From: Kiloniellales bacterium
Lineage (GTDB): Bacteria > Pseudomonadota > Alphaproteobacteria > Kiloniellales > JAKSBE01
Direction: 5' to 3'
Length of the DNA stretch: 64,000 nt
NCBI GenBank assembly: GCA_030066685.1
Contig: JASJBF010000016.1
Coordinates: 1 to 64,000, forward strand
A model generated the notes under the pieces. The model searched no databases. It saw only the letters and a list, made by a program, of their open reading frames with translations, and was not told the origin of the DNA. Positions 1 through 64,000 of this stretch are shown piece by piece. The position numbers and the translations under genes were made by a program. Every line of letters begins with the position of its first letter. Position 1 is the first letter of the stretch.

Positions 1-1911
<1,911 letters not shown>

Positions 1912-1991
1912 TCAGCCCATTCCCGCGCTTCCGACGGGCGCGTCGGTTTTCCGGTCCTCCGGAGGCCGGCCCGGCCGCCGGGGAGCACCCG

Positions 1992-3887
1992 TCAATTGTT
2001 AAAGTCCCCGCTTGCTATCCCGTCCCGACGCTCGAGCTCGGCTCTTTGCGACTCGCTCTCGTGAAGCAGCCGCTGTTGCGCCTGAAAACGGGCCAGGGCT
2101 TCCGCATCCGGTTGTTCCGCCAGTTCCCGCTGCGCCTTCAAGCCTTCCCGCCTGGCCTCACGATCCCGGTAAAGACCGAGAATATGTGCGACCGCCGCCC
2201 GCGCCTCGTCGTGCGACGAGTCGGGCCCCGCAAAGTGGGCCAAACGGTAAACATTTCTGTGCAAAAGGCGATCCAAGACCGCGGAAAATCCCTGTTTCGA
2301 CAGGTGGCATTTCACGGCATCGCTGTCAAGTTCCGGCTGCGCCGCCGCGAAATCAAGCAAGGCGACCCGGAAGTCCTCCAGATCGCGGGACGAGAACCTG
2401 ACCTCGGCCACTTCCTCACCTACTTCGGCGAGGATTGACGGATGGTTAACGAGGGTCGCCAAAAGCTGCTGCGCCTGCCGGGCCTTGAGCGCGCTCAGGT
2501 CCTTCAGGCTGCCGGGCAGCGGCAGCTTCGGGGCCGCCGCCGGACCGGAGGCTCGCGACCTGCGGCCCGAGCCCGGCGCAGACCGCCGCCAGCGGCGGCC
2601 CGGCGGCGCCCAGGGGTCGTAGCCGAAGGCCGCCTCGAAGCGCCGGGCGAAGTCCTCGCGATAGGCGGCCTTCAGCTCGTCGTGGCGGATCGCCTCCAGG
2701 CTCTTGCCCAGGCGGGCGGCCAGCCCGGCCTGGCGCTCGGGGGTGTCGAGGGGCCGGCCCTCGGTCTCCCGGCGCCAGAGCAGCTCCGAGAGCGGCCGGG
2801 CCGCCGCCAGCACGGCGCGGAAGGCCTCCGGACCCTCGCGGGCGACCAGGCTGTCGGGGTCCTCGCCCTCGGGCAGGACCGCGAAGCCGAGGCTGAAGCC
2901 CGGCCGCAGCAGCGGCAGGGCGCGCTCGGCGACCCGCAGGCCGGCCCGCTGGCCGGCGGCGTCGCCGTCCAGGCAGAGCACCGGCTCGGGCGCCAGGCGC
3001 CAGAGAGTCTCGATCTGGGCCTCGGTGACCGCGGTCCCGAGCGGCGCCACGGCCGCCGGGAAGCCGGCCTGGGCCAGGGCGATGACGTCCATGTAGCCCT
3101 CGGCGACGATGATCTCGCCGGTGTCGTGGGCGGCGCGGCGCGCCCGGGCCAGGTTGAACAGCACCCGGCCCTTGTGGAAGACCGGGCCGTCCGGCGAGTT
3201 GAGGTACTTGGCCTTGGCCTGCGGGTTCATCGCCCGGCCGCCGAAGGCGATGGTCCGGCCGCGGCGGTCGGTGATCGGAAAGATGATCCGGCTGAAGAAG
3301 TAGTCGCGCGGCTGGGACTCGCCCTCGACCCGCTTGATGAGGCCGGCCTCGGCCAGCAGCGCCTCGCCCACGCCTTCGGCCTTGAGCGCGGCGGCAAGGG
3401 CGCCGCGCCGGTTCGGCGCGAAGCCGAGGCGGAAGGCGGCGACGGTCTCGGGCTTGAGGCCGCGGTCCTCCAGGTAGCGCCGCGCCTCAGCGCCCGCCGC
3501 AGCCTTGAGCTGCGCCTCGAACCAGGCGGTCGCCCGTTCCAGGGCCTCGAAGACGTCGGCCTGGCGGCGCTGGCGCTGGCGCTCCTCCGGGCTGGCGACA
3601 GGCACTTGAAGCCCGGCCTCGCCGGCCAGGCGCTCGACCGCCTCGGGGAAGGAGAGGCCCTCGCTGCGCATCACGAAGCCGATGACGTCGCCGTGGGCGC
3701 CGCAGCCGAAACAGTGGAAGAAGCCCTTGTCCTCGCTCACCGTGAAGGAGGGCGACTTTTCGTTGTGGAAGGGGCAGAGGCCGCTGTGCTCCCGCCCACG
3801 CTTGGTCAGGCGGACCCGCCGGCCGACGACCTCGGCCAGGGACAGGCGCGCACGGATCTCGTCGAGGAACTGGGTGGGAATCGACAT
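1992..3887 (-). CDS. dnaG: DNA primase DnaG
   Basis: Primase synthesises the RNA primers for replication together with DnaB. The 631-residue protein has the usual family length. The N-terminal CHC2 zinc finger is visible as C38, H41, C59 and C62 (CPFHNEK, then CFGCGAHGD). The Toprim catalytic core shows EGYMDV at 263-268 and DGDAAG at 307-312. A basic, Pro/Arg-rich linker near residue 430 leads into the C-terminal DnaB-interacting domain. The gene starts at ATG 3887 and ends 80 bp before rpoD on the same strand. The order yqeY-dnaG-rpoD is common in alphaproteobacteria, where rpsU is not part of this operon. Confidence 0.97.
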   Translation of the reverse strand: MSIPTQFLDEIRARLSLAEVVGRRVRLTKRGREHSGLCPFHNEKSPSFTVSEDKGFFHCFGCGAHGDVIGFVMRSEGLSFPEAVERLAGEAGLQVPVASPEERQRQRRQADVFEALERATAWFEAQLKAAAGAEARRYLEDRGLKPETVAAFRLGFAPNRRGALAAALKAEGVGEALLAEAGLIKRVEGESQPRDYFFSRIIFPITDRRGRTIAFGGRAMNPQAKAKYLNSPDGPVFHKGRVLFNLARARRAAHDTGEIIVAEGYMDVIALAQAGFPAAVAPLGTAVTEAQIETLWRLAPEPVLCLDGDAAGQRAGLRVAERALPLLRPGFSLGFAVLPEGEDPDSLVAREGPEAFRAVLAAARPLSELLWRRETEGRPLDTPERQAGLAARLGKSLEAIRHDELKAAYREDFARRFEAAFGYDPWAPPGRRWRRSAPGSGRRSRASGPAAAPKLPLPGSLKDLSALKARQAQQLLATLVNHPSILAEVGEEVAEVRFSSRDLEDFRVALLDFAAAQPELDSDAVKCHLSKQGFSAVLDRLLHRNVYRLAHFAGPDSSHDEARAAVAHILGLYRDREARREGLKAQRELAEQPDAEALARFQAQQRLLHESESQRAELERRDGIASGDFNN

Positions 3888-4095
3888 TGGCCAGCCGGTT
3901 GCGAGGGGCGCGCAAGCATATCAAAGCGCTAGTCGATTCGACAGGCCCAGGGCCGCCGCAAGGTCGAAAGCGGTGGATCGTCCTGTGGGTTGCCGGCGGG
4001 TAAGTCTGTGGATGGCCGGTGAAGATCCTGAACGGCCGGGCCCTGGCTCAATTCCGCTGCGGGCCGAAGGCCTGTGGGTGAAATGCGGCTTCGTC

Positions 4096-4215
4096 TAGCG
4101 CACTTCCCGATCAGACGCCTTCGCGTCGGGCCGGGAGTAGTGCGCTAATACCTTGAAGTTCGAGCATTACATCCGGCCAGATGGATCGCAGAGCGATTCC
4201 ATCTGATCGGATAGT
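4096..4215. repeat. Pair of long imperfect palindromes between dnaG and yqeY (probable dispersed repeat element)
   Basis: The 331-bp gap between dnaG and yqeY contains no convincing gene but two adjacent hairpin-forming palindromes. The first spans 4096-4147: outer arms TAGCGCACT and AGTGCGCTA pair perfectly over 9 bp, followed inward by TCCCG/CGGGA and an inner GACGC-CTTC-GCGTC hairpin. The second, around 4179-4205, pairs AGATGGATCGC with GCGATTCCATCT with one bulge. Neither is followed by a T-run, so a plain terminator is unlikely. The paired layout resembles REP/BIME-type interspersed elements; a second copy cannot be seen in this window. Confidence 0.55.
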
Positions 4216-4218
4216 GCC

Positions 4219-4674
4219 CTAGGCCAGGGCCTGCTTGACCGCGGCGCTGGCCTTGCCGAAGTCCATGCGGCCGGGATAGCGCTGCTTGAGCGCCCCCATA
4301 ACCTTGCCCATGTCCTTGATCGTGCTGGCCTGGAGCTCGCTGATCACGCCCTCGATCGCCGCCTTGGCTTCCTCTTCGGAGAGCGGCTTGGGCAGGAATC
4401 GCTCGATAACCTTGATTTCCAGCTCTTCCTTCTCGACGAGATCGGGCCGTTCGCCCTTCTTGAAGGCCTGGATCGATTCCTTGCGCTGGCGGATCATCTT
4501 CTGCAGGAGCTCGAGGATCTGATCGTCGCTGACAGCCTCGCTCGCGCCGTTGCCGCGCGACGCGATATCCCGGTCCTTCAAGGCGGCCAGGATCAGGCGC
4601 AAGGTCGCCGTGGCGCACTGATCCTTGGCTTTCATGGCGTCTTTCAAGGCGTCGTTGAGGCGGGTGCGCAGCAT
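4219..4674 (-). CDS. yqeY: GatB/YqeY domain-containing protein
   Basis: This 151-residue protein matches the GatB/YqeY family over its whole length. It has the N-terminal MLRTRLNDALKDAMKAKD helix, the central KMIRQRKESIQAFKKG segment and the C-terminal MGKVMGALKQRYPGRMDFGKA motif. The fold is shared with the C-terminal tail of the GatB amidotransferase subunit. Free-standing YqeY proteins are thought to act near tRNA or translation, but a precise reaction is not established. The ATG at 4674 has GGGAG about 8 nt upstream. It is the first gene of the minus-strand run that leads to dnaG and rpoD, and is divergent from carA. Confidence 0.93.
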   Translation of the reverse strand: MLRTRLNDALKDAMKAKDQCATATLRLILAALKDRDIASRGNGASEAVSDDQILELLQKMIRQRKESIQAFKKGERPDLVEKEELEIKVIERFLPKPLSEEEAKAAIEGVISELQASTIKDMGKVMGALKQRYPGRMDFGKASAAVKQALA

Positions 4675-4791
4675 GGGCAGATCTCCCGCTGGTGCGAGGG
4701 GCGGTGACGTTAGCCGAAATCCCTGGAAATGGCAAACCAGAGATATTCCCTAACATACTGATTTGAAAAAGAAAGATTTGCAAGCTTCCGC

Positions 4792-4820
4792 TTGACCGCG
4801 GCACGGCTTTTGCTTAAGTA
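4792..4820 (+). promoter_or_regulatory. Predicted sigma-70 promoter of carA
   Basis: TTGACC at 4792-4797 and TAAGTA at 4815-4820 are separated by exactly 17 bp, in an unusually AT-rich stretch for this genome. The predicted start of transcription, near 4828, gives a leader of about 80 nt before the carA ATG. This is sequence inspection only; no mapping data exist here. Confidence 0.6.
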
Positions 4821-4906
4821 GAGGTTCCGAAGGCCAATTGCCAGGCCGGCCGGCGAAGATTCCGCCAAAGGCCGGCGCTCCCTGCCTCGGAAGGATCTGC
4901 CAAAAC

Positions 4907-9350
<4,444 letters not shown>

Positions 9351-9437
9351 TGAAGCGTCGTTGTTCTTGATTCAGACAACGTTTCACCATCATTTTCAAT
9401 GGCTTATGACAATGGAGTTGGCGCAGGGTTGCCAGCC

Positions 9438-9914
9438 ATGACCGAAAAGATTCCCATGACCGCAGACGGCTTCGCCAGACTGGAGGCGGAGCTCAAGCAT
9501 CTCAAAAACGTCGCCCGGCCGGAGGTGATCACGGCGATCGCCGAGGCCCGGGAGCATGGCGACCTCTCCGAGAACGCCGAATACCACGCGGCGCGTGAAC
9601 GCCAGAGCTTCATCGAAGGCCGCGTGGGCGAGCTCGAGGACAAGATGGCCCGGGCCCAGGTCATCGACGTGTCCAAGCTGTCCGGCAAGGTCGTCAAGTT
9701 CGGCGCCACGGTCACCCTGGTCGACGAGGACACCGACGAGGAGATGACCTATCAGCTGGTCGGTGAGGACGAGGCCGACGTCAAGCAGGGACTCCTCGGC
9801 ATCACCTCGCCCATCGCCCGCTCGATCATCGGCAAGACCGTCGGCGATTCGGTCGAGGTCACCACCCCGAAAGGCGTCAAGGGCTACGAAATCCTGAAGG
9901 TCCGCTTCCGCTGA
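9438..9914 (+). CDS. greA: Transcription elongation factor GreA
   Basis: GreA rescues backtracked RNA polymerase by stimulating transcript cleavage through its secondary channel. The 158-residue protein has the N-terminal coiled coil ([19 protein letters not shown]) with the acidic tip region ([16 protein letters not shown]), then the C-terminal FKBP-like domain ([23 protein letters not shown]). The start [12 protein letters not shown] at 9438 matches the usual GreA N-terminus; a frame opening at 9399 adds 13 non-homologous residues. The order carA-carB-greA is frequent in alphaproteobacteria. Confidence 0.96.
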
Positions 9915-9972
9915 ATCGCGGAGTCGTCGCCGCGCGGCGCCCGGCGGCCCTTCGGATCGCCCGATCTGAGGA

Positions 9973-10455
9973 TCAGATCCGACCGTTCGGCCGAATCGGC
10001 ACGCCGGGCCGGTACTTCGAGGTCCGGATGACTTGGATCGTTTGCACGGTGGTCACGTGCGGGGCGGCGGTCAGCTGTTCCGTCAACTCGTTCTCGTGTG
10101 CGGTGTTGCGCGCCACGATCTTGAGCACGAAGTCACCGGCGCCGCGGACCATGTGGCATTCCCGTACTTCGGCCCAGTCGGTGACCAGGGCCTGAAACTC
10201 GTTCAGGACCGCTTCGGACTGGCTGTCGAGGCCGACCAGGACGAAGAAGGTGACCTCGAAGCCCAGAGCTTCGGTGTCGAGCTCGGCGTGATAGCCGCGG
10301 ATGTAGCCCGACTCCTCCAGAGCGCGCACACGACGCAGGCAGGGCGGCGCCGATATTCCCGCGCGCCGCGCCAGCTCGACATTGGTGATTCGGCCGTCGT
10401 TCTGAAGGTCCCGAAGAATCCGCAGATCGATCTCGTCCAGCTTCACCCGCCGCAT
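9973..10455 (-). CDS. Lrp/AsnC family transcriptional regulator
   Basis: The 160-residue protein has an N-terminal winged helix-turn-helix (LDEIDLRILRDLQNDGRITNVELARRAGISAPPCLRRVRALE) and a C-terminal RAM ligand-binding domain (FFVLVGLDSQSE to FVLKIVARN). These proteins sense amino acids or related small molecules and form dimers or octamers. ATG 10455 is chosen because the HTH begins directly afterwards; the reading frame extends to 10542 with unrelated sequence. It is divergent from trxB across a 187-bp spacer. A 7-bp hairpin (9963-9979) overlaps its 3' end. The target genes cannot be inferred; autoregulation is typical of the family. Confidence 0.92.
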   Translation of the reverse strand: MRRVKLDEIDLRILRDLQNDGRITNVELARRAGISAPPCLRRVRALEESGYIRGYHAELDTEALGFEVTFFVLVGLDSQSEAVLNEFQALVTDWAEVRECHMVRGAGDFVLKIVARNTAHENELTEQLTAAPHVTTVQTIQVIRTSKYRPGVPIRPNGRI

Positions 10456-10642
10456 CGTCGCTCGGCCTCCTCCCTGTCGCGCAACAATGTTACCGATGCG
10501 CGGGCCGGCCGCAAGCTTGGAACTGCCGCGTCGGACCCGCACCCGAGGCTCGGCGCGACGCGAAGGCTGCTGCGTTGCCTCGCCGCCCCCCGGGACCTAT
10601 TTTAAGGGCGCGCGCCACCTCATCATTCGGACGAATCGCGGC

Positions 10643-11611
10643 ATGGCAGAACGAACCCACAGCAAGGTCCTGATCCTCGGCTCCGGCCCGGCCGGCTGCA
10701 CCGCGGCGGTCTACGCCGCCCGCGCCAACCTCAAGCCGCGCCTGCTGCGCGGCATGGAACCGGGCGGCCAGCTGTCGATCACCACCGACGTCGAGAACTA
10801 CCCGGGCTTCGCCGAGGCGATCCAGGGGCCCTGGCTGATGGAGCAGATGGAGGCCCAGGCCCGCAACGTCGGCACCGACATCATCGCCGACACCATCGTC
10901 GAGGTCGACCTGGCGCAGCGCCCGCTGGTCTGCACCGGCGACAGCAGCACGGTCTATACGGCGGACAGCCTGATCATCGCCACCGGCGCCCAGGCCCGCT
11001 GGCTGGGCCTGGAGAGCGAGACCCGCTTCCGGGGCTTCGGGGTCTCGGCGTGCGCGACCTGCGACGGCTTCTTCTACCGCGACAAGGACGTGGTGGTCGT
11101 CGGCGGCGGCAACACGGCGGTCGAGGAGGCAATCTTCCTGACCAACTTCGCCCGCAAGGTCACGGTGGTGCACCGTCGGGACCAGCTGCGCGCCGAGAAG
11201 ATCCTTCAGGACCGTCTCTTCGCCAACCCCAAGATCGAGATGCTCTGGGACCACGTGGTCGAGGAGGTGCTCGGCGACTCGGAGCCGCCCGGGGTGACCG
11301 GCATCCGGGTCCGCAACGTCAAGACCGGCGAGACCGGCGAGCTTCCCGCCGACGGCGTTTTCGTCGCCATCGGCCACGATCCCGCGACCAAGCTGTTCCG
11401 CGGCCAGGTCGAGATGGACGACGAGGGCTACATCCTGACCGCGCCGGATTCCACGGCGACGGAGGTCCCCGGGGTCTACGCCGCCGGCGACGTGCGCGAC
11501 AAGGTCTATCGCCAGGCGGTCACCGCCGCCGGCATGGGCTGCATGGCGGCGCTGGAGGCCGAGCGCTTCCTGGCCGAGCAGGAGGCGAGCGCGGCCCAGG
11601 CCGCCGAGTAG
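10643..11611 (+). CDS. trxB: Thioredoxin reductase TrxB
   Basis: TrxB is a low-molecular-weight FAD/NADPH flavoenzyme that reduces thioredoxin. The 322-residue protein shows the FAD Rossmann motif GSGPAGC near residue 13, the redox pair C137-A-T-C140 and the NADPH motif VVGGGNTAVEEA near 152. The FAD C-terminal signature GVYAAGDVRD is also present. ATG 10643 gives the normal N-terminus; the frame is open back to 10487 without homology. The next gene on the strand is a LysR regulator 55 bp downstream, a conserved alphaproteobacterial pairing (established neighbourhood in rhizobia). Confidence 0.96.
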   Translation: MAERTHSKVLILGSGPAGCTAAVYAARANLKPRLLRGMEPGGQLSITTDVENYPGFAEAIQGPWLMEQMEAQARNVGTDIIADTIVEVDLAQRPLVCTGDSSTVYTADSLIIATGAQARWLGLESETRFRGFGVSACATCDGFFYRDKDVVVVGGGNTAVEEAIFLTNFARKVTVVHRRDQLRAEKILQDRLFANPKIEMLWDHVVEEVLGDSEPPGVTGIRVRNVKTGETGELPADGVFVAIGHDPATKLFRGQVEMDDEGYILTAPDSTATEVPGVYAAGDVRDKVYRQAVTAAGMGCMAALEAERFLAEQEASAAQAAE

Positions 11612-11666
11612 GCCGCCCGGCCTGCCGGACCACGACGGCGCCGCAAGCGAAAGCGATCCCGCGGAG

Positions 11667-12560
11667 ATGATGGACTGGGACAAGCTGAGGATCTTCCACG
11701 CCGTTGCGGAGGCCGGCAGCTTCACCCATGCCGGGGAGGTCCTGAACCTTAGCCAGTCGGCGGTCAGCCGCCAGATTTCTGCGCTCGAGGAGAGCCTCAA
11801 GGTGGCGCTCTTCCACCGCCACGCCCGCGGCCTGATCCTGACCGAGCAGGGCGAGCTGCTCTACCGCACCGCGCACGAGGTCTTCGGCAAGCTGGCCATG
11901 GTCGAGGCCCAGCTCACCGAGAGCAAGGACCGGCCGAGCGGCCCGCTGAAGGTCACGACCACCGTGGCCCTGGGCTCGACCTGGCTGTCGCCGCGGATGA
12001 CCGAGTTCATCGAGATCTTCCCGGAGATCGAGCTGCATCTGATCCTGACCGACGCCGAGCTCGACCTCTCGATGCGCGAGGCCGACATCGCGATCCGCCT
12101 GTCGCCGCCCCGCCAGGGCGACCTGATCCAGCGCCACCTCTTCACCACCCACATGCACCTCTACGCCGCCTCGGCCTACCTGAAGCGCTTCGGGATGCCC
12201 AAGACCCCGGCCGACATCGACGGCCACCGCATCGTCGTCTACGGCGAGGACGCCCGGCCGCCGGTGCCCGGCGTCAACTGGCTGATGCAGCTGGGCCGTG
12301 GCAACAACGACCTGCGGGCGCCGACCCTGACGATCAACAACGTCTATGCCATCCTGCGGGTGGTCCAGAGCGGCGGCGGCCTGGGCGCCCTGCCGGAGTT
12401 CATGGCCCAGGGCTTCCCCGATTTGGTGCCCGTGCTGCCGGAGATGGAAGGCCCACAGATCGACGCCTATTTCGTCTATCCGGAGGAGCTGCGCCATTCC
12501 AAGCGGATCGCGGTGTTCCGGGACTTCCTGCTGCGCGAGGTGGCTGAAGCGAAATTCTGA
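11667..12560 (+). CDS. LysR-family regulator, LsrB/VtlR-like by context
   Basis: The 297-residue protein has the LysR winged HTH at residues 3-60 (LRIFHAVAEAGSFTHAGEVLNLSQSAVSRQISALEE). A periplasmic-binding-protein-like effector domain follows from about 92. It lies 55 bp downstream of trxB and directly upstream of a predicted AbcR-type sRNA. In Sinorhizobium, Agrobacterium and Brucella the LysR protein in this position (LsrB or VtlR) activates an abcR sRNA and is linked to redox and transport control. The specific orthology here is inferred from context, not from an alignment. Two start codons (11667 and 11670) are adjacent; the first is reported. Confidence 0.9.
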   Translation: MMDWDKLRIFHAVAEAGSFTHAGEVLNLSQSAVSRQISALEESLKVALFHRHARGLILTEQGELLYRTAHEVFGKLAMVEAQLTESKDRPSGPLKVTTTVALGSTWLSPRMTEFIEIFPEIELHLILTDAELDLSMREADIAIRLSPPRQGDLIQRHLFTTHMHLYAASAYLKRFGMPKTPADIDGHRIVVYGEDARPPVPGVNWLMQLGRGNNDLRAPTLTINNVYAILRVVQSGGGLGALPEFMAQGFPDLVPVLPEMEGPQIDAYFVYPEELRHSKRIAVFRDFLLREVAEAKF

Positions 12561-12717
12561 GGCGGCCGGGACCGCCCGGGGGCCGCAAAGCCGGCGGCCA
12601 ATTAATTGATATTCAGAGAACTTTTCTCCGGCGGCCAGTCATGCATCGAATGCATGTCTCCACTGACGAATTTACAGGTGGAATCCCGGCCGAAAGCTTA
12701 TATCTAATTAAGCGAGC

Positions 12718-12736
12718 GATGTTGCAGCGCAACATC
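12718..12736. promoter_or_regulatory. Candidate LysR operator palindrome upstream of the sRNA
   Basis: GATGTTGC and GCAACATC form a perfect 8-bp inverted repeat around a 3-bp centre (AGC), 30 bp before the first hairpin of the predicted sRNA. T-N11-A spacings typical of LysR sites occur within it (T12720-A12732 and T12722-A12734). A nearby AT-rich TATATCTAAT at 12699-12708 could be a -10 element. If transcription starts at about 12712, the palindrome would instead be the first hairpin of the RNA. Confidence 0.4.
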
Positions 12737-12759
12737 ATCCTGCTTCGGGCGCCTGCCCG

Positions 12760-12849
12760 GGGCACTGGGTCTTCGGACCCATTTCACGTCTCCCAGACGT
12801 GAAGCCTCCCTGTTCGACTTGCCGGGCCTGCGTGGCCCGGCTTTTTTTT
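12760..12849 (+). ncRNA. AbcR/ar15-type trans-acting small RNA (predicted)
   Basis: The segment folds into three consecutive hairpins. TGGGTC/GACCCA closes a UUCG tetraloop (12766-12781). TTCACGTCT/AGACGTGAA closes a CCC loop that exposes a CUCCC anti-Shine-Dalgarno motif (12783-12803). A GCCGGGCC/GGCCCGGC terminator is followed by eight T. The linker between hairpins two and three carries a second unpaired anti-SD motif, GCCUCCCUG. Two CUCCC-type motifs plus a strong terminator, next to trxB and lysR, is the architecture of the Hfq-dependent AbcR (alpha-r15) sRNAs that repress ABC-transporter mRNAs in rhizobia and Brucella. The 5' end is uncertain (12712 to about 12761). The family call is structural and contextual, not from a covariance search. 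Confidence 0.72.
12821..12849 (+). terminator. Rho-independent terminator of the sRNA
   Basis: A perfect 8-bp GC stem (12821-12828 with 12834-12841) around a TGCGT loop is followed immediately by TTTTTTTT (12842-12849). This is the clearest intrinsic terminator in the window. Confidence 0.92.
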
Positions 12850-12959
12850 GCGGCGCCGAAGGTTGGATTGAGGTTCTGCACGGCAGGGAGCCTTCGGTCA
12901 AGCGGGAGGCCCGACGGCCTCTCTCCTCGATCCGGGAATCCGGCCTCGGCCGCAGGCCT

Positions 12960-13946
12960 CTAGCCGGCCAGGCGCTTTTCCAGCAGCTTGTGGACGCGGG
13001 GCTGGAACACCGGCTGATTGAGGTAGTTCATCCGCCTGGCTTCGCGCCGGCCCCGGGTCACGGTGTCGAGAATCAGGCCGCAGGCGAAGCTCAGGAAGCC
13101 CAGGAGCATGATTCCGGTCGAGAGCACGGCCGTCGGCAGGCGCGGGACGAGACCGGTCTCGAAATACTCGAGGAAGACCGGCAGGGAAAGCCCCAAGGCC
13201 GTCGCCGCCAGCAGAACCCCGCAGGCGGTGAAGAAGCTGAGCGGGCGCTCTTCCTTGACGAGCTGCAGGATCGTCCGGAGGATCCTGACTCCGTCCTTGA
13301 TGGTGTTGAGCTTGCTCTCGGAGCCCTCGGGCCGGTCCTTGTAGGCAACCGGCATCTCGGCGATGGGCATGCGCAGCTCCAGGGCGTGCACGGCCAGTTC
13401 GGTCTCGATCTCGAAGCCGGAGCTCAGCAGGGGGATCGACTTCACGAAACGCCGCGACATGACCTTGTAGCCGGAGAGCATGTCGTCGATCCGCTTTCCG
13501 AATATCGCCGCGACCAGGCCGGTCAGCAGCAGGTTGCCGAAACGATGCCCGGGCCGATAGGCCTTCTTGATGCTGGTCACGCGCTGGCCGTTGACGAGGT
13601 CTAGCTGTTCCTCGATCAGCCGGTCCACCATGGCCGGCGCCGCGCCGGCGTCGTAGGTGTCGTCGCCGTCGACCATGATGTAGATGTCCGCCTCGACGTC
13701 CGCGAACATCCGTCGCACCACGTTGCCCTTGCCCGCCAGCGGCTCGCGCCTGACGATCGCGCCGGCCGCCGCGGCGGCCTCGCCGGTGCGGTCCGTGGAG
13801 TTGTTGTCGTAGACGTAGATCTCGGCGCCCGGCAAGGCATCCCGGAAGTCCTCGACCACCTTGGCGATCGCGGCTTCCTCGTTGTAGCAAGGCACCACCA
13901 CGGCGATGTCGGCCTCTAGTATATTCAATGTACTAGACTGGGACAC
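12960..13946 (-). CDS. GT2 family glycosyltransferase with C-terminal membrane segments
   Basis: The catalytic domain begins at IAVVVPCYNEEAAIAKVVED, with the metal-binding aspartates in IMVDGDDTYD. The C-terminus has two hydrophobic segments (about ACGVLLAATALGLSLPVFLEYF and the GIMLLGFLSFACGLIL region), as in DPM1/GtrB-like polyprenyl-phosphate glycosyltransferases. It therefore probably loads a sugar onto a lipid carrier at the inner membrane. I prefer GTG at 13946 because GGGAGG lies 5 nt upstream. An ATG 33 nt further up (13979) has no visible ribosome binding site. It is divergent from gtrA across an AT-rich spacer (about 13980-14060). The sugar is unknown. Confidence 0.85.
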   Translation of the reverse strand: MSQSSTLNILEADIAVVVPCYNEEAAIAKVVEDFRDALPGAEIYVYDNNSTDRTGEAAAAAGAIVRREPLAGKGNVVRRMFADVEADIYIMVDGDDTYDAGAAPAMVDRLIEEQLDLVNGQRVTSIKKAYRPGHRFGNLLLTGLVAAIFGKRIDDMLSGYKVMSRRFVKSIPLLSSGFEIETELAVHALELRMPIAEMPVAYKDRPEGSESKLNTIKDGVRILRTILQLVKEERPLSFFTACGVLLAATALGLSLPVFLEYFETGLVPRLPTAVLSTGIMLLGFLSFACGLILDTVTRGRREARRMNYLNQPVFQPRVHKLLEKRLAG

Positions 13947-14180
13947 CTTGGCCTCCCACAAATTCCCCGGCCAAAGCATTAGCGCGATAAACTATGAAAA
14001 ATCGATAAAGTTAGATATTGGTTAAGTAATATTGCAAACTTGACTATGAAGCCAGCACGCTTGTTACCGCCTCGCGAGGCGGCCCTTGGGCCCGTGATTA
14101 ACGGAACGGTACCGGACGGCACTTAGGCTGGCCGGGCCAGGCGAAGTCTTTTTGGGATCGGTCACGGCAGACGGCGCAAG

Positions 14181-14588
14181 ATGAAGCAGACTCTTGGAGA
14201 GATGTTCCGCTTCGGCGTCGTCGGCGCCGCCGCCACGGTCGTCCATGCCGGCATGGTGGTGTTCCTCGTCGAGGTTCTGGGCCTGGAGCCGGTCTGGGCG
14301 AACGTGCTCGCCTTCCTGACGGCGCTGCCCGTGTCCTATCTCGGAAACTTCCACTGGACCTTCGCGGCCGAGGGGCATCACGGCCGCCGCCTGCCCCGCT
14401 TCGTCTTCACCCAGGCTTTCGGCTTCACGAGCAGCCAGACCATCATGTTCGTCGTGGTCGAGGTCCTGAGGCTGCACTACGGCATCGCGCTGGCCATTGT
14501 CGTCACGACCGTGCCCCTGATGTCCTATATCCTGAGCCGGAAATGGGTGTTCTCCGCCGCTGCCCCCGGGAAGCCCGCGGACCTTTGA
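14181..14588 (+). CDS. GtrA family membrane protein
   Basis: This 135-residue protein consists mainly of four predicted transmembrane helices. It carries the family pattern FRFGVVGAAATVVHAGMVVFLV near the start, SYLGNFHWTF in the centre and YILSRKWVF at the end. GtrA proteins are proposed to move undecaprenyl-phosphate-linked sugars across the membrane, working with a GtrB-type glycosyltransferase. Such an enzyme follows 121 bp downstream on the same strand, and another lies divergently upstream. This context supports a role in glucosyl or aminosugar decoration of a surface polysaccharide or lipid A (inference). Confidence 0.88.
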   Translation: MKQTLGEMFRFGVVGAAATVVHAGMVVFLVEVLGLEPVWANVLAFLTALPVSYLGNFHWTFAAEGHHGRRLPRFVFTQAFGFTSSQTIMFVVVEVLRLHYGIALAIVVTTVPLMSYILSRKWVFSAAAPGKPADL

Positions 14589-14709
14589 CCGAGGTGGCCA
14601 GCGCTCGCCCTCGGGACTAAAGCCCTTCTTAATCTTGCACTGCTAACACGCCCCCTGACCCAGTGACGATTTTCGTCAGAGGCGCACACGCAGGAGCGGT
14701 CTAGACGCC

Positions 14710-15759
14710 ATGAGGGCGGAGCCGGTGAGACTTTCAATCGTTGTACCGATGTACAATGAGGAAGAGGGCCTGGACAGCTTCTTCGACCGGATCGAGCCGA
14801 TTGCGGCACGCATTGTCGATCCGCTGGGCGCCGCCTATGAGATCATCTGCATAGACGACGGCAGCCGGGATGATACGGTCCGCACCCTGCTGCGGCACCG
14901 CAAACGAAACCCGGCCATCAAGATCCTCCGCCTTTCGAGGAATTTCGGCAAGGAAACCGCTCTCTCCGCCGGCCTCGACCACGCCCAGGGCGCGGCGATT
15001 GTGCCCATGGACGCGGACCTGCAGGACCCACCGGAAATCCTGCCGAAGCTCTTCGCCAAATGGCTGGAGGGCTATGACGTCGTCTATGCGGTCAGGCAGT
15101 CGCGCACAAGCGACACCCTGGCCAAGCGGCTGACGGCCGGTTGGTTCTATAGGATCTACAACCGGCTCGCCGACGTGAGCATCCCCTACAACACCGGTGA
15201 CTACCGGCTGATCGACCGCCGCGTGGCCGAGGCCTTAGCCCGTCTGCCGGAGCGCAACCGCTTCATGAAGGGCCTGTTCACCTGGGTCGGTTTCCGACAG
15301 ACCGGAATCAGCTACGAGCGCGAGGAGCGGGCTTTCGGTTCGTCCAAATGGCGCTATTGGAAGCTGTGGAACTTCGCGTTGGACGGCATAACCGCCTCCA
15401 GCACCCTGCCGCTTCGAATTTGGAGCTATCTCGGCCTCGTCGTGTCGCTCCTTGCCTTCGGATACGCCACCTTCCTCATCGTCAGAACCCTGGTGATCGG
15501 CATCGACGTCCCCGGCTACGCCTCGCTCATGGTCGTCGTCCTGATGCTGGGTGGCCTGAACCTGATCGGCTTGGGTGTGATCGGCGAATACCTCGGCCGG
15601 ACCTACATCGAGGTCAAGCAACGCCCCCTCTACCTGGTCAGCGAAAGCCACGGCTTTGCTGAGAACTCCAGCGAGATTGAGGAATGGACATCCAAGCCTG
15701 CCAGCGAATGGCGGAACTCGAAGATGAGCACTGGTGGTTCGTTGCCCGGCGCGGATTGA
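14710..15759 (+). CDS. GtrB/ArnC-like GT2 glycosyltransferase
   Basis: The 349-residue protein has the GT2 start RLSIVVPMYNEEEGLDSFFD, the IDDGSRDDTV nucleotide-sugar motif and the MDADLQDPPE metal motif. The SSKWRYWKLWNFALDGI region and two C-terminal transmembrane helices (about 238-262 and 275-300) complete the pattern of bactoprenol glucosyl/arabinosyl transferases. It is expected to attach a sugar to undecaprenyl phosphate on the cytoplasmic face. ATG 14710 has GGAG upstream at about 14693. A short inverted repeat, TGACGA-TTT-TCGTCA (14664-14678), precedes it and could be an operator. Its 3' end overlaps the next gene by 76 bp in another frame. Confidence 0.9.
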   Translation: MRAEPVRLSIVVPMYNEEEGLDSFFDRIEPIAARIVDPLGAAYEIICIDDGSRDDTVRTLLRHRKRNPAIKILRLSRNFGKETALSAGLDHAQGAAIVPMDADLQDPPEILPKLFAKWLEGYDVVYAVRQSRTSDTLAKRLTAGWFYRIYNRLADVSIPYNTGDYRLIDRRVAEALARLPERNRFMKGLFTWVGFRQTGISYEREERAFGSSKWRYWKLWNFALDGITASSTLPLRIWSYLGLVVSLLAFGYATFLIVRTLVIGIDVPGYASLMVVVLMLGGLNLIGLGVIGEYLGRTYIEVKQRPLYLVSESHGFAENSSEIEEWTSKPASEWRNSKMSTGGSLPGAD

Positions 15760-16415
15760 TCGCCCAACGCCTGTCTCAAGAGCTCGACTTGCCCCCGTCT
15801 GCGAAGATCCTCGATGCCGGCTGCGGCACCGGCGGCAATCTCGCGCTGCTCAGCCGCTTTGGCCAGGTCTTCGGATTTGAGCCGAACGACGAGGCTAGAA
15901 GTCTTGCGCTGCGCAAGGGAAAGTTCGACCTCCGGTCGGGATGGCTGCCTGACGCAATACCCTTTGAACTCGGCCGCTTCGATCTGGTCGTGGCCTTGGA
16001 TGTCTTGGAGCACATCGATGATGACCGTGCTAGCCTGAAGGAGCTTTGGAACCAGCTGAGGCCCGGAGGCCACCTCTTCGTCACGGTTCCCGCTTACCAG
16101 TTTCTTTGGAGCCATCACGACGAGGTTCATCATCACAAGCGCCGATACACTCGAGGACAACTCGCGGCATTGATGACGGAATCCGGCTTTGATCTTTCCC
16201 GTGTGACCTACTTCAACACGTTCCTTTTCCCTGCCGTCGCCACGCTGAGGTTTGCCAACTCGATTCTCGGTCGCAAGGGGTCGGACGACGCCATGCCCTC
16301 CCCTCGATTGAACGCTCTCCTGCGTCGAGTTTTCGAGTCCGAAGCCCACCTCCTGCCCTTCGTGTCCTTGCCCTTCGGCGTGTCATTGATGGCCTTGGCC
16401 CGGAAGCGGAACTGA
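15684..16415 (+). CDS. Class I SAM-dependent methyltransferase
   Basis: The 243-residue protein shows motif I ILDAGCGTGGNLALL at about residue 42 and the post-motif segment LVVALDVLEHIDDD. The downstream RPGGHLFVTVPAY beta strand is typical of ubiquinone-biosynthesis-like class I methyltransferases. The N-terminal MAELEDEHWWFVARR motif is common in methyltransferases of polysaccharide or glycolipid loci. It starts 76 bp before the end of the upstream glycosyltransferase, so translation is probably coupled. The substrate is likely a glycan or lipid-linked sugar, but this is inference. The base composition looks less GC-rich than in the flanking core genes. Confidence 0.86.
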   Translation: MDIQACQRMAELEDEHWWFVARRGLIAQRLSQELDLPPSAKILDAGCGTGGNLALLSRFGQVFGFEPNDEARSLALRKGKFDLRSGWLPDAIPFELGRFDLVVALDVLEHIDDDRASLKELWNQLRPGGHLFVTVPAYQFLWSHHDEVHHHKRRYTRGQLAALMTESGFDLSRVTYFNTFLFPAVATLRFANSILGRKGSDDAMPSPRLNALLRRVFESEAHLLPFVSLPFGVSLMALARKRN

Positions 16416-16559
16416 GCATTGGGCTCATCATGCGGCTGCGCCCTCGCAGTGACCGCGAGGCGAGGGCCGGACCGCAGCCCTTAATGCGCCGTTAATCCCG
16501 ACCTGGGATTCTCCTTGGCCTTTGAAGCCGGCCCGCCGGTTGCAACTCAGCAGCGCGGT

Positions 16560-18152
16560 ATGAACCTCCTCGTACGAACCCTGCACGAAGCCTTTCTCGA
16601 CCGTCGCTTGGGGATGCTGCTGGTGACGGCGCTCGTGGCCGCCGCTCCGTGGTACCTCTCCTACCGCCTGATCAGTCACGACGTCGGATGGATGCTGGCA
16701 TCTGCCAATCAGCTCCTCGACGGCACGGGGCGCCTGTACCAGGACATCTTTTTCGAGGTCAATCCGCCCCTTGCGCTCTTCCTCAAGCTCCCGGTGGTGC
16801 TCTTCGCCCGGACCACCGGGCTCTTCGAGGTCGATGTCTTGCTGACCTATGTATTCCTGCTCTCCGGCGCATCCATCGGACTCATCGCGCACCAGATCTC
16901 GAGACTGCCTGAAATCGACTCGCTCACTCGGCGGAGCGTCGTGCTCGGTGCCCTCCTCTCGCTCCTGCTGCTCCCGGGGCCTGACTTCGGTCAGCGCGAG
17001 CACTTCCTCCTGATCTTCTGCCTGCCCTACCTCGTCCTGTCGGCTCTTCGGTCGGCCGGCCATCGCCCCGGAGGCTTTGCCTCGCTCCTTGCGGGCACCA
17101 TGGCGGCGCTGGGTTTCGTGCTGAAACCCTACTTCCTGCTCCTGCCCCTCCTGGTGGAGATCTACGTCTTGGTCCGGACGCGAAGCCTGACCGCGATCAT
17201 GCGGCCTGAAGCGGTGGCAATGGTCTTGACCGGCCTTGGCTATGCGCTCTTCGTGGTCGTCGCCACACCGGAATACTTGACTGACGTGCTGCCGGTGGTC
17301 CTCGCGCTCTACGATGGCGCGTTCCGGAGTCCCTGGCGGTCGGTCTTGGTCACGCAGGAAACCCTTCTCATCGCCTTGGCGCTGATCATGCACCTCGCCT
17401 ACAGGAAACGGCAGACCAATCCTTGTTTGGGCGATATCTTCGCGATCGCCGCCGCCGCTTTCCTTTGCGCCTATATCGTCCAGATGAAGGGCTGGCACTA
17501 CCACGTAGTTCCCGCTCTGGCCGCTGCTTTCTGTACCCTCTGCCTCCTCGTTGCCGGAATCCTCGACTCGGCGATGAAATCGACAGATCGCCCTTCGCAA
17601 CATGCGACGGCCAGCATTGTCGCGATGCTTTGCATGCTTGTCGTGGCTTCTGTCACCGCGAAGCAGATATATCGGGAAGGTGGCGCGAGCTCCTTTGCTG
17701 AAGCCCTGGTGCCGATCATCGAGCAACACGCGCCGGAAGGAATGATCTACGGCCTTTCGACTAATGTTTCGGCAGGCTTTCCAGCGGTCAACTACGGCCG
17801 CGCCCGCTGGGGATCGCGCTACTCGACGCTGTGGATGTTGCCAGGCATCATCAGGAAGCAGGCCGATCCCGAAGCTCTCGACCCGGCGGAAAGCGCGAGA
17901 GTGAGCGCGTTCGAGAGCGCATTCCGAGAGACCGTCCTCGAAGACCTGACCAAGAGCCGACCCGATCTGATCATCTTGGACGATCGAGAGGACAAGGCCT
18001 ACTTTGGTGGTCTTCCCTTCGACTATGTCGGTTATTTCTCGAGCGATCCGAGATTTCGGGAACTCTGGGCCGCCTACGACCCGGTCGACCGCATCGGCGG
18101 TTTCCTCATATTCAAGCGCAGGCAAACGAACTCGCTGGCCGGCGGTCCATAG
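16560..18152 (+). CDS. Polytopic GT-C type glycosyltransferase (ArnT/RgtA-like)
   Basis: About 530 residues with 10 or more hydrophobic helices and a soluble C-terminal domain. The first loop carries an acidic residue in SHDVGWMLASANQLL and the motif FFEVNPPLALFLK, resembling the catalytic periplasmic loop of GT-C enzymes that use lipid-linked sugars. I therefore expect transfer of a sugar from a polyprenyl-phosphate donor (made by the upstream GT2 genes) to lipid A or another periplasmic acceptor. ATG 16560 is preferred; the same frame also has a TTG at 16515. A hairpin-rich 144-bp spacer separates it from the methyltransferase gene. Confidence 0.75.
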   Translation: MNLLVRTLHEAFLDRRLGMLLVTALVAAAPWYLSYRLISHDVGWMLASANQLLDGTGRLYQDIFFEVNPPLALFLKLPVVLFARTTGLFEVDVLLTYVFLLSGASIGLIAHQISRLPEIDSLTRRSVVLGALLSLLLLPGPDFGQREHFLLIFCLPYLVLSALRSAGHRPGGFASLLAGTMAALGFVLKPYFLLLPLLVEIYVLVRTRSLTAIMRPEAVAMVLTGLGYALFVVVATPEYLTDVLPVVLALYDGAFRSPWRSVLVTQETLLIALALIMHLAYRKRQTNPCLGDIFAIAAAAFLCAYIVQMKGWHYHVVPALAAAFCTLCLLVAGILDSAMKSTDRPSQHATASIVAMLCMLVVASVTAKQIYREGGASSFAEALVPIIEQHAPEGMIYGLSTNVSAGFPAVNYGRARWGSRYSTLWMLPGIIRKQADPEALDPAESARVSAFESAFRETVLEDLTKSRPDLIILDDREDKAYFGGLPFDYVGYFSSDPRFRELWAAYDPVDRIGGFLIFKRRQTNSLAGGP

Positions 18153-18189
18153 TCAGCACGGATCGCCACCCGAAGTCGCGCGGGCCGAC

Positions 18190-18215
18190 GGCTCGGCGAG
18201 CGGCGCGGCCGAGCC
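18190..18215. terminator. Candidate bidirectional hairpin between convergent genes
   Basis: GGCTCGGC (18190-18197) and GCCGAGCC (18208-18215) form an 8-bp stem with a 10-nt loop in the 64-bp space between the convergent membrane glycosyltransferase and msrP genes. There is no T-run, so an intrinsic terminator is only suggested by position. Confidence 0.35.
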
Positions 18216-18216
18216 C

Positions 18217-19245
18217 TCACATGAAGAGCTTCTCGCCCTCCAGGCCTTCGTAGAGGCTCGCGACCTCTTCGCCGTAGCCGTTGTAGAGCACGGTCGGGAC
18301 CTTCTGCTGGGTCGCGATGTCGGTCTCCATGGCCTGGCTCCAGCGCGGGTGGGAGACCTCCGGGTTCACGTTGGCCCAGAACCCGTACTCCTTGGGCTGG
18401 ATCTCCTCCCAGAAGCTGACCGGGCGCTTGTCGGTGAACTCGAAGCGGACCAGGCCCTTGGACGACTTGAAGCCGTACTTCCAGGGCAGCGCGATGCGCA
18501 GGGGGGCGCCGTTCTGTTTCGGCCCGGGCTTGCCGTACATGCCGGTGACCAGGAAGGCCAGGTCGTGCGTCGCCTCCTCGATGGTGACGCCCTCGACGTA
18601 GGGCCAGGGATACCAGGGCGCGCTCTGGCCGCTGGCGACCTCCGGGTTGTGGAAGCTGACCAGCTTGACGTACTTGGCCGCCGCCAGGGGCTTGGCCAGC
18701 TCGACCAGGGATTTGAGCGGGAAGCCGCTCCAGGGCACGGCCATGGACCAGGCTTCAACGCAGCGGTGCCGGTAGAGCCGCTCCTGCAGCGGCATCTTGG
18801 CCAGCAGGTCGTCGATGCCGATCTCGAAGGGCTTTTCGACCAGGCCGTCGATGGCCACCGTCCAGGGCCGGATCGGCAGGGCCTGGGCCTTGCGCCAGAT
18901 GTTCTTGGAGGAGCCGAACTCGTAGTAGTTGTTGTAGGTGGTGGCGATCTCCTCGGGAGTCGGCTCGCCGACGATCTTGTAGCGGAGGTTGCGCTGGAAG
19001 GGATAAAGGCCCGCCGAAGGATCGGTCTCGGCCGCCTGGGCGCTCGAAACCGCACCGCCCGTCTCAGAAGCCGCCTCGGCCGCGACCTGCTCGTCCTCCC
19101 CGCAGGCCGCCAAGAGACCGCTGGCGCCGATTACGATCGGCCCGGCCGCCGCCGCCTTGATGATCCGCCGACGGTTGCGGAAGACCTCCTCGGGGGTCGC
19201 TGCGCTCTCGGGCAGCTCCCAGCCACGCTTGATCCTGATGAGCAT
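18217..19245 (-). CDS. msrP: Periplasmic methionine sulfoxide reductase catalytic subunit MsrP (YedY)
   Basis: MsrP is a molybdopterin enzyme that repairs oxidised methionine in periplasmic proteins. The 342-residue protein starts at ATG 19245, with GGGAG about 10 nt upstream. A Tat motif (NRRRIIK, residues 24-30) precedes a hydrophobic stretch ending GLLAAC at 43-48, which also fits a lipobox with C48. The predicted molybdenum-ligating cysteine is C162 in YRHRCVEAWSMAVPW. The C-terminal part (YGFWANVNPEVSHPRWSQA) is characteristic of the family. The usual membrane partner MsrQ is not adjacent. A frame open back to 19305 adds 20 unrelated residues. Confidence 0.93.
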   Translation of the reverse strand: MLIRIKRGWELPESAATPEEVFRNRRRIIKAAAAGPIVIGASGLLAACGEDEQVAAEAASETGGAVSSAQAAETDPSAGLYPFQRNLRYKIVGEPTPEEIATTYNNYYEFGSSKNIWRKAQALPIRPWTVAIDGLVEKPFEIGIDDLLAKMPLQERLYRHRCVEAWSMAVPWSGFPLKSLVELAKPLAAAKYVKLVSFHNPEVASGQSAPWYPWPYVEGVTIEEATHDLAFLVTGMYGKPGPKQNGAPLRIALPWKYGFKSSKGLVRFEFTDKRPVSFWEEIQPKEYGFWANVNPEVSHPRWSQAMETDIATQQKVPTVLYNGYGEEVASLYEGLEGEKLFM

Positions 19246-19391
19246 TCGGCACGTCTCCCTTTTTGGGGCTGCGACAGAGCTAGTCGCTTTCCAGGCGCGG
19301 CGCAATTCAACGATCCGCGAGTGAAACGCGAGGTGACCGGGAAGCTGTTAAGGTAAACCGAAGCTGAATCCGCAAACCGCCCAAACCGTCT

Positions 19392-19865
19392 CTACTCGAG
19401 CAGGCTGCGCAGCATCCAGGCGGTCTTCTCGTGCACGGTCATGCGCTGGGTCAGCAGGTCGGCGGTGACCTCGTCGCTGCCCTCCTCGGCAGCCGGGAAG
19501 ACCGAGCGGGCGGTCTTGGCGACGGTCTCATGGCCCTTGACCAGCTCGCGGATCATGTCCTCGGCCTTGGGCACGTTTTCCGACTCCTCGACCGCGCTGA
19601 GCCTGGCGTAGGCGGCATAGCTGCCCGGCGCGTAGGCGCCCAGGGCCCGGATCCGCTCGGCGACCTCGTCAACCGCGGTGGCAAGTTCCGTGTACTGCTC
19701 CTCGAACATAATGTGCAGGGTCTGAAACATCGGCCCGGTGACGTTCCAATGGAAGTTGTGCGTCTTGAGATACAGTGTGTAGCTGTCCGCCAGGACCTTG
19801 GACAGACCCTCCGCAATGTTCTCGCGGCTGTCGGCCGGGATACCGGTATCGATCGGAATGCTCAT
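19392..19865 (-). CDS. dps: Dps-family ferritin-like DNA-protection protein
   Basis: Dps forms a 12-subunit shell that oxidises iron with peroxide and protects DNA. The 157-residue protein keeps the intersubunit ferroxidase ligands H39 (NFHWNV), H51, E55, D66 and E70 ([13 protein letters not shown]). The N-terminal tail has no lysine cluster, so direct DNA binding is less certain. ATG 19865 is supported by a G-rich site (GGGGGTG) just upstream; the frame is open to 20003 without homology. It is 146 bp upstream of msrP on the same strand, so the two stress genes may share control. An upstream palindrome is listed separately. Confidence 0.93.
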
Positions 19866-19910
19866 TGTCACCCCCTTGCTGGAAATCGCTGTCCACTTTT
19901 CCGGACACGA

Positions 19911-19924
19911 GACCATATATGGTC
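19911..19924. promoter_or_regulatory. Perfect palindrome upstream of dps (candidate operator)
   Basis: GACCATATATGGTC is a perfect 14-bp palindrome 46-59 bp upstream of the dps start, inside an AT-rich stretch. It could be a regulator binding site; it does not match an OxyR or Irr consensus that I can recognise. Confidence 0.4.
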
Positions 19925-20018
19925 GCGAAGCCGGTCGGATACAACCTACATTGGAATCATTGTAATCTAATGACGAAGCCCTTGGACCGAGCTTTGCAAC
20001 CAACCAGGCGAATGCTCG

Positions 20019-20849
20019 TCATGCCACGGCCTGCAGCTCCACGCTTCCGAGCGGGCCGAAGTCGGCCAGCGCCCTCTGCCCGGGTTGCAGATCCCGGAGC
20101 CCGGTCACAACGCCGGTGCTGACGACCTCCCCGGCCAGCAGCCCGCCGCCGCGCCGGGCCCGGTCGTTGGCGAGCCAGGTCAGCGCCTCCAGGGGATGGC
20201 CCAGAGCGTTGGCGCCCTGCCCTTCGGTCGCTATGTCACCGTCGATGCGCAGCTCGACCCGCTGGGCGGCAAGGTCGAGCTCGCGCCAAGCGGCGCTGCC
20301 CGGGCCGAGGACAAGCAGGGCGTGAGCCGCGTTGTCGGCCACCAGCTGGACCGCGCCGACCTCCGACCAGGCCGCCCCGTAGCTGCTGGTGACCACCTCG
20401 ATCGCCGGGTAGGCCAGGTCGACGGCCGCCGCGACCTCGTCCCGTCCGTAGGGCTCGGAGCGCGGCGGCAGGGCTGCGCGGAGACGAAAGGCGAACTCGG
20501 GCTCCAGGAAGTGAAAGATGTAGTCCGCCGGGGCGAAGACCGCCGGGCTCTCCAACAGACCGCGCTCCAAGGCCCGTCCGGCGAAGGGCTCGGCGACCCC
20601 CAGGGCCCGCTGTGCCAGCTCGCTGGTGCAGCCGATCTTGTAGCCCCGCGGCACCGCGCCCCAGGCCCGAAGCAGGGCCGCCTGCACCTCGTAGCCCTCG
20701 TCCAGGGTCGCAGGCCGCAGCTGTTCCGGCAGGCCGTCTTCGAGGGCCCGGCCGGTCTGTCTGGCCTGCTTCAGAAGCTCGGCCGCCATCCGGGCGTGGT
20801 CGCTGATCTCTTTCCGCTCCCCACCACGCCCCGGGTCGTCCGAGTTCAT
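20019..20849 (-). CDS. 2-keto-4-pentenoate hydratase family protein (MhpD/FAH superfamily)
   Basis: These metal-dependent enzymes hydrate 2-oxo-4-pentenoates in aromatic catabolism; related members decarboxylate similar oxo-acids. The 276-residue protein has RGYKIGCTSELAQRALG, the metal-ligand motif FLEPEFAFRLRA and the downstream glutamate in YPAIEVVTSSY. The NALGHPLEALTWLAN segment near the C-terminus is also characteristic. No other aromatic-degradation gene is adjacent, so the physiological substrate is unclear. It starts 17 bp after the EF-G-like gene. ATG 20849 is reported; a second ATG at 20789 is also plausible. The long upstream extension of the frame overlaps the EF-G gene and is not coding. 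Confidence 0.85.
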   Translation of the reverse strand: MNSDDPGRGGERKEISDHARMAAELLKQARQTGRALEDGLPEQLRPATLDEGYEVQAALLRAWGAVPRGYKIGCTSELAQRALGVAEPFAGRALERGLLESPAVFAPADYIFHFLEPEFAFRLRAALPPRSEPYGRDEVAAAVDLAYPAIEVVTSSYGAAWSEVGAVQLVADNAAHALLVLGPGSAAWRELDLAAQRVELRIDGDIATEGQGANALGHPLEALTWLANDRARRGGGLLAGEVVSTGVVTGLRDLQPGQRALADFGPLGSVELQAVA

Positions 20850-20866
20850 GCCCGCGCCGTCCGGGT

Positions 20867-22909
20867 TCAGTGGGCCGCTTGATCGCTCTGGCGTTCGGAG
20901 ATCACCCTGTCCGCCAGCTTGCCGATCAGTTCCTGGAGATGGTCGAAGGCGAACTCGTAGGTTCCGACGCCGAGGGTGAGCGAGCGCAGCTCGACGATGA
21001 GGTCGTGGATCTCGGACTGCGGCATGTGAGCCTGCACGACGTCCCAGCCCTGCCAGCCCTGCTTGCCGTCGAAGCCGAGGATCTGCCCGCGCCGTCCGCT
21101 GATTAGGCCGTGGACCCGCGAGGTGAAGTCGCTGGGCACCGAGATCTTGACCAGGAAGATCGGCTCCAGCAGCACCGGGTCGCACTGCGGCATGCCCTCG
21201 GACATCGCCAGGCGGCCGGCGGTCTTGAAGGCCTGGTCGGAGCTGTCCACCGAGTGGTACTGGCCGTCGTAGAGGTTGACCGCGACGTCGACCACCGGGA
21301 AGCCGAGCGGCCCGCTGCCGAGGTACTCCTTCACCCCGGTCTCGACCGAGGGGATGTACTGCTTGGGCACGCTGCCGCCGACGATGGAATCGCTGAACTC
21401 GAAGCCGCTGCCCCGCGGCAGCGGCTTGATCTCGACGTGAACGTCGCCGAACTGGCCGTGCCCGCCCGACTGCCGCTTGAAGCGGGAATGCTGCTTGATG
21501 CTCCTGCGGATGGTCTCCTTGTAGGCGGTCAAGGGCGGCGAGAGGGTGACCTCGACGTGGGACTTGCTCTTCAGCCGCTCGGCGGCCACCCGCAGGTGGA
21601 TCTCGCCCTGCCCCCAGAGCAGCATCTGGTGGGTGTCCGGGTTGTGCTCGAGGACCAGAGAGGGGTCCTCTTCGATCAGGCGGCCGATGCCGCTGGTCAG
21701 CTTGACGTCGTCCTGCCGGTTGACCGGCGCGACGGCCATGGAGAAGACCGGCTTCATCGGTGCCGGCCAGGCCATGCCCGAGTCCGGATTGCGGCCCTTG
21801 GCGGTCACGAGGTCGCCGATCTGCAGGTCCTCCATCCGGCCGAGCCCGACCACGTCGCCGACACCCGCCTGGCTCACCTTCTCGCTGTGCCCGCCCATCA
21901 GCCGGAACAGCCCCGAGGGCCGCTCGCCGGCGATCGCGGTCCCCTCGGCGAGCGCGCCGTCCCAGATCCGGGCCAGGCTGAGCTTGCCGGTGTGAGCCTG
22001 GTAGAAGGTCTTAATCACGGTCGCGGTGAACCCCTCGCCGCCCAGCGGTATGCCGAGGCGCTCGGCGGTCTTGCTCGCCTCGGGCGTCTCGTGGCGCAGG
22101 GCCTTCCAGAGCCGCGTGATGCCGTTGCCGGGCTCGGCCGCGCCGAGCAGGACCGGGACGATCAGGTCGTCCTGCAGGTCCTTGGTCAACTGGCCATAGA
22201 TCTCTTCGCTAGGCGGGACCACGTCCTCCAGCAGCTGCTCGAGCAGGGTGTCGTCGAAGTCGGCGAGGGATTCCAGCATCTCCTGCCGGGCCTCGGACTC
22301 GCGGTCCTTCACGGCGTCCGGCATCTGGACCAGGTCGGAGGTGGCGTTCTCCTTGTACTTGTAGGCCCGCTCGCTCGCCAGGTCGACGAAGCCGCTGATC
22401 TGGTCGCCCTCGCGGATCGGCACCTGGCGCAGCACCAGGGGCTTGGAGGACACGCTCTGCAGCGCCGAGAGAACGTCGCGGATCCGGGAGGTCGCCTTGT
22501 CCATCTTGTTGATGAACAGCATGTGCGGGATGTCGTGGTCGTCCAGGAACTTGAACAGCGGCGCCAGGGTCAGGGCACGGCTCTCCTCGGGGTCGGCGAC
22601 CACCACGGCGACGTCGGCGCCCATCAGGGCGTTGTAGGACTCCTGCGCCAGCTCGATCGAGCCCGGGCAATCGAGCAGGGTCCAGGGCTCGCCCAGGTAG
22701 TCGCAGTGCGCCACGTTGAACTCGACCGACATCTGCCGCTCGCGGGCCTCGACGCTGGAATCGCCGACGGTGTTGCCTTCGCGCACCGTGCCCTTGCGGC
22801 CGATGGCGCCAGCATGGTGGAGCAGCGCCTCCATCAGGGTCGTCTTGCCGCTGGTGTAGGTGCCGACGAGCGCGGCGCAGCGTGGTCCCGAGACCGGCTT
22901 CGTGGTCAT
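20867..22909 (-). CDS. EF-G-like translational GTPase paralogue
   Basis: The 680-residue protein has the domain order of elongation factor G, with GTPase domain, domain II, domain III, domain IV (GGSVPKQYIPSVETGVKEYL) and domain V. The P-loop is GTYTSGKTT (residues 16-24) and the base-specificity motif NKMD is at 134-137. The G3 motif reads DCPGS (80-84) instead of DTPGH, so the histidine that activates water in EF-G is a serine. It is therefore a paralogue, not the main fusA, which normally sits in the str operon. The function may be ribosome recycling or a stress role (inference). ATG 22909. Confidence 0.88.
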   Translation of the reverse strand: MTTKPVSGPRCAALVGTYTSGKTTLMEALLHHAGAIGRKGTVREGNTVGDSSVEARERQMSVEFNVAHCDYLGEPWTLLDCPGSIELAQESYNALMGADVAVVVADPEESRALTLAPLFKFLDDHDIPHMLFINKMDKATSRIRDVLSALQSVSSKPLVLRQVPIREGDQISGFVDLASERAYKYKENATSDLVQMPDAVKDRESEARQEMLESLADFDDTLLEQLLEDVVPPSEEIYGQLTKDLQDDLIVPVLLGAAEPGNGITRLWKALRHETPEASKTAERLGIPLGGEGFTATVIKTFYQAHTGKLSLARIWDGALAEGTAIAGERPSGLFRLMGGHSEKVSQAGVGDVVGLGRMEDLQIGDLVTAKGRNPDSGMAWPAPMKPVFSMAVAPVNRQDDVKLTSGIGRLIEEDPSLVLEHNPDTHQMLLWGQGEIHLRVAAERLKSKSHVEVTLSPPLTAYKETIRRSIKQHSRFKRQSGGHGQFGDVHVEIKPLPRGSGFEFSDSIVGGSVPKQYIPSVETGVKEYLGSGPLGFPVVDVAVNLYDGQYHSVDSSDQAFKTAGRLAMSEGMPQCDPVLLEPIFLVKISVPSDFTSRVHGLISGRRGQILGFDGKQGWQGWDVVQAHMPQSEIHDLIVELRSLTLGVGTYEFAFDHLQELIGKLADRVISERQSDQAAH

Positions 22910-23004
22910 GCTTTCCTCCCTGTCGCTATCCGCCCTTTGGCGGCTTGTTGTTCCCTGCGAACAGCTTAGCCCAATGTTCCCGGAGAGGACACCGGCCTTG
23001 CAAT

Positions 23005-23044
23005 AGAAAAGCCCCGGATTCGGGCAGCTGTAGGGCGAATCCGG
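23005..23044 (-). terminator. Predicted intrinsic terminator downstream of aspC
   Basis: On the minus strand a 9-bp stem CCGGATTCG/CGAATCCGG (genomic 23014-23022 with 23036-23044) is followed by GGGGCTTTTCTATT. It lies about 200 bp after the aspC stop and before the EF-G-like gene. Confidence 0.55.
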
Positions 23045-23079
23045 GCCTGGCCAGGGTGTCTAGTGGTTAAGACCAGCAC

Positions 23080-23213
23080 GTGTCTTCTCACCATCTGTCG
23101 TGGCCGGGGCGCGTACGCGCGGCGCTTCGCGCGACCCGGCCATCCATGGTGTCGGCGGCTCGATGGATGCCCGGATCAAGTCCGGGCATGACAGTGGATG
23201 TCAATGGCGGGCG
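23080..23213. repeat. Dispersed palindromic repeat element in the fusA-like/aspC gap
   Basis: The 330-bp gap 22910-23239 has no gene. It contains a block beginning GTGTCTTCTCACCATC and TGGCCGGGGCG. The stem CATCCAT/ATGGATG follows (23141-23147, 23163-23169). A perfect 9-bp hairpin, ATGCCCGGA-TCAAG-TCCGGGCAT, is at 23167-23189. The phrase around ATGCCCGGATCAAGTCCGGG is a widespread intergenic repeat in alphaproteobacterial genomes (knowledge). A related block lies at 42128-42165. Confidence 0.6.
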
Positions 23214-23239
23214 AGGCTGGATCCGCAACAGCCCGGGGC

Positions 23240-24484
<1,245 letters not shown>

Positions 24485-24648
24485 CTAGCCGGGGCGGACC
24501 GGCCTTGGCAACGGCAAAGCCCCGAGGGCAAAACCCCGGCAGCGCGGGCAGCGCGATTGTGCGACGGCTCGAACTTTGGAAGAGTGTCGCCTCGACCGGG
24601 GGACGCCGCCCGGCGGCCCGCGAGAACATGGATCAGGGAGGATTCCAG

Positions 24649-25203
24649 TTGCGACGCGCCTTACTCATTCTGTGCCTCGGCCTTGCGGTTTCGAGCCTGG
24701 CGGTCCTGGCCGCGCCCGGCGATGCAGAGGCCGCGGACGACATCACCTTCGACGCCTTCTACGGCAAATGGAAGGGCAATGCGATCGCGGAAGAGCCCCC
24801 CGGGGCCTTCCTTGGCTTCACCAGCCGCGACCTGGACATCGTGATCGGGCCCAAGGGCAACGGATTCAACCTGAACTGGACCACGATCATCTACCCTGAG
24901 GAAGAGGGCAAAGAGGTCCGGCGCCGCAACGCTTCCATCGACTTTGCGCCGAGCGACAAGCCCGGGGTCTTTCAGGCCCTGGGACGGGAGAATCCGCACA
25001 GCGAGGGCGGCTACGTCTGGGCCCGCATCGAGGGGCAGACCCTGCGCGTCAACTCCCTGACCATCGACCAGCGGGGCCTCTACACCCTGCAGGTCTACAA
25101 GCGGACCCTGACCGGCCGCGGCATGGAGCTGGACTTCGTCTCGATCACCGAGGACCTGCCGCAGCGCTCGGTCAAGGGCCGGCTGGTCAAGGTCTCGAAC
25201 TGA
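24649..25203 (+). CDS. Secreted/periplasmic protein of unknown function
   Basis: I do not recognise a family name. The 184-residue product has a clear signal peptide (RRALLILCLGLAVSSLAVLA, with likely cleavage after AEA at about residue 26). A mature domain of about 158 residues follows, rich in beta-prone segments (VWARIEGQTLRVNSLTIDQ). The TTG at 24649 is chosen because GGGAGG sits 7 nt upstream and the signal peptide then starts correctly. An ATG at 24628 in the same frame would add DQGGFQ before it and has no ribosome binding site. Its neighbours, aspC (divergent) and copA (convergent, 24 bp away), give no hint of function. Confidence 0.8.
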   Translation: MRRALLILCLGLAVSSLAVLAAPGDAEAADDITFDAFYGKWKGNAIAEEPPGAFLGFTSRDLDIVIGPKGNGFNLNWTTIIYPEEEGKEVRRRNASIDFAPSDKPGVFQALGRENPHSEGGYVWARIEGQTLRVNSLTIDQRGLYTLQVYKRTLTGRGMELDFVSITEDLPQRSVKGRLVKVSN

Positions 25204-25227
25204 CGCCGGCGCCGGAGCGGTCGGCCT

Positions 25228-27513
25228 TCAGAGTGGGGCGCGGCGCAGCCTCAAGGCGTTGGCGATCACCGAGACCGAGCTCAGGCTCATGGCCGCCGCC
25301 GCGACCATCGGGCTGAGCAGGAGGCCGAAGACCGGGTAGAGCGCCCCGGCCGCCAGGGGCACGCCGAGCGCGTTGTAGACGAAGGCGAAGAAGAGATTCT
25401 GTCGGATGTTGCCCAGGGTCGCCCGCGACAGCCTCCGCGCCCGGAGGATGCCGGCCAGATCGCCCCGGACCAGGGTCACGCCGGCGCTTTCGATCGCGAT
25501 GTCGGTGCCGCTGCCCATCGCGATGCCGACGTCGGCCGCGGCCAGGGCCGGCGCGTCGTTAACCCCGTCGCCGGCCATGGCGACAACCGCGCCCTGGGCC
25601 TTGAGCCCTTCGACGACCGCCGCCTTGCCGGCGGGCAGGACCTCGGCCTCGACCTCCGCGATGCCCAGGCGGCGGGCTACGGCCTCGGCCGTGGTCCGGT
25701 TGTCGCCGGTCAGCATGACCACGCGCAGGCCCTCGGCGCGCAGGGCCTCCAAGGCCGCCGGCGTGGTCGCCTTGACCGGGTCGGCGACGCCGATCAGGCC
25801 GGCCAGGGCCTCCTCGACCACGAGATAGATCACGGTCTGGCCCTCGGCGCGCAGGGCCTCGGCGCGCTCGGCGGCCCCGGCCTCGAGGCCGAACTGCGCC
25901 AGGAGCCGGCCGTTGCCCAGCGCGACCCGGCGGCCCGCCACACGGCCCCGCACGCCCTGGCCGGCCTCCGCGTGGAAGTCCTCCGCCGCCTCCAGGGCCA
26001 GGCCGCGGGCTTGGGCAGCGTCCAGGATCGCCCGCGCCAGGGGATGCTCGCTGCCCCGCTCCAGGCTGGCCGCCAGGCACAGCACTTCGGCCTCGCTGTG
26101 GCCCCCCAGCGGCTCGACCGCTTGGACCACCGGCCGGCCCTCGGTCAGGGTGCCGGTCTTGTCGACGACCAGGGTGTCGACCGCCTCCAGCCGCTCCAGG
26201 GCCGCGGCCTCCTTGATCAGCACGCCGGCCTGGGCGCCGCGGCCGGTGCCGACCATGATCGACATCGGCGTCGCCAGGCCGAGCGCGCAGGGACAGGCGA
26301 TGATCAGCACCGAGACCGCCGCGACCAGGGCGTAGGCCAGGCTCGGCGGCGGCCCGAGGAGCGCCCAGAGCCCGAAGGCCAGCACCGCCACCGCGACCAC
26401 CGCCGGCACGAAGACGGCGGCGACCCGGTCGGCGACCCGCTGGATCGGCGCCCGCGAGCGCTGGGCCTGGGCGACCATCTGGACGATCCGCGCCAGGAGA
26501 GTCTCGCTGCCGACGTGCTCGGCGCGCAGGACGAAGCTGCCGCTGCCGTTGAGGGTGCCGCCGATGACCTTGGCGCCGGGGCCCTTTTCGACCGGCATCG
26601 ATTCTCCGGTGACCATGGACTCGTCGACCGCGCCGGCACCTTCGACGATCTTGCCGTCCACCGGCACCTTCTCGCCCGGGCGCACGCGCAGCAGATCGCC
26701 GACCTGGACCAGCTCCAGCGGCAGCTCCTCGTCCCGCCCGTCCGGCGCGACCCGCAAGGCCGTCCTCGGCGCCAGGTCGAGCAAGGCGCGCAGCGCGCCG
26801 CCGGTCCGCTCGCGGGCGCGCAGCTCCAGCACCTGGCCCAGCAGCACCAGCACGACGATGACCGCGGCCGCCTCGAAGTAGACTCCGACCGCGCCCTGGG
26901 CGTCGCGGAAGGCCGCAGGAAAGACGCCGGGCGCCAAAGCGGCGACGACGCTGAAGGCGTAGGCCGCGCCGGTGCCCAGCGCGATCAGGGTGAACATGTT
27001 GAGGTTGCGGCTGACCAGGGAGGCCCAGCCGCGCTGGAAGAAGGGCCAGCCGGCCCAGAGCACGACCGGCGTTGCCAGCAGCAGCTGCAACCAGGCGGAG
27101 GCCTGCGCCGGGATGACCGCGGCGAGCGCCGGCAGCATGTGGCCCATGGCCAGGAGCACCAGCGGCAGGGTCAGGGCGGCGCCGAGCCAGAAGCGCCGGG
27201 TCATGTCGATCAGCTCTGGGTTCGCCGCCGGCTCCAGCGGCACCACCCTGGGCTCCAGCGCCATGCCGCAGACCGGACAGTCGCCGGGGCCGTCCCGCAG
27301 GACCTCGGGATGCATCGGGCAGGTATACTCGACCCGGCTGGCCGCGACCGGCGCCGCCGGTTCCAGGGCCATGCCGCACTTGGGGCAGCTCGCCGGCGTC
27401 GCGCTCTCGACCCCCGGACACATCGGGCAGATGTAGGGGCCGGCACCGGCCGGCACGGGCGGCCGCGGTGCCGCGGCGCCGTGGCAGCAGGCCTGCGGCG
27501 CGGCTTCAGCCAT
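25228..27513 (-). CDS. copA: Copper-exporting P1B-type ATPase CopA
   Basis: The 761-residue protein exports Cu(I) from the cytoplasm. The intramembrane CPC motif is in [13 protein letters not shown], the phosphorylated Asp in DKTGTLT, the actuator motif in MVTGES and the hinge in [10 protein letters not shown]. Instead of the usual HMA domains, the N-terminus has two tandem heavy-metal-binding domains. The first is YICPMCPGV...[10 protein letters not shown] (27-52); the second is YTCPMHPEV...[10 protein letters not shown] (63-88). The first has Cys where the second has the usual His. ATG 27513 overlaps the end of cueR by 8 bp, so the pair forms a translationally coupled operon. A longer frame to 27807 only covers cueR antisense-like sequence. 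Confidence 0.96.
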
Positions 27514-27901
27514 CGCTGCCGGCGAGGTCCTGGAGGATCGGGCAGTCGGGCCGGTGATCGCCGTGGCACTTGGCGACCAGATCGCCGAGCACCGCGCGCA
27601 GGCTTTCCAGCTCGGAGATCTTGCGCTCGATGTCCTGAAGGTGCTGCCGGGCGATCGCCTTGACGTCGGCACTGGCGCGGCCCTGGTCCTCGTAGAGCGA
27701 AAGCAGCTCGCGGCATTCCTGGATAGAAAAGCCCAGACTGCGCGCCCGCTGCAGGAAGCGCAGGCGGTGGATATCCTTCTCCGAATAGCGCCGATAACCG
27801 TTGTCACCGCGCGCGGCCGGCATCACCAGGCCCGCCTCCTCGTAGTAGCGGATGGTCTTGGCCGGCAGACCGGAAAGCGCCGCGGCCTCGCCGATGTTCA
27901 T
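27506..27901 (-). CDS. cueR: CueR-type MerR family copper-responsive regulator
   Basis: The 131-residue protein has a MerR HTH ([26 protein letters not shown]), a long dimerisation helix and a metal loop. The loop has C112 and C120 separated by seven residues (CHGDHRPDC), the same spacing and numbering as E. coli CueR, which senses Cu(I), Ag(I) and Au(I). It is the first gene of the cueR-copA operon. Unlike E. coli, where cueR and copA are apart, regulator and pump here share one promoter that carries the operator described below, so expression is autoregulated. Confidence 0.95.
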
Positions 27902-27935
27902 GGCTCCGTCCTCGAAAAACTGGATGCGCTGGCTA

Positions 27936-27966
27936 TAAATAGGGCTTCCAGTGACTGGAAGGTCAA
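27936..27966 (-). promoter_or_regulatory. CueR operator/promoter with 19-bp spacer
   Basis: On the minus strand, TTGACC (27966-27961) and TATTTA (27941-27936) are separated by exactly 19 bp, the over-long spacer diagnostic of MerR-family promoters. A perfect dyad, CTTCCAGT-G-ACTGGAAG, occupies 27945-27961 within the spacer and matches the ACCTTCC...GGAAGG style of CueR sites. It lies 35 bp upstream of the cueR ATG. Confidence 0.88.
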
Positions 27967-28081
27967 GCCCGACCCGCCCGGCCCGTTAAGGGATCCGTAG
28001 CGCGGGGTCCCTAAAAGGGGGCAAAGCCCGGGAGAACCTCCCGACGGCACGCAACCCCCGCAGGTCCGGGAGCACGCACCC

Positions 28082-29077
28082 ATGGCCTTCTTCCTCTTGA
28101 TCCTCGCCGTCCTGTCCCTGCTGGCGGCCCTCCTCGTCCTGGCCAAGGCCGGCGCCCGCCATCGTGCCGGCGCCATGGTCGGATCCGGGATCTTCTTCAC
28201 CGTCGCCGCCGGGCTGGTGATCGCCACCGCCATCCGCATCGTGCCGCCGGGCCACGTCGGCGTCGCGACCCTCTTCGGCGCGGTCCAGCCGGGCGTCTAC
28301 GACGAGGGCCTGCACGTGGTGAACCCCTTCTACAGTCTGGAGGAGTTCTCGATCCGCCGGACGATGTTCGACTTCCGGGGCTCCGAGACCAACGGCAACG
28401 GACGCCACGGCAGCGCCGGCGCCGAGATCGTCTCGGTCTCCGCCGACAGCACGCCGCTCACGGTCGACATCGGCTTTCCGCTGCGCCTGAACGGCCCCAT
28501 CGCCTGGAAGATCTTCCAGCGGATCGGCCCGCAGCGGGTCGTCGCCTACCAGCTGGTCATCCCGGCGGCCCGCTCCGCCGTGCGCGACGCCGTCGCGGGC
28601 TTCAGCTGGCGCGACGCGGCGACCGTATCGCGGGACAAGCTGGCGGCGCGGATCGAGGCGCGCTTCCGCGAACTGGTCGAGCGCGATCTCATCGCCGCCG
28701 GCTTCCCGGAGGAAGAGGCGCGCCAGACCTTCACGATCCAGCCGGTCCAGCTGCGCAAGGTCCTGCCGCCGCACAAGGTCCTGAATGCGGTCGCCGAGAA
28801 AATCGCCGCCGAGGAGGACCTGGAGCGCCAGAAGACCCTGACCCAGATCGCCGAGGAGGAGGCCCGGCGCCGCCAGAACGAAGGCCGCGGCGTCAACAAC
28901 CTCTTCGCCGAGCTGCCCCAGGGCTTCAGCCCGAGCCAGATCCGCGAGGTCCTGGGCGCGATCGCGGACAAGACCCGGGCCGAGGCGATGATGAAGGCGG
29001 TCGAGAGCGGCCAGGTCCAGGTCGTGGTGATGAACGGCGCCCAGCCCTCGATCGCTGTGCCGCCCAACGGGCATTGA
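28082..29077 (+). CDS. SPFH/Band 7 (prohibitin-like) membrane protein
   Basis: The 331-residue protein has two N-terminal hydrophobic helices (about 3-22 and 32-51). A band 7 domain follows, beginning IRIVPPGHVGVATLFGAVQPGVYDEGLHVVNPFYS. An Ala/Glu/Arg-rich predicted coiled coil (AEKIAAEEDLERQKTLTQIAEEEARRR) comes after about residue 240. Prohibitin-like proteins assemble into large rings in the inner membrane, scaffolding microdomains or modulating FtsH-type proteases. No nfeD-like partner is adjacent. It is divergent from the cueR-copA operon across 180 bp. Confidence 0.87.
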   Translation: MAFFLLILAVLSLLAALLVLAKAGARHRAGAMVGSGIFFTVAAGLVIATAIRIVPPGHVGVATLFGAVQPGVYDEGLHVVNPFYSLEEFSIRRTMFDFRGSETNGNGRHGSAGAEIVSVSADSTPLTVDIGFPLRLNGPIAWKIFQRIGPQRVVAYQLVIPAARSAVRDAVAGFSWRDAATVSRDKLAARIEARFRELVERDLIAAGFPEEEARQTFTIQPVQLRKVLPPHKVLNAVAEKIAAEEDLERQKTLTQIAEEEARRRQNEGRGVNNLFAELPQGFSPSQIREVLGAIADKTRAEAMMKAVESGQVQVVVMNGAQPSIAVPPNGH

Positions 29078-29295
29078 TCCGCTCGGGCGGCGGCCTGCCC
29101 GGCTTCACGGCGTCGACGGCAGCGCTCCACGAACCGACCGGACGGGGCCGAGATCCGGGTCCCGGGTTTCCATGATCGGCTTGGACGGGACGAAGCCACG
29201 TTTCGCGCCGGCTCGGAACGCTCTTCCCTTGCCGGCCGTTTCCCGGCAAGCATAGCGCCGCAAAGGCTTTGGATTCGCAAGAACTTGGAGGTCCC

Positions 29296-30222
29296 GTGGC
29301 AAGCGCGTCCTCGACGAAAGTCATCCTCGCCGCCCTTGCCGGCAACCTGCTGATCGCGGTGACCAAGTTCACCGCGGCCTGGTTCACCGGCTCCTCGGCG
29401 ATGTTCAGCGAGGCGATCCATTCCTCGGTAGACACGGGCAACCAGGGCCTGCTGCTCTACGGCCTGAAGCGCTCGAAACGGCCGGCGGATGCCCAGCATC
29501 CCTTCGGCCACGGCCAGGAGCTCTACTTCTGGGCCTTCGTGGTGGCGATCCTGATCTTCGGTCTGGGCGCCGGCGTGTCGATCTACGAAGGCGTCGCCAA
29601 GATCCAGCACCCGCACGAAATCACGAATCCGGTCATCAACTACGTCGTGCTCGGCCTGGCGATGGTCTTCGAGGCCGGCGCCTGCTGGGTCGCCTTCAAG
29701 GAGTTCAACCGTCGACGCGGCGCGCTCGGCTTCTTCCAGGCGATCCGCCGCAGCAAGGACCCCGCGATCTTCACCGTGCTGCTCGAGGACTCCGCGGCCA
29801 TGCTCGGGCTGATCGTCGCCATGGCGGCGATCGCGATGGGCCAGGCGCTGGACATGCCGGTCCTGGACGGGGTCGGCTCGGTGGTCATCGGCTGCATCCT
29901 GGCCGCGACCGCGATCTTTCTGATCTGGGAAACCAAGCCGCTCCTGATCGGCGAGGCCGCCGATCCCCAGGTCGAGGCCTCGGTTCGCCAGGTCATCGCC
30001 CGCCAGTCCGGGATTCAGCGCACCAACGAGGTGCTCTCCATGCATCTCGGGCCCGACGACATCCTTCTGAACCTCAGCCTCGACTTCAAGGACAGCGAGG
30101 ATTCCGCCGACGTCGAGCGCGCGATCACCGAGATGGAGGCGCAGATCAAGCGCGCCGAACCGAAGGTGCGCCGGATCTTCATCGAGGCCCAGTCCTGGCG
30201 CGGCCACCAGCGCATGGCCTAG
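29296..30222 (+). CDS. Cation diffusion facilitator (CDF) family transporter
   Basis: CDF proteins export divalent metals in exchange for protons. The predicted 308-residue protein has five or six transmembrane helices, with the first metal-site motif H42-S-S-V-D46 in SEAIHSSVDTGNQ and the second-site motif LLEDSAAMLG. The FGHGQE loop and a C-terminal cytoplasmic domain (from about residue 210) are typical. The GTG at 29296 is favoured because GGAGG lies at 29287-29291; the open frame begins with a TTG at 29269. The metal (Zn, Fe or Co) cannot be read from the sequence. It sits near the copper operon and an SPFH gene. Confidence 0.88.
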   Translation: MASASSTKVILAALAGNLLIAVTKFTAAWFTGSSAMFSEAIHSSVDTGNQGLLLYGLKRSKRPADAQHPFGHGQELYFWAFVVAILIFGLGAGVSIYEGVAKIQHPHEITNPVINYVVLGLAMVFEAGACWVAFKEFNRRRGALGFFQAIRRSKDPAIFTVLLEDSAAMLGLIVAMAAIAMGQALDMPVLDGVGSVVIGCILAATAIFLIWETKPLLIGEAADPQVEASVRQVIARQSGIQRTNEVLSMHLGPDDILLNLSLDFKDSEDSADVERAITEMEAQIKRAEPKVRRIFIEAQSWRGHQRMA

Positions 30223-30595
30223 CGTGGTGGCTTCGACATCCGGCCCGGCTCCGGTGCCGGACTTCGGAGGCCAAATCACACTGAACTCAATAAGATCGGG
30301 CCCCTCTGGCTAGGAGACCCGCGCCTGTGTGCTTCGGAATCAGGGCACCGGGGCCGCTCCCGAGGCAAGCCCATGACGGTCAAGGCGGCTCATAATGAAG
30401 CCAAGTCATAGGGTTAGCCGGCCAAACCCGGTCCCGCTGCGGTTCCCGCCGCCACAAAATCGCCGCCTTTAAACTCACCGGCCGCCGCAATCAGGCAAAA
30501 TCCCCGCCGCATTCCCGCGCTCAACTGGCAGGCAGAGACCTCGGGAGAGCCGTTCCGCAAGGCAACGCAACGAGCAAGGGAGCATCGGGATAGCC
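30223..30595. other. Intergenic region, no gene seen
   Basis: The 373 bp between the CDF gene and the small membrane protein gene contain no convincing ORF. A GGGAG site near 30580 serves the downstream start. I see no clear terminator or operator. Confidence 0.6.
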
Positions 30596-30844
30596 ATGTC
30601 GAGCCAGGACACACAGATCCCAACCACAATCCTGTTTCCCCGCGCCGCGGTCGCGCTCGCGCGAATGAGCGCCGTGACCCTGATGGTCACCTTCGGCCTG
30701 ACGATCATGTTTCTGGCCGCCGCGATCCTGATCTCGCCGGGCGGGATGCGCTCGGCCCTGGCGGTCGCCCCGGTGGCGGCTCAGGAGGCGCCCCAGGACG
30801 AGCACGCGGTCCTGCCGCAGCGCCGCAGCGGATATGACTTCTAG
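30596..30844 (+). CDS. Small single-pass membrane protein upstream of the sortase-like gene
   Basis: An 82-residue protein with no family I recognise. It has one predicted transmembrane helix (about residues 26-47, MSAVTLMVTFGLTIMFLAAA) and a short Ala/Pro-rich tail ending LPQRRSGYDF. The ATG has GGGAG about 15 nt upstream. Its last 11 bp overlap the start of the sortase-like gene, so the two are translated together and the products may interact in the inner membrane. It does not have the sorting-signal layout, because no hydrophobic helix follows the LPQRR sequence. Confidence 0.68.
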   Translation: MSSQDTQIPTTILFPRAAVALARMSAVTLMVTFGLTIMFLAAAILISPGGMRSALAVAPVAAQEAPQDEHAVLPQRRSGYDF

Positions 30845-31454
30845 CAAGACCCGCAGGGCGCGCCGGGGCCTTGCCGTCCTCGGCGCGCTCAGCCTCGCTC
30901 TTCTGGGCCTCGGGGCCTGGCTCTCGGGCGGGACCGGATGGATCTTCGCCAAGACGGGCGTCGCCCATGCCCTGCTCGAGAGCGCCTGGGCGGCCCGCCT
31001 TTCCGAGGGCAGGACTTTCGATCCCTGGCCCGGTGCGGGCATGCATCCGGTCGCCCGCCTCGAGGTGCCGGCCCTGGAGGTCGACCTCATCGTTCTGTCG
31101 GGCGCCTCGGCCCGGACCCTCGCCCTTGGTCCCGGGCATATCGAGGGCACCGTGCCGCCCGGCGAGGCCGGCCACTCCATCCTGACCGGAGATCTCGACC
31201 GCCACTTCGATTTCCTGAAGGACCTGGAACCTGGAACCCTGCTTTGGGTCCAGCGCAGCGACGGCGACTGGCGGCGCTACCGGGTCACGGACGCCGAAGT
31301 CCTCGATTCCCGCGAGGCACAGCTGGCGCCCGGATCCGGCTGGCCGGTCCTGTCGCTGGTTACCGACTGGCCCTTCGGGCCGGCGGAGACCAACTCGCCC
31401 TGGCGCTACGTCGTCACGGCCGAAGCGGTCACCGAGGTCGCCTTGCGCCACTAG
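30834..31454 (+). CDS. Class GN sortase-fold protein lacking catalytic His and Cys (pseudo-sortase)
   Basis: The 206-residue protein has an N-terminal membrane anchor (residues 12-32) and a sortase domain close to the proteobacterial class GN family: VARLEVPALEVDLIVLSGAS, TLALGPGHIEGTVPPGEAGH and WRYVVTAE. In active members the catalytic histidine is in AGHRDTHF and the cysteine in TCYPF, by my recollection of the family. Here these positions read TGDLDRHF (D120) and TDWPF (D178), while the catalytic arginine equivalent R191 remains. The codons are GAT 31191-31193 and GAC 31365-31367. The frame is intact and shows no sign of decay. Transpeptidation is therefore not expected. No VIT/VWA sortase-target gene is nearby. 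Confidence 0.8.
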   Translation: MTSSKTRRARRGLAVLGALSLALLGLGAWLSGGTGWIFAKTGVAHALLESAWAARLSEGRTFDPWPGAGMHPVARLEVPALEVDLIVLSGASARTLALGPGHIEGTVPPGEAGHSILTGDLDRHFDFLKDLEPGTLLWVQRSDGDWRRYRVTDAEVLDSREAQLAPGSGWPVLSLVTDWPFGPAETNSPWRYVVTAEAVTEVALRH

Positions 31455-31567
31455 GGACTCCGAAGACGTCGGTTCTTCTCCTCGGGCTGGCACTTCCTGT
31501 GCTATAGTCCGCTGAATTCAGCGACAAAGAAGAGGGCGCAGACGCCCACAGCGGAGGTAGCCTGAGA

Positions 31568-31879
31568 ATGTGCGAGATCTTTGCCCGGCAGGATCCTGAG
31601 CAATACAAGAACGAGTTGCGCTCGCTGCGCTTGGCCGGCCGCTCGACCAGCATCCGGCTCGAGAGGAAATTCTGGCAGATCCTCGACGAAATCGCCGAAA
31701 GCCAAGACATGACGACTCCGCGTTTCCTCTCCACGCTCTACGACGAGGTGATCGAGATCCACGGCGAGGTCCAGAACTTCGCGTCGCTGCTGCGCGTGAC
31801 CTGCATGATCTACAAGCAGGAAACCGAAGCCGGCAGAATGCCCGAGCTGCCGCCGCAGGCCCTGACCGCGGCGGAGTAG
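31568..31879 (+). CDS. Ribbon-helix-helix domain protein
   Basis: A 103-residue protein with the RHH_4-type pattern RSTSIRLERKFWQILDEIAESQDMTTPRFLSTLYDEV: one beta strand followed by two helices, which pairs with a second copy to contact DNA. The C-terminal part is short and mostly helical. This family is mainly alphaproteobacterial. It is usually annotated as a DNA-binding or arylsulfate-regulatory-like protein, without a proven role. It is 113 bp from the pseudo-sortase gene and no toxin gene is adjacent, so it does not look like an antitoxin. Confidence 0.83.
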   Translation: MCEIFARQDPEQYKNELRSLRLAGRSTSIRLERKFWQILDEIAESQDMTTPRFLSTLYDEVIEIHGEVQNFASLLRVTCMIYKQETEAGRMPELPPQALTAAE

Positions 31880-32009
31880 AACCGGCTTTCGGGCAAACGG
31901 CGGCCCCGGCCATCGCGCGGGTGTAGTAAGGGCTTAACACCACGGCCGTCCCGGGCGGAGTTAGACTGCTTCTAAAGAAGCGGGTGCGCCCGCCGTCGGG
32001 AGGCAGTCC

Positions 32010-32405
32010 ATGGCAAAGGCCATTCATACGATGGTCCGGGTTCTGGACCTGGATCGTTCGATCGACTTCTACGGCAGAGCCTTCGGCCTGGAAGTGGCGG
32101 ACCACTTCGACTTCGACGGTTTCGCGCTGGTCTATCTGCGCAATGCCGAGAACGATTTCGAGATCGAGCTGACCCTCAACAAGGGGCGCGAAGAGCCCTA
32201 TGGCCATGCCGACGGCTACGGCCACCTCGCGGTCTGCGTCGACGACCTGGACGCCGAGCACGACCGTTTGCGCGCGCTCGGCCTCGAACCTCTGGACATC
32301 AAGGAATTCCATCGGGAAGGCGCGCTGATGGCCCGCTTCTTCTTTTTGCAGGACCCCGATGGCTACAAGATCGAGGTGCTGCAAAGGCATGGCCGCTACC
32401 AGTGA
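32010..32405 (+). CDS. gloA: Glyoxalase I-like VOC family protein
   Basis: The 131-residue protein is a vicinal-oxygen-chelate protein with the metal ligands of lactoylglutathione lyase in place. They are H6 (KAIHTMVRV), a Glu in FEIELTLN, a His in GYGHLAVCV and a Glu in GYKIEVLQ. Glyoxalase I converts the methylglyoxal-glutathione hemithioacetal to S-lactoylglutathione. It starts at ATG 32010. The downstream dehydrogenase genes (63 bp away) lie on the same strand. Substrate specificity is assumed from the family, so another VOC reaction is possible. Confidence 0.86.
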   Translation: MAKAIHTMVRVLDLDRSIDFYGRAFGLEVADHFDFDGFALVYLRNAENDFEIELTLNKGREEPYGHADGYGHLAVCVDDLDAEHDRLRALGLEPLDIKEFHREGALMARFFFLQDPDGYKIEVLQRHGRYQ

Positions 32406-32468
32406 CGGCGCGGCCGCAAGGCACGACAACAAATGAGAACGACAAGAAAAGTCAGGAGAGGCAAGACG

Positions 32469-33023
32469 ATGAGTGGCAAGGGAATGAACCGGCGCCAGTT
32501 CCTGCAAAGCAGCGGGCTGGCGGCGGCGGGCACCGCGGCGCTTGCCGGCGGCGCCGTGCTCATGGCGCCCGACGGCGCCTGGGCGCTTCAGTTGAGCGCC
32601 CTCGATGGGCACAGCGGAGAGACCCTGTTGAGAATGAGCCGGCAGCTCTATCCCCACGACGCCCTCGGCGACATCTACTACGCCGGCGTCGTCGAGGCGC
32701 TGGACGCCGAGGCCAAGGGCAGTGCCGAGACCGCCAAGCTGCTGAAGGACGGCGTGGCCGAGCTCGATGCCGCCATGGGCATCAAGTGGATCGAGCTTTC
32801 CGACGGCCACCAGATGAAGGTGCTGACGGAACGGGAGGCGACGCCCTTCTTCCAGAAGGTTCGCGGCACCGCCGTGGTCGCGCTCTACAACAACAAGCTG
32901 GCCTGGCGGCACTTCGGCTACGAGGGCGCGTCCTACGAGTTCGGCGGCTATATCGACCGCGGCTTCGACGACCTGAACTGGGTCGAGAACCCGCCCGAAG
33001 ACGCCAGCCCCTCGAAGGCCTGA
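32469..33023 (+). CDS. Gluconate 2-dehydrogenase subunit 3 family protein (Tat-exported small subunit)
   Basis: The 184-residue protein carries a Tat signal (MNRRQFLQSSGLAAAGTAAL, residues 6-25) followed by a domain typical of the gamma/small subunit of FAD-dependent sugar dehydrogenases. This subunit acts as a hitch-hiker chaperone that carries the catalytic subunit through the Tat system. ATG 32469 has AGGAGAGG 8 nt upstream; a frame opening at 32433 adds 12 residues without homology. It ends 18 bp before the GMC dehydrogenase gene and is clearly in its operon. Confidence 0.88.
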   Translation: MSGKGMNRRQFLQSSGLAAAGTAALAGGAVLMAPDGAWALQLSALDGHSGETLLRMSRQLYPHDALGDIYYAGVVEALDAEAKGSAETAKLLKDGVAELDAAMGIKWIELSDGHQMKVLTEREATPFFQKVRGTAVVALYNNKLAWRHFGYEGASYEFGGYIDRGFDDLNWVENPPEDASPSKA

Positions 33024-33041
33024 ACGGGGAGGACGCAAACC

Positions 33042-34610
33042 ATGGCGAATTTTGATCTGAATGACGATTCCGTCTTCGTCGTCGTGGGCTCGGGCGCCGG
33101 CGGCGGCACGCTCGCCAACGAGCTATGCCAGAAGGGCGTCAAGGTGGTCCTGCTCGAGGCCGGCAAGCGCTACGCGATCGACGACTTCCAGAACGACGAA
33201 TGGGATTCCTTCGGCCAGCTGTCCTGGCTCGACAAGCGCACCACCTCCGGCAGCTGGCGGGTGGCCAAGGACTTCGCGGGCCTGCCGGCCTGGATCTGCA
33301 AGACCGTCGGCGGCTCGACCGTGCACTGGGCCGGCGCCTCGCTGCGCTTCCAGGCGCACGAGTTCAAGGCCAAGACCACCTACGGCGAGATCGCCGGCAC
33401 CACGCTCCTCGACTGGCCGCTGAGCCTCGAGGAGATGGAGCCCTACTACGCCAAGGCCGAAGACAAGATGGGCGTGACTCGCACCAACGACATCCCCGGC
33501 CTTCCCGGCAGCAACAACTTCAAGATCATGTACGCCGGGGCCAAGCGGCTCGGCTACAAGGACTGCCACACCGGGCAAATGGCGATCAACAGCCGACCGC
33601 GCGACGGCCGCGCCTCCTGCCAGCAGATCGGCTTCTGCTTCCAGGGCTGCAAGTCGGGCGCCAAGTGGTCGACCCTCTATGCGGAGATCCCTAAGGCGGA
33701 GAAGACCGGCAACCTGGATCTGCGCCCGCAAGCCCAGGTCCTGCAGATCCTGCACGACGACGACGGCAAGGTGACCGGCGTGGTCTACGCCGATGCCGAG
33801 GGCAATCAGCAGGAGCAAAAGGCCCGTGGGGTCGCGGTCGCCGGCAACTCGATCGAGACGCCGCGCCTGCTGCTCAACTCGGCCGGCGGCAAGTTCCCCG
33901 ACGGCCTCGCCAACGCCTCCGGCCAGGTCGGCAAGAACTACATGCGGCACATGACCGGGTCGGTCTACGCGACCTTCGACAAGCCGGTGAACATGTACCG
34001 CGGCACGACCATGGCCGGGATCATCACCGACGAGTCGATCAACGATCCGGCGCGCGGCTTCGTCGGCGGCTACGAGATGGAGACCCTGGCCCTCGGCATC
34101 CCCTTCATGGCCGCCTTCCTCAACCCCGGCGCCTGGGGCCGCGACTTCACCAGCGCCATGGAGGCCTACGACCACATGGCCGGGATGTGGCTGGTCGGCG
34201 AAGACATGCCGCAGGAGAGCAACGCCATCAGCTTGCACGACAGCGAGAAGGACCAGTACGGCCTGCCGGTACCGAACGTCCACTTCGACGACCATGCCAA
34301 CGACCTCGCCATGCGCAACCACGCCTACAAGCAGGGCGGCGCGGTCTACGAGGCCGTCGGCGCGACCCGGGTCCTCGAGGTGCCGCCCTATCCCTCGACC
34401 CATAACCTTGGCACCTGCCGGATGAGCGAGAAGCCGGGCGACGGCGTCTGCGACAAGTTCGGGCGGGCCCACGATGTCGGCAACCTCTTCATCTCGGACG
34501 GCAGCCAGTTCACCACCGGCGGCGCGGAGAACCCCACCCTGACCATCGTCACCCTGGCGATTCGCCAGGCGGACCACATCGCCGAACTCATGTCCAAAGG
34601 CGAGATCTGA
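33042..34610 (+). CDS. GMC-family FAD dehydrogenase with predicted [3Fe-4S] cluster (FAD-GDH-like alpha subunit)
   Basis: The 522-residue protein starts with the FAD motif VVVGSGAGGGTLANEL, has the GMC segment KTVGGSTVHWAGASLRF and ends with the catalytic region STHNLGTCRM followed by ISDGSQFTTGGAENPTLTI. A cysteine cluster C193-x5-C199-x3-C203 has the spacing reported for the [3Fe-4S] site of Burkholderia FAD glucose dehydrogenase. It has no signal peptide, consistent with co-export by the Tat small subunit encoded just upstream. It probably oxidises a sugar or polyol in the periplasm. The third subunit normally expected, a multiheme cytochrome c, is not encoded next to it. Confidence 0.9.
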   Translation: MANFDLNDDSVFVVVGSGAGGGTLANELCQKGVKVVLLEAGKRYAIDDFQNDEWDSFGQLSWLDKRTTSGSWRVAKDFAGLPAWICKTVGGSTVHWAGASLRFQAHEFKAKTTYGEIAGTTLLDWPLSLEEMEPYYAKAEDKMGVTRTNDIPGLPGSNNFKIMYAGAKRLGYKDCHTGQMAINSRPRDGRASCQQIGFCFQGCKSGAKWSTLYAEIPKAEKTGNLDLRPQAQVLQILHDDDGKVTGVVYADAEGNQQEQKARGVAVAGNSIETPRLLLNSAGGKFPDGLANASGQVGKNYMRHMTGSVYATFDKPVNMYRGTTMAGIITDESINDPARGFVGGYEMETLALGIPFMAAFLNPGAWGRDFTSAMEAYDHMAGMWLVGEDMPQESNAISLHDSEKDQYGLPVPNVHFDDHANDLAMRNHAYKQGGAVYEAVGATRVLEVPPYPSTHNLGTCRMSEKPGDGVCDKFGRAHDVGNLFISDGSQFTTGGAENPTLTIVTLAIRQADHIAELMSKGEI

Positions 34611-34636
34611 CGATTTACTTTCCCGAGCCGTGACTC

Positions 34637-34671
34637 GGCCCCGAGCAAAGCCGCTCGGGGCCACCTTCTTT
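34637..34671 (+). terminator. Predicted terminator after the GMC dehydrogenase operon
   Basis: A perfect 10-bp stem GGCCCCGAGC/GCTCGGGGCC (34637-34646 with 34653-34662) with a 6-nt loop is followed by ACCTTCTTT. It lies 27 bp after the dehydrogenase stop codon. Confidence 0.75.
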
Positions 34672-35470
34672 CCGGCGCATGTCGAGAGCTCGCGTGACGG
34701 AGCGGCGCGGCCCCGGGTCATCGCAACCCGATAGGCCAAAAGGCGCAGTCCCGCTTGCGAGCCCGGCCCGGTGCCGGGGCCTGGCCGGTGGCGAACCGCG
34801 AGCGCGCGCCAAGGTTAAATCTGGTCGGAAGATCCGCGACTTGAAGGTGCAGAGACGGGAGCGCCGCGGGGCTTCGGACAGAACCGCGACGGCCGATGTG
34901 AGGACGCGGCGGCCCGGCTTCAGGCGCTTGTCTCTTTCGGCATAAAGGGCGCCAGGGCCACCAGCTCGGAACCTCCCCTCCGAACTAGACATAAAGTAAT
35001 AATCCGGTGCGAAAACAATCGTCTTTTCAAGACCTTCACGCCCACCAGCAGGCGATTGCAATTAAACGAATCTTTACTCAAACCACCCACGATCTCTTGA
35101 GCGCCCGGTTTGCGGCGACATCCTGGCGGGCACGAAGCGAAGAGGATCTTTATGCGGACCCCCGTTCCTGGCCATTTCCGCCAGCGTCTTGGCGGGCCTC
35201 GGGATCTCGGACGCAATTCCTATTGTCTTGGCCGAGTCGGAGGCGAAGGGACGAGCGCCGCGGCCGGTCCCGGCAGCGGGGCAAGACCGTCGCGCGAGGG
35301 CCCGCTCGGCTGAGCGCGCCCGGCCCCCTTAGCGAGATCCAGGATGGACCGCCAGAGCCTTGTCTAGAACGCGCCACCCTTACCGGAACGCCCTCCCCGA
35401 CCGCGGCCCTCGCCGGCCCCCGAGCCGGGGCGCGCGGCAGGTCTTAACCCGGGATACCGCGGGCTAGCCG
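34672..35470. other. Long intergenic region without a convincing gene
   Basis: About 800 bp separate the terminator from the histidine kinase gene. Several short frames exist on both strands, but none has a start with a ribosome binding site, a recognisable domain or codon use like its neighbours. One frame (about 35165-35330, plus) reads like a short hydrophobic leader (FLAISASVLAGLGISDAIP) but has no start codon. The stretch 34985-35100 is AT-rich and may hold promoters. A GC-rich imperfect hairpin lies near 34760-34790. It could be a decayed gene or an RNA locus; I cannot tell. Confidence 0.5.
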
Positions 35471-37108
<1,638 letters not shown>

Positions 37109-37196
37109 CGTCGGGCGGCCGGCACGCAGGCTCTCCTGACAGATCCTGTCACCTGGGCTCTGGCGTCCCGGGCGCTCCGGGGGCATATAGGAGGGC

Positions 37197-39335
37197 ATGG
37201 CCGATCAGTCCCTCGCCCCCTTTCCGACCAAGGCCGTGGTCGCCGACGCCCAGGCCGGCCGCTTCCTGCTGCAGTCCGAGTTCAAGCCCTCGGGCGACCA
37301 GCCCCAGGCCATCGCCGAGCTGCTGGAGGGCCTGGAGAACAAGGAACGCGAGCAGGTCCTGCTGGGGGTGACCGGCAGCGGCAAGACCTTCACCATGGCC
37401 CACGTCATCGCCACCATGAACCGGCCCAGCCTGATCCTGGCGCCGAACAAGACCCTGGCCGCCCAGCTCTACGGCGAGATGAAGACCTTCTTCCCTGACA
37501 ACGCGGTGGAGTACTTCGTCTCCTACTACGACTACTACCAGCCCGAGGCCTACGTCCCGCGCAGCGACACCTACATCGAGAAGGAAAGCTCGATCAACGA
37601 GCAGATCGACCGCATGCGCCACTCCGCGACCCGTGCCCTCTTCGAGCGCCGCGACGTGGTGATCGTCGCCTCGGTCTCCTGCATCTACGGCATCGGCTCG
37701 CCCGAGACCTACTCCAAGATGGTCGTCGACGTGAAGGCCGGCCAGACCCTGAACCGCTCCGACCTGCAGAAGGCGCTGGTCGAGCTGCAGTACAAGCGCA
37801 ACGACACCGCATTCCAGCGCGGCACCTTCCGGGTCCGCGGCGACACCCTGGAGATCTTCCCGGCGCATTACGAGGACCGGGCCTGGCGGGTCTCGCTCTT
37901 CGGCGACGAGGTCGAGGCGATTTTCGAGTTCGATCCCCTGACCGGCGAGAAGACCGACAGCCTGGAGGCGGTCCGGGTCTACGCCAACAGCCACTATGTG
38001 ATCCCGCGGCCGACCCTTCAGCAGGCCGGCAAAATGATCAAGGAGGATCTGAAGATCCGCCTGGAGGAGCTGCGCTCGACCGGCAAGCTGCTGGAGGCCG
38101 AGCGCCTGGAGCAGCGCACGACCTTCGACCTGGAGATGATGGAGGCGACCGGGTCTTGTGCCGGGATCGAGAACTACTCCCGCTACCTGACCGGCCGGAA
38201 TCCTGGAGAGCCGCCGCCGACCTTGTTCGAGTACCTGCCGGAGGACGCCCTTCTCTTCGTCGACGAGAGCCACGTCACGGTGCCCCAGCTCAACGGCATG
38301 TTCCGCGGCGACTACGCCCGCAAGTCGACCCTGGCCGAGTACGGCTTCCGCCTGCCCTCCTGCATTGACAACCGGCCGCTGAAGTTCGAGGAGTGGGACG
38401 TCATGCGCCCGCCCACGGTCCTGGTCTCGGCGACCCCCGGCAAGTGGGAGCTCGAGCGCACCGGCGGGGTCTTCGTCGAGCAGGTCATCCGCCCGACCGG
38501 GCTGATCGACCCGGTCTGCATCGTCCGCCCGACAGAGAGCCAGGTCGACGACCTGATGAGCGAATGCCGCGAGGTGGTCTCGGCCGGCGGCCGGGTCCTG
38601 GTCACCACCCTGACCAAGCGCATGGCCGAGGACCTGACCGAGTACCTGCACGAGGCCGGGATCCGGGTCCGCTACATCCACTCCGACGTCGACACCCTGG
38701 AGCGGATCGAGATCATCCGCGACCTGCGCCTGGGTGCGTTCGACGTCCTGGTCGGCATCAACCTGCTGCGCGAGGGCCTGGACATCCCGGAATGCGCCCT
38801 GGTCTGCATCCTCGACGCCGACAAGGAGGGCTACCTGCGCTCCGGCACCTCGCTGATCCAGACCATCGGCCGGGCGGCGCGCAACGTCGACGGCCGGGTC
38901 ATCCTCTACGCCGACGTCATGACCGACTCCCTGAAGTACGCCCTGGACGAGACCAACCGCCGGCGCGAGAAGCAGCAGGCCTACAACGCCGCCCACGGCA
39001 TCACCCCGGAAAGTGTCCGCAAGGACATCGCCAACATCCTGGACAGCGTCTACGAGGGCGACCACGTCACCGTGAAGACGGGCGACGAGGCGCGCAATCA
39101 CCTGATCGGCCACAACCTCAAGGCCTACATCGCCGAGCTCGAGGAGCGCATGCGCGGCGCCGCCGCCGACCTGGAGTTCGAGGAGGCGGCGCGCCTGCGC
39201 GACGAGATCCGACGACTGGAGCAGCAGGACCTGGAGCTGCCCACCGACGACTCCTTCGCCGGCCGCGTCGCCCGCGCCGACGCCAAGTCCAAGAGCGGCA
39301 AGGGCAAGTACCGGCGCAAGCGGCGCGGCCCCTGA
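37197..39335 (+). CDS. uvrB: Excinuclease ABC subunit B (UvrB)
   Basis: UvrB is the helicase-like damage-verification subunit of nucleotide excision repair; it receives the lesion from UvrA and recruits UvrC. The 712-residue protein has the Walker A GVTGSGKT near residue 60 and the beta-hairpin region [21 protein letters not shown]. Helicase motifs are [16 protein letters not shown] and QTIGRAARN, and the C-terminal UVR motif is [25 protein letters not shown] basic tail ([11 protein letters not shown]) follows. ATG 37197. The length and motifs are entirely standard. A SOS box was not recognised upstream. Confidence 0.97.
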
Positions 39336-39359
39336 ACCGGGGGCGTGCTAGGCTGCGGC

Positions 39360-39737
39360 ATGGGGTGTCGAAGGGCCATTCTTCTCGTGGCCTCCGCCTT
39401 GGCGGGCCTGAGCGCCTGCGCGACGCGGGACCGGGCCGAGGCGGTCTACCTGTATCAGAACCGAATCACGGCCGCTCTGGCGGAGGCGGTGCAGGCCGTC
39501 GAGGCGGAGGGCGGCGACGAGGTCGAGGCGCTCTACGAGGCCGAGGCCGCCTTGCAGAGGGACTGTGGGCCCCTGCAGCGCGCCGGCTACCGGCGCTTCA
39601 ACCAGGAGGAACTCGACACGGCGGAAAGGCTGGCCGCCTTCGAGTCCCTCGACGCCTGCGAGGCCAGGGCCGCCAAGGTGGAGGCCCTGATCCGCGAAGT
39701 CGACCCGGAGACGGCGGCCTATTTCCTGGCCGAGTGA
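39360..39737 (+). CDS. Small predicted lipoprotein of unknown function
   Basis: The 125-residue product starts with a lipoprotein signal peptide (MGCRRAILLVASALAGLSAC) whose lipobox L-S-A-C predicts acylation of C20. The mature part is helical and Glu/Ala-rich (VQAVEAEGGDEVEALYEAEA) with two further cysteines (in QRDCGPL and LDACEAR) that may form a disulfide. ATG 39360 is chosen because it gives a proper signal peptide; a GTG at 39345 in the same frame is possible. It lies 24 bp after uvrB and 64 bp before msrB. I know no functional family for it. Confidence 0.75.
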   Translation: MGCRRAILLVASALAGLSACATRDRAEAVYLYQNRITAALAEAVQAVEAEGGDEVEALYEAEAALQRDCGPLQRAGYRRFNQEELDTAERLAAFESLDACEARAAKVEALIREVDPETAAYFLAE

Positions 39738-39801
39738 GGACCGCTAAGGTCTCGGTCTTCGGGCGGATCGCGCCGTCTCGACCCCGGGGAGCAGGAGAGC
39801 C

Positions 39802-40230
39802 ATGACCGATAGCGACAGCAGGGACAAGATCCGCAAGTCGGACAGCGAGTGGAAACAGCAGCTGAGCCGCGAGCAGTTCCACGTGACCCGGCGCAAGGGC
39901 ACAGAGCGGGCCTTTACCGGGAGGTATCACGCCGACAAGACGCCGGGGACCTACACCTGCATCTGCTGCGGCGCGCCTCTGTTCGATTCCGCACACAAGT
40001 TCGATTCCGGGACCGGCTGGCCGTCCTACTGGCAGCCGATCGATGCCGAAGCGGTGGAGGAAGAGGAGGACCGCTCCTTCTTCATGGTCCGCACCGAGGT
40101 TCACTGCGCCCGCTGCGACGCCCACCTCGGTCACGTCTTCCCCGACGGCCCGGAGCCGACCGGCCAGCGCTACTGCATCAACTCCGCGTCGCTGAACCTG
40201 GTGCCCAAGGACGGGGGCGATCCCGAATAG
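39802..40230 (+). CDS. msrB: Peptide-methionine (R)-S-oxide reductase MsrB
   Basis: MsrB reduces the R-epimer of methionine sulfoxide in proteins using thioredoxin. The 142-residue protein has the zinc cysteines C53, C56, C102 and C105 and the catalytic C125 in [12 protein letters not shown]. The [14 protein letters not shown] and [11 protein letters not shown] motifs are also present. No signal peptide is seen, so it acts in the cytoplasm and complements the periplasmic MsrP encoded at 18.2-19.2 kb. GGAG lies just upstream of ATG 39802. The next gene, a GFA protein, lies 43 bp downstream. Confidence 0.96.
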
Positions 40231-40273
40231 CCGCGGGCGAAGGTCCCGGACAGCGATCCGAAGGAGAATGGGG

Positions 40274-40756
40274 ATGCCGGACCAGTCGGCCTATCCGCTC
40301 GAAGGCGGCTGCACCTGCGGCGCGGTCCGCTATCGCCTGACCTCCGAGCCCTTGTTCGTGCACTGCTGCCACTGCCGCTGGTGCCAGCGGGAGACCGGAT
40401 CGGCCTTCGTCCTCAATGCGCTGGTCGAGGCCGAGCGGATCGAGCTGCTGGAGGGCGCGCCGGAGGTCGTCGACACGCCCTCGGAGAGCGGCAAGGGACA
40501 GAAGATCAGCCGCTGCCCGAGCTGCCGGATCGCGCTCTGGAGCACCTATGCCGGCGCCGGCGAGGCGATCCGCTTCCTGCGCGTCGGCACCCTGGACGAG
40601 CCCGACCACCTGCCGCCGGACATCCATATCTTCACGGCCTCGAAGCAGCCCTGGGTCCTGCTGCCTCCGGACACCCCGGCCGTCGAGGACTACTATCGCC
40701 GCAGCGAACACTGGCCCCCCGAGAGCCTGGAAAGGCGGCGGCGCCTCCAAGGGTGA
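40274..40756 (+). CDS. GFA family zinc protein
   Basis: A 160-residue protein of the GFA family (related to glutathione-dependent formaldehyde-activating enzyme). The zinc-binding cysteines are in GGCTCGAVRYRL, CCHCRWCQRETGSAF and RCPSCRIALWS. Most family members have no proven reaction; formaldehyde-glutathione chemistry has been questioned even for the founding member. ATG 40274 is chosen over ATG 40268 because AAGGAG (40260-40265) then has an 8-nt spacing. It follows msrB by 43 bp and may be co-transcribed. Confidence 0.87.
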   Translation: MPDQSAYPLEGGCTCGAVRYRLTSEPLFVHCCHCRWCQRETGSAFVLNALVEAERIELLEGAPEVVDTPSESGKGQKISRCPSCRIALWSTYAGAGEAIRFLRVGTLDEPDHLPPDIHIFTASKQPWVLLPPDTPAVEDYYRRSEHWPPESLERRRRLQG

Positions 40757-40917
40757 CCCGCCGGGGCCCTGCGCTCGCGCAATCCCGAAGCGGCGACGGC
40801 ACCGTCTGCGCATTGGATCAACGCAAACGGCCAGGAGCATCCGTCACGGCACCGACCGTTTCGGTCCGAGCCGACTTCGCTCCGGGCTCTCTTGCTTTGG
40901 GTGTTTTCGGGCTTGGG

Positions 40918-41595
40918 CTAGATCATCCGCAGAAAGCGCTTGATCGAACGGGTGCAAAAGCGGTCGAAGCGCTGCTTGTACTGCGCCGACCGGCTTTGAT
41001 GCAGCCAGCTCATCTGGATGGCGCGCCGCTCGCCGACGAACCTCTTGTAGCCGTGGAAGGAGTGGTCCTCGCGCCGGAACGCGACCAGGGTGCCACCGAT
41101 GGGCGGCACCTCGGCGGCGTAGTCTTCGATGTCCGTCTTGGAGCCCAAGAGGCGCAAGCGGCCGCCCTGATGCGACCAGTTCGTGTTGAAGTAGACCAGA
41201 ACGGTGATGATCTTGCTTCGGTGGTCTGTATGGATATTGCCGTCGCTCGCCTCTGAGTAGGCGCGTATCGTTAGGGTCGTCGGGCTGTCCGCAATGTCCA
41301 GGCCGAACTTCTGGCCCAGGCGTTCGGCGAACTCGCGGCCCTCGAGCCCCTCGAGCAGGCGTCGGAAGCCAGCACCATAGGTGAGGCTTTCCGGCGACAG
41401 GTTTCCCGGCCCGGTGATCCTTGGAAAATCCCGGTTCGCGGCAGCCAGAGCCAAGGGAGTCAAAAAATGCGGCACGACGAGGAAGTCGAAGGGGTCGTGC
41501 TGAAGGCTCGCGGCCTCCAGGGCCGCGAAATCGAAAACTTTCGCTTCGGATTCCGCAGAGCAGACAGCGGCCGTCGACAAGCTGGCCATAGGCAT
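40918..41595 (-). CDS. 2-oxoglutarate/Fe(II)-dependent oxygenase superfamily protein
   Basis: The 225-residue protein has the iron-binding HxD motif H122-T-D124 (IHTDHRSKI), a distal histidine (H181, in DHSFHGYKRF) and an arginine pair (R190/R191) suited to binding 2-oxoglutarate. It is of the single-domain prolyl-4-hydroxylase-like type. It is the outermost gene of a cluster with sulfotransferases and glycosyltransferase-like genes, so it may hydroxylate a glycan, lipid or small-molecule acceptor (inference). The substrate is unknown. The start is M1 at 41595, with a second ATG two codons downstream. Confidence 0.84.
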   Translation of the reverse strand: MPMASLSTAAVCSAESEAKVFDFAALEAASLQHDPFDFLVVPHFLTPLALAAANRDFPRITGPGNLSPESLTYGAGFRRLLEGLEGREFAERLGQKFGLDIADSPTTLTIRAYSEASDGNIHTDHRSKIITVLVYFNTNWSHQGGRLRLLGSKTDIEDYAAEVPPIGGTLVAFRREDHSFHGYKRFVGERRAIQMSWLHQSRSAQYKQRFDRFCTRSIKRFLRMI

Positions 41596-42218
41596 ATCCT
41601 ATTGGATGTATCTATACAATCTCGCCTCTCGCGACACGTTTGCCCCCTTCTGCCCCTACGACAGCAAACGATCAAGTCCGTTTTTATAGGATACGATGCG
41701 GTCCGCGCTATCCAATTCGTGCAGTCTTCGGCCGAAAAGTAATCGAAAGAAGACACAAACTGCGAAGTACCCAGGCCCTTTCGTACCAGCTTCGACACAG
41801 GCGGTCGAAAGACTGCGCGGAGATGAGTTATCTCTGCGGCGCAAGCGACGACTTGGTTTTGGCCGTCCGGCCGGCGATCGAGCCGAGAGAAGTACGGCCC
41901 GCCGAGGCGGCCTCGACGCGGAGAGCGGCCTTTCCCGTCCCCTTCTCGCGGGCACCGGCTCGCCGGGACCGGACCCGGGCCACCTGCGGCCGGCCGTCGG
42001 ACGCGGGCGGGATCCAAGGATGGGATTGAGCGCCGGCCGGCCGGACCGGCCCGCCCGGGCGAAGGTCCAGCCTAGGCCGATGCACCGGGAACGCGCCAGC
42101 GGATCGGGTTAACCGGGTTGACAGAGCGTGTTTTTTGTCTTCTCTCATCATCCGTCCTGGCCGGGACGGACCTTCGAGTCCCGCTTTCTGTAGTTCTGGC
42201 AAACGGGTTCAAGAAGCC
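41596..42218. other. Divergent intergenic region with repeat; no gene seen
   Basis: About 620 bp between the divergent oxygenase and sulfotransferase genes. The first 150 bp are AT-rich and probably carry the oxygenase promoter. The rest has only short frames on both strands without domains. Positions about 42118-42165 contain a block (GTCTTCTCTCATCATCCGTC, then CTGGCCGGGACGG) similar to the one at 23080-23115, suggesting a dispersed repeat element. Confidence 0.5.
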
Positions 42219-43196
42219 TTGCGGCGCAGTTTCGGCGAAGTCAGCCCCTACATCGCGCGATATGTCCTGTTCTTCCTGGGACGAGGGACACGCGTGTCCG
42301 TCGAACGTTGGTTGAGAGGGCGCGAGGAGTACCGCAAGCTGAGGCTCGCGGACTGCGTCTTCGTGTCATGGGGCAAGAGCGGCCGCACCTGGCTGCGCCT
42401 GATGGTCTCCAGATTCTATCAGACCAGGCACGGCCTGACGGACAGCAGCTTCCTGGAGTTCGACAATCTGAACGCCCAGAACCCGGATATTCCGAAAATC
42501 TTCTTCACCCACGGCAACTACCTGAGGGACTACACATCGCGCTGGGACAGCCTGAGCGACTTCTACGACAAGAAGACGGTCTTGCTCGTACGCGATCCGA
42601 GAGACGTGGCGGTATCGCAGTACTTCCAGTGGAAGTATCGGATGGACCCGCCCAAGAAGGAGCTCAACGCCTACCCGCCCCACGGCGACGAAGTCTCGAT
42701 CTTCGATTTCGTCATGAACCACGATGCCGGACTTCGCCGGATCGTGGAGTTCTGCAACCTCTGGGCAAAGGAGCTGCCGAAGATGAGCTCCGTGCTGGTC
42801 GTGCGCTACGAGGACATGCGCAAGGACCCCGAAGCGGTACTGGGCGAAATCCTGGCGTTCATGGGCACGGCGGGCTTATCGGACGAGATCAAGGAGGCCG
42901 TGTCCTTCGCGGCTTTCGAGAACATGAAGACGCTCGAGGAGAAGAAACTCTTCCGCTTTAGCGGCAACAGGTTGCTGCCCGGCGACCGGGGCAATCCCAA
43001 CTCCTACAAGGTGCGGCGTGCCAAGGTGGGAGGCTATCGCGACTATTTCGACGACGCCCAGGTCGAGGCGCTCGATCGCTTCGTGGAAGAGAATCTCGCC
43101 GGGATCTTCGGCTACACCGAAGCGAGCGGGACGGCGCAGCCGGAGCCGCTGGCGTCGGACTATGCGGCCAGCGAGGGCGTGCGCTCCAGGACCTGA
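42219..43196 (+). CDS. Sulfotransferase (paralogue 1)
   Basis: The protein uses the PAPS-dependent sulfotransferase fold. The 5'-phosphosulfate loop is SWGKSGRTW (50-58) and the 3'-phosphate motif is LLVRDPRDVAVSQYF. The C-terminal signature YKVRRAKVGGYRDYF is shared with the two other sulfotransferases in this cluster. The frame is open from a TTG at 42135, but that part coincides with repeat-like sequence. The TTG at 42219 gives an N-terminus matching the length of paralogue 2, so I report that start (325 aa); there is no in-frame ATG. Its 3' end overlaps the convergent glycosyltransferase gene by 37 bp. Confidence 0.85.
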   Translation: MRRSFGEVSPYIARYVLFFLGRGTRVSVERWLRGREEYRKLRLADCVFVSWGKSGRTWLRLMVSRFYQTRHGLTDSSFLEFDNLNAQNPDIPKIFFTHGNYLRDYTSRWDSLSDFYDKKTVLLVRDPRDVAVSQYFQWKYRMDPPKKELNAYPPHGDEVSIFDFVMNHDAGLRRIVEFCNLWAKELPKMSSVLVVRYEDMRKDPEAVLGEILAFMGTAGLSDEIKEAVSFAAFENMKTLEEKKLFRFSGNRLLPGDRGNPNSYKVRRAKVGGYRDYFDDAQVEALDRFVEENLAGIFGYTEASGTAQPEPLASDYAASEGVRSRT

Positions 43197-44050
43197 AGCG
43201 CGTCGTGGCGCAGGTGGTTGCGCTGCATTTCCTCGCGCAGCAGCGCTTCCGAGACCACGCCTTTCTCCAGACACTCCCTCAGCAGCCCGAAGAAAAAGCG
43301 TTCCTGACTGGGGTCGCGGTGCCGGCGGTAGCGGCCCAGCAGGGCATAGGGGCCGAAGAGCTTGCGCCGCGCCCGCCGGACCCAGCCCAGCGGCTGGAAG
43401 CGCTGGGTCTTTTCGGCCGGGACGAAGTCCACCGGTAGACCGGTCTTCCAGGGCTGCGTCCAGCGCTTGGTGTTGTGGAGAAGCCTGGTCTCCGGCGTCA
43501 GGGTGTCGAAATCGTTCCAGCGGTTCTCGAACAGGCCGATCCCCTCGCGCGGCTCCAGCTTCAAGCAGATCCAGTCCATGTAGTCCCGCTCGAAGGCGAA
43601 CATCTCGTTGAACTGCTCTTCGCAGCGCCAATGGGTCAGCTTGGCGCAGTCCAGCAGCATCACGCTGCTGGCCAGGCCCTTGGCGCCGCCGCGCGAACGG
43701 CAGACCACGGCCTTGCCCTCCATGTCCCGGGTCAGCAGCTCGTAGATGTCGCCCACGGCGAAGACGTCCGGATCGATGACCACGGCGCGCCCCTGATAGC
43801 CCATCAACTCCGGCGGCAGGAAGCGCAGCGGGGTGAAGGACTGCAGGTCGTCGTTGCGCCAGCGCCGCTTCAGGCCATCCCTCAGGTAGACTTCGCCCTC
43901 CTTCGCCTGGAAAAAGGGGTGGTCCTTGTGATGCATGATCCGGACGTCGAACTCGTCGTTGTGGGCGCTGTTGCGCCGCAGGGAATACTCCGAGACCAAC
44001 GCGCCGATCATCTGGCGGTGATTCGTCTGAATGAAGACACAGGGCTTCAC
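43160..44050 (-). CDS. Glycosyltransferase-like (GT8-type fold) protein
   Basis: The 296-residue protein has no exact family I can name with certainty. It begins CVFIQTNHRQMIGALVSEYSL and contains RAVVIDPDVFAVGDIYELL, a DxD-type metal/nucleotide-sugar motif in the position expected for GT8-like retaining glycosyltransferases. A later HNTKRWTQPWKTGLPVDF segment resembles their acceptor region. The basic C-terminus may associate with the membrane. Located between two sulfotransferase genes, it probably builds the glycan that is sulfated (inference). Confidence 0.7.
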   Translation of the reverse strand: MKPCVFIQTNHRQMIGALVSEYSLRRNSAHNDEFDVRIMHHKDHPFFQAKEGEVYLRDGLKRRWRNDDLQSFTPLRFLPPELMGYQGRAVVIDPDVFAVGDIYELLTRDMEGKAVVCRSRGGAKGLASSVMLLDCAKLTHWRCEEQFNEMFAFERDYMDWICLKLEPREGIGLFENRWNDFDTLTPETRLLHNTKRWTQPWKTGLPVDFVPAEKTQRFQPLGWVRRARRKLFGPYALLGRYRRHRDPSQERFFFGLLRECLEKGVVSEALLREEMQRNHLRHDALQVLERTPSLAA

Positions 44051-44165
44051 GAGCGGCCCCCTTTAGGCTGCGGATGGTGATAACGTCGGCACAGGGCCCG
44101 CATGTGCCGGAAGCGGCGCGGTCTCCGTCCGGCACGAGCCGGCGCCGTCGACCGACGTGGACACG

Positions 44166-45113
44166 TCAGGCGCTCTCCGCGCGCCGCGGGTCATCGGGCT
44201 CAGTGTAGCCGAAGACCGGCGAGAGGCGCGAGCGGATGGTGGCCTCGATCTCGTTGACCTCGTCATCGCTGAAGTAATCCCGGTAGCCGCCGACCTTGGC
44301 GCGGCGGACCTTGTAGGTGTTCGGGTCGCTGCGGTCCTTGGCCAGCATACGCCCGCCGCTCAACCAGAACACCCGGCGCTGCTCCATCTTGCGCATGTTG
44401 TCCACGGAGGCAAACTCGACGGCGTCGCGGATTTCCTCGGGCGTGCCGGGCGTGCCGATAAACTCGGCGACCCGCGCCAAGGTCGCCTCGGGCTGGGCGC
44501 GCATGTCCTCGTAGCGCACGACCAGGACGTCCTCGAGGCGCTCGAACTCCTTTGCCCAGCCGTTCATGAAGTCGATCACCTTGGACAGTCCGGCCTCTTT
44601 CCGGGCCACGAAGTCGAAGATCGGCACCTCCTCGCCGTGCGAGGGATAGGCGTTGATCGACTTCTTGCGCGGGCGCATGCGGTAGCGCCACTGGAAGTAC
44701 TGGGAAACCGCGACATCGGCCGGATTGCGCACCAGCAGAACGATCTTTCTTCCGTAGTAGTCGGCTTTGTTGTCGTCGTTGCCGGTATAGTCCTTCAGGT
44801 AGTTGTCGTGGGTGAAGAACATCTTCGGAATCGCAGGGTTCTTGTAGTGCAGGTTGTCGAAGCCGATCAGGTGCCGCTCTGACAGGCCGTGCTTGACCTG
44901 GTAGAGCCGCGACAACATGACCCGGAGCCAGGTGCGCCCGCTCTTTCCGAAGGACACGATCACGCAGTCGGCCCGGCGCAGCTTCTTGTACTGATCGCGC
45001 CCGCGGATCCAGCGCTCGACCTCGATCTTCCGGTCCTTGGGCAGATAGAAGGTGACCGCCCGGACGAGAAGACGCGTGAGCTTCTTCATCAGGCTCGAAA
45101 GGAAAGAGCGCAT
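44166..45113 (-). CDS. Sulfotransferase (paralogue 2)
   Basis: A 315-residue PAPS-dependent sulfotransferase with the 5'-PSB loop SFGKSGRTW (54-62), the 3'-PB motif LLVRNPADVAVSQYF and the shared C-terminal YKVRRAKVGGYRDYF signature. It is visibly the closest relative of paralogue 1: the N-terminal EVERWIRGRDQYKKLRRADC and the central INAYPSHGEEVPIFDFV both match it. It therefore arose by duplication within this locus or was acquired together with it. An amphipathic N-terminus (LTRLLVRAVTFYL) may contact the membrane. ATG 45113. Confidence 0.9.
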   Translation of the reverse strand: MRSFLSSLMKKLTRLLVRAVTFYLPKDRKIEVERWIRGRDQYKKLRRADCVIVSFGKSGRTWLRVMLSRLYQVKHGLSERHLIGFDNLHYKNPAIPKMFFTHDNYLKDYTGNDDNKADYYGRKIVLLVRNPADVAVSQYFQWRYRMRPRKKSINAYPSHGEEVPIFDFVARKEAGLSKVIDFMNGWAKEFERLEDVLVVRYEDMRAQPEATLARVAEFIGTPGTPEEIRDAVEFASVDNMRKMEQRRVFWLSGGRMLAKDRSDPNTYKVRRAKVGGYRDYFSDDEVNEIEATIRSRLSPVFGYTEPDDPRRAESA

Positions 45114-45259
45114 GACGGTTCATCCAGCACGATGATGCGAATTGGGAGTTGCAGCTACCAACAAATTGGCGGGCTTGCAAGCCCGGGGCTGGATCGGCAC
45201 CCGGTGGCCGGGATTTGGGCCGCTTCGGGGTCAGGGGCGGCGCGAGAGCTGCCAAGCGG

Positions 45260-46402
45260 TCAGCGACACCCCATCAGGGCCTTGATCCGCGCGACCGCGG
45301 TGGCCAGGTTGTCGGCGAGATCCCCCTGGGGCGGCCGCAGGCCCTCGCCCAAGCGCACGGCCAGACCGCGATCGATCAGCATGCGATGAAACGCCCGGAA
45401 GTCGCGCGTCTGGGTCAAGAGCCCGAGGCGGTAGAGAACCCTGGCCAGCGCGATCCGGAGGCCGCTTCCCGCGGAGTCCCGCGATGGCGAGAAGATCCAG
45501 CGCGCGAAGGACCGTCGCGCCTGGTCCAGCGCGCCGAGCCGCCCCGTCGGCAGCGGGAAGATCGCCAGCGGCTTCCGCAGGCGCACGATCTCGACCATCA
45601 TCGAGACGCTGTCCCCGGTCACGACGAAGCCGTCCGCCAGGTCCAGGAGCCCGAGATAGGGGTTCTCGACGGCCTCGGGCGACCACTCGAAGAGCCGGGC
45701 TTCGGGCGGCAGCTTGGCCTTGAGCTCGGCCACCAGGCTCGGCGTCGTGCGGCGGCTCGTCGTGATGTAGGGCGTGCCGCCCCGGTCCCGCACGATTTCC
45801 TCGGCGACCTTGACCAGACCGTTCACGACCGAGGCATCGAAGGCGAAGGGACTGGTCGGGCCGCCGACCATGATCCCGATCAGCGGCCGCGGCAGCTCGG
45901 CGAAGCGCGGGCGCCACGCCGTCCCGGCGGCGGCCACGGCGTCCTCGTCGACCTGCATCAGCGGCAGGCCGACCGACATGACGTTGGGCAGCGGCGGCAG
46001 GTGGGCCTCGCTGCTCGCGATGATCAGGTCCAGGCGCTCGATGGCGCAGGACGGCTTGCCGACCAGCACGATCTTCGTATGCCCGCCGGACTGCTCGCGA
46101 ATCCAGAGCGCCGCCATGGACGGCCGACGGCCGATCGTGATCACCAGGTCGGGCCAGGGCGGCTCGAGCGGATCGGAGCGCGAGGGATCGATGTGATGAA
46201 GCGAGGGCACGACCCGCGGCTTGCCGAGCACGTAGGGCTCGCGCATCCGCAGGTGCTTGCGTTCGCAGTCCCAGCCCAGCGCCCCGGCCAGGGTCTCGAC
46301 CTGGCCGTTGTCGCCCTTCTTGTCGCCCAGGACCAGCCAGACGCTCGGCTGGTTCCGGGTCTCGGCGGCCTGGCCTTCTGCGGGATCCCCTAGGGCAGCC
46401 AT
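45260..46402 (-). CDS. ELM1/GtrOC1-like family protein (mitochondrial fission ELM1 family)
   Basis: The 380-residue protein belongs to PF06258, named after plant mitochondrial fission protein ELM1 but widespread in alphaproteobacteria, usually near envelope polysaccharide genes. Visible features are the N-terminal VWLVLGDKKGDNGQVETLA, the central PLIGIMVGGPTSPFAFD and VVTGDSVSMMVEIVRLRKPL. The last two resemble the nucleotide-sugar-binding half of GT-B enzymes. A GT-B-like glycosyltransferase role is therefore plausible but unproven. It lies 63 bp downstream of paralogue 3 on the same strand. ATG 46402. Confidence 0.82.
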   Translation of the reverse strand: MAALGDPAEGQAAETRNQPSVWLVLGDKKGDNGQVETLAGALGWDCERKHLRMREPYVLGKPRVVPSLHHIDPSRSDPLEPPWPDLVITIGRRPSMAALWIREQSGGHTKIVLVGKPSCAIERLDLIIASSEAHLPPLPNVMSVGLPLMQVDEDAVAAAGTAWRPRFAELPRPLIGIMVGGPTSPFAFDASVVNGLVKVAEEIVRDRGGTPYITTSRRTTPSLVAELKAKLPPEARLFEWSPEAVENPYLGLLDLADGFVVTGDSVSMMVEIVRLRKPLAIFPLPTGRLGALDQARRSFARWIFSPSRDSAGSGLRIALARVLYRLGLLTQTRDFRAFHRMLIDRGLAVRLGEGLRPPQGDLADNLATAVARIKALMGCR

Positions 46403-46465
46403 CGGCTCAGGACCCCACCGCCTTTGCCGGATTGGAGCGTGACAGCGGACGCCGCGGGCCGGCCA

Positions 46466-47437
46466 TCACACCGCCAGTCGACCCGCCTCCGTCTCCGGGG
46501 GCGGCTGGTAGCCGAAGGACGGCGACAGGCGCGCGACCATCAGGGCTTCCAGCTCGGCGGCCTGCTCCGGCGTGAAGTAGTCCCTGTAGCCGTTCACCTT
46601 GGCGCGGCGAACCTTGAAGCTCTCGGGGTCCTTCGGATTGCGGAGGGTCAGGCCGCCCTGGCTGAAGAAGCCCTTGCTTTCCAGCTGCCGCAGGTTGTCG
46701 AAGGAGCCAAAGCGCACGGCCTCCTCGATCTCGGGCTCCTCGAAGGGCTCGCCCATAAGGTCGACGATCCGCTTGAGGGTCGCGACCGGCTCGGCCCGCA
46801 GGTCCTCATAGCGAACCATCAGGCCGGTCTCGAGCTGGGACAGATTGCGCTCCCAGGTGTTCAGGTAGTCGATCAGGAAGGGCAGGCCGATGTCGCTGTG
46901 CCGCACGAAGTCCCACATCGAGATCGTGTGGCGGTCGATCGGATGCTCGATGGCGTGGTTGATCAGCTCCTGCTTGTGGGCCGACTGGCGCTTGGTGAAC
47001 TGGAAGTACCAGGAGACCGCGATATCGCAGGGGTTGCGGGCCAGAAACAGGACCGCCTTGTGGCGGAGCGGATTGTCGGAGGCGTCGGCGTCGAGCGCCT
47101 TGCCGACGATCCCTTCGTAGCTGTAGCAGCCGTTGGTCGCCGACAGCCGTGGGATCGCTGGATTCCGGCGCGAGTATTCGTCCGACTTGTGGAGGAAGGA
47201 ATCGGGCAGGCCGTAGCGCACCTGATAGAGGCGCGAGAGCATGACCTTGAGCCAGGTGTTGCCGCTCTTGGGGTGCGCGATGATGATCAGCTGCGCCCGC
47301 TCGGCCTTCGCCAGTTCGTGGTCGGCGAGGAGCCGCGCGCGCGCCGGCACGCGCCAAGCCCTCGGGAGGGCCGCGGTCGGCGCCAGCACGAGCCATTTCT
47401 TGATCGCATCACTGATCTGAAGCATCACAACTCGCAT
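46466..47437 (-). CDS. Sulfotransferase (paralogue 3)
   Basis: A 323-residue sulfotransferase-domain protein with the PAPS loop AHPKSGNTW, the 3'-PB motif FLARNPCDIAVSWYF and the C-terminal FKVRRAKVNGYRDYF signature shared with paralogues 1 and 2. It is more divergent from them than they are from each other, for example SGNTW instead of SGRTW. It is the first gene of a minus-strand run (paralogue 3, ELM1-like, paralogue 2, glycosyltransferase) whose spacers of 63-146 bp suggest an operon or several adjacent units. The acceptor is unknown. Confidence 0.9.
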   Translation of the reverse strand: MRVVMLQISDAIKKWLVLAPTAALPRAWRVPARARLLADHELAKAERAQLIIIAHPKSGNTWLKVMLSRLYQVRYGLPDSFLHKSDEYSRRNPAIPRLSATNGCYSYEGIVGKALDADASDNPLRHKAVLFLARNPCDIAVSWYFQFTKRQSAHKQELINHAIEHPIDRHTISMWDFVRHSDIGLPFLIDYLNTWERNLSQLETGLMVRYEDLRAEPVATLKRIVDLMGEPFEEPEIEEAVRFGSFDNLRQLESKGFFSQGGLTLRNPKDPESFKVRRAKVNGYRDYFTPEQAAELEALMVARLSPSFGYQPPPETEAGRLAV

Positions 47438-47620
47438 CGCGACGGTATCGGGGGCGGGCCGTTGCCCGGCGCGCCGAATCGATCGCTTTTCCGGAGACTG
47501 GATCCAGACTTCTACTCAATCGGTCCGGGCCTTGCAACGGGATGAGGGCAGCCCCGCGCCGCCTGCTTGCCCCCGGCGGCGGCGCTCCCTAACCTCCACC
47601 GGAACCGAGCGGGGGACGCG

Positions 47621-48376
47621 ATGCTGAAGGCGGTGAGCTTCGATCTCTGGAACACCCTGGTCCGGGACGGCTCCGACGAGCCCAAGCGCGCGGCCCGGGG
47701 CCTGCGCCCCAAGCCGGCGGAGCGGCGGCACCTTGTCTGGCAGGCGCTCAACGACCTGGCGCCCATCACCCCCGAGGCGGTGGCTGCGGCCTACGACGAC
47801 GCCGATGCAGCCTTCGACAAGGCCTGGCAGGAGGACCTCGTCACCTGGACCGTCGGCGGGCGGCTGCGCCGGGTCCTGGACGCCCTGGGCCGCGAGCTGC
47901 CCGCCGAGGCCCTCTCGGAGATCGTGAAGGCGCACGAGGAGATGGAGATCGCGGTCCCGCCCGACGCCGTGGAGGGCATCGCCGAGGTGCTGGGCGGCCT
48001 CGCCCTGCGCTACCGGCTCTGCGTGGTTTCCGACACCCTGGTCTCGCCGGCCGGGACCCTGCGCCGCCTGCTGGCCTCCCAGGGTCTCGAGGATTTCTTC
48101 ACGGGTTTCGCCTTCTCCGACGAGGTCGGCCGCGCGAAACCGGACCGGGCGATCTTCGAGGCCGCGGCCGACCAGCTGGGCGTCGAGCCGGAGGAGATGC
48201 TCCACGTCGGCGACCGCGAGCGCGAAGACGTCAGGGGCGCCAAGGCGCTCGGGATGAGAGCGGTGCTCTTCACCGCGGTGGTCGATCGCGGCAGCGCGGA
48301 CACGATGGCCGACGCGGTCTGCAGAGAGGTCGCGGACCTGCCCGAGGTCATCGATGATCTCGCGGCCAGGTTCTGA
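47621..48376 (+). CDS. HAD-superfamily hydrolase (subfamily IA)
   Basis: The 251-residue protein has HAD motif I FDLWNTLV with nucleophile D8, motif II in CVVSDTLVS, the motif III lysine in RAKPDRAIFEAA and motif IV in HVGDREREDVRGAKALGM. In motif I the usual second aspartate is a tryptophan, a variant common in this subfamily. A helical cap lies at about residues 15-100. The substrate is unknown, probably a small phosphorylated metabolite. ATG 47621 is used; the frame is open from 47567. An HD-domain gene follows 6 bp downstream, and the hopanoid cluster starts after that. Confidence 0.85.
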   Translation: MLKAVSFDLWNTLVRDGSDEPKRAARGLRPKPAERRHLVWQALNDLAPITPEAVAAAYDDADAAFDKAWQEDLVTWTVGGRLRRVLDALGRELPAEALSEIVKAHEEMEIAVPPDAVEGIAEVLGGLALRYRLCVVSDTLVSPAGTLRRLLASQGLEDFFTGFAFSDEVGRAKPDRAIFEAAADQLGVEPEEMLHVGDREREDVRGAKALGMRAVLFTAVVDRGSADTMADAVCREVADLPEVIDDLAARF

Positions 48377-48382
48377 CGCCGG

Positions 48383-49039
48383 ATGCTGGCCGCCATGCCG
48401 CGCCGTAGGACATCCAAGCCAGGGGCCGACAAGGCGCCGCGCGCCTGGCAGCGCATGCTCTCGGGCCGGCGGCTCGATCTGCTCGATCCCTCGCCCCTCG
48501 ACGTCGAGATCGAGGACATCGCCCACGGCCTGTCGCGGGTCGCGCGCTGGAATGGCCAGACCTCGGGCGACTGGGCCTTTTCGGTCGCCCAGCACAGCCT
48601 GGTCGTCGAGGAGATCTTCCGGCGGCTTCGCCCGGCTGCCGAGCCTCCGGCCTGCCGGGCCGCCTTGTTGCACGACGCCCCCGAGTACGTGGTCGGCGAC
48701 CTGATCACGCCCTTCAAGGCTTCGGTCGGGCCGGGCTACAAGGCGCTGGAACAGCGCCTGCTGACCGCGGTGCACCTGCGCTTCGGCCTGCCGGCCGCGC
48801 TGCCCAAGGTGCTGACCGCCGCGATCAAGCGCGCGGACCGCGCCGCCGCCTACCTGGAAGCGACCCAGCTGGCGGGCTTCGGCGAGACCGAGGCCAGGCG
48901 CATCTTCGGCCGGCCGCGCGGCTACGAGGACCTCGGGCTCGACCGCGTCCGGCTTGAGCCCTGGCCGCCCTCCGAGGCCAAGGCCCGTTTCCTGTCGCGC
49001 TTTGCGCAGCTGGACGACCCGGCCGCCAAGGCGACCTGA
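48383..49039 (+). CDS. HD-domain phosphohydrolase (YfbR-like)
   Basis: A 218-residue protein with the metal-binding HD signature: H in VAQHSLVVEEIF, HD in ALLHDAPEYVVGDLITPF and a downstream D in IKRADRAAAYLEA. This order and the DAPEYVVGDL motif resemble YfbR-type 5'-deoxynucleotidases and related HD hydrolases. A nucleotide substrate is therefore likely but unproven. It begins 6 bp after the HAD gene and ends 53 bp before hpnB, so the pair may be co-transcribed with the hopanoid genes. An ATG at 48395 is an alternative start. Confidence 0.85.
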   Translation: MLAAMPRRRTSKPGADKAPRAWQRMLSGRRLDLLDPSPLDVEIEDIAHGLSRVARWNGQTSGDWAFSVAQHSLVVEEIFRRLRPAAEPPACRAALLHDAPEYVVGDLITPFKASVGPGYKALEQRLLTAVHLRFGLPAALPKVLTAAIKRADRAAAYLEATQLAGFGETEARRIFGRPRGYEDLGLDRVRLEPWPPSEAKARFLSRFAQLDDPAAKAT

Positions 49040-49092
49040 CGCGGCCCAAAGGCGCTGGACCGCGGCGGCGGCCACGGTTATCTGTCACCGCC

Positions 49093-50301
49093 ATGGCCGA
49101 TATCTTGCTGATCGCCTCGCTCCTGCCGCCGCTCGCCTGGCTCTATTTGCTGCACTTCCACGGCGGCTTCTGGCGCGGGCGCGAGCGCCTGGACGGGGCG
49201 CCGGGCAAGCTTGCCGACTGGCCCGCGGTCGTGGCCATCGTGCCGGCGCGTAACGAGGCCGAGGTCATCGGCCAGGCCATGGCCTCCTTGCTGCGCCAGG
49301 ATTATCCCGGCGCCCTCTCGGTCATCCTGGTCGACGACCACAGCGAGGACGGCACGGCCGAGGCCGCGAGCGCGGCGGCCCGCGCAACGACCAACCCCGA
49401 GCGCCTTCAAGTCCGGCAGGCCCGAGACCTGCCGGCCGGCTGGCTGGGCAAGCCCTGGGCCCTGTCGGAGGGCCTGCGCCAGGCCGACGCGCTGACGCCC
49501 GAGGCGCCCTACGTCTGGTTGACCGACGCCGACATCGCCCACGACCCGCTGAACCTGCGCCGCCTGGTCGCCAAGGCCGAGGCGGAGGACCTCGACCAGG
49601 TCTCGCAGATGGTGCTCCTGCGCAGCGAGGGCTTCTGGGCCCGGCTGCTGATCCCGGCCTTCGTGTTCTTCTTCCAGAAGCTCTACCCCTTCGCCTGGAT
49701 CAACGACCACCGGCGCAAGGTCGCGGGCGCCGCCGGCGGCTGCGTTCTGCTGCGGCGGCAAGCGCTCGCCGCGGCGGGCGGCTTCGCGGAGATCAAGGAC
49801 GCGCTGATCGACGACTGCACCCTGGCGCGCGCCGTCGCCGACCGGGGCCGCCCCGGCGGCGGCCGGCTGTTCCTCGCCCTGACCGACACGGCCGAGAGCC
49901 TGCGTCCCTACGAAGGTCTGGGCGGGGTCTGGCGCATGGTCGCGCGTTCGGCCTACACCCAGCTTCGGCATTCGCCTCTGCTGCTGCTCGGCACCCTGCT
50001 CGGCATGGCCTTGCTCTACGCCCTGGCGCCGACGATCGTCTTGAGCTTCCCCTGGCACGCCGCCCTTCTGCCGGCGGCGCTGAGCCTCTTCGCCTGGGCG
50101 TTGATGGCCGGCGCCTTCCTGCCGACCCTTCGGCTCTACCGGCAGCCACCGGCATTCGCTCTCTTGCTGCCGCTCGCGGGTCTGCTCTACGCGGCCATGA
50201 CCCTGGATTCGGCGCTGGCCCATTGGCGCGGCCGCGGCGGCGCCTGGAAGGGCCGGGTCGCAGGCGGCGCGGCGCTGGAACGGGGCGGCAACGCCGGTTA
50301 A
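49093..50301 (+). CDS. hpnB: Hopanoid-associated glycosyltransferase HpnB
   Basis: HpnB is a membrane-anchored GT2 protein found almost only in hopanoid clusters; its reaction is not settled. The 402-residue protein has an N-terminal hydrophobic helix. GT2 motifs are VAIVPARNEAEVIGQAM, VILVDDHSEDGT and VWLTDADIAHDP, with a DDCTLARAV motif further on. Three C-terminal membrane helices follow (about 295-372). It is the first gene of the co-linear run hpnB-hpnC-hpnD-hpnE-shc-hpnG, with hpnC starting 10 bp after its stop. Confidence 0.93.
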   Translation: MADILLIASLLPPLAWLYLLHFHGGFWRGRERLDGAPGKLADWPAVVAIVPARNEAEVIGQAMASLLRQDYPGALSVILVDDHSEDGTAEAASAAARATTNPERLQVRQARDLPAGWLGKPWALSEGLRQADALTPEAPYVWLTDADIAHDPLNLRRLVAKAEAEDLDQVSQMVLLRSEGFWARLLIPAFVFFFQKLYPFAWINDHRRKVAGAAGGCVLLRRQALAAAGGFAEIKDALIDDCTLARAVADRGRPGGGRLFLALTDTAESLRPYEGLGGVWRMVARSAYTQLRHSPLLLLGTLLGMALLYALAPTIVLSFPWHAALLPAALSLFAWALMAGAFLPTLRLYRQPPAFALLLPLAGLLYAAMTLDSALAHWRGRGGAWKGRVAGGAALERGGNAG

Positions 50302-50311
50302 GCTGCGCGCC

Positions 50312-51211
50312 ATGACCGATTCCCCAGGCCAGGTCGAAACGCCCTCGGGCAAGGGCGCCGGCGACGAGAACTTCCCGGTCGGCTCCTTCCTGCTGCCCCG
50401 GCACCTGCGCCCGCACATCGCGGTCTTCTACGCCTACGCCCGGGCCATCGACGACATCGCCGACAACCCGGAGCTCGCGCCGGAGGACAAGGTCGCGCGC
50501 CTCGACCGCATGGCCGCCGCGATCGAGGGCCGCGAGTCCGGCGTGCCCGCCCTGGCGACGGCGGAACGCATGCGCCAGAGCCTGCTCGAGACCGACATCA
50601 CCACCAAGCACTGCCTGGACCTGATCTCCGCCTTCCAGCAGGACGCGGTCAAGCTGCGCTACGACGACTGGGCCGACCTCCTGGACTACTGCGACCGCTC
50701 GGCGAATCCGGTCGGGCGCTATCTGCTCGATCTGCATGGCGAAAGCCCGGAGGGCTATCCCGCCTCCGATGCGCTCTGCAGCGCCTTGCAGGTGCTCAAC
50801 CACCTGCAGGACTGCCAGGACGACTACCTGAACCTTGACCGCGTCTACCTGCCGGGGGACTGGATGGCCGAGGCCGGGGTGACGGTCGAGGCCTTGGACG
50901 GCGACGCCGCGAGCCCGGGGCTGCGCCGGGTCATCGACCGCTGCCTGGACGGCACCGAGATCCTGGTCCGGCAGGCCAGCGAGCTGCCCGCCCGCCTGGA
51001 CAGCCTGCACCTCGGGATGGAGTCGGCGGTCATCGTCCGCATCGCCGAGGCGCTGACCGTCCAGTTGCGGCAGCGCGATCCGGTGGCCGAGCGCGTCGAG
51101 CTGAGCAAGCCGGCCTTTCTTTGGTGCGGCCTGCGTGGCGCCCTCGGCGAGATCCTCGGCCGGCTGCGCCCCAGCGCAAAACGCTTGCAGCCGGCAGGCG
51201 AGCGCGGGTAG
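50312..51211 (+). CDS. hpnC: Hydroxysqualene synthase HpnC
   Basis: HpnC converts presqualene diphosphate to hydroxysqualene, the second step of the HpnCDE route from farnesyl diphosphate to squalene. The 299-residue protein is a trans-isoprenyl diphosphate synthase relative. The first aspartate-rich motif is in YARAIDDIADNPE and the second region is NHLQDCQDDYLNLDRVYLP. It ends 32 bp before the hpnD start. The three enzymes together replace a single squalene synthase, a bacterial route established experimentally in Rhodopseudomonas and Zymomonas. Confidence 0.95.
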   Translation: MTDSPGQVETPSGKGAGDENFPVGSFLLPRHLRPHIAVFYAYARAIDDIADNPELAPEDKVARLDRMAAAIEGRESGVPALATAERMRQSLLETDITTKHCLDLISAFQQDAVKLRYDDWADLLDYCDRSANPVGRYLLDLHGESPEGYPASDALCSALQVLNHLQDCQDDYLNLDRVYLPGDWMAEAGVTVEALDGDAASPGLRRVIDRCLDGTEILVRQASELPARLDSLHLGMESAVIVRIAEALTVQLRQRDPVAERVELSKPAFLWCGLRGALGEILGRLRPSAKRLQPAGERG

Positions 51212-51243
51212 TTCAGGGGACGCCGCTCCGGGGGTCCGAAGGC

Positions 51244-52113
<870 letters not shown>

Positions 52114-53427
52114 ATGATGGCCGCGACCGCCACGGCGACCGCGCCTTTGGCGCAAGCCCCCGGAGCCGACGCCGGCGGCCGCTGCCACGTCGTCGGCGCC
52201 GGCTTGGCCGGCCTCGCCTGCGCAGTCGCCCTGGCCGAGCGGGGCCGCGCGGTCAGCCTCTACGACGCCGCCGGGCAGGCCGGCGGGCGCTGCCGTTCGC
52301 TCTTCGACCAGAGCCTCGATCGGCCGATCGACAACGGCAACCACCTCCTGCTCTCGGCCAACCGGGCGGCGCTGGGCTTCCTCGACACCATCGGCGCCGG
52401 CGACAGCCTGGTCGGGCCGGCGGAGGCGGTCTTTCCCTTCCTCGACCTGCGCAGCGGCGAGCGCTGGACCCTGCGCCCGAACGACGGGCCGCTGCCCTGG
52501 TGGATCCTCTCCGCCCGGCGGCGCGTTCCGGGCAGCCGCCTCGGCGACTATCTCAGGGGCCTGGCGATCCTCCGTGCCAATGACCGGGACACGGTGACCG
52601 ACCGCATCGCCGCCGAGGGCCCGCTGTGGGAGCGCTTCTGGGAGCCGCTGACGGTCGCCGCCCTGAACACCGCCCCCGAGGAGGCCTCGGCGCGGCTGCT
52701 GCGGGCTGTGGTGATGGAGACCTTCGCCCGCGGCGCGGCGGCCTGCCGACCGCTGATCGCGAAGCAGGGACTCTCCGACAGCTTCGTCGCGCCCGCCCTG
52801 GCCCATCTCCGGGCCCGCGGCGCCGAGATCCTGTTCAACCGGCGGCTCCGTTCGATCGAGGATGACGGCGTGCGCGTCACGGCGCTCGACTTCGGGACGC
52901 AGCGGCTCAGCCTCGGTCCCCAGGACTCTCTCGTGATCGCCCTGCCCGCGCCCGGCGCCAAGGCCTTGCTGCCGGAGCTCGACGCGCCGCTGGAGACGCG
53001 CCCGATCGTCAACGGCCACATCCGCCTGCCGCATCCGGTCGGCCTGCCCGAAGGCGGGCCGGTGCTCGGCCTGATCGGCGGCACGGCGCAGTGGCTCTTC
53101 CTGCGCGGCGACGTGGTCAGCCTGACCGTGAGCGCCGCCGAAGAGCTCGCCGGGCTGCCCAACGAGACCGTGGCCGCGCGCCTTTGGCAGGACACCGCCA
53201 AGGCGCTGGAGCTCGACCCGGCCGAGGTCCCGCCGATTCGCATCATCAAGGAAAAGCGCGCCACCTTCGCCCAGACACCCGAGGCCGCGGCGCACCGACC
53301 GGGCCCCACCACGCGCTGGCGCAATGCCTTTCTCGCAGGGGATTGGACCGACACCGGCTTCCCCGCAACCATCGAAGGCGCCATCCGCTCGGGGCAAGCC
53401 GCAGCAAAAAAACTTGCAAACCCTTAA
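52114..53427 (+). CDS. hpnE: Hydroxysqualene dehydroxylase HpnE
   Basis: HpnE is an FAD amine-oxidoreductase-like enzyme that reduces hydroxysqualene to squalene. The 437-residue protein has the FAD motif HVVGAGLAGLACAVALAERG near residue 25 and a C-terminal FAD motif NAFLAGDWTDTGFPATIEGAIRSGQ. The start (two consecutive ATGs at 52114 and 52117) follows the hpnD stop with no gap, indicating tight translational coupling. About 100 bp separate it from the cyclase gene. Confidence 0.95.
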   Translation: MMAATATATAPLAQAPGADAGGRCHVVGAGLAGLACAVALAERGRAVSLYDAAGQAGGRCRSLFDQSLDRPIDNGNHLLLSANRAALGFLDTIGAGDSLVGPAEAVFPFLDLRSGERWTLRPNDGPLPWWILSARRRVPGSRLGDYLRGLAILRANDRDTVTDRIAAEGPLWERFWEPLTVAALNTAPEEASARLLRAVVMETFARGAAACRPLIAKQGLSDSFVAPALAHLRARGAEILFNRRLRSIEDDGVRVTALDFGTQRLSLGPQDSLVIALPAPGAKALLPELDAPLETRPIVNGHIRLPHPVGLPEGGPVLGLIGGTAQWLFLRGDVVSLTVSAAEELAGLPNETVAARLWQDTAKALELDPAEVPPIRIIKEKRATFAQTPEAAAHRPGPTTRWRNAFLAGDWTDTGFPATIEGAIRSGQAAAKKLANP

Positions 53428-53526
53428 GAATCTTGCCAATTCACGCTATTGCACTGAAACGCGGCCTGCTCTACCTTCTCGCGCGGCGGGCAGTTACCAG
53501 GAACAAAGTGGGGAAGTCGACACACA

Positions 53527-55461
53527 ATGGATTCCCACGCCCGAGTCATCGAACCGGAATCCCCAAACCTCGAATCAGTCATCGAAGACGCCAAGGAAGA
53601 GCTGTTGAAGCGGCAACGCGACGACGGCCACTGGATCTTCGAGTTCGAGGCGGACGCGACCATTCCGTCGGAATATCTGCTGTTGCAGCATTTCCTCGGA
53701 AGCGTCGACGAAGCGTTGCAGGCGAAGATCGCCGTCTATCTGCGTCGCATTCAGGGTGAACACGGCGGTTGGCCGCTGTTCTTCGACGGCGACCTGGACG
53801 TCTCCGCCACGGTCAAAGCCTACTACGCTCTGAAGTTGGCCGGCGACGACCCCGAGACGCCGCACATGGTGCGGGCGCGTGAGGCGCTCCTGGCCCGGGG
53901 CGGGGCGGCCAAGGCCAACGTCTTCACCCGCATCACCCTGGCGCTCTTCGGCCAGGTGCCTTGGCGGGCGGTGCCGGTCATGCCGGTCGAGATCATGCTG
54001 CTGCCGCAGTGGTTCCCCTTCCACCTCTCGAAGGTGTCCTACTGGTCGCGGACGGTGATCGCGCCGCTGCTGGTGCTGATGGCCCTGAAGCCCAAGGCCA
54101 AGAACCCCAAGGGCGTCGACATCCGCGAGCTCTTCCTCCAGGACCCGGAGGACGAGGACTACAAGATGAACGCCACCGGCAAGGCGCTGGGCTCGGTCTT
54201 CGTCGGGATCGACAAGGTGCTGCGCGCGGTCGAGCCCCTATTCCCGAAGAAAAGCCGCGCGCTGGCCATCGACAAGGCCGTCGACTTCATCAAGCCGCGG
54301 CTCAACGGCGAGGACGGCCTGGGCGGCATCTTCCCGGCTATGGCCAACGCGGTCATGGCCTTCGAGGCCCTGGGCTATCCGCGCGACGACGCCGACTTCG
54401 CGACTGCCCGCGACGCCATCGAGAAGATGCTGGTGGTGCGCGAGGACGAGGCCTATTGCCAGCCCTGCCTCTCGCCGATCTGGGACACCTGCCTGGCCGC
54501 CCACGCCCTGCTCGAGGCCGGCGAAGACCCGGACGGCGGCGCCATGCGCAAGGCCTACCAGTGGCTGCTGGACCGCGAGATCACCGAGGTCAAGGGCGAC
54601 TGGGCCTGGCAGCGTCCCGACCTAGCGCCCAGCGGCTGGGCCTTCGAGTACCGCAACGACCACTATCCCGATGTCGACGACACCGCGGTCGTGGTCGCCG
54701 CCCTGGACCGGGCCAAGACCCCCAATCACCACGCCGCCGTCGAGCGGGCCGCGGTCTGGATCGAAGGCATGCAGAGCCGCAACGGCGGCTGGGGCTCTTT
54801 CGACGCCGACAACACCTGCGACTATCTGAACTACATCCCCTTCGCCGACCACGGCGCCTTGCTCGATCCGCCGACGGTGGACGTCACCGCGCGCTGCATC
54901 TCGATGCTGTGCCAGCTCGGCTACGACCGGAACCATCCGGTTGTCGCCCGCGGCCTAGCGTACCTGCGCAGCGAGCAGGAGGAGGACGGCTCCTGGTACG
55001 GCCGCTGGGGCATCAACTACGTCTACGGCACCTGGTCGGCGCTCTGCGCCTTCAACATCGCCGGCGAGGACATGCAGGCCCCGCACATCCGCAAGGCGGT
55101 CGAATATCTCGAAACCGTGCAGCGGGAAGACGGCGGCTGGGGCGAGGACTGCGCGACTTACTGGCTCGAGCGACGCAAGGAGGTCAAGGCCAGCACGCCG
55201 TCGCAGACCTCCTGGGCCCTGCTCGCCCTGATGGCCGCAGGTGAGGTCGACAGCCCAGCGGTCGAGCGCGGCGTCAACTACCTGCTGAACCTGCCGCGCG
55301 AGGGTGCGAAGTGGCAGGAAGACCACTACACGGGCACCGGCTTCCCGCGGGTCTTTTACATCCGCTACGACGGCTACAGCGCCTACTTCCCGCTCTGGGC
55401 CCTGGCCCGCTACCGCAACCTCCGCCAGGCCAACGAGCGCAGCGTCAGGTACGGCATGTGA
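53527..55461 (+). CDS. shc: Squalene-hopene cyclase (Shc/HpnF)
   Basis: This enzyme cyclises squalene to hopene and hopanol on the inner membrane. The 644-residue protein has the catalytic DXDD motif D382-V-D384-D385 in DVDDTAVVVAAL. Several QW repeats are recognisable (NGGWGSFDADNT, EDGSWYGRWGINYVYGTW, EDGGWGEDCATYW). The sequence WFPFHLSKVSYWSRT in the first half is also typical of the family. A terminal GYSAYFPLWALARYR completes it. The 99-bp spacer from hpnE is the longest in the hpnB-hpnG run and could contain an internal promoter. The last 4 bp overlap the hpnG start. Confidence 0.97.
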   Translation: MDSHARVIEPESPNLESVIEDAKEELLKRQRDDGHWIFEFEADATIPSEYLLLQHFLGSVDEALQAKIAVYLRRIQGEHGGWPLFFDGDLDVSATVKAYYALKLAGDDPETPHMVRAREALLARGGAAKANVFTRITLALFGQVPWRAVPVMPVEIMLLPQWFPFHLSKVSYWSRTVIAPLLVLMALKPKAKNPKGVDIRELFLQDPEDEDYKMNATGKALGSVFVGIDKVLRAVEPLFPKKSRALAIDKAVDFIKPRLNGEDGLGGIFPAMANAVMAFEALGYPRDDADFATARDAIEKMLVVREDEAYCQPCLSPIWDTCLAAHALLEAGEDPDGGAMRKAYQWLLDREITEVKGDWAWQRPDLAPSGWAFEYRNDHYPDVDDTAVVVAALDRAKTPNHHAAVERAAVWIEGMQSRNGGWGSFDADNTCDYLNYIPFADHGALLDPPTVDVTARCISMLCQLGYDRNHPVVARGLAYLRSEQEEDGSWYGRWGINYVYGTWSALCAFNIAGEDMQAPHIRKAVEYLETVQREDGGWGEDCATYWLERRKEVKASTPSQTSWALLALMAAGEVDSPAVERGVNYLLNLPREGAKWQEDHYTGTGFPRVFYIRYDGYSAYFPLWALARYRNLRQANERSVRYGM

Positions 55462-56156
55462 CCCGGCTGGGCGTGGTCGTCGGCCTCGCCGCAGAGGCCG
55501 AGATCATCGCTCCTGCCGAGCCGCTGGGCGAAGGGCCGGCTTCCCTGCTGGCGATCTCGGGCGCCGACAGCGACCGCGCCGCCGAATCCGCCCTACGGCT
55601 GATCGCCGAGGGCGCCGGGGCGCTCTTGTCCTTCGGCATCGCCGGCGCGCTGTCACCGGCACTTCGCCCGGGTGCCTTGATCCTGCCCCCGACCGTGATC
55701 TGCCCGGATGGCCAACAGGCCGAGACCGACCCGCGGTGGCGTGACAATCTCGGTGCCTGCCTTGAGGAACAAGGCCTCACGGCCCTCGCGGAGCCCCTTC
55801 TGGGAAGCGCGGAGACGGTGACCACGCCCGACGCGAAAGCTGCCCTCTTCGCGCGCCATGGCGCCCTGGCGGTGGACATGGAGAGCCATGCGGTGGCGAC
55901 TGCCGCCCTGGCGGCCGGGCTGCCCTTCCTGGTGCTGCGGAGCATCGCCGATCCCGCCGGACGGGCCCTGCCGTCCTGGGCCATGGCGGCCACCGGTCCC
56001 GACGGCCGGGTCAGGCTTGGGACCGCAGTCGTGGCCCTCTGCCGCCGGCCCTGGGAAATCCCAGCGGCGATCCGGCTCGGTGCCGAGACCCGGCGCGCGC
56101 TGAACGCCCTAGGCCGCGCTGTCCGCCTTTGCCCGCGGCTCGGGCTGCCGCTCTGA
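55458..56156 (+). CDS. hpnG: Adenosylhopane nucleosidase-type phosphorylase HpnG
   Basis: HpnG removes adenine from adenosylhopane during synthesis of bacteriohopanetetrol-type side chains. The 232-residue protein is related to MTA/SAH nucleosidases. It has the N-terminal VVVGLAAEAEIIAP, the segment LLSFGIAGALSPALRPGALILP and the purine-nucleoside motif VDMESHAVATAALAAGLPF. The GTG at 55458 overlaps the shc stop (ATGTGA arrangement) and is the only start compatible with the family N-terminus. Its 3' end overlaps the convergent hpnH gene by 48 bp. Confidence 0.92.
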   Translation: MTRLGVVVGLAAEAEIIAPAEPLGEGPASLLAISGADSDRAAESALRLIAEGAGALLSFGIAGALSPALRPGALILPPTVICPDGQQAETDPRWRDNLGACLEEQGLTALAEPLLGSAETVTTPDAKAALFARHGALAVDMESHAVATAALAAGLPFLVLRSIADPAGRALPSWAMAATGPDGRVRLGTAVVALCRRPWEIPAAIRLGAETRRALNALGRAVRLCPRLGLPL

Positions 56157-57281
56157 AGACCCCGCCGCGGGGGCGTGGATCTCCTCGACCGCCTCGCGGA
56201 CCAGGGCATCGAAGACGAACTCCGCCGGCCGCTGCTTGTCGAGCGGGATCTCCGGCGCCATCGGGCCCTCGGTGTCGATGCCCTTGCGAGACAGCTTCCA
56301 GGCCTTGAGCGGGTTGTTGAGGGTGTCGGTCACCGCCGTCGCCTCGTAACCGCAGTGGACCATGCAGTTGGCGCACTTCTCGTAGTTGCCGGTCCCGTAG
56401 CCGTCCCAGTCGGTCGACTCCATCAGCTCCGTGAAGGAGGCGGCATAGCCCTCGTTGAGCAGGTAGCAGGGCCGCTGCCAGCCGAAGATGTTGCGGGTCG
56501 GGTTGCCCCAGGGCGTGCACTCGTAGGTTTGGTTGCCGGCCAGGAAGTCGAGGAACAGGGTCGACTGGCTGAAGTCCCAGTTCTTGCCCTCGCCGCGTCG
56601 GAAGACGTCGCGGAAGAGGTTCTTGGTCCGCTCGCGAGTCAGGAAATGCTCCTGGTCCGGCGCCCGCTCGTAGGCATAGCCCGGCGAGACCGTGATCCCG
56701 TCGACCTTGAGCTCGTCGGTCACATAATCGAAGAACTCGGCGACCTTGTCCGGCTCCGCGTTGTTGAACAGCGTCGAGTTGACGTTGACGCGGAAGCCCT
56801 TGGCCTTGACCGCCTTGATCGCCTTGATCGCGCGCTGGAAGACGCCCTTCTGGTCGACCGCGTGGTCGTGCTCCTCCTCCAGGCCGTCGAGATGGATGGA
56901 GAAGGTCAGATAGGGGCTCGGCTTGAAGAGGTGGAGCTTCTTCTCCAGCAGCAGCGCGTTGGTGCAGAGGTAGACGAAGCGCTTGCGCTTGATCAGCTCC
57001 GAGACGATCTCGCCGATCTCCTTGTGCAGCAAGGGCTCGCCGCCGGGAATCGAGACCATGGGCGCGCCGCACTCCTCGGCCGCCTGGATGCAGTCCTCGA
57101 CCGAGAGGCGCTTGTTGAGGATGGCGTCCGGATAGTCGATCTTGCCGCAGCCCGGACAGGCCAGGTTGCAGCGGAACAGCGGCTCCAGCATCAGCACCAG
57201 GGGATAGCGCTTCCGTCCGGTCAGGCGCTGCTTGAGGATATAGGCACCGACGCGGATCTGCTGTCTCAGGGGAATCGGCAA
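56109..57281 (-). CDS. hpnH: Adenosyl-hopene transferase HpnH (radical SAM)
   Basis: HpnH joins the 5'-deoxyadenosyl group to hopene, the first step of side-chain extension. The 390-residue protein has the radical SAM cluster C38-x3-C42-x2-C45 (FRCNLACPGCGKI) and the SIPGGEPLLH motif. A C-terminal cysteine set (YEKCANCMVHCGYEA) is typical of the family. It is transcribed convergently with the main hpn run and overlaps hpnG by 48 bp. The last 30 residues are Ala/Glu-rich and look like a disordered tail. ATG 57281. Confidence 0.96.
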   Translation of the reverse strand: MPIPLRQQIRVGAYILKQRLTGRKRYPLVLMLEPLFRCNLACPGCGKIDYPDAILNKRLSVEDCIQAAEECGAPMVSIPGGEPLLHKEIGEIVSELIKRKRFVYLCTNALLLEKKLHLFKPSPYLTFSIHLDGLEEEHDHAVDQKGVFQRAIKAIKAVKAKGFRVNVNSTLFNNAEPDKVAEFFDYVTDELKVDGITVSPGYAYERAPDQEHFLTRERTKNLFRDVFRRGEGKNWDFSQSTLFLDFLAGNQTYECTPWGNPTRNIFGWQRPCYLLNEGYAASFTELMESTDWDGYGTGNYEKCANCMVHCGYEATAVTDTLNNPLKAWKLSRKGIDTEGPMAPEIPLDKQRPAEFVFDALVREAVEEIHAPAAGSSERQPEPRAKADSAA

Positions 57282-57523
57282 GGTCTGGACCCTCTCATCC
57301 GTGAACTGCGAGCGCTCAAGCCTCCGTCCGGCCCGAGGCGGCCGGCGCAGAGTTGCGAATCAGACGCATTTAGCGCGGCGTCGCGGTAAAAATGCCCCTT
57401 CCGCAGCCCGGCTTCAAGGCCAAGCAGACGCAGAAGGCCGAACGGCGCGAAAGAACTTGCGAGGCGTGATCCCTCGGCCACAGCCTTCGCCCCCGTAGTG
57501 GGCCGGCAGGTTCGGCGCCGGAG

Positions 57524-58516
57524 CTATTGCAGATAGCCGCCCCGCCTGAACCATTCGATGGAGTCGGCCAGCGCCTCCTCCCAGGGCCGAAAGCGATAGC
57601 CCAGGTCGGAGATGGCCTTGGCGCTGGAAAAGAACATCCGTTTACGCGCCATGCGGACGCCTTCGATCGTCACGAAGGGGGTGCCGTTTGGGCGCAGCCG
57701 CGACCAGGCTTCGGAGGCCGCCGCGATCGGCATGACCACGCTGTGCGGCAGCTTGACCCGCGGGGCCTTGCCGCCGGTCAGCTGAGCAATGCCCTCCAGG
57801 ATCTCGGCCAGGGTCATGTTGGTCCCGCCCAGGATATATCGCTCGCCGATCTGACCGATGTCATAGGCCAGGAGATGGCCCTCGGCGACATCGTCCACAT
57901 GGACCACGTTGAGGCCGGTGTCGACGAAGGCCGGCATGCGCCCGGCGGCGGCCTCGACGATCATGCGCCCGGTCGGGGTCGGCTTGACGTCGCGCGGCCC
58001 GATCGGCGTCGAGGGGTTGACGATGACGATGGGCAGGCCGGCCTCGGCGATCAGCTCATTGACCGCCTCTTCGGCCAGGAACTTGGAGCGCTTGTAGTGC
58101 CCGATCATGTCCTTGAGGTTTGACGGCGTCTCCTCGTCGGCCGGCGTACCATCCCTGTGGATGCCGAGGGTCGCGACCGAGCTGGTGTAGACGATTCGCT
58201 CCACGCCGGCGTTGGCCGCCGCGCGCAGGAGGTTGCGGGTCCCCTCCAGGTTGGCCTGGTAGATCTCGTCCGGCCGGCGCGACCAGAGGCGGTAGTCGGC
58301 CGCCAGGTGATAGAGCCCGCGGGCGCCGGCAACCAAGGTCGACAGCGACGGCGGATCCAGGAGGTCTGCCTCGACGACTTCGATATCAAGGCCTTCGAGG
58401 TTGCGCCGGTCGCTCCCGGCGCGGGCCATCACGCGCACGGTCTCGCCGCGCTTCAACAAGCTGCGAACCACGGACGAGCCGACGAAGCCGGTGGCCCCGG
58501 TAACGACGACGGTCAA
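57524..58516 (-). CDS. hpnA: Hopanoid-associated sugar epimerase HpnA
   Basis: HpnA is an extended short-chain dehydrogenase/NAD-dependent epimerase found with hopanoid genes. The 330-residue protein starts LTVVVTGATGFVGSSVV with the Rossmann glycine motif. It also has the family HLAADYRLWSRRPDEIY segment and the YKRSKFLAE catalytic YxxxK. The TTG start at 58516 is preferred because GGGGAGG (58524-58530 on the plus strand as CCTCCCC) lies 7 nt upstream; the frame extends to 58591 without homology. It lies upstream of hpnH on the same strand with a 242-bp spacer. Confidence 0.92.
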   Translation of the reverse strand: MTVVVTGATGFVGSSVVRSLLKRGETVRVMARAGSDRRNLEGLDIEVVEADLLDPPSLSTLVAGARGLYHLAADYRLWSRRPDEIYQANLEGTRNLLRAAANAGVERIVYTSSVATLGIHRDGTPADEETPSNLKDMIGHYKRSKFLAEEAVNELIAEAGLPIVIVNPSTPIGPRDVKPTPTGRMIVEAAAGRMPAFVDTGLNVVHVDDVAEGHLLAYDIGQIGERYILGGTNMTLAEILEGIAQLTGGKAPRVKLPHSVVMPIAAASEAWSRLRPNGTPFVTIEGVRMARKRMFFSSAKAISDLGYRFRPWEEALADSIEWFRRGGYLQ

Positions 58517-58702
58517 GACTGAGCCTCCCCTCCTGATCCGGCCAGAGCCTGCAGGGATTCCTGGGACGACGGCGGATTCTGACGACACCACATTGACTTG
58601 TAAGCCGAAAGGTACGACCTAATGCGCGAGGGAAAAACGGGTGCGCACGACATCCGAACGAGAGCTTACTGCCCAGCCGAAACCCGCGCCAGAGGAGATA
58701 TT

Positions 58703-59326
58703 GTGTCGCGTTTCCTCGTTGTCATCCTGACACTTCTCTTCACCCTCGGCTCCCCTGCGGCGGCCGGCGATTCGACCGGGCCGAGCGCGGCGGTCGCGCG
58801 GCTGAACGCGGCCCTGCTGGACGCCATGAAGAACGCAGCGCAGCTCGGCTACACGGGGCGCTACCAGCGCCTGGCCCCGGTCCTCAGCGAAACCTTCAAC
58901 TTTCCGGTCATGGCTCGGGTCTCGGTCGGCCGGCATTGGTCCAAGCTCTCCGCCGAACAGCGCGATCGGCTGGTCGATGCCTTCTCGCGCATGAGCATCG
59001 CGACCTTCGCCGCCCGCTTCGACGGCTACTCCGGGGAGAAGATGGAAGTCCTCGGCGAGGAGGAAGGCCTGCGGCAGTCCGTTCTGGTACGCAACCAGCT
59101 GGTCAAGGCCGACGGCGAGATCATTCCCCTGCACTACCTGATGCGCAAGTTCGAGGCGGGCTGGCGTGCGGTCGATGTCCACCTGGACGCCAAGTTCAGC
59201 GAGGTGGCGACAAAGCGCGCGGAATACACCTCGGTCATCAGCCGCGAGGGCTTCGACGCCCTGATCACCAGCCTCGAGCGGAAGATTGCCGAGCTGGCCT
59301 CCGGCCAGTCAGGCGACCAGGGATAA
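58703..59326 (+). CDS. hpnM: Hopanoid-associated periplasmic protein HpnM (MlaC/Ttg2D-like)
   Basis: The 207-residue protein has a signal peptide (SRFLVVILTLLFTLGSPAAAGD). A MlaC-type lipid-binding fold follows (VLSETFNFPVMARVSVGRHW, LVRNQLVKADGEIIPLHYLMR). HpnM-like proteins are thought to shuttle a lipid, probably hopanoid-related, through the periplasm to or from an MCE-type partner. The GTG at 58703 is supported by GAGGAG 6 nt upstream; the frame opens at 58622 with unrelated sequence. It is divergent from hpnA. The RND-type exporter HpnN is not in this window. Confidence 0.9.
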   Translation: MSRFLVVILTLLFTLGSPAAAGDSTGPSAAVARLNAALLDAMKNAAQLGYTGRYQRLAPVLSETFNFPVMARVSVGRHWSKLSAEQRDRLVDAFSRMSIATFAARFDGYSGEKMEVLGEEEGLRQSVLVRNQLVKADGEIIPLHYLMRKFEAGWRAVDVHLDAKFSEVATKRAEYTSVISREGFDALITSLERKIAELASGQSGDQG

Positions 59327-59338
59327 GGCCGCTCCACC

Positions 59339-60154
59339 TCAGATGATCGCGTGACGGATCCGGGCGGAGACCCATTCGCTGACCACGACCGTCAAGAGGA
59401 TCGCGATCAGGATCACGCTGACCTTGCTCCAGGCCAGCTCCATCACCGAGGCGTTCAGCTGGATCCCGATGCCACCGGCGCCGACCAGGCCGAGGATCGT
59501 CGATTCCCGGATGTTGATGTCCCAGCGGAACACCGAGATTCCGGCGAAGGCGGGGGCGATCTGCGGCACGATGCCGTAGGCCAGGACCTGCGGCTTCGCC
59601 GCGCCGGTCGCGGTGACCGCCTCGACCTGGCCCGGATCGATCTCCTCGATCGCCTCGTAAAGCAGCTTGGCGACGAAGCCGATGGAACGGAAGCCGATCG
59701 CGATGATCCCAGCGAACTCGCCCGGCCCGACGATGGCGACCAGCAGCAGCGCCCAGATCAGCGAGTTGATCGAGCGCGAGGCAACGATGATGAACAGCGC
59801 GATGGGACGCAGGAAGACGACGCTGGGCGTGGTGTTGCGGGCGGCGAGGAAAGCGACGGGAACGGCGATGACGATCGCCATCGCGGTCCCGATCGTGGCG
59901 ATGTTCAGGGTGTCCCAGAGCGGCACCCAGAGCTGGTCAATGTAGCTCCACCGCGGCGGAACCATGCGGTCCGCCAGGTCGCCGGCCTGGGTGCCGGCGT
60001 CGAGGACGAAGAACCAGATCGTCTTGTCCGAGATCAGCTGGAAGCAGTAGAGGAAGACCATCATCCCGATCAGCCAGCCGGCCCAGATCGCAAGCTGCCG
60101 GCCGCGCTCGCGCCGCTGCCAGACCTTGAGGCCGCCTTGTTCGCGAACCGGCAT
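59339..60154 (-). CDS. phnE: Phosphonate ABC transporter permease PhnE (second copy)
   Basis: The 271-residue permease has about six membrane helices and the binding-protein-dependent permease loop (LLYEAIEEIDPGQVEAVTATGAAKPQV), followed by WDINIRESTILGLVGAGGIG, which is characteristic of PhnE. It follows the first PhnE copy with a one-base overlap (TGATG), so both are co-translated. Together they form the membrane pore, probably as a heterodimer, for phosphonate or phosphite uptake. Confidence 0.92.
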   Translation of the reverse strand: MPVREQGGLKVWQRRERGRQLAIWAGWLIGMMVFLYCFQLISDKTIWFFVLDAGTQAGDLADRMVPPRWSYIDQLWVPLWDTLNIATIGTAMAIVIAVPVAFLAARNTTPSVVFLRPIALFIIVASRSINSLIWALLLVAIVGPGEFAGIIAIGFRSIGFVAKLLYEAIEEIDPGQVEAVTATGAAKPQVLAYGIVPQIAPAFAGISVFRWDINIRESTILGLVGAGGIGIQLNASVMELAWSKVSVILIAILLTVVVSEWVSARIRHAII

Positions 60155-60960
60155 CACTGCACCCACTTGCGGACGTAGCCGGAGAGGTACTCGATCGCCA
60201 TGACGATGGCGATGATGACCAGCAGGATCGCCGCCGCCGAATCGAACTCGTAGCGCTCGAAGGCGGTGTTCAGGGTCGCCCCGATCCCGCCGCCGCCGAC
60301 GATGCCGACGACCGCGGATTCCCGGAAGTTGATGTCGAAGCGGTAGAGCGACAGGCCGATGAAGCGGGGCAGGACCTGCGGCTGGACCGCGTAGTTCAGC
60401 CACTGGAACCAGCCGGCGCCGGTCGCCCGCACCGCCTCGGCCTGGGTCGGGTCCATGTCCTCGATGTCCTCGGCCAGCAGCTTGGCGAAGAACCCGATGG
60501 TGGCGAAGCTGAGGGTAACGAAGCCGGCGAAGGGCCCGAAGCCGAAGAGCTTGACGAAGAAGATCGCCAGGAGGACCTCCTGGAAGCTGCGCGACACGGC
60601 GATGATGCCCCGGCAGACGTAGTAGACCGGCAGCGGCGCGATGTTGCGCGCCGCGCCCAGCCCGACCGGCACCGAAATCAGGATGCCGACCACCGTCGAG
60701 GCCACGGTCATCCAGAGGCTTTCGTTGATCCCCTCGAGGATCTCCTCCCAGCGCGAGGTGAAGTCCGGCGGGAAGAAGGCGGCGATGAAGGCCTGGCCGC
60801 GCGGCAGGCCGTCGTAGACCCGCGACCAGTTGACCTCGATGGTGCCGAAGGCGGCCGCCAGATAGAGCGCGACGCCGAGGCCCAGGGTCCAGCGCAGCCA
60901 ACGGCGCTTGATCAGCGGCGGCGGCCGCCAGCGGCGCCCCGCCACCGTCGCCATGGTCAT
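60154..60960 (-). CDS. phnE: Phosphonate ABC transporter permease PhnE (first copy)
   Basis: The 268-residue permease has an N-terminal basic segment and about six helices. The EAA-like loop reads LLAEDIEDMDPTQAEAVRATGAG and is followed by FDINFRESAVVGIVGGGGIGATL, parallel to the second copy. It lies 13 bp downstream of phnC. Its region SFQEVLLAIFFVKLFGFGPF differs from the second copy (SINSLIWALLLVAIVGPGEF), showing that the two permeases have diverged well beyond a recent duplication. Confidence 0.92.
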   Translation of the reverse strand: MTMATVAGRRWRPPPLIKRRWLRWTLGLGVALYLAAAFGTIEVNWSRVYDGLPRGQAFIAAFFPPDFTSRWEEILEGINESLWMTVASTVVGILISVPVGLGAARNIAPLPVYYVCRGIIAVSRSFQEVLLAIFFVKLFGFGPFAGFVTLSFATIGFFAKLLAEDIEDMDPTQAEAVRATGAGWFQWLNYAVQPQVLPRFIGLSLYRFDINFRESAVVGIVGGGGIGATLNTAFERYEFDSAAAILLVIIAIVMAIEYLSGYVRKWVQ

Positions 60961-60973
60961 GGCCGCGCGCCCA

Positions 60974-61819
60974 TCAGGTCATGCCCGCCAGCCGGTCGCG
61001 GTCGGGCTCCGGCAGGTCGTGGTGCGCCGTGGTGTCTTCGGCCTCGTCGTCCTCTCCGTCCTTGCCGATCGTCGACGACCAGTCCTCCTCGCCGTAGATC
61101 TGGGTCAGGACCTTGTCGGTCAGGCCCTGTGGCCCGCCGTCGTAGACGATCTCGCCGAGCTGCAGGCCGACGATGCGCTGGGCGAACATCTTGGCCAGCA
61201 GGACGTCATGGATGTTGATGATCGCCGGCAGGGCCCGCTCCTCGCAGAGCTCGCAGATCAGGCGCATGATCTGCCGCGAGGTCTTGGGGTCGAGGCTGGC
61301 CGTCGGCTCGTCGACCAGCAGCAGCTGAGGGTCCTGGATCAGCGCCCGGGCGATCCCGACCCGTTGCCGCTGGCCGCCGGAGAGCTCGTCGGCCCGCTTG
61401 TCGACCATGTCCTCGAGCCCGACCCGTGCGAGGAGCCGGAAGGCCTCGTCGATGTCCCTCTGCGGGAAGCGCCGGAAGTAGCTGCGCCAGAAGCCGACGT
61501 AGCCCAGGCGGCCCGAGAGCACGTTCTCCATCACCGTCAGGCGCTCGACCAGGGCGTACTCCTGAAAGATCATGCCCATCTGGCGGCGCAGGCGGCGCAG
61601 GGCGCGGCCGCCCAGGCTGGTGATCTCGACCGTGTCCAGCCAGACCTTGCCGCCGCTCGGCTCGACCAGGCGGTTGATGCAGCGGATCAGGGTCGACTTG
61701 CCGGCCCCAGACGGGCCGATCAGGGCCAGGACCTGGCCCTTGGGCATCTCAAGATCGACGCCCTTCAGAGCCAGGTCCCCCGTCGGATAGCGCTTGGTCA
61801 GCCCCTCCAGGCGCAGCAC
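60974..61819 (-). CDS. phnC: Phosphonate ABC transporter ATP-binding protein PhnC
   Basis: The 281-residue ATPase has the Walker A GPSGAGKS (35-42) and the Q loop [20 protein letters not shown]. The signature is [16 protein letters not shown], Walker B is [13 protein letters not shown], and the switch histidine is in NIHDVLLA. The C-terminus ends with an unusually long acidic tail ([20 protein letters not shown], about 35 residues). It lies 28 bp downstream of phnD and 13 bp before the first permease gene. Confidence 0.94.
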
Positions 61820-61847
61820 GCCCCGCCTCCTCGGCCGCCGGCGCCGT

Positions 61848-62831
61848 TCAGCGGCAGTCGTAGGAGACGCCGTTGGCCGCGTCGATCTTGCGGATGACGT
61901 CCCAGTCCGACTTGTGGTGGATCGAGACGAAGCGGTCTTCCTTCTTGAACTCCTGCTTCAGGTCGCTGCCTTCCCAGTCGAAGGTGAAGAAGGCCTGCTT
62001 GATCTTGGCGACCAGGGCCGGATGCAGGTTGTGGGCGTGGCCGTAGCCGGTGGTCGGGAAGGTCGCCGACCTGTAGATCGTATTGATCTGCTCGGCCTTG
62101 ATGACCTCGCGGTCGATCATCCGCTTCAGGACCGAGTTGGCGACCGCGGCCGCCTCGTAGTCCTTGTTGGCGACGCCCAGGATCGAATTGTCGTGCTTGC
62201 CGGAAAAGGTGGTGGTGAAGTCCTGGTCGGCGACCATGCCGAACTCCGACTTGAGCAGCGCCGAGGGCGCCTTGAAGCCGGAGTTCGAGGTCGGCGAGGT
62301 GAAGGCCAGCTGCTTGCCCTTGAGGTCGGCCGGCGTCTGCAAGGGGCTGCCGGCCGGGACGATGATTTCCATCTCGTACCCGAAGGAGCCGTCGGCCGAG
62401 GCCATCATCGCGAAGGGCACGAAGCCGGCGCAGTTCACGGCCACCGGGTTGCCGCCGGTGTTGACCCCGGCCACGTGCAGCCGGCCGGAGCGCATCGCCT
62501 CGTACTGGGCGGCGTAGGACTGGACCGGGAAGAAGACCACCTTGCGGCCGGTGACCTTCGACATGTGGTCGATGAAGCTCTGCCAGACCTTGGCGTAGAC
62601 CGCCGGATCCTCGACCGGCGTATACGAGAAGATGACGGTGTCCGGATCGACCCACTTGCTCTCGTCCAGGGGCAGGTCGGCCACCAGGTCGCCGTCGCGG
62701 TCGCAGTAGCGCTGGTCGAGGGTCCCCCGCGGGCAGTCTTCCTGCGCCTGGACGGGCTGCGCGCCCAGGGCCAGGCCCAGCACCACCAAACCGGCAAGGC
62801 TGCCGGACATACGACTCGTCAAATGAAGCAT
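61848..62831 (-). CDS. phnD: Phosphate/phosphite/phosphonate substrate-binding protein PhnD
   Basis: The 327-residue periplasmic protein has a signal peptide (cleavage likely after AQPVQAQ, near residue 30). The PhnD fold is recognisable in [47 protein letters not shown] and [21 protein letters not shown] cysteine pair near the mature N-terminus (EDCPRGT and QRYCDRD) and two more later (VNCAG and the C-terminal YDCR) could form disulfides. ATG 62831 has GGGAGGAG 9 nt upstream. The ligand (phosphonate, phosphite or phosphate ester) cannot be decided from sequence. Confidence 0.93.
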
Positions 62832-62971
62832 GAAGCTCGCTCCTCCCTGTTGAACGCCGCCGCTGATTGCGGACGGCGCGGCCCTTTGCGGGCTCGTTCT
62901 GACATTGATTTTTGACACTAGTTCGCGGATCGCCCGTACGCAAACGAACAGAGCCGGGGCCGTCCTGCGCC

Positions 62972-63883
62972 CTATTCGGCCGCCATCGGAAAGGCGAGGC
63001 GCGCCAGGTCCCGGGTCAAGCCGGCCGCCTGCTCGGCGTCGAGGGCGGCCAGGGGAGGACGGATCCGGCGCCAGGCGGGATCGCCGTTGCGCTGGGCCAT
63101 GATCTCCTTCAGGGCTGGGATCATCGGATAGGCCTGGATCGCCTTGCGCAGCGCGACCATCTCGTCGTTGAGCCGCGCCGCCTCGCTGCCCCGCCAGTTG
63201 TCGTAGACCGCGCGAATCGCCGCCGCGGTGACGTTGGCGGTCGCCGTGATGCAGCCGACCCCGCCACCCTTGAGATTGTCCAGCAGGAAGGCCTCCGAGC
63301 CGACGAAGGTGCCGAAGCCCGGCAAGGCCCCGAGCACCGCCTCGGTGTTCGCCCAGTCGCCGGAGCTGTCCTTGATGCCGACGACGGTTTCGGGATAGGC
63401 CGCCACCAGCCGCTCGATCAGCGGCAGGGACCAGCCGACCTGGGCCACCGGCGGGATGTGGTAGAGGTAGACCTTGAGCCGGGGATCGCCGACCCGCTCG
63501 ATCACCTCGGCCGCGTAGGCGAAGAGGCCGTCGTCGTCGACCGCCTTGTAGTAGAAGGGCGGCAGCAGCAGCACCCCGCCGCAGCCGAGCCGAACCGCCC
63601 GCTCGGTCAGGGCGACGGTATCGGGCAGCGCGCAGCACCCGGTGCCCGGCATGAGCTTCGCCGCCGACACGCCGGCGGCCAGCTCCTCGAGCAGGCGCAG
63701 CTTCTCGTCGACCGACAGAGCGTTGCCCTCGCTGGTGGTCCCGAAGACCGCGAGGCCGGTCGCCCCCTCGTCCAGCAGGGCCCGGCAATGCGCCACGAAG
63801 CGGCCCGCATCCGGCGCCAGCTCCGCGTCGTAGGGCGTCAGCACCGGCACCAGCACGCCTGAGAAAGCCTGATCCTCGAACAT
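62972..63883 (-). CDS. DapA family dihydrodipicolinate synthase/N-acetylneuraminate lyase-like protein
   Basis: The 303-residue TIM-barrel lyase has the DHDPS-family TTSEGNALS motif at 49-57. The catalytic tyrosine is Y141 (VYLYHIPPVAQ) and the Schiff-base lysine is K171 (VGIKDSSGD). It is more likely a catabolic 2-keto-acid aldolase or hydro-lyase of this superfamily than the lysine-pathway enzyme, because DapA is usually encoded elsewhere and the flanking context is a transporter (inference). ATG 63883 with GGGGGAGGA upstream; the frame is open to 63964. It is 140 bp upstream of phnD on the same strand and may share its operon. Confidence 0.87.
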   Translation of the reverse strand: MFEDQAFSGVLVPVLTPYDAELAPDAGRFVAHCRALLDEGATGLAVFGTTSEGNALSVDEKLRLLEELAAGVSAAKLMPGTGCCALPDTVALTERAVRLGCGGVLLLPPFYYKAVDDDGLFAYAAEVIERVGDPRLKVYLYHIPPVAQVGWSLPLIERLVAAYPETVVGIKDSSGDWANTEAVLGALPGFGTFVGSEAFLLDNLKGGGVGCITATANVTAAAIRAVYDNWRGSEAARLNDEMVALRKAIQAYPMIPALKEIMAQRNGDPAWRRIRPPLAALDAEQAAGLTRDLARLAFPMAAE

Positions 63884-64000
63884 CGCGTCCTCCCCCCGAC
63901 GACCTCGGTTTCGCGGGGCGAGGGTACAACGAAGCCGTCGCCCTGTCGCGGCCCTCGATTTCAACGGCGTTACCGCGGCCCGGATCGGTGATCGCTTCCC

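Follow-up and report, generated by a model that had tools for sequence, protein, structure and literature searches.

Gene organization of the locus

The window, meaning the whole stretch of 64,000 nucleotides that was analysed, comes from a draft genome of the order Kiloniellales (the source genome, G000). It contains two overlapping reading frames, which encode a small membrane protein and a sortase-like protein and lie where the original prediction had placed them (Table 1). There was no Rfam match at gathering score within positions 29900-32100. A scan of positions 30220-31600 revealed no promoter-like site, and the leader of the small gene contains no promoter consensus. The same scan returned a single terminator-like site; it is weak, lies on the minus strand, and is about what shuffled sequences lead one to expect. 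The conservation of the leader across the three genomes of the genus is nearly that of codons 1-52 of the small gene.

Table 1. Features of the small gene/sortase locus in the source genome (positions in the window)
Feature	Position	Strand	Remarks
Leader 5' of the small gene	30520..30595	+	alike in three genomes (7-11 differences per 75-76 positions)
82-aa single-pass membrane protein	30596..30844, stop included	+	probably what remains of the N-terminus of a TIGR03788-type class GN sortase target
Overlap of the two frames, 11 bp	30834..30844	+	identical overlap in G002; ACG replaces the sortase ATG in G001
Sortase-fold protein, 206 aa, descended from class GN sortases; His120 and Cys178 missing	30834..31454, stop included	+	
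TGDLDRHF (relatives commonly [TSGA]GHRDTHF): H120D, R121L, T123R	31185..31208	+	
TDWPF (relatives commonly TC[YW]PF): C178D	31362..31376	+	G002 also without Cys (ADWPA)
Arg191 codon, retained	31404..31406	+	

Genes for an RHH protein, a glyoxalase-like protein, a Tat-signal protein, and a GMC oxidoreductase are located 3' of the sortase in the source genome and likewise in both of its congeners, G001 and G002. Elsewhere in the order, the G031 target-sortase pair has a GMC and a Tat-signal homologue nearby, and the G034 locus carries a GMC homologue. These shared neighbours fit vertical descent at an old locus. On the 5' side the small gene is preceded by a cation efflux gene in G000 (window positions 29269-30222) and, in G001 and G002 (L039, L040), by an opposite-strand protein of subtilase appearance, as judged by eye. 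The difference places a rearrangement breakpoint at most about 370 bases from the small gene. In G001 a protoglobin gene (PF11563, 130.8 bits; L004 1850-2365) is found just 3' of the sortase remnant, before the RHH gene.

A sortase fold without the catalytic histidine and cysteine

The 206-aa protein scores 67.1 bits for Pfam Sortase (PF04203; cut-off 26.6). It also matches the class GN sortase family TIGR03784 over residues 24-196, with 147.4 bits, which is under the curated cut-off of 158.25; the G002 homologue (152.2 bits) is likewise under it. The class GN likeness that had been noticed by eye is thus borne out. An alignment with relatives confirmed aspartates at the positions of both the catalytic His (D120) and the catalytic Cys (D178), with R191 kept. 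In a 73-row phylogeny, the focal protein and its G002 homologue group together (support 100/100) within the order's H/C sortases; the fork linking the two to these sortases had 87/63 and the deeper placing was weak. By predicted fold the 206-aa protein is a sortase, and it descends from class GN sortases.

An AlphaFold2 model based on 42 aligned sequences (mean pLDDT 87.2, pTM 0.77) predicts a sortase fold. Solved structures of sortases designated D, C, A, and E aligned with the model, the best match being 4d70_A (Z 18.4, rmsd 2.8, 149 residues). The fold motifs had been described as well conserved. The fold is indeed predicted with confidence, but W67 and D69 of the family PWPWADT motif, as well as R121 and T123, are changed. 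D122 is invariant in a 15-row alignment.

Neither the focal protein nor the 206-aa G002 homologue contains a single cysteine, so the catalytic Cys has not moved elsewhere, and an alternative His/Cys pair in another part of the fold is ruled out. By inference, the protein would be incapable of thiol transpeptidation by a cysteine of its own, and activity is excluded as far as cysteine chemistry is concerned. A genome search at E 0.001 detected no second Pfam sortase in G000, which makes it unlikely that the protein serves as a decoy or regulator of an active paralogue.

Catalytic residues and targets across the family

Class GN targets are described as encoded by the adjacent gene, forming a dedicated pair with the sortase (PMC3237569), which is not the case in G000. 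TIGR03784 is matched in 35 of the 61 genomes of the order. Out of 37 sortase places 36 were compared (the second fragment of G048 was left out), and a cognate TIGR03788 target was found 5' of the sortase, on the same contig and strand, in 32 of them. The spacing between target and sortase is 47-315 bases in profile coordinates. In two more places the pair is split between contigs, and the only ones without an upstream target are those of G000 and G002.

Wider sampling gave the same picture. Of the 385 genomes in the class sample, 42 have a match to the focal protein; all 39 of those not already met in the order search have a TIGR03788 match (37 above cut-off, 2 cut by contig ends). Of the 397 genomes in the phylum sample, which was limited to a completeness of 90% or more, 42 match, and each of the 39 newly met ones has a target above cut-off.

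The catalytic residues are just as widely retained. Among 75 aligned rows from the order and class samples with letters at both positions (one row duplicates another), the focal protein alone has no His. The Cys is absent from just the focal protein, G002, and G039, the last with Ser in its place. All 41 phylum-sample rows are H/C/R, with genome G417 occurring in both sets. Out of 80 named loci, which were picked by motifs and are hence biased towards intact ones, 78 could be scored: 77 are H/C/R and one is H/D/R (L154, apparently the G002 copy).

Two further deviating loci were encountered. The class GN sortase of G039 (L007, contig C496) reads TSYPF where relatives read TCYPF and has an adjacent target; it comes from a single draft genome with 8% contamination. 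The class GN pair of G357 (L130, L152) looks broken: its target match is in two pieces, and the sortase alignment has a gap after GHRDT and a Cys at the Arg position. In G268 and G434, from the same genus as G357, the sortases are H/C/R and a target scores above cut-off.

A literature search that reached few subscription journals turned up no class GN sortase that is naturally without catalytic activity. The one paper found to use the name class GN sortase calls the role of sortases in Gram-negative bacteria unknown (PMC10581121). In Shewanella oneidensis, deletion of srtA, which may or may not be of class GN, is reported to have left current density without the increase that an involvement of the gene in the biofilm effect would predict (PMC8176591). 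Among solved structures, the Streptococcus pneumoniae SrtC-1 H131D protein (PDB 2wts; Z 17.1 with the model) shares the sortase fold and a His-to-Asp change. However, it is an engineered laboratory mutant of a class C sortase, whose H131 may or may not correspond to position 120 here.

Fate of the sortase within the genus

The genus sample consists of three genomes including G000, all of them drafts. The small membrane protein upstream, as proposed originally, is present in all three. The G002 sortase is 73% identical to the focal protein, with GHRDTHF intact and ADWP at the Cys site (H120/D178). In G001 the sortase is only a broken remnant: its ATG reads ACG, the match spans residues 2-61 only, and no in-frame ATG, GTG, or TTG start yields 40 codons. 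As judged from the sequences, loss of the Cys is common to both intact copies, loss of the His is found in G000 alone, and the G001 gene is lost. The Asp/Asp pair is not fixed in the genus, contrary to the clade envisaged in the original prediction. An orthologue with its His intact is what the original prediction had itself named as a refutation, and for H120D the G002 copy is one; C178D is shared.

No TIGR03788 match was detected on the focal contig, in agreement with the earlier observation that no sortase target lies nearby. Elsewhere in G000 there are five weak, partial matches on other contigs (best E 1.5e-11, profile positions 270-459 of 629). A sorting-signal profile was built from 14 relatives. 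It recovered four control target genomes at E 6e-15 to 7e-20, and its best match in the three congeners was 0.02 or weaker; in two genomes of the order without a class GN sortase match the best values were 0.047 and 0.157. No cognate target, and no other convincing substrate with a class GN sorting signal, was found among the three congeners. An 'LPQ' in the tail of the small protein was considered as a remnant of the sorting motif and dropped, as it is missing from both congeners.

Selection on the sortase lacking catalytic residues

The sortases of G000 and G002 align without stops or gaps across 206 codons. Their dN/dS is 0.42 by NG86 (bootstrap 0.27-0.60), 0.35 by LWL85, and 0.12 by YN00, and neighbouring genes have values of 0.05-0.16 (a value of 2.32 for Tat196 was discarded as it seems to come from a comparison of out-of-register stretches). 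In 2000 neutral simulations the mean identity was 0.617 and the maximum 0.704, so that the observed 0.73 was never reached, and 92% acquired a stop. For the G001 remnant NG86 gives 1.03 (0.63-2.05) and 0.93 (0.50-2.22), with wide intervals; YN00 gives 0.73-0.76 and LWL85 0.62-1.13. Over the same stretch the intact pair has a dN/dS of 0.58 (0.28-1.22), which overlaps the remnant intervals. Active sortases range by NG86 from 0.10-0.12 (genus g18), 0.04-0.06 (g21), and 0.03-0.08 (g24, where calculable) to 0.15-0.58 (g25), and in view of the g25 values a dN/dS of 0.42 alone is no proof of relaxation.

Family-conserved columns were compared with those of active pairs (27 of the 28 g25 pairs, those within an identity filter of 0.6-0.85, and five others). 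The focal pair changed 12 of 52 such columns, against 0-5 of 48-50 in the 32 active pairs. The correlation of conservation with change was rho -0.08 (p 0.24) for the focal pair and -0.27 to -0.54 for the active ones. Half of the 12 changed columns fall in active-site stretches, in which changes are to be expected of any dead copy, and this weakens the case for relaxation. With these stretches masked, the focal pair changed 6 of 37 columns (rho -0.14, p 0.06). The 26 active pairs of this comparison (21 of the 28 g25 pairs and five others) changed 0-4 of 34-36, with rho between -0.24 and -0.51. In both comparisons the active pairs share genomes and are not independent. The dead sortase is no longer constrained at its active site and is under somewhat weaker constraint in the rest of the protein; the focal pair is still the extreme one, by a modest margin. 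The claim that the gene is selected and not decaying holds in so far as coding constraint on the sortase remains, but its conserved columns change more than in active pairs and in G001 the gene is lost.

The residual constraint keeps alive the reading, favoured in the original prediction, of a repurposed pseudoenzyme: a dead sortase retained for a role other than catalysis, in which it would bind, chaperone, or scaffold the small membrane protein. The frame is open in two species with a dN/dS below 1, the fold is predicted to be intact, the overlap of the genes is kept in G000 and G002, and the active-site stretches hold half of the changed conserved columns. Beyond the open and constrained frame, no further positive evidence for a binding or scaffolding module was found. 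Three observations make this reading rather unlikely. The conserved columns outside the active site changed somewhat more than in any of the 26 active pairs. The active site is unlike between the two intact copies. In G001 the sortase is dead and the small gene is as conserved as elsewhere, meaning that the supposed partner needs no sortase.

The small membrane protein as a probable target remnant

The small protein is found in 3 of the 61 genomes of the order, all three of this genus, and is a free-standing protein of 82-88 aa in each. Residues 1-52, comprising an 'ILFPR' segment and the transmembrane (TM) helix that follows it, are strongly conserved and the tail is variable. Over codons 1-52 the dN/dS is 0.06, 0.06, and 0.11 in the three comparisons, G001 included despite its dead sortase. 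This tight conservation of the N-terminus in all three genomes is a surprise and the most interesting part of the locus. The best explanation appears to be that the small protein remains under clear selection for a function that would be independent of the sortase, since it is equally conserved where the sortase is dead.

The protein matches no Pfam or NCBIfam family above cut-off and lacks VIT and VWA domains and an LPxTA signal. Its N-terminus (ILFPR, TM helix) resembles that of the targets of part of the order (VFPPR or IIPPR, TM helix). By hhalign, the small protein matched the target N-termini at 93.6% in the same register. A local repeat of the profile comparison gave 90.1% with a score of 34.4 (84.3% and 31.3 for the focal protein alone); none of 400 region-wise column permutations reached 34.4 (maximum 28.1), and a control helix, the sortase's own N-terminal one, gave 0.4%. 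Eight real targets left out in turn scored 37.8-86.1. The comparison rests on about 44 residues, mostly TM helix. HMMER scores of the three small proteins against the target N-termini were lower: 15.0, 17.3, and 15.4 bits. The focal score of 15.0 was reached by 7 of 3000 region-wise shuffles (9 by best-domain score) and by one segment among 654 controls, which is in fact a G034 target. When targets were omitted one at a time, the score of the focal protein ranged from 8.7 to 18.9 and that of the omitted real target from 17.2 to 85.0.

These results point to the 82-aa protein being probably the N-terminal membrane-anchor remnant of a class GN sortase target. By this reading the small protein is a truncated old target and not a new partner. 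It stands in the place of a TIGR03788 protein and resembles the N-terminal anchor of one, strongly in the profile comparison and moderately with HMMER, and it differs from these proteins in having neither the large body nor the LPxTA sorting signal. Alternatively, it could have no relation to the target and be a membrane protein specific to the genus, which arrived beside the relic sortase. The modest HMMER results, among them the fall to 8.7 bits once target G022 is left out, would be compatible with this, as would the lack of a family assignment and the five g24 targets that by eye have no 'FPPR' segment. We consider such an origin unlikely. The same-register profile score comes close to the range of real targets and beyond that of all permutations, the control helix gave no match, and the protein stands in the target's place directly 5' of the sortase.

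Probable loss of a dedicated sortase/target operon

The likely explanation of the locus, on comparative grounds, is that the two genes are what is left of a class GN operon dedicated to a sortase and its target, and that this operon is being lost. The sortase has kept much of what defines TIGR03784, namely sequence, N-terminal helix, predicted fold, Arg191, and its place behind the other gene in a unit of two, but it scores below the family cut-off and has no catalytic Cys or His and no target. In the ancestor of the genus, the target would have lost its body and LPxTA tail. Transpeptidation would then have become purposeless and Cys178 could be lost, and the sortase would afterwards have been under weaker or shifted constraint. 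In two species it may persist in the periplasm, anchored to the membrane but inactive as a transpeptidase; in the third it would have disappeared. The short anchor protein would have been retained by selection for its sortase-independent role. The distribution of the changes suggests that the target and the Cys were lost in the ancestor and the His or the whole gene later.

Two other readings of the substitutions have little to recommend them. D120, D122, and D178 might form an acidic site, metal-binding or aspartyl-type, that replaced the His/Cys dyad. The substituted positions are indeed the catalytic pair in a fold predicted to be intact, next to the invariant D122, but the sister copy in G002 combines H120 with D178, so there is no conserved acidic pair, and R121, T123, and the WADT motif are altered too; such new chemistry is very improbable. 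A sequencing or assembly error mimicking the lost residues, conceivable in draft assemblies, is scarcely credible given C178D in two separate assemblies, three amino-acid changes in the His region, and an intact frame.

It is tentatively possible that the N-terminal anchors of class GN targets carry a function in their own right, one that can be separated from processing by the sortase. Here it would be free-standing and strongly selected after the loss of the target body, the sorting signal, and the sortase activity, and the dead sortase would be the partner being discarded. A genus apparently caught in the course of losing a class GN system suggests the order in which its parts disappear. 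The one part that is still strongly conserved is what looks like the membrane anchor of the target, and the function of this anchor protein becomes testable in the absence of sortase activity.
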